Assembly (NCBI GenBank): GCA_016186635.1
Contig: JACPLI010000024.1
Coordinates: 1 to 44,380, forward strand
Source: Candidatus Liptonbacteria bacterium
GTDB lineage: Bacteria; Patescibacteriota; Minisyncoccia; UBA6257; 2-01-FULL-56-20
Direction: 5' to 3'
DNA: 44,380 nt
Shown here: piece after piece, positions 1 through 44,380 of the stretch
Layout of the letters: every line of letters begins with the position of its first letter
How positions within the stretch are numbered: the stretch's first letter is position 1
Program-made: the position numbers and the translations under genes
The notes under the pieces: model-generated
Databases searched by the model: none
Seen by the model: only the letters and a program-made list of their open reading frames with translations
Told to the model about the DNA's origin: nothing

Positions 1-137
1 CGGGCAGCACGTCCCGCAGGCACCTCGAGGACGAAGAAGCGGACGAGGCGCAGCACATCCCGATTCCCGAGACGGCTTCCTTTGATGAGTTTGCGGGGCA
101 CGAGTTAAGCATAGAAAAGGTCAAACATCTGTACTAG
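1..137 (+). CDS. C-terminal fragment of a CDS running off the left edge (reads ...HLEDEEADEAQHIPIPETASFDEFAGHELSIEKVKHLY*)
   Basis: Open frame from position 3 to TAG at 135-137; acidic tail; no family recognised. Confidence 0.45.
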   Translation, partial: GSTSRRHLEDEEADEAQHIPIPETASFDEFAGHELSIEKVKHLY

Positions 138-165
138 TCCCAAAATTTATTTACAAAAATGAGCA

Positions 166-218
166 CCCCGCCGTCCTTCATTATTATAATTGCGGTGGCG
201 GGGCGCCATTTTTATAGA
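166..218 (+). terminator. Probable intrinsic terminator
   Basis: GC-rich imperfect hairpin caccccgccgt...gcggtggcggggcg followed by atttttat. Confidence 0.5.
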
Positions 219-315
219 ACCTAGAAACTAAGATTCAGAATCTAGAATAACACTGCAAATATTATGCTATGATTGGGGAAATGTCAATTGAGCGTATGGA
301 TGTAGAATAAAAAAT

Positions 316-1740
316 ATGAATAATAAGCAAAAATCCTTTATTGCCTTTATTTTCCTCGCTTTTTTGATTGTAACCCCTGTCTCCGCTTCGATATTCACCG
401 ACAACCTTTACTTTGGCATTGAAGGAAGCTCTCAAGTATCGAAACTTCAGGAGTTCCTTACTGTGCAAGAGTTGTATTCCGGACCTATCACGGGGAATTT
501 CTATTCTCTTACCCTTAACGCGCTAAAGAAGTTTCAGGAGAAGGAGGGTATCACTCCGGCTGCAGGTTATTTTGGTCCCGTTACCCGGGAAAAGGCAAAT
601 GGGATATTGAGCAAGGACATCAGAGAGTCGAATAAGCAGGCAGTCGTAGAAACAAACTCCGTGCCTATTGTAGCAACGAGCACTGTGCAACTGCAATTGG
701 ACGCGCTTTTGAAGCAGGTGGCGCTTCTCCAGCAGCAGATTGCAGAACAGCAAAAAACTTCCCAAGCAGTGCAGAATCTCCAAACGAAGGTGGAGCAACA
801 GACGCAGGTGATTCAGGAGCAGAAGCAGACAATTGAGCAGATTCAGAAGAATACGAATCCTCCTTCTGTCGTAAAAGCCCCGCAGGGGATGGAGTATGGG
901 CCTGATGGTGTGTTGCAGTGGATGGTGCCTGCGACACCAGTTCCTACACAATTTCCCCCAACTCCGCAAGAGCAAAGTACAATGTTGCCCATAAATACTC
1001 CTCTTCCAGCCCCCGTTTCTGCTCCGCAAACAGTCGAGGTTTCATTAGCGTCATTGGGAGAACTCAAAATATACAAAGTTGGCACGTCGGCGGTGTGGTT
1101 CCACTTTAATCCTTTATCATCAGGGACGTATATACTTTTTTCCAAAGATGGAATTGCTCCATACGAAAAAAGTTTGGGAAAGATTGGGCCATTGGAATCG
1201 AATACTGACTACGTTATTCATGCAAAAGTGCAGAAAGGAAACAGCGTCGCGCTGGTGAAGTTTCCTATCAAAACAAAAATGTCTGTGAGATGTTCTTTCA
1301 GGAACGAAAACGGAAATGATACAGTAAATAATATAGCGGGGTTGATGTATAACGTAGGTCGGGAAACTAATATAAATTGTTACTTTTCATCACAAGGACA
1401 ATCTCCGAATTACATTGATATAAAATCCTTAAACTTTCTGCTTGAAGGAGGATGGGGCGCGAATAGCGCCGCTCCAATACGCTATGAGTTTGTATTGAGG
1501 GACATTGGATTCAAAAAAATTTTCATTTCAGAGAGTCAAGGTACGGACGGGAACTTCTTATTCCGTGGCGTTCGCTTTGAGGCGCCAGTATCGTTCAGGC
1601 TCACGAAAGACGAACGTGGACGTAGTTTGCAACTGTACATATCTTCCAATGTTATTCCCGGACCAGCATTGAAATTAGAATCTTGGACGTTTGAGGCGGA
1701 GGGAAAGGAATACACATATGCGTTGTCAGATATGGATTAG
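316..1740 (+). CDS. Secreted peptidoglycan-binding-domain protein with Q-rich coiled coil
   Basis: N-terminal signal peptide; PG_binding_1-like VSKLQEFLTVQELYSGPITGNFYSLTLNALKKFQEKEGITPAAGYFGPVTREKAN; long Q-rich coiled coil. Confidence 0.82.
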   Translation: MNNKQKSFIAFIFLAFLIVTPVSASIFTDNLYFGIEGSSQVSKLQEFLTVQELYSGPITGNFYSLTLNALKKFQEKEGITPAAGYFGPVTREKANGILSKDIRESNKQAVVETNSVPIVATSTVQLQLDALLKQVALLQQQIAEQQKTSQAVQNLQTKVEQQTQVIQEQKQTIEQIQKNTNPPSVVKAPQGMEYGPDGVLQWMVPATPVPTQFPPTPQEQSTMLPINTPLPAPVSAPQTVEVSLASLGELKIYKVGTSAVWFHFNPLSSGTYILFSKDGIAPYEKSLGKIGPLESNTDYVIHAKVQKGNSVALVKFPIKTKMSVRCSFRNENGNDTVNNIAGLMYNVGRETNINCYFSSQGQSPNYIDIKSLNFLLEGGWGANSAAPIRYEFVLRDIGFKKIFISESQGTDGNFLFRGVRFEAPVSFRLTKDERGRSLQLYISSNVIPGPALKLESWTFEAEGKEYTYALSDMD

Positions 1741-1773
1741 GGAGACATTGCGTGTAGTTTCCATACTATCACT

Positions 1774-2493
1774 ATGAATACCCAACAAACTTTAATTTTG
1801 GACATCGAAACCATCGGCGAAGATTACGACGTGCTCGACAAAGCGACGCAGGAATCCCTTACCCGGTGGATCAAGAAGGAATCCAGCTCCGAGGAGGAAT
1901 ATAAGATCGCGCTCGAGGAGTTGAAGGCCGGGCTCGGCTTTTCTCCGCTTACGGGCTCGATAGTGGCGATAGGCATTTTGGATTATCACAAGAACGAGGG
2001 CGCGGTGTATTTTCAGGCACCCGGCGCACAATATGACGAAACAAAAGAAGACGGAATTCTCTTTAAGGCGATGGAGGAAAAGGAGATGCTCGAGAAGTTT
2101 TGGGAGGTTGCGCGGAAGTGCCAAGTGTTTGTGACATTCAACGGGCGGTCATTCGACATCCCGTTTCTCTTTATACGCTCGGCGGTGCACGGCATCCGTC
2201 CGTCGAAAGACCTTATGCGCGGGCGGTATCTCTACCAGAACAATCCCGATGCGCTCCACATTGACCTTTTGGAGCAGCTTACTTTTTATGGGGCAACGCG
2301 CCGGAAGGGGAGTTTGCACCTCTGGGCGCGGGCATTCGGCATCGAGAGCCCCAAAGCGGCGGGGGTGACGGGGGATGACGTGGGGCCGCTTTTCAAAAAG
2401 AAGAAGTTTTTAGAAATCGCGAAGTACAACGTGGGTGACCTCCGCGCCACGCGGGCGCTCTATGAGAAGTGGAAAACACTACTCAGCTTTTAG
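1774..2493 (+). CDS. Predicted 3'-5' exonuclease, RNase H-like/DnaQ-PolB type
   Basis: LILDIETIG Exo I motif, FVTFNGRSFDIPFL Exo II-like motif, C-terminal YNVGDLRATRALY Exo III-like motif. Confidence 0.82.
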   Translation: MNTQQTLILDIETIGEDYDVLDKATQESLTRWIKKESSSEEEYKIALEELKAGLGFSPLTGSIVAIGILDYHKNEGAVYFQAPGAQYDETKEDGILFKAMEEKEMLEKFWEVARKCQVFVTFNGRSFDIPFLFIRSAVHGIRPSKDLMRGRYLYQNNPDALHIDLLEQLTFYGATRRKGSLHLWARAFGIESPKAAGVTGDDVGPLFKKKKFLEIAKYNVGDLRATRALYEKWKTLLSF

Positions 2494-2520
2494 CGTTAAG
2501 CGTTAAGTTTTGTAGCAACT

Positions 2521-2592
2521 ATCACACGAAATTACGAACAACTGCCGAATATACGAATTCGTATTTTCGTAGCGATTCGTAAATTTGTGCGA
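2521..2592. repeat. Long intergenic inverted repeat (TACGAA family)
   Basis: atcacacgaaattacgaa...atacgaattcgtat...ttcgtaaatttgtgcgat; related copies at 18101-18177 and 33546-33642. Confidence 0.75.
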
Positions 2593-2602
2593 TGATACTC
2601 CT

Positions 2603-2788
2603 ATGAATCTCTATTATCGATTCAAAAACTGGTGCGTCGCCAACAAGCAGGAACTCGGCTTCGGCGCCGTTATTTTCCTTGTTGCGACGGCGAGTTTTGG
2701 TTTAGGATACCTTGCAAACAGGGAGAATACGCGAGCGCCGATTGTGATTGAGCAGTGCGCGAGCTCTACTCCATCGACTGTGAAATAA
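2603..2788 (+). CDS. Small single-TM protein (conserved hypothetical)
   Basis: Start at internal ATG (MNLYYRFKNW); one TM helix FGAVIFLVATASFGLGYLA followed by RAPIVIEQC. Confidence 0.55.
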   Translation: MNLYYRFKNWCVANKQELGFGAVIFLVATASFGLGYLANRENTRAPIVIEQCASSTPSTVK

Positions 2789-2795
2789 TGCCTCT

Positions 2796-2827
2796 GTCAT
2801 AAAGTTGACGATCGTCAACTTTATGAC
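2796..2827. terminator. Perfect 32-bp palindrome between convergent genes, probable bidirectional terminator
   Basis: gtcataaagttgacgatcgtcaactttatgac equals its own reverse complement; lies between a + gene end (2788) and a - gene end (2830). Confidence 0.65.
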
Positions 2828-2829
2828 AA

Positions 2830-3918
2830 CTAACTCATGTGCGCGTGCTGGGGCCAGCGTGAGCGGGTGTAGGATTCCACTTCGCTCAAGCGAAGCGGGG
2901 TGCTCACGTTTCCGGTGCGCACATAGAAGTGCTCGTCGTTGTTGTCGAGCCGCAAGTAGACCGGCGCGGCGCTGGGCTCGACGTCTACCACGCATACCTC
3001 CTTTCCCTCGAGCGCATGGAAGCGGAGACGGGCAAGGTGGCGGAACTCCGCGCCAATCATCTTGTTGAATACTTGCGTAAAATGATTCTCGAATCCGTCG
3101 CGGTCCTGCCGCCCGATGGTGGCATAGTCATAGTGGATTCCCACGGGCCGTCTCGCGTCGTCCACGCCGAGCACGAGGTGCCCGCCGCTTGAGTTAAGGA
3201 ATGCGGCGATGGTTTTGAGCGCAGTCCGCTCAATCTCGCGGTTTACCTGTTTTGTGCGGTGGTCGAAGCGGAGCGATGACTTGAACTCGAGCCGGTCGTG
3301 CTCTCCCTCGGCAAGAAGGTGAGAGACGGTCGGTTGTTCGCGCGGCGCTTGCTCGTTCACGGGGCGGGCGGTGAGCGATTTTTCGATGACGGCAAGCACT
3401 GTTTCGGGGCGTGAGATGTCCGCAAGCGTGAGCACGTGCGCGGAGGCGTTCTCGCGGATATGAATAGTGCCGTAGTGAAGGAGGTTCTTGAAGGGGCCGG
3501 AATGAATGGTAAACGACATTGACGTGTGGAGCGGCGTCATCGTGCTTTGCTTGAAAAATACCCCGCGCGTGTGGAGAATCGCGCCCGGGCGGATGACGTA
3601 GGACTCGTAATACCAGCAGAGGAATGCGTAGACGGTAATCACGAACTGCGCGCCGGAGAGGAGGAGGAACTTGAGCGCTTGATAGGAGATGAGGTCGGGG
3701 AGAAGAGGAATTTGCAGGAAAAATTCGTACTTGTAATTTCCGAGCGCCGCCGCGAGGTAATAGGCGACGAAGGCGCAAAGCTCAATGAGCACAAGCGTCC
3801 GGATGACCACAATCGGGCTCCGTTTGATGCTTACCTCTCCGTTCGTCATATATGAGCAGTCTATGCCGAAATGAGGTTTGGGGGAAGGGAGGGGGATAGT
3901 GCGAGACCCCTTGCGCAC
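2830..3918 (-). CDS. Membrane protein with bacterial-PH-like domain and Schlafen/AlbA_2-type putative DNA-binding domain
   Basis: TM segments, GAILHTRGVFFKQSTMTPLHTSMSF bPH2-like stretch, then HDRLEFKSSLRFD...ALKTIAAFLNSSGGHLVLGVDD typical of AlbA_2. Start uncertain (possible ATG at 3849). Confidence 0.72.
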   Translation of the reverse strand: MRKGSRTIPLPSPKPHFGIDCSYMTNGEVSIKRSPIVVIRTLVLIELCAFVAYYLAAALGNYKYEFFLQIPLLPDLISYQALKFLLLSGAQFVITVYAFLCWYYESYVIRPGAILHTRGVFFKQSTMTPLHTSMSFTIHSGPFKNLLHYGTIHIRENASAHVLTLADISRPETVLAVIEKSLTARPVNEQAPREQPTVSHLLAEGEHDRLEFKSSLRFDHRTKQVNREIERTALKTIAAFLNSSGGHLVLGVDDARRPVGIHYDYATIGRQDRDGFENHFTQVFNKMIGAEFRHLARLRFHALEGKEVCVVDVEPSAAPVYLRLDNNDEHFYVRTGNVSTPLRLSEVESYTRSRWPQHAHMS

Positions 3919-4048
3919 CCTGCGATTTCTGGTACTCTTTGATAGGTTTTGATTTCCGCACTTACCGGGAAATCAGCCTGCGCGCCGCGTGGCGAATGCA
4001 GGATTAACAGGTAAAAACCGGAGTTGTCAATGACTCTAGGAGGATAGG

Positions 4049-5143
4049 ATGAAAAAGAAAAAACTGACATTAGGAGTCATCGGAGACGCCGGTAAATGCG
4101 GCCGATGGTTCCGGAGTTGGGGAAAGCGAAAGGGGTACAAAGTCATCGGTTCTGATGTGGGCACCATGCTCTCTAACCGAGATGTGGCGAGAGGCGCGGA
4201 CATAATCATTGTCGCAGTCCTCCCCATGAAGAATGCGCCTCTTGTGATAAGAGAGATAGCCCCCGTATTGGGCAAGAAGAAGTTTCTCATCTGCATCACT
4301 TCCGTAAAGACCTATGAGGTCAGAGCAATACGGCGGGAAGTAAGATGCGAGGCAGTTGCAATTCACCATTTTTGCTCGCCAACAGTGCCGAACTGGAGAG
4401 GGCAAAATGTGGCAGTCTGCGAAATACGGCTCTCGAAGTGGCGCGTATGGGTTGAGGTAGAGTTCCTCCGAGATTTAGAGGCGACAGTAACGCAAACTAC
4501 TGCGCCTAAGCACGACCGCTATACGAGCGTTACTCAAAACGCGCCTCACTCGATCTCAATCGCGCTTGTTTCGATGATGCGGACGCTCGGCGGTGTTGTT
4601 TTTGCGGAAAGCATGCGATATTCGAGCCCCGTCTATCGCCTACTGCTGATTGGAGCAGGCAGGGTGTTGAGCCAGGATCCTCGGTTGCTCGCCGAGATGC
4701 AGATGACTAATCCCAACGTCCCTAAAATGCTCCGGAAGCTTGAGGGGAGCATCCGCCGCCTGCGTGTTTGGATCCAAGAGAGAAACCTCCATCGTATCTT
4801 AGAGGAGATTGCACTTGACCAGGAATATCTCGGGACGACGTACATCAAAACTTCCTCCGGATTCTTCAACAACCTGAACAGCATGATGGCAAACATTCTT
4901 GCTGAAGGGGGTTCCGAGCGTCTCCTCGTGGTTCGCAACAGCGATGACAGGCCTGGAGATCTCTACCGTGTACTTCAAGTGTTTGCAAGAAGGAGAATCA
5001 ATTTATTCTTCATCTACTCACTCGAGGCGGGACATAAAAGTTTCCGATTCTTTTTTGGTGTTGATCGAGACAGGTCTTCGCCAGAAGTACAGCGAGCACT
5101 CACGGCGGTCCGTTCCCTGAAAGGCATTGAAATCGAACGCTAG
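4049..5143 (+). CDS. Prephenate dehydrogenase-like (TyrA) with C-terminal ACT-like domain
   Basis: GVIGDAGKCGRWFRSWGKRKGYKVIGSD Rossmann motif, ADIIIVAVLPMKN, HHFCSPTVPNWRGQNVAVCE, C-terminal DRPGDLYRVLQVFARRRINLFFIYS. Confidence 0.8.
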   Translation: MKKKKLTLGVIGDAGKCGRWFRSWGKRKGYKVIGSDVGTMLSNRDVARGADIIIVAVLPMKNAPLVIREIAPVLGKKKFLICITSVKTYEVRAIRREVRCEAVAIHHFCSPTVPNWRGQNVAVCEIRLSKWRVWVEVEFLRDLEATVTQTTAPKHDRYTSVTQNAPHSISIALVSMMRTLGGVVFAESMRYSSPVYRLLLIGAGRVLSQDPRLLAEMQMTNPNVPKMLRKLEGSIRRLRVWIQERNLHRILEEIALDQEYLGTTYIKTSSGFFNNLNSMMANILAEGGSERLLVVRNSDDRPGDLYRVLQVFARRRINLFFIYSLEAGHKSFRFFFGVDRDRSSPEVQRALTAVRSLKGIEIER

Positions 5144-5166
5144 AATGAAAATGCAGTTCATCAACC

Positions 5167-5197
5167 AAAAGGCGCTAACGAAAATCGGGCGCCTTTT
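5167..5197 (+). terminator. Probable terminator after the TyrA-like gene
   Basis: aaaaggcgc...gcgcctttt hairpin 24 nt past the stop. Confidence 0.6.
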
Positions 5198-5236
5198 GAA
5201 ATTGCGGGGCACTATACTGCTACTATTAAAAAACCT

Positions 5237-5382
5237 TAAGATACCCTACCCGTTTTAGCCAAAATTCATTTTCCCATTCCCACCCTTCGACAAGCTCAGG
5301 GTGAAGTTGACGCCTTGCTTTTTTCATTTGCCTAGATATCCTATTTTTTTTAGCCAGAACTCATTCTCCCATTCCCACAGGC
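5237..5382. repeat. Duplicated 3' end of the downstream-reading nuclease gene plus hairpin repeat cccttcgacaagctcaggg
   Basis: 5241-5287 and about 5333-5382 are near-copies (ttagccaaaattcattttcccattcccac / ttagccagaactcattctcccattcccac). Confidence 0.75.
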
Positions 5383-6118
5383 GCTTTGCGCCCAAGAACG
5401 CCTCAAAATCGCTTTGCCAATAGGGGAATTCCTTGAGTTCGATTTCGCCCTTAAGCGCGGACCACTCGTGTTCGTGCTCGGGAATGCCGTTTGTGCGCCC
5501 CGCGAATCCGTTTGCGCCGCGCGGCTGGCGAATTTTCTCGCGCCCCCCCTTGAGCCGCCGAGTTGCGCCGCAGAGCGTGCACGTTTGGATTTGGTCAATC
5601 CGCAATATCCAGCGGGTTTGAAGATTCGAGAAGCTGCCCTTGAGGGCATCCATGTACGCGCTCGTTTGGAGGTTGTAATCGCGGTAAATTGCTTGCGAGG
5701 TTTTGATGTCCAAGACGCCGAATTTGCCGTCAATCAAAGCCAAGGCGTCCACCGTACCCGCATACCGCTCGCCGTAATGCACCACGCGGCGCTCGACGAG
5801 TTCGGGGGATACTTGGATATTCTTTCTATCAAGGAATTCCATAAATGAATTCACCGCGGGCTTTACCGATTCTGGAATTTCAGGATTCTTGCCGAGGAGG
5901 ATGCCCTCTACCGTTTCATGAATAAGCGTGCCTTCCTCGGCGGATTTTTGCGTGACATCCTGCGCCGCTTTGAAGTTTTCCGCCTCCGCGTAGAAACGCA
6001 AAAGCGCCGGCTTCGCCTTTATCGAGACGATCTTCGTCACGCGCGGGTACCACACGTTGTCAATCGTGTAACCGCTTGCTTCCTTGAAGCTGGCTTCGTC
6101 TTTAAATGAATCAAACAT
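5324..6118 (-). CDS. PD-(D/E)XK nuclease superfamily protein (RecB/Cas4-like fold)
   Basis: GTLIHETVEGIL, YAGTVDALALIDGKFGVLDIKTSQAIYRDYNLQTSAYMDAL = D...DIKT...Q core motif. Confidence 0.72.
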   Translation of the reverse strand: MFDSFKDEASFKEASGYTIDNVWYPRVTKIVSIKAKPALLRFYAEAENFKAAQDVTQKSAEEGTLIHETVEGILLGKNPEIPESVKPAVNSFMEFLDRKNIQVSPELVERRVVHYGERYAGTVDALALIDGKFGVLDIKTSQAIYRDYNLQTSAYMDALKGSFSNLQTRWILRIDQIQTCTLCGATRRLKGGREKIRQPRGANGFAGRTNGIPEHEHEWSALKGEIELKEFPYWQSDFEAFLGAKRLWEWENEFWLKKIGYLGK

Positions 6119-6119
6119 G

Positions 6120-6213
6120 AAGGAGTAATCGCGAATAACGCGAATTAAGGCAAATAACGCAAATCCATTCGCATTATTGAAATCAATATTAGCATTATTC
6201 GCGATTACTCCTT
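6120..6213. repeat. Long hairpin repeat (AAGGAGTAATCGCGAATAA family)
   Basis: Arms aaggagtaatcgcgaataa (6120-6138) and ttattcgcgattactcctt (6195-6213); right arm encodes the C-terminus of MurC. Confidence 0.85.
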
Positions 6214-7601
6214 AGCAAGGTATCGGTGTAGCGGACAATGTTTCCGGCGCCCATCATTGCGAGCACCGCTGAGCGGTGCGGAGTGATAAGTGATAAGTGA
6301 TAAGTGATAAGTTGAGATACAGCACTCTTTATCTTTTTAGGGTTTGCAACATAGAGCACTGGCTTTTTGGGATACTTCCTTTGTATCGCGGCGGTAAGGG
6401 TCTTTGCGGTGAAGCGGGGATTGATACGGTCTCGGCCGGCAACGTGGTATGTGGGAAGGAGCATGAGTGCATCGGCACCCTTGAACGCAGTCACGAAATC
6501 GGAGAAAAGTTTTTGAAGCCGAAGCGCCTGATGCGGCTGGAAGACGCAGATGAGAGGGGAGCGGGGGAATTTCTCGCGGAATGCGGCGAGGGTTGCCTTA
6601 ATTTCCGTGGGGTGATGGGCGTAGTCGTCGAAGACCAGAGTGCGAAGTGATGAGTGATGAGTGATGAGTGAAGACTCTGTTTTTTCACTTGCCACTTTCC
6701 ACTTAACACTTCCTCTGTATTCCATCCTTCGCCAGGCGCCGCGGTACTTTCCAAGGGCGCGGAGCGCGGTTTTTTTCGGCACACCGAGCGCTCGCGCGGC
6801 GGCCATTGCCGCTACGGCGTTTGAGATGTTGTGCATGCCGGGAATGCGGATTGCCCGGCGCACTTCGCGCGCAATCGGGCTTTTCAGCGAATACCATAGT
6901 ATTTTGCACTTGTGCGCCGCGGCAAGCTTCCTGACGTGCGCCGCGAGTGCGCGGAGCGGGGCGTTGTCGCGATTCAGCACAAGCGTGCCGCCGTGCCGTA
7001 CGCGCCCGAGGAATTGAAGGAATGCGTGCTGAGCGTCGCGAAGTGAGGGGTATATGTCGAGGTGTTCCCGGTCAACATTTGTGATTACGGCGACGGAAGG
7101 GGAGTAGTGGAGAAACGCCCGTCCGTATTCGTCGGCTTCGACAACCAATACATTGTCCGAACCTGCCCGAAAGTTAGAGTTCCTGAATTCACGAAGCAAC
7201 GTGCCGATGATAACTGTGGGGTTTTTTCCTCCCGCAGTGAGCATAAGCGCGATGAGCGCCGTCGTGGTGCTCTTTCCATGCGTTCCCGCGACGGCAATGG
7301 TTGTGGCGGATGCCGTGGTGATTTGACCAAGGAGTTCCGGATAGGAGAGTACCGGAATACCGTTTTTTCGCGCCGCGCGAAGTTCTTCGTGCGCCGGAGG
7401 AATCGCCTTACTGCGGACGACGAGCGCCGTGCCTTTCGGCAACCGCGCAATGCGGATGCCCTCGCGGCGCAGCGCGGCGGTGATGGGGGAGAGTTCCGCA
7501 TCAGACCCGGTAACACGCCACCCGTGCGCTTTGCACCAGCGCGCCAAGGCACTCATGCCGATGCCGCCGATGCCGATGAAGTGGATATGCTTCGTAAACA
7601 T
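6195..7601 (-). CDS. murC: UDP-N-acetylmuramate--L-alanine ligase
   Basis: HFIGIGGIGMSALA, VAGTHGKSTTTALIALML, FDDYAHHPTEIKATL. Confidence 0.94.
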   Translation of the reverse strand: MFTKHIHFIGIGGIGMSALARWCKAHGWRVTGSDAELSPITAALRREGIRIARLPKGTALVVRSKAIPPAHEELRAARKNGIPVLSYPELLGQITTASATTIAVAGTHGKSTTTALIALMLTAGGKNPTVIIGTLLREFRNSNFRAGSDNVLVVEADEYGRAFLHYSPSVAVITNVDREHLDIYPSLRDAQHAFLQFLGRVRHGGTLVLNRDNAPLRALAAHVRKLAAAHKCKILWYSLKSPIAREVRRAIRIPGMHNISNAVAAMAAARALGVPKKTALRALGKYRGAWRRMEYRGSVKWKVASEKTESSLITHHSSLRTLVFDDYAHHPTEIKATLAAFREKFPRSPLICVFQPHQALRLQKLFSDFVTAFKGADALMLLPTYHVAGRDRINPRFTAKTLTAAIQRKYPKKPVLYVANPKKIKSAVSQLITYHLSLITPHRSAVLAMMGAGNIVRYTDTLLRSNRE

Positions 7602-7636
7602 GTAATTGGGTATTTGGCAATTATAGGCAGTTGGCG

Positions 7637-8182
7637 TTACGTGGCGAGGACTGCCGCTGCGGCGAGCACCGCGACTATCTCGAAAGGGAATGTGCGGCTT
7701 TTCACATATATTTTTAAGAACTCAAAGTAGTGGCGAAGTAATATATGCTGGCGCATAGTGGTACGTTCCTCCGGATAATTCCACACCGCGTAACGCTTTT
7801 GTGAAAAGGGCCGGAGCCAGCCGATGCCGTACTCGAAAGAATCCGCCAGAAAATGGCTCCATGTTCCCAGCAGAATGATTCCGCCGAGATATGCGGCGAA
7901 GAGGGTCCTTCCGAAAGAAAAATATGCGAGAAGGGAGATAATGAGCCAGAACAACGGAGCATGGGTCGCGTAGCTTCGATGGGAATCATTCTGCACAAGC
8001 TTCAAGGAGCGATGTTTGATAAAGAAAGGGAGAAAATCGAGGTCAGGCGCAGTTCCCATGAGCGAGCCGGTAAGAAGCAGGACATTCAGCGTATCGGCGT
8101 CGAACATTCCGTCTGCGTGCGTTATCTTGAGGAATGAGACGCTGACAAGGTATCCGAGGGCGATGTGGCCGGGGGTGAGCAT
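7637..8182 (-). CDS. YdjM-like membrane-bound metal-dependent hydrolase
   Basis: MLTPGHIALGYL, APDLDFLPFF, HRSYATHAPLFW, GTWSHFLADS. Confidence 0.75.
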   Translation of the reverse strand: MLTPGHIALGYLVSVSFLKITHADGMFDADTLNVLLLTGSLMGTAPDLDFLPFFIKHRSLKLVQNDSHRSYATHAPLFWLIISLLAYFSFGRTLFAAYLGGIILLGTWSHFLADSFEYGIGWLRPFSQKRYAVWNYPEERTTMRQHILLRHYFEFLKIYVKSRTFPFEIVAVLAAAAVLAT

Positions 8183-8288
8183 AAGGATATAGCTTTAAGC
8201 TTTAAGCGATAAGGATTCACGAAACATAAAATAGTGTCATAAAAGGTATATTGGACGACAGAATAAGCAATGGAAATGAGCAGTCCCC

Positions 8289-8963
8289 TCACGGAATCCT
8301 TCGTACCAATATGAACGGCGTCATTTCGTCATTTTGCCCCATTGGATTGTCCAAAAGAATCAATCGCGCAGTTTTCTTGTCGACGGGAACCGATTTGCTC
8401 ATGGCGATGACCTCGACGTTAATGTTGTTCCCGTCAATTATAACCGCCGGGACGGCAGTTTTCGACTCGATTTGAGCGCAGACCTTTTCCGGCTCTCTGG
8501 GAGGTAAGGCGGCGTACTCCTTATAGGGAGCCATTGCATCGGGGTTGAAGCCATCGATTTCCGATATCCTGTTCCCCGCCACGCGCCAAAAAATGCCCCT
8601 AATGCCGAAGAGTTTCCCAACTGCGCCAAGGAGTATTGCGAGCATGATGCGCGGGCGTCCGGCGAGTTCCACCGCAAGCTGCATTTTCTCCGGCCGGGAG
8701 AATCCTATATCGTTTGGGTATTTTTTCACTCCCTTCACGATGAGCTTTGCGAGCCACCCCGCTTTGACCGTGGAGATATGTCGGACATTATTCTGCGCGA
8801 CGGAGACGACCTTCTCGGAAATCGCAATCCAGTCTCCTTTCTGCGTGAGTGGGAGGGCGTATCGCGCAAGCACTGCGAAGAGGCTTTCGCCGAACGCGAT
8901 GCGGTGCGTGCGCACCGGAATGCGCTCGTAGCAGTTATCTCCAAGAGCAACGATTCGTTCCAT
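8289..8963 (-). CDS. Coenzyme F420-0:L-glutamate ligase-like protein
   Basis: KGDWIAISEKVVSVAQ, GNRISEIDGFNPDAM, VIIDGNNINVEV; CofE-like fold recognised by motif only. Confidence 0.68.
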   Translation of the reverse strand: MERIVALGDNCYERIPVRTHRIAFGESLFAVLARYALPLTQKGDWIAISEKVVSVAQNNVRHISTVKAGWLAKLIVKGVKKYPNDIGFSRPEKMQLAVELAGRPRIMLAILLGAVGKLFGIRGIFWRVAGNRISEIDGFNPDAMAPYKEYAALPPREPEKVCAQIESKTAVPAVIIDGNNINVEVIAMSKSVPVDKKTARLILLDNPMGQNDEMTPFILVRRIP

Positions 8964-8972
8964 ACTTTTGGT

Positions 8973-9437
8973 CTATAACAGCGTGCGCCCGAAGGCAAGG
9001 AGCCAGTTGATGATGCCGATGACAACTGATGCGATGAGCGAAACGGCGTGCGTCGCGATGACAACGAGCCACGCAATGAGGGCGATGGCGAGCGAGATTG
9101 CGGCACGGAGGATTTCCTGTGCGGTGCGGCTCAGCCACTCCCCTTTTCCTGAGAGCACGGGCGGCGTCCGCGAGATTGCCGATTTATTCAGGTCGACTCC
9201 GGCTTGAAGAAGGTTCTGGAGCGGCGCAGGCAATTTTTGGATGATGTCTGGTCCCACGAGCGGCGCGGCTTGAATTGCCGCGAGCTGTGAGGACGGGATG
9301 CCTTGGGCCTCTGCACCCAAAGGAAGGAATAGTATCATTCCTGCAATGCCCGCCGCAAGGAGCATCGCATGTTTTGATAATTGATAATTGTCCGCCCGAG
9401 GCGGATCCGCCTTTGGCGGAATAATTGATAATTTCAT
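8973..9437 (-). CDS. Secreted/membrane hypothetical protein; N-terminus encoded by a palindromic repeat
   Basis: ATGA overlap with the upstream M23 gene fixes a start at 9437 (MKLSIIPPKADPPRADNYQLSK), followed by hydrophobic signal sequence AMLLAAGIAGMILFLPLGAEA and C-terminal TM segment. Confidence 0.65.
   Translation of the reverse strand: MKLSIIPPKADPPRADNYQLSKHAMLLAAGIAGMILFLPLGAEAQGIPSSQLAAIQAAPLVGPDIIQKLPAPLQNLLQAGVDLNKSAISRTPPVLSGKGEWLSRTAQEILRAAISLAIALIAWLVVIATHAVSLIASVVIGIINWLLAFGRTLL
9375..9437. repeat. ttgataattgataattg / tccgcccgaggcggatccgcctttggcgga repeat
   Basis: Core at 9391-9420 recurs at about 12305-12335 and 21732-21762. Confidence 0.85.
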
Positions 9438-10741
9438 TGCGAGAGGTATCCCAATGGATTCAAATCGCCTCCGTAGGGCATTGGGCCGCATGACTTCGTG
9501 AGCCCCACATAATATGTGGGAGCCGCGAACACGGTGAAATGCACGTGCGAACCGGTCGCCCACCCCGTTTTGCCCATGTAGCCGATGACCTGCCCCCGCG
9601 TGACGGAGTCTCCTTTTGCGACTGCCTGCCGCGAGAGGTGCGCGTAGAGCGTCACGAGGTTGTTGGGGTGTTTTACCACGATGAACTTTCCGTACGCCGC
9701 CTTGGGGCAGTAACGGTCCTGATTGCCGACCGCCACCACTTCACCATCCTCTGCCGCGAGAATCGGCGTACCGAGGGGTCCGCCGATGTCAATGCCGTTG
9801 TGCCACTTGCTGCGGTACGTGACCTTTGCAAAATCGGTGTGGCCGTACCCCTGCGTGAGAAATTCGCGCCCGAGGTTTACCGGAAACGCGAGCACGCCGG
9901 GCATGACTGCGGGGAGCGTGGCAGGATCAATCTTCGTTCGCAGTACCGCGGAAAGCGCCTCAACTTCATCATCAATCCTTTGCCGGAGCGCTTCGAGCTC
10001 CGCGAGCTGTTTTTGGTAGATGCTTTCGCGGTTCCTGGTTTCTTTGAGGAGCGATTCTTGTTCCTCCTTCTGGTCTTGCACAATGAGCTTCTTATTCTGA
10101 AGATTATTTTGGTGATACAGCGCATTTGAGCGCTTCTCGCTCGCTTGCACGAGTTTCGCATCATAGGTTTCGTGGAGTGCCCGCAGATTGGCGATGTCGA
10201 GCGTGAGCTGTTGCTGGAGGTTCGTGAGAGTCTGCGCCTCGAGGACTCCGTCCGCGAGACTGCGGTGCCGCAAGAACATGGCAAGAAGCCCTGCTCCGGC
10301 TTCGTCCGCACGCCGGATTTCATTCAAAACCTGTCCGATTGCTTCCGTTTTGCTTGAAGTGGACGAAGCGATGTCACCGATGTCGTAATTCAGCGACTCA
10401 ATTTCGAGTTTGAGCTTCTCGACGGTGAGCTGGTCGGCGCGGATGCTCAAGTTCAACTGATTGATGTTTGATTGGATGGTATTCACCGCGCGCTGCAGCG
10501 TTGTTTTCTCGGCGCGGGTTTCCCGCAGTTCTTTTTGCGCTGCCTCGAGTTTCGGCTGAAGTTCCTGAAGCTCATTCGCGCGTGATTGAATCTGCTGTTC
10601 AAGGTCCTCGCGGGTAAGGGTGCTCGTTGCCGCAGTATTGTCTGCTGTTTCTTCCCCAAAAACTCTTGGTGGGAGTGTGCCGAAGAGAACTATCGCGCAG
10701 GCGATAGCTATGAGAGTGAAAGTTGGGCGTGTACGGGGCAT
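9434..10741 (-). CDS. M23-family murein endopeptidase (EnvC/NlpD-like) with coiled coil
   Basis: SP; long coiled coil; SKWHNGIDIGGPLGTPILAAEDGEVVAVG, HPNNLVTLYAHLS, GYMGKTGWATGSHVHFTV. Confidence 0.9.
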   Translation of the reverse strand: MPRTRPTFTLIAIACAIVLFGTLPPRVFGEETADNTAATSTLTREDLEQQIQSRANELQELQPKLEAAQKELRETRAEKTTLQRAVNTIQSNINQLNLSIRADQLTVEKLKLEIESLNYDIGDIASSTSSKTEAIGQVLNEIRRADEAGAGLLAMFLRHRSLADGVLEAQTLTNLQQQLTLDIANLRALHETYDAKLVQASEKRSNALYHQNNLQNKKLIVQDQKEEQESLLKETRNRESIYQKQLAELEALRQRIDDEVEALSAVLRTKIDPATLPAVMPGVLAFPVNLGREFLTQGYGHTDFAKVTYRSKWHNGIDIGGPLGTPILAAEDGEVVAVGNQDRYCPKAAYGKFIVVKHPNNLVTLYAHLSRQAVAKGDSVTRGQVIGYMGKTGWATGSHVHFTVFAAPTYYVGLTKSCGPMPYGGDLNPLGYLSQ

Positions 10742-10758
10742 TGAACGGCGGGCAAGCT

Positions 10759-12240
10759 CTATGCGGACGCCAGTTTATCGAGCGCGAGCGAGATGCGGCG
10801 GATACTCTCTGCGGGACCAAGCGCGGCGGCGATATCGAATGGTCCCGGGGACCCCTCCTTTCCCGATAATGCGGCGCGCAGAGGCCAGAGCACCTGCCCC
10901 TTCCCCTCCTCCTCAACAAGTGCCGCAAGCGCGCGGTTCAGCGTCTCCGGAGTGAAATCCGCTTCAGGCACTTTCGCGATGCGCTCGCGCACCGCGCGAA
11001 GTATGCGCGCGGCGTCATTCGGCGAGGTCTTTTGCCACTGGAGCAGAAGGGATGCTGGGTACTCCGGCAATGCAAAGAAGAAACGGGTATCCGCGGCAGC
11101 CGCCGCGAGCGTCTTCATTCGTTCGCGCTCGATGTGCACCACGCGCCGGAGAAGCGGCTCGCGCGCTTCAATATGCTCCCGGGCAAGGAAGGGCGTGAGC
11201 AGTGCGGCGAGCGTTTCGTCAGCGAGCGTCCGGAGGTGCTCGCGGTTCAGCCAGAGAAGTTTTTCCTCGTCAAACACCGCTCCTCCCTTCTGGATGCGGG
11301 AGAAGTCAAATTCTTTAATGAGTTCGTTGGGCGTGAAAAGCTCGCGGTCGCTGGCGGGATGCCACCCGAGGAGTGCGAGGAAATTGAGGAGCGCGTGCGG
11401 GAGAAATCCTCTCTCACGGTACTCGAGGAGAGATGTTTCCGCATAGCGCTTCGAAAGCTTGCTGCGGTCGGCGGCAAGAATAAGAGGGAGGTGCGCGTAG
11501 GTCGGCTCCTCGAAGCCCAGCGCCTTCTGCATGAGAATTTGCTTCGGGGTGTTTGAGAGATGCTCTTCGCCGCGGATGACGTGGGAAATCTGCATCGCAT
11601 GGTCGTCCACTACGACGGCGAAATTATAGAGCGGCGTACGGACATCCTTTGCAATCACAAAGTCTCCGAAGAGTCCTGTGTTGAATTTCACCTTCCCGCG
11701 AATCAGGTCTTTGAACTCAACTTCAACTTCCGGAGCGGCAAAGCGGATGACTTGAGGAGTTTTTCCGGGCGGAGGAGATTTCAGCGCGCGGCAATGCCCG
11801 CCGTATTTCGGCGGAAGCCCCTGGGAGAGAAGCGTTTGCCGCTCTGCTTCAAGTTCCTCCTTGGTGCAGTAGCAGTGGTACGCCCGCCGCTCGCGGAGAA
11901 GGGTCTCGAGGTGCTTTTGATAAAGTTCAATACGCTCGCTTTGGCGATACGGTCCATACTCCCCTCTCGAGGTTCCGCGCCATTCGCCGTTCACCCATGC
12001 TCCGTCGGGACCTTCGTCCCAATCGAGGCCAAGCCAGCGGAGCATTTCGATGATTTCAATTTCATATTCTTTCTTTGAGCGCTCGGCATCGGTGTCCTCA
12101 ATGCGCAAGACGAATGCCCCTCCGTTTCGGCGGGTAAACAGCCAGTTAAAAAGCGCGGTGCGGACGCCGCCAACGTGCCAATGCCCTGTGGGGCTTGGCG
12201 CAAAACGAACTCTTATTTTCTTGACAGTGCGGGCATTCAC
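10759..12240 (-). CDS. gltX: Glutamate--tRNA ligase
   Basis: RVRFAPSPTGHWHVGGVRTALFNWL, HVIRGEEHLSNTPKQI, DRSKLSKR. Confidence 0.95.
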   Translation of the reverse strand: MNARTVKKIRVRFAPSPTGHWHVGGVRTALFNWLFTRRNGGAFVLRIEDTDAERSKKEYEIEIIEMLRWLGLDWDEGPDGAWVNGEWRGTSRGEYGPYRQSERIELYQKHLETLLRERRAYHCYCTKEELEAERQTLLSQGLPPKYGGHCRALKSPPPGKTPQVIRFAAPEVEVEFKDLIRGKVKFNTGLFGDFVIAKDVRTPLYNFAVVVDDHAMQISHVIRGEEHLSNTPKQILMQKALGFEEPTYAHLPLILAADRSKLSKRYAETSLLEYRERGFLPHALLNFLALLGWHPASDRELFTPNELIKEFDFSRIQKGGAVFDEEKLLWLNREHLRTLADETLAALLTPFLAREHIEAREPLLRRVVHIERERMKTLAAAAADTRFFFALPEYPASLLLQWQKTSPNDAARILRAVRERIAKVPEADFTPETLNRALAALVEEEGKGQVLWPLRAALSGKEGSPGPFDIAAALGPAESIRRISLALDKLASA

Positions 12241-12266
12241 ACCGGCATTCTAGCACGATTTTCCAT

Positions 12267-12410
12267 AAGGAGTAATCGCGAATAATGCGAATTAAGGTTG
12301 ATTCTCCGCCTGAGACGGATCCGCCTTTGGCGGAAATAACGCAAATGCATTCGCATTACCTGCCTGCCGGCAGGCAGGTTTGCCATAATTCGCGATATTA
12401 GCGATTACTC
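12267..12410. repeat. Composite nested repeat: AAGGAGTAATCGCG outer arms, CCGCC..GGCGG hairpin, and perfect palindrome acctgcctgccggcaggcaggt
   Basis: Outer arms 12267-12292 / 12385-12410; inner element about 12305-12335; 22-bp palindrome 12358-12379. Confidence 0.85.
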
Positions 12411-13537
12411 TCGGCGAGAAGCAGTATCTCCCGCGCGAGGACCTGTGCGGCATCCGGCTTGAAAAACGCGCGGGATGCGGCGCTCATTGCAGCGTATCTC
12501 TGCGGGTTGCTCATAATTTTTTTCATGGCTCCGATGAAGATTCCCACAAAGAGATTTTCCTCCTCGATAAGAACTCCGCCGCCCGCTTTCTCGAAGCTGT
12601 GCGCATTCGCGAGCTGGTGGTCATGGGCAGACTCCGCGAGCGGGATGAGAATCATGGGCTTTCCGAATGCCGCGGCTTCGGTGAGTGCGCCTGCGCCCGC
12701 CCGCGCGGCGATGCAATCCGCCGCCGCGAGCGCATTCTTCAGCTCCTCGTCGAGATACGGCACTGCTTTATACGGCGCCTCCGCGCCCGCCGATGCCCCG
12801 AGCGCGGCCCGCGAAAGCGACTCGATTTCGGTGAAGTTCCCCGCGCCGGTCTGGTGAAGCACCTGGGCTTCCTTACAAATGAGCGGGAGATGAGTAATGA
12901 TGAATTCGTTGATGCGGCGGGACCCTTGGGACCCCCCGAGAATAAGGAGAAGCGGCTGGTCGGGCTTGAATCCAAGCGCCTTTTTTGCGGCGGAAGAGTC
13001 GGGTTTCTCGGCAAGAAGCCACGGGCGGACGGGGTTTCCCACTACCGCTGTGCGCGCGGGGTCGAAGTAGCGCGTTGCCTCGCTGAAGCCGAGCGCGATG
13101 CGCGCGGCAAATCGCGAGGAGAGAATGTTGGTTACTCCCGGAATCGCATCCGATTCGTGGAGGAGCACCGGAATCCGATAGAACCACCCTGCAAAGACCA
13201 CCGGAAATGCCCCTGTGCCCCCTTTGGAGAAAATAACATCGGGCATGAGCCAGAAGAGGTGCCAGAACGCCTGGATAAGCCCGATGAAAAACTTTGGGAT
13301 GTCGAGTACGTTCTGAATCGTGGAGTAGCCCCGGAGTTTTGCACCGAGCACCGAATGGCGCCGGATGCCGCTTTTGTGGAGAAGCGCCGCAAATGCGTCC
13401 CGCGGCCCGAGGTACACAATATTGAGTTCCTCGTTCTTCTCCGACGCAAGTTTCTGGAGTTCTTCGGTTACCGCAAGAAGCGGGTAGATGTGCCCCCCGC
13501 TCCCGCCGCCGGTGAGTGCGATGCGTAATTTAGCCAT
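12398..13537 (-). CDS. murG: UDP-N-acetylglucosamine--N-acetylmuramyl-(pentapeptide) pyrophosphoryl-undecaprenol N-acetylglucosamine transferase
   Basis: RIALTGGGSGGHIYPLLAV, ILGGSQGSRRIN, RAGAGALTEAAAFGKPMILIPL. Confidence 0.93.
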   Translation of the reverse strand: MAKLRIALTGGGSGGHIYPLLAVTEELQKLASEKNEELNIVYLGPRDAFAALLHKSGIRRHSVLGAKLRGYSTIQNVLDIPKFFIGLIQAFWHLFWLMPDVIFSKGGTGAFPVVFAGWFYRIPVLLHESDAIPGVTNILSSRFAARIALGFSEATRYFDPARTAVVGNPVRPWLLAEKPDSSAAKKALGFKPDQPLLLILGGSQGSRRINEFIITHLPLICKEAQVLHQTGAGNFTEIESLSRAALGASAGAEAPYKAVPYLDEELKNALAAADCIAARAGAGALTEAAAFGKPMILIPLAESAHDHQLANAHSFEKAGGGVLIEEENLFVGIFIGAMKKIMSNPQRYAAMSAASRAFFKPDAAQVLAREILLLAESNR

Positions 13538-13544
13538 ACAAATA

Positions 13545-13625
13545 ACACGCGATGCTAATATACGAATTCGTACTAATGATACTAATGAGATGCAAATTCG
13601 TATAATTAGTATCCATTAGTATATT
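13545..13625. repeat. ATACTAAT/ATACGAATTCGTAT intergenic repeat
   Basis: gctaatatacgaattcgtactaatgatactaatgag...attagtatccattagtatatt; similar motif at 29983-30030. Confidence 0.6.
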
Positions 13626-13636
13626 GGCATTGGTTA

Positions 13637-15388
13637 CTATGCTACTTCTGCATTATAGCAGTCCTCGCAATAAATTATCTCCGTGCGGTTTGGCGCGAAA
13701 GTTGTCTCAAACTCATTCGGGCATGGTTTCTCACCATGGGAATGCGGTGCAGTATTGCGATATGCTCTTTGCTCTTTGCTATTTGTTGTGCCGCACATAC
13801 AGTCCCGCTTCCAAAGGCGCATTGGACTTCGCGTTGCGATGCGCGCATAATGCCTGCAATTCGGACAGAGTTGGGGAGGCGGGATATGCATGGCGCGATA
13901 GAAGCGCAATTCGTCCGGCACAATGCGGAATGCGGTGGTGCACTTTTCATTGCATGAGCCCCCATGGAGACACCCGATGACTTCGTTTGTGATGTTGTCT
14001 CCTACCTCGGCAATCGTATCGGGGATTTTTTCTGCGGGAAGCGTGATTTTATAATCCCGCTCACGCGGTTCTTTCCATCGAAATCCCTGCGCAATCGCCT
14101 CATCGCGCGAGAGCGGCGCAATGTCATACGCAAGCGTCTCATTATAGGCAAAGGGACTCATTGACTCGGGGAAAAACTCGCCCCACTCCCCTCTCCTTTT
14201 CATATCGGCAACGACTTTGGCTTTGAGCGTTTCGTATTCTGATTCCGTATATTGAGTATTCAATATGACATGCGAACCTTTCTTGATTCCCGCGCATCCC
14301 ATGAGGTGTTCGGCCCCTGGGCAATTCCATGAGTAGAATACCTCCCGCGAGCGGACTGAATAAATAGTGCCCATGCAGTGATAGGAGTGGTCGGGCACTA
14401 CACCCTCATAGCAAAGTTCGAGCTGTCCCGTGATGAGACAATCGTATGTTTCCTTCCCTCCGTCACCGATGGTGATGAATCTGCAATTTTCAAGGGAGTT
14501 ATTGAAATAGCAGTCCCTCGTGTTCTTGCAGTTGATGAGCATGTCGCCCGTGGCATTCACGGACTTCAATATTTGTGCATAGCGGCGCGGGAATTTCTTC
14601 GCAAAATCCTCAAAAGTTTTCCGATGCTTTTCGATTGAAGTGCGGCTCCCCAGCTTCAACTCCTTGAGTTTTACTTCATATTCCTCTTTTGAATATTGCT
14701 GATTTAAAATGCAGTATTTTTTGTTGCGGAGCCCCACACACATGACGCAATTCGAGCATCCTCGCAAATCGTATGAGAGAAAGCAGTCATTGCAGTCATG
14801 GCAAAATGTGCAGTATGCGCATCGGTAGCACTTTGTTGATGCGAGGCACTCGTAGAGCCATTCAACGTGGTGCACGTGGAGCGAATCCATAATCTCCTTG
14901 CTATGCTCAATGTGGGCGGCATACATGACGTTTTCGTCGTGCCATCCCGCCACGGCAGAGTAGCAGTTCTTGCTGTACCACCAGTCGTTTGTGTACTCGC
15001 AATTCACGCTGCCCACGCCGTCATCGTTCTGCATCGCAATCGCGGGGATTTTCTCAAAAATCTCATTGCACTGCTCAAAGAACGGGCGGGAGGGGTCATA
15101 CCTTTGCCCGTACTGGAACGGGTCCCAGGCGTCCGACCACCAGCACTTCACACAGCGGACAGGAAACGGCGCGTCAGAGGGATAAAGTGCGATGATATTC
15201 CGCTTGCAAAGGTCACAGGCGCGCCGATAGTAGTCGCGGTCATTCCGCCACATGAGCCGCCGCCGCAGGCGACATTGCGGGCACCATGTGGGCGGCGGCA
15301 CACCCATCTTTTCGTAGAACGAAAAATCATCCGGTTCGATGGTGAATGTAACGTCGCAACTTTTGCAGATTCTTTTTTCCGAACTCAT
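13637..15388 (-). CDS. Cys-rich double zinc-ribbon / beta-helix-like family protein, paralog P1
   Basis: CKSCDVTFTIEPDDFSFYEKMGVPPPTWCPQCRLRRR...CDLC...RCVKCWWSDAWDP...LRNKKYCILNQQYSKEEY...GEFFPESMSPFAYNET...CPNEFETTFAPNRTEIIYCEDCYNAEVA. Confidence 0.9.
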   Translation of the reverse strand: MSSEKRICKSCDVTFTIEPDDFSFYEKMGVPPPTWCPQCRLRRRLMWRNDRDYYRRACDLCKRNIIALYPSDAPFPVRCVKCWWSDAWDPFQYGQRYDPSRPFFEQCNEIFEKIPAIAMQNDDGVGSVNCEYTNDWWYSKNCYSAVAGWHDENVMYAAHIEHSKEIMDSLHVHHVEWLYECLASTKCYRCAYCTFCHDCNDCFLSYDLRGCSNCVMCVGLRNKKYCILNQQYSKEEYEVKLKELKLGSRTSIEKHRKTFEDFAKKFPRRYAQILKSVNATGDMLINCKNTRDCYFNNSLENCRFITIGDGGKETYDCLITGQLELCYEGVVPDHSYHCMGTIYSVRSREVFYSWNCPGAEHLMGCAGIKKGSHVILNTQYTESEYETLKAKVVADMKRRGEWGEFFPESMSPFAYNETLAYDIAPLSRDEAIAQGFRWKEPRERDYKITLPAEKIPDTIAEVGDNITNEVIGCLHGGSCNEKCTTAFRIVPDELRFYRAMHIPPPQLCPNCRHYARIATRSPMRLWKRDCMCGTTNSKEQRAYRNTAPHSHGEKPCPNEFETTFAPNRTEIIYCEDCYNAEVA

Positions 15389-15422
15389 AGAGACATTTCA
15401 ATAGTACATTTTTCCACCTTGG

Positions 15423-15466
15423 GTTGCTATATTTTCTTATTCGCGCGAATAAGAAAATATAGCAAC
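15423..15466. promoter_or_regulatory. Perfect 44-bp palindrome upstream of P1 (class I)
   Basis: gttgctatattttcttattcgc/gcgaataagaaaatatagcaac. Confidence 0.7.
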
Positions 15467-15589
15467 ACGATTCTATAATTTACGCAACATCAGCGACCTC
15501 TCAGCAAACTCATGACTCTCGTTCAGTCATACAACCTCACTTTGGTAGCACTGCTCGCCCCTCGGGCTTACTCGGGATGAAAATTGTTC

Positions 15590-17425
15590 TCATACAACTT
15601 CCTGTTGGTAACAATTTTCACAGTATATAATCTCCGGCCTCTCCGGCGCGTAACTCGTCTCGAATTCGTTGGGGCACTCCCCTGTTCCATGAAAGTGGGC
15701 GGCAGTGTTTGCATACACTGTTCGAGGTTCGATGTTCGAGGATCGAGAATTTTTACCCGCACACATACATTTCCGTTTCCAAAGTTGCAGCGGATTCCTT
15801 TGCGCGAGCCGCGCGTAGTGGCGGCAGTTGGGGCAAAGGTTCGGGAGCGGGAGATTCAGTTTCCGATAGAGCTGGAGTTCCTGCTCGATTATTTTGAACG
15901 CAGTGGTGCATTGCTCGTTACACGTCCCTTTATGCGTGCACTCGATTACCTCGTTTACTATCGAGTCCGGAGCATCTTTAATTTGGTTCGGAATTGTATC
16001 CCCCGAAAGCGTGGCATTATAGTGCCGCTCTTCCGATTTCCTCCAACGGAAACCCTTTAACTTCGCCTCTTCCTCGGTGAGCGGAAAATATTCTTGCGCG
16101 ATCGTTTCGTTATACGCCCACGGAGAGAGTTCCGGCGGGAAAAACTCCCCGTATTTATATTCAATTCCCTTGTCGCTTGCCTGCCCCGTTGCGAAGCTTT
16201 TCGGGGTCCCTTGTCGCGTGTTACTTGTGTATGGCATTTCGTTCATCTGCTTCACAATCTGCGGCACTAGCTTTTCATATTCCTCTTTCGAATATTGGCG
16301 GTTCAGGATGCAGTACTCCTTGTTCCGAAGCCCGATACAGCCGAAAATGTTGTTGCATCCGTGGCAGTTCAACGTGTAACGATTAGCATTTGCGTTATAG
16401 GTTATCACCGTTGCCACGTTATTGCTGCCGATGTTTACGTCTACGCTTTCATACGACAGCTCGTACTTCCATGCTCCCATACAGTCATAGCCGTTTTTTT
16501 CCTCATAACAATGCTGGAGAAACTTGGAGTCTTCGCTCCCAGTAAGTACATCAAAGGAGGTGTGTACGTTCTTCGAATTATTGATGTTGTCGCCAGTGCA
16601 GTGCGGTGAGTTCAAGATGTTCGCATATTTATGCACCGCATTCGCAACAATCTCTTTCTGAAACTTTTCTTTAAATGCCTCAATTCCCTCTCGCGTGACG
16701 AAATCAAACGAGGCGAGTTGTTTTGTGTATTCCTCCTTTGAGTAGGGCTGATTCCAAATGTGATAGGACTTTGAGATGAGGTTTGCGCAACCGAAGCAGT
16801 TCGAACAGTTTTTGCAATTGTAGAGGAAATACGAGTCGCGGCAGTTCTTGGAATTCACTCCCCAGAGAAGCCGGTACGATTCGTGGCAGTTTACGTTTTC
16901 ATAACAAAGCTCGAGCTTTGTCGCCATGTAGCAATCGAGTGAATCTTTGCCATACCCGATTTTATTCGAGTAGGCGACGTTCTCATTGAATCCTGCCGCA
17001 AAACTCAAATATGTGTTCTTGTTCTCCGCCGCGGCGTTTGTGTAGTCGCTATTTACTGAGTTGACGCTTGAGACCGCGGGAAGGGGCACCTTCCCGAGTA
17101 ACGCCTTGAACTGCTCAAAGAACGGCGTGGAGAAATCGTACGGCACTCCGTATGCGAGTGAGTTCCACTCGTCACTCCACCAGTATTTTTGGTCATACAC
17201 GATGCACGGCGCATCCGGCGAGAAGACGGAAATGACATTCTCGCTGTGCCCGGGAGCATCGCACTTTCGCTTATAGAGCGAGCGCTCATTCCGCCAGTTG
17301 TCTCTCCTCTGCATGCGGCACCGCCAGCAGAACGTGGGAGGCGGGACAGAAATCTTACTATAAAAATTCAAATCATCGGTTGCGATTTCAAACCCCACTT
17401 TGCAATTTTGACACTGTTTATTCAT
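15590..17425 (-). CDS. Cys-rich double zinc-ribbon / beta-helix-like family protein, paralog P2
   Basis: CQNCKVGFEIATDDLNFYSKISVPPPTFCWRCRMQRRDNWRNERSLYKRKC...YSKEEY twice...CPNEFETSYAPERPEIIYCENCYQQEVV. Confidence 0.9.
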   Translation of the reverse strand: MNKQCQNCKVGFEIATDDLNFYSKISVPPPTFCWRCRMQRRDNWRNERSLYKRKCDAPGHSENVISVFSPDAPCIVYDQKYWWSDEWNSLAYGVPYDFSTPFFEQFKALLGKVPLPAVSSVNSVNSDYTNAAAENKNTYLSFAAGFNENVAYSNKIGYGKDSLDCYMATKLELCYENVNCHESYRLLWGVNSKNCRDSYFLYNCKNCSNCFGCANLISKSYHIWNQPYSKEEYTKQLASFDFVTREGIEAFKEKFQKEIVANAVHKYANILNSPHCTGDNINNSKNVHTSFDVLTGSEDSKFLQHCYEEKNGYDCMGAWKYELSYESVDVNIGSNNVATVITYNANANRYTLNCHGCNNIFGCIGLRNKEYCILNRQYSKEEYEKLVPQIVKQMNEMPYTSNTRQGTPKSFATGQASDKGIEYKYGEFFPPELSPWAYNETIAQEYFPLTEEEAKLKGFRWRKSEERHYNATLSGDTIPNQIKDAPDSIVNEVIECTHKGTCNEQCTTAFKIIEQELQLYRKLNLPLPNLCPNCRHYARLAQRNPLQLWKRKCMCAGKNSRSSNIEPRTVYANTAAHFHGTGECPNEFETSYAPERPEIIYCENCYQQEVV

Positions 17426-17432
17426 TTCAATC

Positions 17433-17453
17433 TATCGAAGTTTAACTTCGATA
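17433..17453. promoter_or_regulatory. Palindrome upstream of P2 (class II)
   Basis: tatcgaagtt-t-aacttcgata, 8 bp upstream of the P2 start codon. Confidence 0.65.
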
Positions 17454-17462
17454 ATTTAGAGT

Positions 17463-18092
17463 TCATATTGAAAAGCCAGATAACAATAATCTTACACCAA
17501 ATATAATAAGAATCACACCGAGAATCTTTTGCGCGGAACCGGCGACTCGCCGAATTCTTCCCTGCAGGCGAGGGTGGGAAAAGAGCACTGCGACGAGGAG
17601 AAACCACACGATGCTTACGATAACTATTTCGCCTGCATACAGCAATTTTACGGCTAGGGAAGTTGTTGGAGTAATGACTTGGGAAAGAATGCTGATAAAA
17701 AACAGTATCTCGGCGGGGTTCAAGAGTTCAACAAGAAAACCAGTTTTGAAACTCGAAGTCGAGGATTGCACCGAATCCCCGCCCGCGCGGGAAAGATTGA
17801 AAATTGGCTTCCGCAGAAAAGTGAAGATTCCAAGATAGATAATGAATCCTGCGCCGAGAATCTGAATTGCCGTGAGCGCATAAGGGTATTGCGCCACGAG
17901 AAATCCAAGACCCAGGAGAACGTATGCAAGGTGGATAAATGTGCCCGTTGCGATGCCGAGCGCGCAAAGAATCCCCGCGCGGCGCGAGTGCAGCAAACTA
18001 TTCTTTACCGTGAGCGTGAATGCCGGGCCGGGACTTGCAATTTCCGCCCAGTAAATCCCTCCTAATACCGCGAGTTGTTGAATGAGCGGCAT
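17463..18092 (-). CDS. LysE family translocator
   Basis: GGIYWAEIASPGPAFTLTVKNSLLHSRRAGILCALGIATGTFIH, LNPAEILFFISIL. Confidence 0.85.
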   Translation of the reverse strand: MPLIQQLAVLGGIYWAEIASPGPAFTLTVKNSLLHSRRAGILCALGIATGTFIHLAYVLLGLGFLVAQYPYALTAIQILGAGFIIYLGIFTFLRKPIFNLSRAGGDSVQSSTSSFKTGFLVELLNPAEILFFISILSQVITPTTSLAVKLLYAGEIVIVSIVWFLLVAVLFSHPRLQGRIRRVAGSAQKILGVILIIFGVRLLLSGFSI

Positions 18093-18100
18093 GAGAATAC

Positions 18101-18177
18101 TTATCGCACGAATTTATGAATTATTACGAAAATACGAATTCGTATGTTCGGTAGCCGTTCGTACATTCGTGCGATAA
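18101..18177. repeat. Long intergenic inverted repeat (TACGAA family)
   Basis: ttatcgcacgaat (18101-18113) / attcgtgcgataa (18165-18177), inner atacgaattcgtat. Confidence 0.8.
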
Positions 18178-18178
18178 C

Positions 18179-19285
18179 TTACGTGTACTTCGATACATTC
18201 ACCGCAACCCCGGTCATGGTGAGAAAGACTGCCAAGGCGGTACCGCCGTAGCTGATGAAAGGCAAGGGCACTCCGGTCAAGGGCAGGAGGCCGGAAATCG
18301 CGCCCATGTTCACGAGTGACTGAAGCGCAATCACCGTCCCGAAACCGGCGAGCATGAGGCGCCCGAAGAGGTCTGGCGCGCGGCGCGCAATCCAGAAAAA
18401 GCGGAGTACGAGGACTCCGAAAAGCGCGATGAGCGAGACGCTCCCCGCAAATCCCAACTCTTCTCCGACAACGGCGAATATGGAGTCATCTATGGATGCC
18501 GGCAGCGTTGTTTTAATGATGGAGCGCCCATATCCTGCGCCGGTAAATCCGCCGGCGCCGATTGCGGTCAAGGCCTGATTCACCTGGAAATTTTTCGTTT
18601 CCTGATGTTTCTCCGGTTCAAGGAACCCCAGAATACGTTCTCGCCGGTACGGCGTGGCATAGATGATAAGTCCCACGCAGACAAGCACCAGAAAGACTGT
18701 TCCGGCGATATAGCGGAGTTTTGCGCCGCTTAAAAAGTAGAGCGTGAGCCCCGTGCCGAGAAGGATAAGCACGGTACTCGTCGCTGGCTGGAGGATGAGA
18801 AGCGTCCCTACTGCGCCAAGCACCACGAGGAACGGGAACCATCCCCGCACGGCGGACATGCCCCGCTGTGCGTTGGAGCGGCTTAACCACGCCGCGAGAT
18901 ATATGATTAAAGTAAGCTTCAGAAGTTCTGCGGGCTGGAAGCGGATTGGTCCCAATTGGAGCCAGCGAGTTGCGTTGTTTGCTTCGACGCCAACCGGAGT
19001 AAACACGAGGATGAGGAGTACCACCGTGAGCGCGAGCATAAGAAGGGCAAGCCCGCGATAGCGCGTGTAGCGCACCACTGCGGCGCAGAAGAAGCCGACG
19101 ATGCCGAAGGAGAGCCCGTAGAGCAGCTGGTGGCGGATAAAGTAGAAGCTGTCATTGTAGCGGGCTTTGCCGAGTTCCGATGAAGCGCTCGCAAGCATCA
19201 CGAGACCGAAAACGGTAATCACCAGCACAAGCGCCACCAAGAAATAATCAGGGCGGTGTCCGGTTGTGGAGCGGCGAAACATCAT
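18179..19285 (-). CDS. ftsW: FtsW/RodA/SpoVE family peptidoglycan glycosyltransferase, FtsW-like
   Basis: YFLVALVLVITVFGLVMLASAS, RWLQLGPIRFQPAELLKL, GLTGVPLPFISYGGTALA-like C-terminal motif (LTGVPLPFISYGGTA). Confidence 0.9.
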   Translation of the reverse strand: MMFRRSTTGHRPDYFLVALVLVITVFGLVMLASASSELGKARYNDSFYFIRHQLLYGLSFGIVGFFCAAVVRYTRYRGLALLMLALTVVLLILVFTPVGVEANNATRWLQLGPIRFQPAELLKLTLIIYLAAWLSRSNAQRGMSAVRGWFPFLVVLGAVGTLLILQPATSTVLILLGTGLTLYFLSGAKLRYIAGTVFLVLVCVGLIIYATPYRRERILGFLEPEKHQETKNFQVNQALTAIGAGGFTGAGYGRSIIKTTLPASIDDSIFAVVGEELGFAGSVSLIALFGVLVLRFFWIARRAPDLFGRLMLAGFGTVIALQSLVNMGAISGLLPLTGVPLPFISYGGTALAVFLTMTGVAVNVSKYT

Positions 19286-20811
19286 GCGCGGTGGCGGAGA
19301 ATTTTCCCCTTGAGTACCCCCCGCGACGCATCGTTCCGGACCGCCACGGCGCCGTTTATGGTGACAAAGCGAATTTCGACTGCGGCGGGCTCGCCCTCAC
19401 GGAACGAAAATCCAACAAGGTCGGCGTAATTCCCCTCCTTAACCTCTCCCCGGTTCGGGATGCCGAAAAGTGCGGCGGGTATTTTCGTAAGTTTCCGCAC
19501 GGCGTCTTCAAGCGGCATCAGCCGCTGTCCCTGCACCATTTCGAGAAATTTGGTGAATGTGCGCGCCGCGCGCTCGGGCTTGAGGAGGGTGCGTTCTCCT
19601 CCCGGGCGGATACTCGCCGCGTTCGTTGCGAGAAGCGAACGCGGGTGCGTGAGCGCCTCGGTGATGAGCCCGGTGGCGATGTTCCTCACAAAAACGACGG
19701 CACGCAACCCTGTTGTGCGCATCAGCGTGAATAATGCCTCCGGGAGCGAAGGGGTACTGTAGAGTTCCTTGATGCCGCCGATTGTTTTTCCCACAAGTGC
19801 CTCGTTCTGCGGCGCGGAGGCGACAACAAGGTCGGTGCTCCCGCACTCCGGAAGTTCCTTTACAATTCTCTTCCGCTTCCATGTGTCATTCAGATATCCC
19901 ACCATCGTTTCGTAATTTCCCTCTTGCGCCCATGCGGGCAGAAGCGTCGAGAGCGGCACCACACTCATATCGAAAGGATACATATCGAAATGTATGGGGC
20001 GAGTATCGGGAATCCGGCTCAATTTTTCGAGCGCTGCGCGATATGAGTTCTCACCTCCCCGGAACGGCATGAAGTGGCTGATGAGCGTGGGTACGCCGGT
20101 TTCCCGTTGCAGCTTGAGCGTCTCATCAACGGCTTCCATCACATTCTCGCCGCTGTTGCGAAGGTGCGTACTGTATATGCCGCGGCGGGCGCGCACCACC
20201 GAAGCAAGCGCCTTGAGTTCGGCGTACGAGACGTCTTTCGCGTCCGCATATCCCAGCCCGCTCGAGAGGCCAAACCCTCCCTCGTCGAGCGCGTGCTCAA
20301 GCGTGGCGCTGAAGACCGCAAGCTCACGCTTCGTAAGATTGCGCGCGGCGCCTCCCGTGAGCGCATGGCGGATGGTGGAATGCCCGGCAAGCGTGCCGAA
20401 GTTTATGCCCAATCCCCTTCCTTCAAGGATACGGAGGAATTCATCCATCGTGTGCCACCCGACGTTCACGCATCGGACATCCCCCCATTTGCGGACGGAT
20501 TCCAGGTCTCCGTACAGCAGCGGAGCAAGAGACGCGCCGCACATGCCGCCAAAAATGGTGGTGATACCCTGCCTCACAAAGTCCTCCTGTGCCGGATTGT
20601 CAAAAAGCGTAAGGTAATGGTCTGAATCGGTGTTGACGTCAATAAAGCCCGGCGAGAGATATATCCCCTGCCCGTCAATGACCTCATCGGCTTTTTTGCT
20701 GGGGAAACTTCCGATTGCAGAGATTTTCTCATCCTGCACGAACACGTCGCTCCGCTCTGGAAATGGGCGCGCGCCTCCCACGATGCGGACGTTCCTGATG
20801 AGGAGGGTCAT
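19282..20811 (-). CDS. N-acyl-D-amino-acid deacylase-like amidohydrolase
   Basis: LLIRNVRIVGGARPF, GQGIYLSPGFIDVNTDSDHYL, QGITTIFGGMCGAS, stop overlaps ftsW start by ATGA. ATG at 20811 preferred over ORF start 20859. Confidence 0.82.
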   Translation of the reverse strand: MTLLIRNVRIVGGARPFPERSDVFVQDEKISAIGSFPSKKADEVIDGQGIYLSPGFIDVNTDSDHYLTLFDNPAQEDFVRQGITTIFGGMCGASLAPLLYGDLESVRKWGDVRCVNVGWHTMDEFLRILEGRGLGINFGTLAGHSTIRHALTGGAARNLTKRELAVFSATLEHALDEGGFGLSSGLGYADAKDVSYAELKALASVVRARRGIYSTHLRNSGENVMEAVDETLKLQRETGVPTLISHFMPFRGGENSYRAALEKLSRIPDTRPIHFDMYPFDMSVVPLSTLLPAWAQEGNYETMVGYLNDTWKRKRIVKELPECGSTDLVVASAPQNEALVGKTIGGIKELYSTPSLPEALFTLMRTTGLRAVVFVRNIATGLITEALTHPRSLLATNAASIRPGGERTLLKPERAARTFTKFLEMVQGQRLMPLEDAVRKLTKIPAALFGIPNRGEVKEGNYADLVGFSFREGEPAAVEIRFVTINGAVAVRNDASRGVLKGKILRHRA

Positions 20812-20827
20812 AGCATCATTATACAAC

Positions 20828-21694
20828 TTATCGCTCCGTATATATCTTGAGTTTTCCACCTTCGGGAACGATGCTTATCGTTCCGCGTTCATCCGTGCGC
20901 AGTGTTGCCGGTATGGCGGTTGCATCAAGGCGCGCGAGCGTTTCCTTGGTAGGATGCCCGTACGAATTCCTGCCGACGCCGATGAGCGCCGCGAGGGGGT
21001 GCACCGCTTGGAGAAATGATTTGCCCGAAGAGTATTTCGAGCCGTGGTGCCCTACCTTCAGGATGTCGGCATGAAGCGGCGTTCCGGCGCGCACGAGGAA
21101 TTCCTCGACGCGGGTGCCTGTGTCCGCGGTGAGCAGTGCGGAAAAACCGCTCGTGCGCACAAGACTCACCAGCCCCGTGTCGTTCAGCTCCTTGCTCTTG
21201 AGAAATGCGCCATCGGGAGCAAGGAACTCAACTGCTGAATCCCGGTAGCGGATGCGGGCTCCGCCCCCGAGTACCACGAAGGGAATATCCGCCTCCCCAA
21301 TTTTTTTGAGCAGTGAATTCCACGCCTCGCTGCCGCTCTCCGCATTGCGCCCGTTCGAAATAATTGCGCCAAAGCGGTAGTGCCGCAGAAGGTCCGCGAA
21401 TCCGCCGTAGTGGTCGCGCTGGGGATGGGTGATAATGCCGACATCAATGTAGTGCCGGGCGGCGGGGAGCACCGCGCTTATTGCCGCGACGGCGCTCCTG
21501 TCGGGACCGGCATCGGTGAGTACCGAAACGTCTCCGGGCAGGCGAATCAGCGTCGCATCTCCCTGCCCCACGTCGAGGAAATGGAGTGATGAAGTTTCGG
21601 CGGGAAGCCCGGTGACAAGCGTATGCCAGACGAACGCATTGAGCACAATGAGCGTGAAGAATGCCGGAAGTATGTATCGGGCGAGGCGATTCAT
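20828..21694 (-). CDS. MBL-fold hydrolase resembling the ComEC C-terminal domain
   Basis: LHFLDVGQGDATLIRLPGDVSVLTDAGPD, ITHPQRDHYGG, LKVGHHGSKYSS. Confidence 0.88.
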   Translation of the reverse strand: MNRLARYILPAFFTLIVLNAFVWHTLVTGLPAETSSLHFLDVGQGDATLIRLPGDVSVLTDAGPDRSAVAAISAVLPAARHYIDVGIITHPQRDHYGGFADLLRHYRFGAIISNGRNAESGSEAWNSLLKKIGEADIPFVVLGGGARIRYRDSAVEFLAPDGAFLKSKELNDTGLVSLVRTSGFSALLTADTGTRVEEFLVRAGTPLHADILKVGHHGSKYSSGKSFLQAVHPLAALIGVGRNSYGHPTKETLARLDATAIPATLRTDERGTISIVPEGGKLKIYTER

Positions 21695-21695
21695 A

Positions 21696-21818
21696 GGAGT
21701 AATCGCGAGTAATGCGAATTAAGGTTGATTCTCCGCCCGAGGCGGATCCGCCTTTGGCGGAAATCGCGCGAATCCATTCGCGTTATGTGCGGTACTTTGG
21801 GTCATTCGCGATTACTCT
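21696..21818. repeat. Composite AGGAGTAATCGCG / CCGCCCGAGGCGG hairpin repeat
   Basis: Left arm aggagtaatcgcgagtaatgcgaattaaggttgattctccgcccgaggcggatccgcctttggcgg; right arm attcgcgattactct encodes the ComEC C-terminus. Confidence 0.82.
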
Positions 21819-23258
21819 CTTGCGCCGCGCGATAAACGCGGCAAGGAGAAGATAATAGCCTGCCACCGTGGCGGGAGAGAAGAAAAAATTGCTCACCGGA
21901 AGCGTCCATTGCGCGAAGGCGTGAATCACGCCGATTTCATAGGACGTGAGAAGGCGAATCGCCTCTGCGAGCGGGAATGCGAGAAAGGGAGCGAGCCAGT
22001 GCGTCACTCCCAGCACGAAACCAAGCCCCATGGTAACGGGGATGAACGGGATGATGAGAATATTCGCGAACACCGAGGTAAGCGACACGCTTCCGAATGC
22101 GGTGAGAAGGACCGGAAGAACTCCCATTTGGGCGCCGAGCGTCGTATCCACGTTCTCCTTCCACGAGAAGAACCCCTTGTCCTTTGCGGTATGCCAAAGC
22201 GTGCGGAGCGCGGGACCCATGTAGGTTACGCCGAGGAGACTCAAAAACGAGAGCAGAAACCCGAGGTCTTCCCGAAGGATGGTGGGGTCCCACGCGAGCA
22301 TAAGCGCGGCGGCGGCGGCGATGGCGTACGCCTGGTCCCGTGGACGCCCCGTCCCTTCAGCGAGAAGCCCCGCGATTCCCATGAGTGCCGCGCGCACGAC
22401 TGACGCTTCCGTACCCACCATCCCCACGAAGAGGAGGATGCCGATGACCGAAATCCAGATGGCGATGCGCCTGCTCACAAAAAATGCCGCGCCTTTGCCG
22501 ATGTTCGCGGCAAGCACGCTGATGTTGTAGCCGGAAACCGCGACGATGTGGAGCGTACCAGAGACTGCCATATCCTCCTTTAATTCCTTCGAGAACGTGC
22601 TCCGGGCACCCAGCGTGATGCCGGAGAGAAGCGCCGCATGGTCGGGCGGGAGCACTTGCTCATATCCGCGCATCACCGCGCGTTTGACGGCAACGAGATG
22701 CTCTTTCAGCCAGTTGCCCCTGTGTCGACCTGTGCGCTCCATATGCGGGAACTCGGCGAGAAGCGTGCCGTTATCTTCCGTAATGCTTCCGCGGAAAGAA
22801 AAAAGGTCTCCGTACTGCATGTCCCGCGCCGGCGCCACGACGGTAACTTTTCCCCGATACGGCTCTTGGAGTTCGACCGTAAACCGGGAAAGCATGCTCG
22901 AAGTACGCGGTTCTTCCACGACGATTCCCTCGAACGCCGCGGGAATGCCCTCCGGCGGAAATACGGTGAAGTTGCTTGCCGCACGGGTGTAAAACGCGTA
23001 ATAGCCGAATCCGAAGAGAAGCGTGCCGAGCATGATGTACAGCACGCGGAGGCGCGTTCCTCGGAGGTAATGAAGCCACAGCGCGGCGCATGCGCCTCCC
23101 GCAAGCACCCAGAAAAGGGGCGCGTGGAATGCCGCCGCGGCAGCTCCCGCAAGAAATCCGAGGAGCGCTTCAAGCGCGAAGTCCGCCACCATCGCCATAC
23201 CTCTGTCTCCATTCCTTAATTGCAGCATGGTTCCCTTCACGAAGGATGCGGGGGACAT
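21783..23258 (-). CDS. comEC: ComEC/Rec2-family competence channel protein
   Basis: HAALLSGITLGARSTFSKELKEDMAVSGTLHIVAVSGYNISVLA, multi-TM. True start probably near 23198. Confidence 0.86.
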   Translation of the reverse strand: MSPASFVKGTMLQLRNGDRGMAMVADFALEALLGFLAGAAAAAFHAPLFWVLAGGACAALWLHYLRGTRLRVLYIMLGTLLFGFGYYAFYTRAASNFTVFPPEGIPAAFEGIVVEEPRTSSMLSRFTVELQEPYRGKVTVVAPARDMQYGDLFSFRGSITEDNGTLLAEFPHMERTGRHRGNWLKEHLVAVKRAVMRGYEQVLPPDHAALLSGITLGARSTFSKELKEDMAVSGTLHIVAVSGYNISVLAANIGKGAAFFVSRRIAIWISVIGILLFVGMVGTEASVVRAALMGIAGLLAEGTGRPRDQAYAIAAAAALMLAWDPTILREDLGFLLSFLSLLGVTYMGPALRTLWHTAKDKGFFSWKENVDTTLGAQMGVLPVLLTAFGSVSLTSVFANILIIPFIPVTMGLGFVLGVTHWLAPFLAFPLAEAIRLLTSYEIGVIHAFAQWTLPVSNFFFSPATVAGYYLLLAAFIARRKRVIANDPKYRT

Positions 23259-23841
23259 TCCACGGGCGCGCGCCTCGCTTCGGCATAAACGCGGCGGGGC
23301 GGGTATAGACGGGATACGAACCCTTTATTTCCTCGAGTGACTCTGATTTCCCGAGGAACCCCGGGATAAACCTGCTCACCGTCTCGGCGAGCACGAGCGC
23401 GGGAAGCTCCCCGCCGGAGAGCACATAATCCCCTATCGAAATTTCTTCATCCGCAACGTGCTCCGCCACGCGCTCATCCACCCCCTCGTAGCGCCCGCAG
23501 ATAAGGATAAGTTGGTCATACTTGGACAGTCTCTTTGCCGTTTTGGCATTCAACTTCTTTCCGCGGGTGGAGAAAAGGATGATTCTCTTTTTGGAATCTG
23601 GAATTTGGAATTTGGAGCTTGCAAATCGAACCGCTCTATAGATGGGTTCGATTTGCAGTACCATCCCCGGTCCCCCGCCGAACGGCGCGTCGTCAACTTT
23701 ATTGCGGCGGTTTTTCGCAAATGCGCGAAGGTTATGGATGTGAATTCGAAGGAGCCGCTTTGCGCGGGCGCGCGCGAAGAGCGAGTCGCTGAAATATGGC
23801 TCGATGAGCTTGGGGAAAATGGTGAGGATATCAAACCTCAT
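23170..23841 (-). CDS. trmD: tRNA (guanine-N1-)-methyltransferase
   Basis: MRFDILTIFPKLIEPYFSDSL, DDAPFGGGPGMVLQIEPI, ILICGRYEGVDERV, ISIGDYVLSGGELPALVL. Confidence 0.95.
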   Translation of the reverse strand: MRFDILTIFPKLIEPYFSDSLFARARAKRLLRIHIHNLRAFAKNRRNKVDDAPFGGGPGMVLQIEPIYRAVRFASSKFQIPDSKKRIILFSTRGKKLNAKTAKRLSKYDQLILICGRYEGVDERVAEHVADEEISIGDYVLSGGELPALVLAETVSRFIPGFLGKSESLEEIKGSYPVYTRPAAFMPKRGARPWNVPRILREGNHAAIKEWRQRYGDGGGLRA

Positions 23842-23845
23842 GCAA

Positions 23846-23897
23846 TAGGTAATTGAGTAAATAGGTAATTACGTAATTGCGAATTACTTAATTACTA
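23846..23897. repeat. AT-rich repeat of AGGTAATT/GTAATTAC
   Basis: aataggtaattgagtaaataggtaattacgtaattgcgaattacttaattac. Confidence 0.55.
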
Positions 23898-25868
23898 TTC
23901 GTCTTCTTTTTTCAAAATCTGGTCGAGCGATGCCGCAATTGATTTGCGCAACTCGTCCACATCCACTTCCGGTGCGGTGTGCTCCTTCGGCCGCGGGGCT
24001 TTCCTCGCAGGTTTAAGCTCGGCAAGCGACATGCCGGCTGGCACCAGTTTTGCAGGGACCTCGCCTGGCGTCTCCGGCGGGTTCTCCGGCGCAGAGACGG
24101 AGGAAGGTACGACAGGCTCTGTTTCAACAATCTCCGGTGGTCTCTCGGGTGGCGATTGAGTTGCCGCTTCAGGCATGCCCTTCTCCTCTCCTCCTCCTTC
24201 CGCTTTCGCCTCACCAGATGCTCCTTGTGGCGGCGCTTCGAATTCAATACCCACCGCTGCGAGCGCATCTTTTGAGGAATCATGCGCCTTTTTCTGTACG
24301 CGCGGGAGCTTTACCGGAAGGATTTCACCGGCCTTGACCCGCGTAAGGCAGTCCTTGCAATACACGGGGCGGCTCGGGTCGGGGGCAAAGGGAACGGTGG
24401 TAGTTTTGCCGCACGATGAGCAGTTCGCGATGTAGGTGCCATCGCGCGCTGAGGCGCTTCCCGAGAAGGGCGTTTCAGACGCGCCCATCACGCCGCTCCA
24501 GCGGTTGATTTCGTCCTCAACCACCGCCCGCGGCCGCGCATACCGCTTCTGCGAGTTGCGGACAATGGTTTCCATTGCCGTCTCCGAGGTGGAGACCTTA
24601 AACGGAGGGAGGGTGATTGCGGAGAACGGGCGCGAGGTAACGCCGTCAACCATGAGCTTCAAATACACGGAATAGTTCGGAAGGTTCACGATATCCTGCG
24701 GAGTGAATTCCGGTTCAAATTCCGACTCAAGAAACTCCGCGTCAGTCGCCCCTACGCGGAACACGATCATGGTACCGACGTTTCCGAATATCGCATCGCG
24801 GACTTTTGTCGAGACGTCAGTCACGAGCTGGCCGATATACTGGTGCGCAAGGATAAGGTCGAGGCGATATTTGCGCGCTTCGGAGAGAATCCCCGCGAAG
24901 GAGTCCGTCGCGAAATTTTGGAACTCGTCCACGTAGAGGTAAAAGTCCACACGTTCCTCTTCCGGCACGCGGATGCGCTCCATCGCGGCAAGCTGCATCT
25001 TCGTGATGAGCATGGCGCCGAGGAGCGCCGAGTTGTCTTCGCCGATACGCCCCTTCGACACGTTTACGAGGAGGACCTTTCCCTCATTCATGAGATTAAA
25101 AATATCAATCGTGCTTCGCGATTGCCCCACGATGTTCCGCACGAGCGCGGTTGAGAGAAATTGCCCCACCTTGTTCTGAATGGGCGCAATCGCTTCATTT
25201 CTGAATTGGTCGCGCCATGACTCAAACTCGTGTATCCAGAATGCCTTCACCACCGGGTCTTTCACGTTTGCGATAATCTGCTGCCGGTAATCCTTGTCCA
25301 CGAGAATCCTCGTGATGCCGAGGAGCGTGGAGCCGGGCGTGTCCAAGAGCGCGAGGATGGCATTGTTCATGATGTATTCCATCCGCGCACTCCACACGTT
25401 CTCCCAGATTTTCGTGAAAATGCCCATCAGCCCCGACGCGACGAGATGTTTATACTTCGGGTCGGGAAGCTCGAGGACGTTGAAGCCGATGTGGTACTCC
25501 GTGTCCGCGGGATTGAAGTAAATCACGTCGTCGAGCCGCTTTTCGGGGACCTTCTCGAGGATTCCTTCGACAAGCTCTCCATGCGGGTCCACGACGGCGA
25601 GCCCCTCGCCGTTCTCAATGTCCTGCACAATCATGTTATTGAGCATCGCGCTTTTCCCCGTGCCGGTTTTCCCGACGACGTAGACGTGCTGGCGCCGGTC
25701 GTTGCGCTTAATGCCAAAAAGCCGGTTCGTGTTCCGGAAATCGGTGCGACCGAAATAAATGACGTCTTTCGAAGGGTCAAAGTCCATCGCCATATCCAAA
25801 TTATGCCATATTCCCGCAGCCGGGGCTACTTTTTTATGGCTCACCTGTTTGATGTTTCTTATCGCCAT
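23895..25868 (-). CDS. Type IV secretion / HerA-VirD4-like ATPase (DUF87/TraG-D type) with Pro-rich C-terminus
   Basis: HVYVVGKTGTGKSAMLNNMIVQDIENGEGLAVVDPHGELVE, VDFYLYVDEFQNFATDSFAGILSEARKYRLDLILAHQYIGQL; CxxC zinc motif near aa 470-495. Confidence 0.88.
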   Translation of the reverse strand: MAIRNIKQVSHKKVAPAAGIWHNLDMAMDFDPSKDVIYFGRTDFRNTNRLFGIKRNDRRQHVYVVGKTGTGKSAMLNNMIVQDIENGEGLAVVDPHGELVEGILEKVPEKRLDDVIYFNPADTEYHIGFNVLELPDPKYKHLVASGLMGIFTKIWENVWSARMEYIMNNAILALLDTPGSTLLGITRILVDKDYRQQIIANVKDPVVKAFWIHEFESWRDQFRNEAIAPIQNKVGQFLSTALVRNIVGQSRSTIDIFNLMNEGKVLLVNVSKGRIGEDNSALLGAMLITKMQLAAMERIRVPEEERVDFYLYVDEFQNFATDSFAGILSEARKYRLDLILAHQYIGQLVTDVSTKVRDAIFGNVGTMIVFRVGATDAEFLESEFEPEFTPQDIVNLPNYSVYLKLMVDGVTSRPFSAITLPPFKVSTSETAMETIVRNSQKRYARPRAVVEDEINRWSGVMGASETPFSGSASARDGTYIANCSSCGKTTTVPFAPDPSRPVYCKDCLTRVKAGEILPVKLPRVQKKAHDSSKDALAAVGIEFEAPPQGASGEAKAEGGGEEKGMPEAATQSPPERPPEIVETEPVVPSSVSAPENPPETPGEVPAKLVPAGMSLAELKPARKAPRPKEHTAPEVDVDELRKSIAASLDQILKKEDE

Positions 25869-25875
25869 CAGAATT

Positions 25876-25911
25876 AAGGTTGAACCTTAAAAATGCCGAA
25901 GGTTCAACCTT
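25876..25911. repeat. Inverted repeat aaggttgaacctt ... aaggttcaacctt
   Basis: Two 13-bp arms; similar arms occur in frame inside P9. Confidence 0.75.
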
Positions 25912-26026
25912 GAAGCATTTCATTTATTGAATAATTCGCGAAGAAATATTTTTACGCGAAACATCGCCTTTTGGAAAAGTAGTCGCAACAGATACCTATA
26001 TTTCTTGAGCCGCCAGAAAAAGTTTC

Positions 26027-27823
26027 TCATAGGAATTCTGCCTTATAACACGCATCGCAGTATATAATCTCGGGCTTTTCCGGCGCGAACGTCGTCTCAA
26101 ATTCGTTCGGGCAAAGTTTCTCTCCATGAAAATGAGGAGTGGTGTTTTGATAAGCCGCTTGCCCCGACCTGCTGTCGGGGCTCCGACTTAGGTCGGAGCA
26201 CATGCATTTTCGCTTGAAAAGGGTATATCCATTCCGCCACTGCAAACGTTGTGCGTACCTGCATGCAGGGCATAATCGCGGCAGCGCAATGTTCATCTCG
26301 CGATAAAATTGAAGTTCCTCACGAGTAATGCGGAACGCAGTCGAGCATTGCTCGTTGCATGTGCCCATATGTACGCAGCCAATTATTTCATTGAGAATAG
26401 AATCTTTTGCATTACGGATATGATCCGGCAAATCATTCGGTCGTAGCGTGATCGTGTACGCGCGTTCCTGCGGTTCGCGCCATTCCCATCCTTCCGCGAG
26501 CACTTCTTCTTTATTTTTCGGGTACCAAGGAAATCCAAATACTTCATTGTACGCATAAGCGGAGATCTCCGTGGGGAAGAACTCGCCAAATTTGTAGACA
26601 CGTCCTTTTTTATCCACGTAGGGCATCGCGTTCATGTGCTCGATTATTTTCGCTTTCCGCTTTTCGTACTCATCTTTCGAATATTGCTTGTTTAAAATGC
26701 AATGCTGCTTGTGGCGAAGCGAAATACACCCAAAGAGATTAGATGAGTTTTCCGCCCAGTCGCAATACATAATGTCACGCGAATTGCTGCCCCCTGCGGA
26801 AAAGAAGCATCGTTGGGCATTTCCGGTAACCCCAAAGATTTCATAGAGCAGTTCCGAAGTATCCCCGCCGCCGCTTACGTCGTAGCTATCTTTAAGATTC
26901 AACCCTCCAAAGTAGAGATATTTGCAGTTTTCCACGCCGTCGAGCGCGGAGAAGCATATCTGGCAATTCTTTGCGTCTCGGATGATGTCGCCAGTCACAT
27001 TATGGGCGTTTACCACGTGCGCGTATCGATGCGGCGTGGAAAGGTAGAGTTCTCTAAATTTTTTCTTCGCTTCCTCCAGTCGCGTGTAACTTCCCAAGTC
27101 CCAGTACTCCATTTGCTTTTTATACTCTTCTTTCGAGAGTTGCTCATTCCACAAGCAATGTTTTTGTTTGCGGAGGTTCACGCACCCGAAGCAATCCGAA
27201 CACCCCACGCAGTTAAAAAGAAAAGAGGACTCAAGGCAATCATCGGAAAAATAGCCGAATCGGACTTTATATAATCGATTTGAATGCAATGATTCGTATA
27301 CGTGGTCCGAGTTGTCAGCAACATAACAATCAACCGCATTGCGAGAAAGAAGGAGTGCATAACAATATTGGGAGTCTTCTGAAAAATAACTCCAGAATGT
27401 CAGATAGCAGTTTTTGACGCTTTCAGAGGCGTGAGAGAAAGGGCTATTCACAATATTCGACCCTGTAAGCGCAGGGCGCGGCACTGCCTCCATAAGTTCC
27501 CGGTATTGCTTGAAGAACGGCTTGCTAAAATCGTAGTCGCGCCCGTAATCGAGCGGGTCCCACTTGTCCGACCGGAAACATTCGCGGCAGTAGATAGTGA
27601 AGGGTCCGCCGGGGGCATGGATGCTCACAATGGACTTCCCGCACATTTTACACGTATCGCGGTAGAGCGACCGCTCTTCTCTCCACGCCATCCGGCGCAT
27701 ATTCCTGCACGAAGGGCACCACGTCGGCGGCGGGACTTGGATTTTTTCGTAAAACTGGAAGTCCTCGGGTTCAATAGCGAACCCCTTCTTACAATTTTGA
27801 CATTGCCGTCTCTCAGAACTCAT
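26027..27823 (-). CDS. Cys-rich double zinc-ribbon / beta-helix-like family protein, paralog P3
   Basis: CQNCKKGFAIEPEDFQFYEKIQVPPPTWCPSCRNMRR...ILNKQYSKDEYEKRKAKIIEHM...CPNEFETTFAPEKPEIIYCDACYKAEFL. Confidence 0.9.
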   Translation of the reverse strand: MSSERRQCQNCKKGFAIEPEDFQFYEKIQVPPPTWCPSCRNMRRMAWREERSLYRDTCKMCGKSIVSIHAPGGPFTIYCRECFRSDKWDPLDYGRDYDFSKPFFKQYRELMEAVPRPALTGSNIVNSPFSHASESVKNCYLTFWSYFSEDSQYCYALLLSRNAVDCYVADNSDHVYESLHSNRLYKVRFGYFSDDCLESSFLFNCVGCSDCFGCVNLRKQKHCLWNEQLSKEEYKKQMEYWDLGSYTRLEEAKKKFRELYLSTPHRYAHVVNAHNVTGDIIRDAKNCQICFSALDGVENCKYLYFGGLNLKDSYDVSGGGDTSELLYEIFGVTGNAQRCFFSAGGSNSRDIMYCDWAENSSNLFGCISLRHKQHCILNKQYSKDEYEKRKAKIIEHMNAMPYVDKKGRVYKFGEFFPTEISAYAYNEVFGFPWYPKNKEEVLAEGWEWREPQERAYTITLRPNDLPDHIRNAKDSILNEIIGCVHMGTCNEQCSTAFRITREELQFYREMNIALPRLCPACRYAQRLQWRNGYTLFKRKCMCSDLSRSPDSRSGQAAYQNTTPHFHGEKLCPNEFETTFAPEKPEIIYCDACYKAEFL

Positions 27824-27848
27824 GTATTTCTATCATACACCAACCGCG

Positions 27849-27883
27849 ATCGAAGTATCGAAGTCGGACTTCGATACTTCGAT
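27849..27883. promoter_or_regulatory. Palindrome upstream of P3 (class II, extended)
   Basis: atcgaagtatcgaagtc-g-gacttcgatacttcgat, 17-bp arms. Confidence 0.7.
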
Positions 27884-27890
27884 AAGGGAT

Positions 27891-29609
27891 TTATGCCACC
27901 TCGCCAAAAAAACACTTCTTGCACCATATTCCCGGCGTGTCCTCTTCTGTATGCGGGGTTCTGAATCTTGCGCCACATTTCATGCAGGTGCGCTCGACAA
28001 GCATCATGTTTTTCACCCAGCGCTTCATCATGGATTCAATGCGGCAAAACGGGCATATCCTTGGCAAAGGGAAATTGAGCGAACGCAGAAATTGCAGTTC
28101 GTGCGGGATAACTCGGTACGCGCGCGGGCAGGTTGAACATGCAATCGCCTCCTTCGTAATCCCATCTCCAGCGTCTTTAATATGATCAGGTAAATCCCCC
28201 GCTTTTCTTGCGGCACGTGGTTCGTTGTCACGTTTCTCCTCCCGCCACGAGTACCCTTGTGTTTCGGCTTCCGATTTCGTGAGCGGGAAAAAGAGATTTG
28301 CCATGCTCTCATTGTAGGGGCACCAGCTCATCTCTATCGGAAAAAATTCCCCGTAGCGATATGTGCGTCCCGCAGCGTCCGTGTACGGCATGTTGTCCAT
28401 ATGTTCAATTATTCTCATCCGCATATTCTCATATTCTTCCTTTGAATACTGCCTGTTCAAAATGCAGTATTGCTTTTGCCGTACCGATACGCAGCCGAAA
28501 ATGTCCTGTGATGAGGAAAGGATAAAGTATTCTCCGTTAATCATGTTGCCGACGTGCGTTTCAAAAGCAAACTTGGCGCCAGACACTTCTGTCCCTACGT
28601 ATGCTTCGTATGAAAGCGCGAGATTGTCTCCCCATCCCGTGATGTCATAGCACTCTCGAGCAGGTGCTTTCACTATCATGGTGAGGTACTTAGAATTTTC
28701 TGCTCCAACCACTTCGTAGCACTCCTTGCAGTTTTTTGACTGAAAAACGTAATTTCCTGTGCAGTTCGTTGAAAAATCATCAAATATCGGGCGCGGAGGA
28801 AATTTCTTCCAGTGTTCCTCTGCGCGCCGCTTGGCGTCCCGATATACTTCGTATGAGCCCAAGTCCCACTTCTTTATCTCTTTAAAATATTCTTCCTTCG
28901 AGTAGGGCTGGTTAAAGATGTAATGTTTTTTGTTGCGGAGATTTGCCGAACCAAAGCAGTTTTGGCAATTCACACAATCCCTGCAAAAAGTACACTCGAT
29001 GGATTCGATGACGTTGTAGCATCCGAAGCATCGGTTGTCCTTAAAAATATTCTGCGAGTCATAGCAGAAATTGCAAAGCATCGCGAGCGAGCAGTCGAGC
29101 AAGGAACGGTTCTTATTCATATAAAAACCGTACAAGCAGTCCTCGCTCCACCCCGTGAAAAACACGAGATAGCAATTCTTGATGTCGGCGGCGTGGTTTG
29201 AAAATGGCGAATACTCTGCTGCCACCGGGTCAATGTCGAGCGCGAGAATAGGAACTTTGTGGAAAAGCTCCTTAAATTGTTTGAGAAAGGGCCTGGAAAA
29301 ATCATACTCGCGCCCGTACTCCATCGGGTCCCATTTATCCGAGTACCAGCAAGACACGCAATACACTACAAACGGTGCATCCTGAGAATATTTCGAAATA
29401 GTCTCCTTTCCACATAAATCGCATTTCCTGCGATGGAGATTGATGAAGTTGATAAACGCGAGCCGCCGCTGAAAACGGCATTGCGGACAAAATGTCGGCG
29501 GAGGGACAGAGATTTTCTTATAGAAATCAAAATCTTCGGGTTCAATAGCGAACTCCTTTTTACAATTCTGACAAGTTCGTGTCTCTGTTGCGTCCATACC
29601 CTTCATCAT
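27891..29609 (-). CDS. Cys-rich double zinc-ribbon / beta-helix-like family protein, paralog P4
   Basis: CQNCKKEFAIEPEDFDFYKKISVPPPTFCPQCRFQRR...CDLCGK...VYCVSCW...ILNRQYSKEEYENMRMRIIEHM...CMKCG...WCKKCFFGEVA. Confidence 0.9.
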   Translation of the reverse strand: MMKGMDATETRTCQNCKKEFAIEPEDFDFYKKISVPPPTFCPQCRFQRRLAFINFINLHRRKCDLCGKETISKYSQDAPFVVYCVSCWYSDKWDPMEYGREYDFSRPFLKQFKELFHKVPILALDIDPVAAEYSPFSNHAADIKNCYLVFFTGWSEDCLYGFYMNKNRSLLDCSLAMLCNFCYDSQNIFKDNRCFGCYNVIESIECTFCRDCVNCQNCFGSANLRNKKHYIFNQPYSKEEYFKEIKKWDLGSYEVYRDAKRRAEEHWKKFPPRPIFDDFSTNCTGNYVFQSKNCKECYEVVGAENSKYLTMIVKAPARECYDITGWGDNLALSYEAYVGTEVSGAKFAFETHVGNMINGEYFILSSSQDIFGCVSVRQKQYCILNRQYSKEEYENMRMRIIEHMDNMPYTDAAGRTYRYGEFFPIEMSWCPYNESMANLFFPLTKSEAETQGYSWREEKRDNEPRAARKAGDLPDHIKDAGDGITKEAIACSTCPRAYRVIPHELQFLRSLNFPLPRICPFCRIESMMKRWVKNMMLVERTCMKCGARFRTPHTEEDTPGIWCKKCFFGEVA

Positions 29610-29636
29610 ACCTCGTTTGCGTTGCCTTTCACTTCT

Positions 29637-29666
29637 TATTTTCTTATTCGCGCGAATAAGAAAATA
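29637..29666. promoter_or_regulatory. Perfect 30-bp palindrome upstream of P4 (class I)
   Basis: tattttcttattcgcgcgaataagaaaata. Confidence 0.7.
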
Positions 29667-29681
29667 GTATGAATTCGCGAA

Positions 29682-29975
29682 TCAGCGAAGCAAGTCCTGT
29701 ATTCTCTTTGCTTCCTCTCTCACCGTTTCGCCCTCGTAATCCCCACTGTGGGCGGTTTCGTTGCCGTAGGAAGGACGTTTCTGGTCGAGGTGGAGGTTGA
29801 AGGTAAGCGTAGTTCCTTCTTCTTTCACATAGGCATGAAAGCGTGGATAATCCTGCCCCATAAGCGGCTTCACGCAGTTTAATTCGCCTTTATCGCTCCA
29901 CTTGATGGGGTGGTACCCAATCCGCCGCATGACGGTGTTCATGTTGTCACCCACATTCGAAATAATAAATCTCAT
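29682..29975 (-). CDS. Conserved hypothetical protein (97 aa)
   Basis: Intact ORF in gene-order context; MRFIISNVGDNMNTVMRRIGYHPIKWSDKGELN...TLTFNLHLDQKRPSYG. Confidence 0.65.
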   Translation of the reverse strand: MRFIISNVGDNMNTVMRRIGYHPIKWSDKGELNCVKPLMGQDYPRFHAYVKEEGTTLTFNLHLDQKRPSYGNETAHSGDYEGETVREEAKRIQDLLR

Positions 29976-29982
29976 GGTATCG

Positions 29983-30070
29983 ATGCCAATATGCTAATGG
30001 TACGAATGATACTAATAATACGAATAATTCGCGTTATTAAAAATCAAGATTTGCGTTATTCGCGATTACT
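29983..30070. repeat. Mixed intergenic repeat (ATACTAAT motif plus right half of AGGAGTAATCGCG family)
   Basis: gccaatatgctaatggtacgaatgatactaataatacgaataattcgcgttatt...gcgttattcgcgattactcct. Confidence 0.65.
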
Positions 30071-30071
30071 C

Positions 30072-31850
30072 CTATGCGACTTCTGATTGGTAGCAACTTT
30101 CACAATACACTATTTCCGGCCGGTCGGGCGCATAACTGGTTTCAAATTCATTCGGACAACGTCCCTCGGGGTGATGCGTATGCTTTGCGGAGTTCTTCCA
30201 AACTTTATAATCGCACATGCATTGCCGATGCCATAACTTGAGCGGATTTCGAAGCGCGAAACGGTCCTTATGCCGGCATTCCACGCATTTCCGAGGTAGT
30301 GCAATTCCCTCGCGTTTCAAAAAATCGAACTCCGCGGGCATAATGCGATATGCTCGTCCACAATTCGGACAACCTATAATCTCTTTGCGGATTGAGTCAT
30401 CTACATCCTTAATGTCGTCGGGGAGGTTTTCTGCCTTGAGCGTCGGCGTATGCGGATAGGGTTCCGGGTCATGCCACGAATACCCCGCAGCGAGTGCATC
30501 TTCTTTGCCGAGTGGAAAGAGTTCGAGCGCCATCGTTTCATTGTACGCAAAGGGCGAAATCTCCGCAGGGAAGAATTCTCCGTAGCGGTATACTTTCCCT
30601 TCCTTGTTCTTGTAGGGATTGTTATTCATTTGCTCAATTATCTTTGCTTTTACCTTTTCATACTCGCTTTGGGAATACTGCTTATTCAAGATACAGTACT
30701 GCCGTTTCCGAAGCCCCGTGCATCCAAAGAGGTCGGTAGAACTTTGGCACCACTCGCAATAGGCGCTCCGTTCATTCGCATCGCATTGCATAACGAACGA
30801 TGTCCGCGTGTTTCCGAAACCTGCCGAGATAGCCTCATACACGAGCTCTGTGCTCGCCGCGTAGGCAACGTCATACGAATCCTTGCTCTTGATGTTGCGC
30901 ATGCAAAAGCGAAGATTCTCACCGTCGTAGAGATCGAATGAATCGCGGACATTTTTCGAATTCTCAATATTGTTTCCGATGCATGCGGTTATCTTCATCA
31001 GATTCCCAAACTTATGAAGCGCGCCCCGCATTACGCACTGAAACTCCTCCCGATACCGTTCACGCGCGGCGTGGCTCCCCATGTTCATGCGCGCCATCGC
31101 TTCGGCGTACTGCTCTTTAGTGAGCTGTTCATTGCGAAAGACGAACTGTTTATTGCGGAGGTTCGAACTCATGAAACAGCTCTGGCAATTCACGCAGTCA
31201 AAAAGGAATGCTGAATCGAGACAGTCTCGTGAACGAACAAGATATTTTGAACGATATATGCGTGAACAATCAACGTCCTCATAGCAACGCTCCGAATCCT
31301 TTACGTAGAAACAATCGAAGATATCTTTAGATTTATCAATGTTCCGCGAGTGATATACGTTTTCCGAGAAAATCACGGAATGGGAAAGGTAGACATTCTT
31401 ATTATCCGCGATGTAATTTGCATAATCCGCATTTATATTTGTGTGGATATGCATGATGCCAATCCGCGGCACTTTTCTCATAAGTTCTTGGAATTGTTCA
31501 AAGAAGGATTTGTTCCAGTCATAGTCCTGTCCATACGCGAGTGGGTCCCAGTTATCCGAATACCAGCACTCTTTGCAGTACACCGTGAACGGCTTGCCTG
31601 CCTCGCCCGACGCGAGTTGAGGTGGGTCGGGTGAATACATCGAGACAAACGATTTCTTGCAAAGGTCGCACGTGCGCTTGTAGAGCGAGCGCTCGTTCCG
31701 AAACGTCATCCGGCGCTGGAGCCGGCAATCCGGGCAGAACGTCGGCGGCGGGACCTTCACGCGCTCGTAGAACTGGAAATCCTCCGGCTCAACTGTGAAT
31801 TGTTGTTTGCAGTTTTGACAGGTCCTTATTTTGGAGTTCATTAGTTTCAA
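30072..31850 (-). CDS. Cys-rich double zinc-ribbon / beta-helix-like family protein, paralog P5
   Basis: CQNCKQQFTVEPEDFQFYERVKVPPPTFCPDCRLQRR...ILNKQYSQSEYEKVKAKIIEQM...CPNEFETSYAPDRPEIVYCESCYQSEVA. Start at 31850 or 31841. Confidence 0.9.
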   Translation of the reverse strand: MKLMNSKIRTCQNCKQQFTVEPEDFQFYERVKVPPPTFCPDCRLQRRMTFRNERSLYKRTCDLCKKSFVSMYSPDPPQLASGEAGKPFTVYCKECWYSDNWDPLAYGQDYDWNKSFFEQFQELMRKVPRIGIMHIHTNINADYANYIADNKNVYLSHSVIFSENVYHSRNIDKSKDIFDCFYVKDSERCYEDVDCSRIYRSKYLVRSRDCLDSAFLFDCVNCQSCFMSSNLRNKQFVFRNEQLTKEQYAEAMARMNMGSHAARERYREEFQCVMRGALHKFGNLMKITACIGNNIENSKNVRDSFDLYDGENLRFCMRNIKSKDSYDVAYAASTELVYEAISAGFGNTRTSFVMQCDANERSAYCEWCQSSTDLFGCTGLRKRQYCILNKQYSQSEYEKVKAKIIEQMNNNPYKNKEGKVYRYGEFFPAEISPFAYNETMALELFPLGKEDALAAGYSWHDPEPYPHTPTLKAENLPDDIKDVDDSIRKEIIGCPNCGRAYRIMPAEFDFLKREGIALPRKCVECRHKDRFALRNPLKLWHRQCMCDYKVWKNSAKHTHHPEGRCPNEFETSYAPDRPEIVYCESCYQSEVA

Positions 31851-31852
31851 TA

Positions 31853-31873
31853 TTTCGAAGTCGGACTTCGAAA
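31853..31873. promoter_or_regulatory. Palindrome upstream of P5 (class II)
   Basis: tttcgaagtc-g-gacttcgaaa. Confidence 0.65.
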
Positions 31874-31875
31874 AA

Positions 31876-33537
31876 TTAACCCATTTCTGATTGATAGCAG
31901 CTTTCGCAATAGATCTTATGCTCCTTCTGCTGTTCCGGAGAATAGGAAGTTTTGAACTTCGCGCCGCATTTCGCGCAATTTCCGTCCCAGAGTTTTCTCA
32001 TATTCCGTTGCTTCATTCGGCGCTCGTGCCGGCAGTTGAAACACTGTCGCGGTAACAATATATTCAATCGTTTATAAAAGGGGATTTCTTGGGCGGTAAA
32101 GCGATAATTGTAGCCGCAGGTTTCGCATTGCAACACTTGTTTCAAGAGCGACTCCGCATCAAACTCGGCGGGATTTTTGGGAAGCGCATCGTGTGTAATT
32201 GTTTCCTGCCCCGACGTGCGCGGAATGTTTTCTTCCCATCTAAATCCGGCGGCGAGGGCTTCTTCTTTCTGCATCGGGAAATATTCCTGCGCGATGGATT
32301 CGTTGTATGCGAAGGGCGAAAGCGACGTAGGGAAAAATTCGCCCCACTCTCCCGTTTTCTTCATGTGTTCTATTATTCTCATTCTCATTTTCTCATACTC
32401 ATCCTTTGAATACTGCTTGTTTAAGATAAGATACTCCCCACTTTTCAACCCCACACAACCGAACGCATTGTGCACACTCGTGCAGTTGTCGGAGTAATAG
32501 ATATCGCTGCAATCATAATTCAGATGCGCGAAATAAATTCCGTTGCCGCGGGAGGTGAGTGCTTGATAGGCAAGTTCAATATCCGGAGAAAATGCCACGT
32601 CATAGCTATCAACCACTTTACGCGTTGTGTAGGCGAATTTGGAGTTTTCTCCTCCCTTCACGTCAAATGAATAATGAACATTTTTTGCATGATAAATATG
32701 ATTGCCTGAAACTCCATTATTGTGCGAACCGAAGAAGTGCCGCTGGGGAATTTGCCGCCGTAATTCCCGTTGCTTCTTCAGAATGTACGGGAGTGTTGCG
32801 GGATCGGTGAGCGGGTGCTCCCTCAAAAATTGCTCATATTTTACCTTGCCGACCGGCTCGTTGAAAATGCAGTAGGATTTTTGCTTGAGTCCCACGCAGC
32901 CGATGCAGTTCGTACAGCTCCGGCAATCAAAGAGTCCGATGCTCTCGCTGCAGCTCTCGCATTCCTGCGACCACTTGAGGCCGTAGCACCAAAGACAATC
33001 CACACATTCGTAACAGAGTTCAGATTTGTAGAGATACAGATTGTCTACCGAATCTTTAGACTCCCATACGATGTGACCGTAGGCACAAGTATCGTTATCT
33101 ACGCATCCGAAGACGAGGTAGCAATTCTTGCTTTTCCAGGCAAAATTCGAGTATTCACAGTTTTCGCTTTGTACGCTCTGCAGGTTCGTTTTCGGCACTG
33201 CGAGAAGAAGCTCTTTAAACTGTTCAAAGAAGGGCCTCGAGAAATCAAAATCTCTTCCGTATTGGCGGGCATCCCAGTTATCCGCCCACCATTCCTCATG
33301 CGTAAATACTTTATATGGCGCATGCGGGGCGTACATTGAGATCATCGGTTTTGAGGAACGATCCGAATTCCGCTTGTAGAGTGTTTTGAAGTTGCGGAAT
33401 ATCATTCTCCGGCGCTGGCGGCATACCGGGCAATCCTTCGGCGCAGGGAACCCCACGCGCTCATAGAATGTGAAATCATCCGATTCAATAAGAAACGGGG
33501 ATTTACAGGATTGGCATGTCTTGGTTTCGGAATTCAT
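31876..33537 (-). CDS. Cys-rich double zinc-ribbon / beta-helix-like family protein, paralog P6
   Basis: CQSCKSPFLIESDDFTFYERVGFPAPKDCPVCRQRRR...ILNKQYSKDEYEKMRMRIIEHM...CAKCGAKFKTSYSPEQQKEHKIYCESCYQSEMG. Confidence 0.9.
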   Translation of the reverse strand: MNSETKTCQSCKSPFLIESDDFTFYERVGFPAPKDCPVCRQRRRMIFRNFKTLYKRNSDRSSKPMISMYAPHAPYKVFTHEEWWADNWDARQYGRDFDFSRPFFEQFKELLLAVPKTNLQSVQSENCEYSNFAWKSKNCYLVFGCVDNDTCAYGHIVWESKDSVDNLYLYKSELCYECVDCLWCYGLKWSQECESCSESIGLFDCRSCTNCIGCVGLKQKSYCIFNEPVGKVKYEQFLREHPLTDPATLPYILKKQRELRRQIPQRHFFGSHNNGVSGNHIYHAKNVHYSFDVKGGENSKFAYTTRKVVDSYDVAFSPDIELAYQALTSRGNGIYFAHLNYDCSDIYYSDNCTSVHNAFGCVGLKSGEYLILNKQYSKDEYEKMRMRIIEHMKKTGEWGEFFPTSLSPFAYNESIAQEYFPMQKEEALAAGFRWEENIPRTSGQETITHDALPKNPAEFDAESLLKQVLQCETCGYNYRFTAQEIPFYKRLNILLPRQCFNCRHERRMKQRNMRKLWDGNCAKCGAKFKTSYSPEQQKEHKIYCESCYQSEMG

Positions 33538-33545
33538 AGAATATC

Positions 33546-33642
33546 TATCGCACGAATTTACGAACTTCCTACGAAAATACGAATTGGTTCTGTTCGTATG
33601 TTCGTACCGCCAGCTGGCGGTGATTCGCGTGTTCGTGTGATA
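33546..33642. repeat. Long TACGAA-family inverted repeat upstream of P6, with nested palindrome accgccagctggcggt
   Basis: tatcgcacgaa (33546-33556) / ttcgtgtgata (33632-33642); inner 16-bp palindrome about 33606-33621. Confidence 0.75.
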
Positions 33643-33643
33643 T

Positions 33644-35317
33644 TTATATTACCTCTTTCTGGTAACATTGTTCGCAATACACTATTTCCGGACGTTCGGG
33701 CGCGTAATTCGTTTTAATCCCCTTCCCGCATTTCGCGCAGGTGCGAGCAAAAAGCGTGAACGGGCCGCGGCGTATGAGACGCTCGGTATGGCGACAGTTG
33801 AAACATTTGCGGGGAATGGGAATCAAGGCGCGGCGGTACATTTCGAGTTCCGGCTTGATGAGCCGGTAATTGCGGTTGCAGGAAGTGCAAACGAGAATTT
33901 CGTTCAAAATCGAGTCCTGCACGTTCTTGATATGGTCGGGAATTTTTTCTGGTTTGAGCGTTTCCTGCCCTCTCGTGGCGGGAAGGTCTTCTTCCCAGCG
34001 AAAACCCTGTGCGAGCGCTTCTTCTTTCGTGAGCGGCATATTATCCTGCCCGATGGTTTCGTTGTAGGCAAAAAATGCCATTGAGGGCGGGAAGAAAAGC
34101 CCATATTCGCCTTTTGATTTTAATTCCTCGACAATTGCGCCTTTGAGTCTCCGATATTCCGTTTCTGAGTATTGCTTGTTCAAGATGCAAAACTTCCCGT
34201 TCTTGAGTCCGGCGCAGCCGATGCAGTCCTCGCTTGTCCGCACGGCAAACGAATACTCCACATCGTGTGAATTCTCCACCCACCATCCCGTGGTGATGCG
34301 CTGGCACACGCCAACCCCCACTCCCTCAAGAAGCAACTCGCTATTCCTTCCATGCCCAACAAGGTCATAACTGTCTTTTGTAAGCTTCGTCGAAAACGAA
34401 TGCCGCACATTCTCGCATGTAGATGCCTCGAACACATTATGACAGTCCTTTGATTCAAAGATATAGTCCCCCGTGCAGTTTACGGATTTCAAGTTGTTAT
34501 TCTCCCGACGCGGAAATTTCTTTGTATGCTCCTCGAACACTTTCTTAAACTTTTCTATTGCCGAGTAACTCCCCGTAATTTCAGCAACCCGTTTCTTCCA
34601 TGCTTCTTTTTCAAGCGGTTCATTCAGAAAATGATATGACTTGTGCCGGAGATTCACGCATCCGAAGCAGTTTTGCACGCTCGCGCAGTTCAGCAAGAAC
34701 CATGAGTCCAGGCACTCAAGCGCATTTTGGCCCCACGCGATACCAGAACTCTTTTGTACATTCACGCCTTCATACGTCCGCTCGGTTTCTTGCGCGTAAT
34801 AGGTGTCGAACGTATCACGTGCACGCATAAGTCCTCGGCAATAGGCGCAATTTTCGTTGTGGGGACCGGAGTTAAAACAAAGGTAGCAGTCCTTGTTTGA
34901 GCCCGCGAAATTCGTGTATTCGCTGTTCACATTCGGCCCCATCGCGTTTGTGGCATACGTCGCCGCCTTCGGAACTTTTTCCACGAGCTCGTTGAGTTGC
35001 TCAAAAAATGGGCGCGAGGGATTATAGTCCTGCGCATATGAGTTCCCGTCCCATTTATCGCTCCACCAGCACTCGTTGCAATAGACGACATGCGGCGACT
35101 TCGGGTGATACATCGTGATTGTGGACTTGCCGCAGAGTGTGCACGTTTGCTTGTAGAGCGTCCGCTCGTTTCTGAATGCCGCACGGCGCCGAAACCGGCA
35201 CGCGGGGCAGAGCGCCGGGACGGGCACGCCCATCTTTTCATAGAAGGAAAGGTCAGAGGTGTCTACTGGAAAAGCGATTTTACATTGTCTGCAAGTTCTG
35301 GATTCTTCTGACATCAC
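33644..35317 (-). CDS. Cys-rich double zinc-ribbon / beta-helix-like family protein, paralog P7
   Basis: CRQCKIAFPVDTSDLSFYEKMGVPVPALCPACRFRRR...CTLCGK...VYCNECWWSDKWD...CAKCGKGIKTNYAPERPEIVYCEQCYQKEVI. Confidence 0.9.
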   Translation of the reverse strand: MMSEESRTCRQCKIAFPVDTSDLSFYEKMGVPVPALCPACRFRRRAAFRNERTLYKQTCTLCGKSTITMYHPKSPHVVYCNECWWSDKWDGNSYAQDYNPSRPFFEQLNELVEKVPKAATYATNAMGPNVNSEYTNFAGSNKDCYLCFNSGPHNENCAYCRGLMRARDTFDTYYAQETERTYEGVNVQKSSGIAWGQNALECLDSWFLLNCASVQNCFGCVNLRHKSYHFLNEPLEKEAWKKRVAEITGSYSAIEKFKKVFEEHTKKFPRRENNNLKSVNCTGDYIFESKDCHNVFEASTCENVRHSFSTKLTKDSYDLVGHGRNSELLLEGVGVGVCQRITTGWWVENSHDVEYSFAVRTSEDCIGCAGLKNGKFCILNKQYSETEYRRLKGAIVEELKSKGEYGLFFPPSMAFFAYNETIGQDNMPLTKEEALAQGFRWEEDLPATRGQETLKPEKIPDHIKNVQDSILNEILVCTSCNRNYRLIKPELEMYRRALIPIPRKCFNCRHTERLIRRGPFTLFARTCAKCGKGIKTNYAPERPEIVYCEQCYQKEVI

Positions 35318-35321
35318 CTTT

Positions 35322-35394
35322 AATTATCAATTATCAATTAGCAATTTTCAATCAATGTACAATTCGAAAATTGAAAATTGATACTTGAAAATTG
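35322..35394. repeat. AT-rich repeat TTATCAATTATCAATTAGCAATTTTCAAT with inverted partner ATTGAAAATTG
   Basis: aattatcaattatcaattagcaattttcaat...attgaaaattgatacttgaaaattg between pepA and P7. Confidence 0.65.
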
Positions 35395-35398
35395 CGCG

Positions 35399-36907
35399 TC
35401 AATATCCTTTCAAAAAATGTATGAGGAGTGCTATTGACGCGCCAGCAGCCCCTTTCGCGAGAAATTCGCCCTCAACTGTCGTCATCCGCGGGGCGATATC
35501 AAGATGCACCCACGGGTATGCGTCTTTCCCGTCCGTGTTCCGCACAAACTGCCGCAGGAACACCGCGCCGTTAATTGCGCCGCCGTAGCGGTTCTTACCC
35601 ACGTTTGCGACATCGCCGAATGTTCCTTTTACGTCATTCTCGTATTCTTCCCACAACGGCAGGGGCCATACGAAGTCGCCGGTTGCCTCGCCCATCGCGC
35701 GGAGTGCGCGCTCCGCCTGTGCGCTCGTCGAAAAAAGCGCCGTGGCGCGCTGTCCCAGGGCAACAATGGCAGAACCGGTAAGCGTCGCAATATCAATGAC
35801 TAATTCCGGCGAAAAGCGCTTTGCGTATTCGAGCGCATCCGCAAGGATGATTCTCCCTTCCGCGTCTGTGTTCATCACTTCAATCGTCTTGCCCGACATG
35901 GTCTTCAAAACGTCGCCGGGCCGATAGCTTGAACCCGAAGGCATGTTTTCCACTGCGGGGATAAGCCCAATCACGTTTTTCTTCGCCTTCAGCCGTGCGA
36001 GTGCCTCAATCGTATGAATCACCGCCGCGCCTCCCGACATATCCATGTGCATCTCATAAATCCCCTGCTCCGGTTTCAAGTTCAAGCCGCCAGTGTCGAA
36101 GGTAACGCCTTTCCCTACGAGTACCACCGGTTTTTCCGTTTTCCTCCCGCGCATGTACTCGAGCACGATGAAACGCGGCTTCTCTAAAGAACCCTTCGAG
36201 ACGCCGAGGACGCCGCCCATGCCGATATCCGCGATTTTTTTCTCGTCAAATACCGTCACCTTAAACCCGTACTTTTTGCCTGCATCAGCGGCCGCCTCGG
36301 CAAGTTTTTGCGGCGTCATGTCACCGCCCGGAATGTTCGAAAGCGTCCGCGCGGCATTTACCTCTTCTCCGATTATTCTTCCTGCCTCGAGTGCCCTGCG
36401 AACGGATTGGGCGCCGGATTTTGAGACAACATCCGCGTGCTCCACAAAGTTCCAACCCTCTTTCGGAGTGGTCTTATACTTCACAAATTCAAAATTTGCC
36501 ATTTCAAGTTGCGTGCCGAGCATCGAGGCGGCATCCTGCGGAGAAGTTCTCGCGCGAAAATCGTCGAGTGAGACCGCAAACCGCTTTATTTTTTCGCTTT
36601 TTGCTGCGGTAATCACCCGTCGTGCCGCGAGTATCGCCTTGCGATTATTAAATTTACCTCTGCCGGGCACGCCGATGAGAAGTGCCTTCCGCCCCGACGG
36701 CAAAATCAAAAGTTTTGCGGAACTCCCATTCAGTGAAAGCGCCGCACTCGCCGATTCTAAATATTTTTTGTTTTCCTCCGTGAGTATCTTAAAAAACGGG
36801 CACGTCCGCACCGGATTTCCCTTTGCGGTGAGTCCGTCGAACTGCTCTTTTACAACAAACACTATCGCTCCCTCACTTGGGAGCTTTTTTATAAGCTCAA
36901 TCTTCAT
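35399..36907 (-). CDS. pepA: Leucyl aminopeptidase (M17)
   Basis: VGKGVTFDTGGLNLKP, MHMDMSGGAAVIHTIEA, NTDAEGRIILADALEYA. Confidence 0.94.
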   Translation of the reverse strand: MKIELIKKLPSEGAIVFVVKEQFDGLTAKGNPVRTCPFFKILTEENKKYLESASAALSLNGSSAKLLILPSGRKALLIGVPGRGKFNNRKAILAARRVITAAKSEKIKRFAVSLDDFRARTSPQDAASMLGTQLEMANFEFVKYKTTPKEGWNFVEHADVVSKSGAQSVRRALEAGRIIGEEVNAARTLSNIPGGDMTPQKLAEAAADAGKKYGFKVTVFDEKKIADIGMGGVLGVSKGSLEKPRFIVLEYMRGRKTEKPVVLVGKGVTFDTGGLNLKPEQGIYEMHMDMSGGAAVIHTIEALARLKAKKNVIGLIPAVENMPSGSSYRPGDVLKTMSGKTIEVMNTDAEGRIILADALEYAKRFSPELVIDIATLTGSAIVALGQRATALFSTSAQAERALRAMGEATGDFVWPLPLWEEYENDVKGTFGDVANVGKNRYGGAINGAVFLRQFVRNTDGKDAYPWVHLDIAPRMTTVEGEFLAKGAAGASIALLIHFLKGY

Positions 36908-36916
36908 TGTAAAGAT

Positions 36917-37225
36917 TTATGGTTTTACTACTGTCGTCATCCACTCCCGATACGTGCGGTTGAAACGGCGGACTTCGACTGCGCCAATGTATGGTGTGGA
37001 ATAGGAATGATTCTTTTCAATCAAACCTTCGATTTCCGCGATGTGATGCTCGAGCGTTTTGATAAACATGCCCGCCTCAAGATGGCTCTTGAGTTCATCC
37101 TTCCAGTAATACATGCTCTGGATGGGCCAGATATTCACGCACGACGCGAGCTTCCCATCGAGCACAATCTTGCCGAGCTTCACCGCCTCCGCAGTGTCCT
37201 TGCAGGTGGTATAGATAAGAACCAT
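36917..37225 (-). CDS. cutA: CutA-type divalent ion tolerance protein
   Basis: LDGKLASCVNIWPIQSMYYWKDELKSHLEAGMFIKT, HSYSTPYI. Confidence 0.9.
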   Translation of the reverse strand: MVLIYTTCKDTAEAVKLGKIVLDGKLASCVNIWPIQSMYYWKDELKSHLEAGMFIKTLEHHIAEIEGLIEKNHSYSTPYIGAVEVRRFNRTYREWMTTVVKP

Positions 37226-37307
37226 TGGCTTGTATGGCTTCCTTACCGACCTTTTACCGGGCTACTGATGTACAACTACCACAAAACTTGAAAAAAATCC
37301 AGCTTCG

Positions 37308-38138
37308 CTATTTCCACGGCAACCGTGCGCCACGCTTAAGCAGGAACCCCGCCGCCGCCTTGTGCCCTCCTCCGCCGTATTTCTCCGCAATCTTTGCAAC
37401 ATCAAAAGCGCCGCTCGCGCGGAGCGAAACCCTGATGTGCCCATCTTCCTCGCGCCACACAATGCCGAAAGGCGGTTTCTTCGCCGCAAGCGCGTGCCCG
37501 ATTTGAGAATCAAAAACTGGCGAATTCGCCGCGAGTACTCGCCTTCCCTCAAGCCGCACTTCCCGCGCATGCCGCACGATTTCCCGTACCATTCCATCCT
37601 CATATTTTAAAAGAAGCGCTCCTTGCTCCGCCGCGCGCCGGCGCCCTGCGGCAGATTTGAATTTCCTTGCAAGTCCGTCCCATGTTTTAAAATCGAAATC
37701 AAAAAGCCCGATGTATGCGCCAAGTGCTCGCGAATGCGGGAGCTTGAACTTCCAGAGGTCAATGTCTTCCACATGCCGCAAAAGCTGGGGCGTTGCCTTC
37801 TTCGGGAAAAAGTATTGCCATGCCAAGACCGCGCCGGAGTGTTTGAGCGAAAACCAGTACTCTTGCGCAAAGCGCATCCGCGGCTCTGCGGTGATGTGAT
37901 GGTCAATAAGCACGAGATGCGCCGCTTCTTTTTCCATTCTTCTCACCGCCGAAGCGGGTTCAGGCGTAAAATCAATGCAGTACACCTCCTTCCCTTTTAT
38001 GCGTGGCAACGGGGTGTTCCTCTCCGCCGCAAAATACTCCGCCTTGTTCCCGAACTTTTTCCACGCGACCCATGCTCCGCTAAAGCCGTCGGGACAATCG
38101 CCGTGGTAGATGATGAGAATCTTTTTAGACACAGACAT
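37308..38138 (-). CDS. DHH-family phosphoesterase
   Basis: IIYHGDCPDGFSGAWVAWK, LVLIDHHITAE, C-terminal GGGGHKAAAGFLL. Confidence 0.88.
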   Translation of the reverse strand: MSVSKKILIIYHGDCPDGFSGAWVAWKKFGNKAEYFAAERNTPLPRIKGKEVYCIDFTPEPASAVRRMEKEAAHLVLIDHHITAEPRMRFAQEYWFSLKHSGAVLAWQYFFPKKATPQLLRHVEDIDLWKFKLPHSRALGAYIGLFDFDFKTWDGLARKFKSAAGRRRAAEQGALLLKYEDGMVREIVRHAREVRLEGRRVLAANSPVFDSQIGHALAAKKPPFGIVWREEDGHIRVSLRASGAFDVAKIAEKYGGGGHKAAAGFLLKRGARLPWK

Positions 38139-38204
38139 ATGATTTACGATTTATGATTTACGAATCATTCTTAAATCCTAAATCTTATATCATAAATCCG
38201 GTCG

Positions 38205-39980
38205 CTACGCGACCTCGCACTGATAACACCGCTCGCAATACACAATCTCTGGCCGCTCCGGCGCATAACTCGTCTCAAACTCATTCGGACAATGTTCCGC
38301 CACATGGAAGTGCGATACTGAATTTTTGTACGCCCCGTTTTCAGACTCCACGCCGGCGCACTGGCATTTCCGCTCCCACAACTTAAAGGGATTGCGCGTA
38401 CGAATGCGCTGTGCGTGTCTGCAGCTGGGGCAAAGCCGCGGCAAAGGAATGGTGAGCTGCCGGTATAACGCAAGCTCGGGCGGGATAAGCCGAAATGCAA
38501 GCGTGCATCCATCCTTGCAACTCCCCTTGTGGGCGCACTCGATAGTTTCATTCAAAATCGAATCCGGCGCATCCTTGATGTTGTCGGGAATACGCTCATT
38601 CGGCATGGTTACCGCATATTGCCGCGTTTCCCTTTCAAACCACTGCCAGCCGTTCTCCAAAACCTTCTCTTTACTCAAAGGGTAATATTCGTACGCCACT
38701 GTTTCGTTGTATCCGAAGGGAGAAAGTTCCGTGGGGAAAAATTCTCCGTATCCATAGACCCTCCCCTTCCTGTCGATATACGGCTTTTGCTTCATATGCT
38801 CGATAATCTTCGGCATAAGCGTTTCATACTCTTCTTTCGAATACTGTTTGTTCAAAATGCAATATTGCTTGTTCTTTAAACCAATGCAACCAAAAATATT
38901 CCCGGAATCAATGCAACCGATTGAGTGCTGCACGTCGTGCCCATTAATCACAATCCAGGAAGCAACCACATTATTTCCCGGATAAATGCTCATCGAATCG
39001 TAGAGAAGTTCGCTCTTCGCGCCGGCGTGCCCCGTGGCATAGGAATCCTTGATGCCGCCCGCGGCGAGGAGAAGATATTTGCAGTCCTCCGCGCCATCGA
39101 AGACATCGAATGAGTAGAGGCAATTTTTTGCATTGTAGATATTGTCACCCGAGACACGCGAGGAGTTCAGGATACGATACGGGCGGAAGATGGACTTCCG
39201 CCGCAAGTCCTCAAATTGTGCCTTGAGCTTTTCAACTTGCGCGTAGCTTCCCAAATCAACCGCTTTGAGCTTTTCGGCATATTCCGCCGGAGAATACGGC
39301 TGGTTGAAAATGTGATATTTTTGATTGCGCAAGTTGATACAACCGATGCAATTCTGGCACCCCTTGAGCTCGAAGCCAAAATGCACGTCGAGGCAGGAGT
39401 CCACATAGCGCCCGTAGGATGTCCGATAATTATTCTCAGCATCCACGAGTTCGTAGCAGAATTCCCCTTTATTCACCCAGTAGAGGTCGCTGCTGTTTTT
39501 CGTGTAAAAATTATAAGCGCTATACTGTGTATCTTCGTTGAAATCCCCGCCGAAGACGAGGTAGCAATTCTTGTTTCCTTTCGTGAAATTGCAATAATCG
39601 CTGTTTACCGCATCCCAGTTGTTCATGGAGGGGAAGGGCACCGTGCGAATAAGTTCTTTGATTTGCTCGAAAAAGGGCTTGGAGAAATCGTAGTCGCGGC
39701 CGTGGTCCAAGGGGTCCCAGGAATCCCCATGCCACGCATGCTGCTCGAGCACTTGAACATCTTTGTCGGGGGAGTAAATCGAGATAATCTCCTTGCCGCT
39801 TTGGGAATCCTTCCGCTTGTAAAGATTACGCATATTCCGGAAACTCAAATGCCGTTGCCACCGGCAGGAAGGGCAAAACGTGGGCGGCGGGACTCCGAAC
39901 CTCTCAAAAAATGCGGAGTCGTCCGCCTCGAGCGTAAACTGGGCTTTGCAATTCTGACAAATTTTTGCTTCAGCGGCCAT
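38205..39980 (-). CDS. Cys-rich double zinc-ribbon / beta-helix-like family protein, paralog P8
   Basis: CQNCKAQFTLEADDSAFFERFGVPPPTFCPSCRWQRH...ILNKQYSKEEYETLMPKIIEHM...CPNEFETSYAPERPEIVYCERCYQCEVA. Confidence 0.9.
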   Translation of the reverse strand: MAAEAKICQNCKAQFTLEADDSAFFERFGVPPPTFCPSCRWQRHLSFRNMRNLYKRKDSQSGKEIISIYSPDKDVQVLEQHAWHGDSWDPLDHGRDYDFSKPFFEQIKELIRTVPFPSMNNWDAVNSDYCNFTKGNKNCYLVFGGDFNEDTQYSAYNFYTKNSSDLYWVNKGEFCYELVDAENNYRTSYGRYVDSCLDVHFGFELKGCQNCIGCINLRNQKYHIFNQPYSPAEYAEKLKAVDLGSYAQVEKLKAQFEDLRRKSIFRPYRILNSSRVSGDNIYNAKNCLYSFDVFDGAEDCKYLLLAAGGIKDSYATGHAGAKSELLYDSMSIYPGNNVVASWIVINGHDVQHSIGCIDSGNIFGCIGLKNKQYCILNKQYSKEEYETLMPKIIEHMKQKPYIDRKGRVYGYGEFFPTELSPFGYNETVAYEYYPLSKEKVLENGWQWFERETRQYAVTMPNERIPDNIKDAPDSILNETIECAHKGSCKDGCTLAFRLIPPELALYRQLTIPLPRLCPSCRHAQRIRTRNPFKLWERKCQCAGVESENGAYKNSVSHFHVAEHCPNEFETSYAPERPEIVYCERCYQCEVA

Positions 39981-40027
39981 TCTTTTTCACTAATCATACA
40001 CTACCGCCCGCCTTTTTTCTCACATCT

Positions 40028-40061
40028 CTTATTTTCTTATTCGCGCGAATAAGAAAATAAG
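40028..40061. promoter_or_regulatory. Perfect 34-bp palindrome upstream of P8 (class I)
   Basis: cttattttcttattcgcgcgaataagaaaataag. Confidence 0.7.
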
Positions 40062-40078
40062 GGAACACAACTATGTAA

Positions 40079-41914
40079 TTAAGCAACTTCACTTTGGTAG
40101 CATGCTTCGCAGTACACTATCTCCGGCCGCTCCGGAGAGTATGTGGTCTCGAACTCCTCCGGACAAGACCCATGACCATGACGATGATTTGAGGAAACAC
40201 ACATACAATTTCGTTTCCATAACTTCGGTGGATTCCGTTTCGCCAGACGCGCATAATGGCGACAGTTCGGGCAAAGTTTCGGCAACGGGAGATTCAACCG
40301 GCGATAAAATTGTAATTCCTGCGGGATAATGCGGAACGCAGTCGTGCATCCCCCAAGGTTCGACCTTAAAGAATCCCCCAAGGTCGAACCTTTAGCATTA
40401 GCACATTGAATCACTTCGTTCGTAATCGAGTCGGGGACGTCAGTGATGCGTTCCGGCAATTCCTCCGGCCGTTTCGTGACGGTATACTGCCGCTCCTCCG
40501 GTTCTCTCCAATTGAATCCCTTCGCTTCCGCCTCCGCCTTTGTTAGAGGAAAATACTCTTGCGCTACCGTTTCGTTATACCCGAAGGGAGAAAGTTCCGT
40601 CGGGAAAAACTCTCCATATTTGTACACGCGCCCTTTCTTGTCCACATAGGGAACTTCGCTCATATGCGCCACGATTTTCGCGCGCAGATTTTCAAACTCT
40701 TCTTTCGAATACTGCCTATTCAAAATGCAATTTTGTTTGTTACGCAGTCCCACACAACCAAAAAGGTTCTGGCACCCGATGCAGTTGTAGGAGTAAAACG
40801 CGTTCGTACTGCTCCAGACTACGATGTCAAAACACATCCGCTCCCCTTGGTCCCCCGTATCCACCGCCTCGTAAATCAACCCGGACACCACGCCCACGCC
40901 GTACCCGTCGTACACCCCCTCCATCTTCGCCCCGTTGATAATCCATTTGGAATCCTTCGTATCTCCGCCAATATCGAAACACGCGGTGCAGTTTGACGTG
41001 CCGTAGACCGAATCCCCCGTCACGTTCTGGCAGTTCACGAGCGCCGCGTAGCGATGCGGCTGACGCGCCTTAAGCGCTTCAAACTCTTTACGCGCGGCGG
41101 CAAGACCGCTCACCGTATCGAGTTTCAATTCTGCCAGCTTCTTCAGATATTCGTCCCTCGAATATGGTTTGTTCAAAATGTGATAACTCTTATTCCGCAA
41201 ATTCACACACCCCACACAATTAGTGCATCCTTTACAGTCGAAAAGAAAGAACGAATCGGTGCACGCCTCGCAGTTATGGGAAAAATGGGTCCGATAACAT
41301 TTGACGCTTGCAATGAGCTCATAACAAAGCTCACAATTAAACACGCCGAACACATCCTGTGAGTCTTTGCAGAAATTGACGCGGCTCCCGTATGCGACGT
41401 TCTCCGACCCCCACGAAGCCGCGAGAAGATACCCGTTCTTGATTTCACCCACGTGGTTTGCGTACTCGCAGTTTGTGGTGCGCGCGTTGAACACCGCCGG
41501 TTGTGGCGCGCGCCGCATCAGCGCATCAAACTGGGTAAAGAACGGTTTTGAAAAGTCATACTCGATGCCGAACGCGAGCGGGTCCCAGTCGTCCGACCAC
41601 CATACATCGCGGTCGTAGACCACATATCCGGCTTTGCCCGCCGGAGCTGCCTCCTTCGCCGAAGTGGCTACGGAGGCCGAGTCGGCGAAGGCGGGATCCG
41701 GGGCGAATCCCGAGATGAGCGGCTTCCCTGTCTTCGCGCACTTGTTCCGGTGGAGCGTCCGCTCATTCCGCCAGCTGAACCTCCTCTGCATTCGGCACTC
41801 CGGGCAAAACGTCGGCGGCGGCACGGAAATTTTCGTGTAAAAATTCAGGTCCTCCGAAGCAATATCAAACGGGGCACTGCAATTTTGACAAGTCCGAATC
41901 TCGGAAACGCTCAT
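40079..41914 (-). CDS. Cys-rich double zinc-ribbon / beta-helix-like family protein, paralog P9
   Basis: MSVSEIRTCQNCSAPFDIASEDLNFYTKISVPPPTFCPECRMQRR...ILNRQYSKEEFENLRAKIVAHM...CPEEFETTYSPERPEIVYCEACYQSEVA. The ORF extends to 42010, but the homologous start is 41914. Confidence 0.9.
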   Translation of the reverse strand: MSVSEIRTCQNCSAPFDIASEDLNFYTKISVPPPTFCPECRMQRRFSWRNERTLHRNKCAKTGKPLISGFAPDPAFADSASVATSAKEAAPAGKAGYVVYDRDVWWSDDWDPLAFGIEYDFSKPFFTQFDALMRRAPQPAVFNARTTNCEYANHVGEIKNGYLLAASWGSENVAYGSRVNFCKDSQDVFGVFNCELCYELIASVKCYRTHFSHNCEACTDSFFLFDCKGCTNCVGCVNLRNKSYHILNKPYSRDEYLKKLAELKLDTVSGLAAARKEFEALKARQPHRYAALVNCQNVTGDSVYGTSNCTACFDIGGDTKDSKWIINGAKMEGVYDGYGVGVVSGLIYEAVDTGDQGERMCFDIVVWSSTNAFYSYNCIGCQNLFGCVGLRNKQNCILNRQYSKEEFENLRAKIVAHMSEVPYVDKKGRVYKYGEFFPTELSPFGYNETVAQEYFPLTKAEAEAKGFNWREPEERQYTVTKRPEELPERITDVPDSITNEVIQCANAKGSTLGDSLRSNLGGCTTAFRIIPQELQFYRRLNLPLPKLCPNCRHYARLAKRNPPKLWKRNCMCVSSNHRHGHGSCPEEFETTYSPERPEIVYCEACYQSEVA

Positions 41915-41947
41915 GCCAGTATCATACCGTAATTCTTTCCCGATTTC

Positions 41948-41983
41948 CCTTATATCCCTTATTCGTGCGAATAAGGGATATAA
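41948..41983. promoter_or_regulatory. Near-perfect 36-bp palindrome upstream of P9 (class I variant)
   Basis: cttatatcccttattcg-tg-cgaataagggatataag. Confidence 0.68.
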
Positions 41984-42006
41984 GCACCACATCTTTATAC
42001 TTATAA

Positions 42007-43695
42007 TCATGCAACCTCATTCTGATAGCAGGCCTCGCAGTACACGATTTCTGGCCGCGCCGGCGCGTACGAGGTTTGCATATCCTTGCCGCACTTCGCG
42101 CATATACGGCTATAGATATCCATGGGATTGAGCTCCCGGATTCTTCCGAGGTCTCGGCAAAGATAGCATTTTCGGGGAATCGGAATATTCATGTGCCGAT
42201 AAAATTCCAGTTCCATACGAATCAAACGGTAATTCTTGCCGCACTCTTCGCATTTCAAAATAGCCTGAAGAATATCATCCTTAACGTCATTAATATGGTC
42301 CGGAATAACCATGGTAGCTTGCTGATACTCCCTCAAATCCGGGTCGCGCCATGAAAAACCTTTCGCCAAAGCTTCTTCTTTCGCAACCGGGAAATATTCC
42401 TGCGCTCTCGTCTCGTTATACCTCCACGGGCAAATCTCATTCGGAAAGTAGTCCCCGTAGCGATACTTCCGACCCAGCGTATCGGTATAGGGAATTTCAC
42501 TCATCTGCTTTTTTATTTTCTCCACTAAATCAAGATACTCCTCCTTCGAATACTGTTTGTTTAAAATGCAGTATTCACTGTTTCGTACGCCCACACAACC
42601 GAAAAGGTTGCCGGAACTGTGACAGCCATAGCAGTATTCGACGTCGTGTGCACTATAATTCCAATAACAAAACTTCACATTGCTTGTATTGATGCCCACC
42701 CACGTACACTCATACACCCATTGGGCATTGAGGGAGAACCCGGAATAGTCATAACACTTAGCGCTATTCTGCGCCTGAAGTAACTCGGAGTAGCGTACAT
42801 CCTCCGCAGTATCAACCCAAAACGAATCGCGGACATTTTTGCAATTATAAAGATAATCTCCCGAAGAATTATACGCCTTGAGGGTATGAAAATTCTTTCG
42901 GGGGAATTTAAGGAAATGAGTTGCCGCCTTCTCTTTATACTCGCGCATGCGGGCGTACGACCCGAAGTCAAATTCTTTTATTTTTTGCTGATATTCTTCT
43001 TTCGAGTACGGCTGATTAAAAATATGGAATTGCTTTTTACGCAGGCCGATGCAGCCGAAACAGTCCGAGCATCCCACCAAATCTTTCGAAAAATATACAT
43101 CACGGCACTCCGAACAATTTTCGGAGAAAAGCGCGCGATAACATTTCGTGAGATTTAGCCCGTCATAGCAAAGTTCGTTGCTGTTGGAGAAAGTAAGGTC
43201 AAGAGAATCTTTGGCTATGGAGCACGAATGAAAATACGCGCAATTCTCCGCCCGGTCAGCCATAAAGAGCAAATAGCAATTTTTAAGGTCGGAGACGGCA
43301 TTACAGTATTCACTATTTACGAGTGTCGAATGCTCTGTATGAAGGGTCGGCGACGGCACGGATTTTAGAAGTTCGTCGTACTGTTCAAAAAAAGGCCGGG
43401 AGAAATCGTAGACACGCCCGTAGCTCTTTGAATCCCATTCGTCAGACCACCATTTTTCCTGCGTATAGGTGGTGTAAGGAGCATCGGGGTGATAAATGCT
43501 TATGAGCTGTTCTCCGGTGTCACAGGGACGCTTATAGAGAATGTGGTATCCCGTCCACGCAAAACGCCGCAAACGGCGGCATCGCGGGCACCACGTGGGC
43601 GGAGGAACTTTTATCGTCTCATAAAACGCAAAATCGTCCGGTTCGATGGTGAACTTTTGCTTACAGCTCTGGCACTGCCGTTGTTCGGAATTCAT
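42007..43695 (-). CDS. Cys-rich double zinc-ribbon / beta-helix-like family protein, paralog P10
   Basis: CQSCKQKFTIEPDDFAFYETIKVPPPTWCPRCRRLRR...ILNKQYSKEEYLDLVEKIKKQM...CAKCGKDMQTSYAPARPEIVYCEACYQNEVA. Confidence 0.9.
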   Translation of the reverse strand: MNSEQRQCQSCKQKFTIEPDDFAFYETIKVPPPTWCPRCRRLRRFAWTGYHILYKRPCDTGEQLISIYHPDAPYTTYTQEKWWSDEWDSKSYGRVYDFSRPFFEQYDELLKSVPSPTLHTEHSTLVNSEYCNAVSDLKNCYLLFMADRAENCAYFHSCSIAKDSLDLTFSNSNELCYDGLNLTKCYRALFSENCSECRDVYFSKDLVGCSDCFGCIGLRKKQFHIFNQPYSKEEYQQKIKEFDFGSYARMREYKEKAATHFLKFPRKNFHTLKAYNSSGDYLYNCKNVRDSFWVDTAEDVRYSELLQAQNSAKCYDYSGFSLNAQWVYECTWVGINTSNVKFCYWNYSAHDVEYCYGCHSSGNLFGCVGVRNSEYCILNKQYSKEEYLDLVEKIKKQMSEIPYTDTLGRKYRYGDYFPNEICPWRYNETRAQEYFPVAKEEALAKGFSWRDPDLREYQQATMVIPDHINDVKDDILQAILKCEECGKNYRLIRMELEFYRHMNIPIPRKCYLCRDLGRIRELNPMDIYSRICAKCGKDMQTSYAPARPEIVYCEACYQNEVA

Positions 43696-43886
43696 CGGCG
43701 AGGTTGGCGAATGCCTAAATCACGGCAGATTTTCTTCGCCAAAAAATCATTAATTTCGCTGTGGCGCGGAATAGTTGATGTGCGTATGCTCGGAATATGT
43801 ACCACCACAGTATGCTTTGCGCCTTCCCGCAGCACCGCACACCCTTCGCTCGTAAGATAGCGAAGCAAGTCTCTGCGCTTCATCAA
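43692..43886 (-). CDS. hicA: HicA-type toxin (mRNA interferase family)
   Basis: MKRRDLLRYLTSEGCAVLREGAKHTVVVHI...TIPRHSEINDFLAKKICRDLGI. Confidence 0.88.
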   Translation of the reverse strand: MMKRRDLLRYLTSEGCAVLREGAKHTVVVHIPSIRTSTIPRHSEINDFLAKKICRDLGIRQPRR

Positions 43887-43896
43887 AGCGTGAGAA

Positions 43897-44136
43897 TTAC
43901 ACCGCGACCGCGATCGATTCCCGGCTCATTTTCCCCTTGCCACCGCTTTCCCCATTTCTCCCAAGCGCGAGTGTCCGATTTGTTTCTATAATAAGAGAAA
44001 GTGCCTCACGAAGATTTTCCTTCGCTTCCTTAAGTGTTCTTCCTTGCGTGTTCACGCCGGGAATTTCTTCAACCCAGGCCGAATACCATTTGCCTGATTT
44101 TTTATATACCGCAGTGAACTGCCTTGTTCGTGCCAT
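43897..44136 (-). CDS. hicB: HicB-type antitoxin
   Basis: FTAVYKKSGKWYSAWVEEIPGVNTQGRTLKEAKENLREALSLIIE. Confidence 0.88.
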   Translation of the reverse strand: MARTRQFTAVYKKSGKWYSAWVEEIPGVNTQGRTLKEAKENLREALSLIIETNRTLALGRNGESGGKGKMSRESIAVAV

Positions 44137-44243
44137 AGCTTCACCATACTATAAACCCCTGCGAGTCGCAACCGCCCTTTTACAAGCGCGAGAGGGTACC
44201 CAACTCCTCCAATATCCGCTCATTCACTACTTTAATTTCGGGA

Positions 44244-44380
44244 CTAGTACAGATGTTCGCCACCTCGACGAAGGATTTTCATAATAATGGCGTGCATATT
44301 TTCATATCTATGATTGAAGCGAAATTCCATCTCTTTCAAATAGAGGAAAAAGTGGGTTCTCCTGACCCCATAATAGCGCC
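44244..44380 (-). mobile_element. C-terminal fragment of a transposase (IS1595/ISXO2-like), truncated by the window edge
   Basis: Reverse strand reads RYYGVRRTHFFLYLKEMEFRFNHRYENMHAIIMKILRRGGEHLY*; LYLKEMEFRFNHR is typical of the ISXO2-like DDE C-terminus. Confidence 0.62.

Follow-up and report, generated by a model that had tools for sequence, protein, structure and literature searches.

A dispersed palindromic element abuts start codons, supplies stop codons and short protein tails in a Patescibacteria genome, and shares its arms with GxxExxY nuclease genes

The window, by which we mean the whole 44,380-nt stretch of DNA analysed here (contig JACPLI010000024.1), carries murC and the gene following it on the minus strand, and the spacer between the two is occupied by a hairpin at positions 6120-6213. 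The features of this junction are:

5324-6118, minus strand: element-adjoining gene, termed a nuclease in the initial annotation; conserved start, 80% identity from residue 1 in genome G002
6120-6138, plus strand: left arm, adjoining the start codon (ATG 6118-6116, minus strand)
6122-6211, plus strand: element of the murC/nuclease-like junction, GGAG...CTCC core, 90 nt, its asymmetric orientation running against the genes
6195-6213, minus strand: right arm, read as (R)SNRE and stop of MurC
6195-7601, minus strand: MurC, ending DTLL-RSNRE, with RSNRE and the stop derived from the element; relatives end in TDTLLKK or similar

As the initial annotation had claimed, the two 19-mer arms are identical and the spacer is essentially one hairpin. 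Indeed, the near-perfect inverted repeat reaches 26 nt per arm at 92% identity and takes in the whole spacer (6119-6194) except base 6119, and the 90-nt strand has a predicted fold of -42.5 kcal/mol (z -7.9). The left arm was likewise correctly placed beside the ATG at 6118; since the GGAG...CTCC core spans 6122-6211, the true gap between core and ATG is 3 nt. The proposal that the right arm forms the MurC C-terminus held for RSNRE and its stop but not for TDTLL, which is native: MurC of relatives ends in TDTLLKK, LLI or a TDTLLI-like sequence, so that only about five MurC residues are element-made. Chance is excluded as the origin of the repeat by six arm matches in the window at ≤3 mismatches, against 0.01 expected from shuffles, and by 100 arms (52 + 48) in the 921-kb genome at ≤2 mismatches, against 0 with a reversed-pattern control. 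The gene at 5324-6118 had no Pfam or NCBIfam match in a profile search. Apart from the hairpin, MurC contains short repeats (agtgataagtgataag; agtgatgagtgatgag) at 6284-6315 and 6646-6705, in frame and translated as SQLITYHLSLIT and SSLITHHSSL.

Further members of the same family lie elsewhere in the window:

12269-12411, minus strand: second copy, longer because two palindromic modules (12305-12334 and about 12361-12380) are nested in it; gives the ESNR end and stop of MurG
12398-13537, minus strand: MurG, with the element-derived end LLLA-ESNR; relatives end in LLLGKN or LLLAGIL
21696-21818, minus strand: third copy, 1 nt off the ATG of the 20828-21694 gene; gives the VIANDPKYRT end and stop of ComEC
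21783-23258, minus strand: ComEC (PF03772), ending RKR-VIANDPKYRT, with a 10-residue element-encoded tail
30056-30074, minus strand: arm from another copy, partly decayed; the gene at 30072-31850 takes its TAG stop from it

The ATG that adjoins the 12269-12411 copy is not the start of gltX. Palindromes TCCGCCnGAGnCGGATCCGCCTTTGGCGGA and CTGCCTGCCGGCAGGCAGG occur nested in element copies or solitary (12305-12334, 12361-12380, 21732-21761, 9391-9420). A second palindromic family, with 34 arms in this genome, is represented in the window by three elements (no strand assigned):

2520-2594: second-family element
18102-18176: second-family element with TATCGCACGAAnnTACGAA ends, adjoining a start codon (ATG 18092)
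33546-33643: second-family element filling a stop-start spacer (ATG 33537)

Between 13637 and 43695 the window also holds about ten paralogues of 550-640 aa with an N-terminal CxxC...PPPTxCPxCR motif; one of them, searched against profiles, matched nothing in Pfam or NCBIfam. A perfect 30-bp palindrome, TATTTTCTTATTCGCGCGAATAAGAAAATA, stands shortly 5' of three of these paralogue starts (15430-15459, 29637-29666, 40030-40060).

The murC hairpin belongs to a repeat family with about 60 copies in its host, a Patescibacteria genome of 921 kb in 31 contigs (97.85% complete). We fetched the stretches around the copies and read out 44 complete elements, whose consensus is about 89 nt long (GGAGTAATCGCnAATAATGCGAATnGAGGCAAATAACGCAAATAGATTCGCATTATTGAATCCAnATTnGCATTATTCGCGAATACTCC). 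They are predicted to fold as long imperfect hairpins (z -6 to -9), with nested palindromes inside the longer copies, and both ends carry a GGAG tag (GGAG...CTCC). The ends differ at position 7 (A/T) and position 12 (T/G), and the element therefore has a direction. The family is patchily distributed, being present in 12 of 61 genomes; in a collection of 84,980 species, 24 stretches matched, every one with a group named in its title being from Patescibacteria, and a search of viral contigs with the pattern gave no match.

The stop codon of the preceding gene is element-made in nearly every case, and the native stop is usually missing on the element's stop side. Of these stops, 15 fall at +1 and are TAG codons formed from a final TA of the gene and the G of the element; others fall at +7 (7 ends, tail E), at +14/+17 (10 ends, SNR or SNRE) or at +36 (6 ends, VIANNANxGK). 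All three frames are closed within 40 nt in 26 of the 44 elements on the sense strand, compared with 6 of 44 on the antisense strand and 16% of shuffled sequences. This early closure of every frame by the sense strand (TAA at +7, +14/17 and +36) would help to explain why tight co-directional junctions can tolerate the element. The tails amount to 1-12 residues on proteins otherwise of full homologous length. The claim of the initial annotation that a dispersed repeat of mobile type has supplied stops and short C-terminal tails is therefore sustained, both by these stop positions and by the relatives. The MurG and ComEC tails could be read directly from the arms of the other copies, as predicted, and when the C-termini of MurC, MurG and ComEC were compared, the relatives lacked the tails; homology of ComEC to G002 ends exactly before VIANDPKYRT.

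The murC/nuclease-like junction of other genomes is short, ranging from a TAATG overlap to about 27 nt. Among the G002 junctions orthologous to element-bearing ones, some are spaced by 5, -29, 1 and -10 nt and others more widely, and several of the wider ones are filled by other repeats. Removal of the element from the sequence leaves stop and start codons tightly joined again in roughly half of the cases, while the others have lost the native stop; insertion was thus not simply precise. Precise insertion into TAATG or ATGA junctions was accordingly rejected as a full explanation, fitting only about half. A search for two near-identical genomes, one with the site occupied and the other without the element, found none, the nearest relatives being 55-67% identical in MurC and MurG.

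Placement together with preferred orientation is a stronger regularity than the tails, and one that the initial annotation did not contain. With genes called by a simple hexamer gene caller around the copies, all 29 complete elements flanked by called genes have the order stop-element-start in one direction, against a background in which 117 of 144 junctions are co-directional (p 0.002). At 37 of the 45 start ends the gap between element and start codon is 0-4 nt, in most cases 0-1 nt, and 25 of 29 asymmetric elements point the same way as the genes (p 1e-4), the murC copy being among the four exceptions. Start-adjacent placement recurs in other Paceibacterales (gap of 0-1 nt in 16/19; 11/11 in G054), while the second palindromic family shows a looser adjacency, 4-10 nt outside the pattern. 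The starts concerned are real: genes such as rplN and galT are recognisable by sequence, and proteins downstream of elements mostly align from residue 1 with their G002 orthologues. For the same reason ATG as a bare sequence target is inseparable from a preference for start codons and was set aside, nearly all element-adjoining ATGs opening a real gene.

Such a pattern could arise purely as survivors' bias, with random insertions tolerated at gene edges. This reading concerns placement only and is compatible with the mobile element that we favour below; some native junctions are indeed tight or overlapping, as the G002 spacings illustrate. However, the start gaps cluster at 0-1 nt against a median background co-directional spacer of about 57 nt, and the orientation bias persists when antisense copies with open frames are discounted (p 0.004). 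We regard survivors' bias as a serious possibility but would not expect it to account for the placement.

The same start-codon position and orientation bias, along with the strong predicted RNA fold, would also suit a domesticated hairpin at operon junctions, regulatory or active in mRNA processing (for example a processing site by the AUG) and selected for its effect on expression. Against this, the left and right arms of individual copies do not covary (p 0.96), giving no indication that individual hairpins are under selection; orthologous G002 junctions are without the element, several of them having other repeats in the spacer; and no Rfam family matched in the window. We consider this alternative very improbable. 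Translation signals were also inspected: among 137 called genes in the fetched loci of this genome (G000), 21 have Shine-Dalgarno-like motifs compared with 17 after shuffling, which is no enrichment. The idea that the GGAG of the left arm acts as a Shine-Dalgarno sequence across the hairpin was rejected on these counts, and, as the organism shows no such signal, translation could proceed despite a hairpin next to the ATG, which would be a second reason why the insertion is tolerated. In the G000 loci, several upstream regions have a TATAAT-like box whose distance to the ATG is about 8-14 nt, a sequence feature that suggests leaderless transcripts.

A 135-aa gene matching PF13366 (E 2.6e-33) and TIGR04256, GxxExxY (E 4.5e-33), interrupts one copy of the family (L001, 2514-2981). 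The flanks of the gene align to consensus positions 2-44 and 45-89, which places the gene at the hairpin centre, with one half-element on each side. Loci with a GxxExxY gene between inverted arms of this family are L001/L132, L130 and L153, and beyond this genome such arms flank GxxExxY genes in G038 and G021; this genome's second GxxExxY gene sits inside the second palindromic family. The association extends beyond these arms. Strong inverted repeats flank 40 of 54 Patescibacteria GxxExxY genes compared with 1 of 146 control genes (Fisher p 6e-29), the controls coming from MurC- or MurG-selected loci, and across the phylum these repeats comprise many unrelated arm sequences. The GxxExxY proteins conserve the PD-(D/E)XK residues D...ExK...Q. 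G058 has 16 arms at ≤1 mismatch yet no PF13366 gene, and the arms of the G111 GxxExxY gene have no dispersed gene-less copies in that genome.

In several genomes the GxxExxY gene lies in frame within another gene, the hosts being named from sequence motifs. Four genomes (L131, L135, L136, L151) carry it at the same place in LepA, before NLIDTPGHSD, and two (L128, L137) in RecG, before LSMSATPIPRT; further cases, likewise in long ORFs, are L139 and L156, and glycosyltransferase-like ORFs are also among the hosts. In these in-frame cases the inverted arms are translated. Gene-less arm-like stretches (e.g. QINADGIRENPRVNPRESA) likewise occur in frame in LepA and RecG.

The family resembles REPs and MITEs in its size, in having inverted ends with a GGAG tag, in its dispersal and in donating stops, and could accordingly be a MITE or REPIN moved by a conventional transposase (of IS630 type at TA, or RAYT/Y1), with GxxExxY a mere passenger. 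Yet the genome, at 97.85% completeness, has no Y1 transposase (PF01797), DDE_3 (PF13358) or DDE_Tnp_1, while control genomes were positive (5/14 for Y1). Although TA is the commonest last dinucleotide at element flanks, it accounts for only 30 of 112, and paired flanks inspected by eye have no consistent target-site duplication, of TA or otherwise. An IS630-type MITE is disfavoured by the lack of both TA duplication and DDE_3, and RAYT/Y1 identity was dropped for want of PF01797. The many unrelated arm families around GxxExxY genes throughout the phylum also fit a passenger poorly, and we judge this explanation unlikely.

We therefore favour a non-autonomous, MITE- or REPIN-like mobile palindromic element whose parent would carry a GxxExxY PD-(D/E)XK gene at its centre; the short form would have arisen by loss of that gene, which the half-elements on either side of the gene in the L001 copy would fit. 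As a whole we consider this probable. Against it count the lack of an evident target-site duplication and of an occupied and unoccupied genome pair, the loss of the native stop at about half of the junctions, the absence of arm covariation, and the observations on G058 and G111. The label of intergenic repeat in the initial annotation accordingly stands as regards the supply of stops and tails, but the repeat is better seen as the gene-less form of a GxxExxY-carrying element. Mobility would be conferred by the GxxExxY nuclease, which may drive copying or insertion; short forms would arise as the parent loses the gene, and gene-less copies may then move in trans or be relics. The net effect would be to set apart gene pairs that overlap or abut, and to give the upstream protein 0-12 extra tail residues. 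We more tentatively propose, short of calling it probable, that GxxExxY proteins in general, a widespread and uncharacterised PD-(D/E)XK family, serve as mobility nucleases for palindromic elements of a new class, which insert compatibly with translation, either in frame within conserved motifs (LepA, RecG) or exactly 5' of starts and oriented with the gene, and from which gene-less hairpins such as that of murC derive. In the literature consulted, which covered journals in part and excluded preprints, we found no description of GxxExxY as a mobile element, and the link is provisionally regarded as new.

If this reading is true, a nuclease family without known function would gain a role and a gene-less class of hairpins a gene-carrying parent, and the landing site of a mobile element would be tied to start codons and gene direction. 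It would also mean that, in a reduced genome, genes that overlap can be parted by a selfish repeat, which can also give essential proteins (MurC, MurG) new ends. Among known systems, REPs and REPINs have tagged palindromic ends of GTAG or GGAG type. The elements described here resemble REP/REPIN systems with RAYT in forming tagged inverted pairs of about 90-100 bp, in high copy number (100 arms here), in lying next to genes and in supplying TAG; unlike them, they come with a GxxExxY PD-(D/E)XK gene instead of Y1, adjoin start codons and are oriented with the genes. GTAG REP termini often give TAG stops to flanking ORFs (PMC3733652), and the Coxiella elements QMITE1/2 overlap gene 3' ends and can add C-terminal residues (PMC5896051), so that stop supply alone is a known effect. 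With such bacterial MITEs our family shares short, gene-less inverted repeats that overlap gene 3' ends, but it has no evident duplication or matching IS and does adjoin start codons. Rickettsia palindromic elements are tolerated in frame in coding genes and are not known to carry a gene; the GxxExxY relatives in frame in LepA and RecG are comparable, whereas the murC-type family is found at gene edges. A further parallel is offered by inteins and homing endonuclease elements, which likewise place a nuclease gene in frame at a conserved host motif (here in LepA and RecG). On reading the in-frame GxxExxY ORFs we recognised no protein-splicing domain, and, unlike inteins, GxxExxY elements have inverted-repeat arms and encode a PD-(D/E)XK fold of the GxxExxY family.
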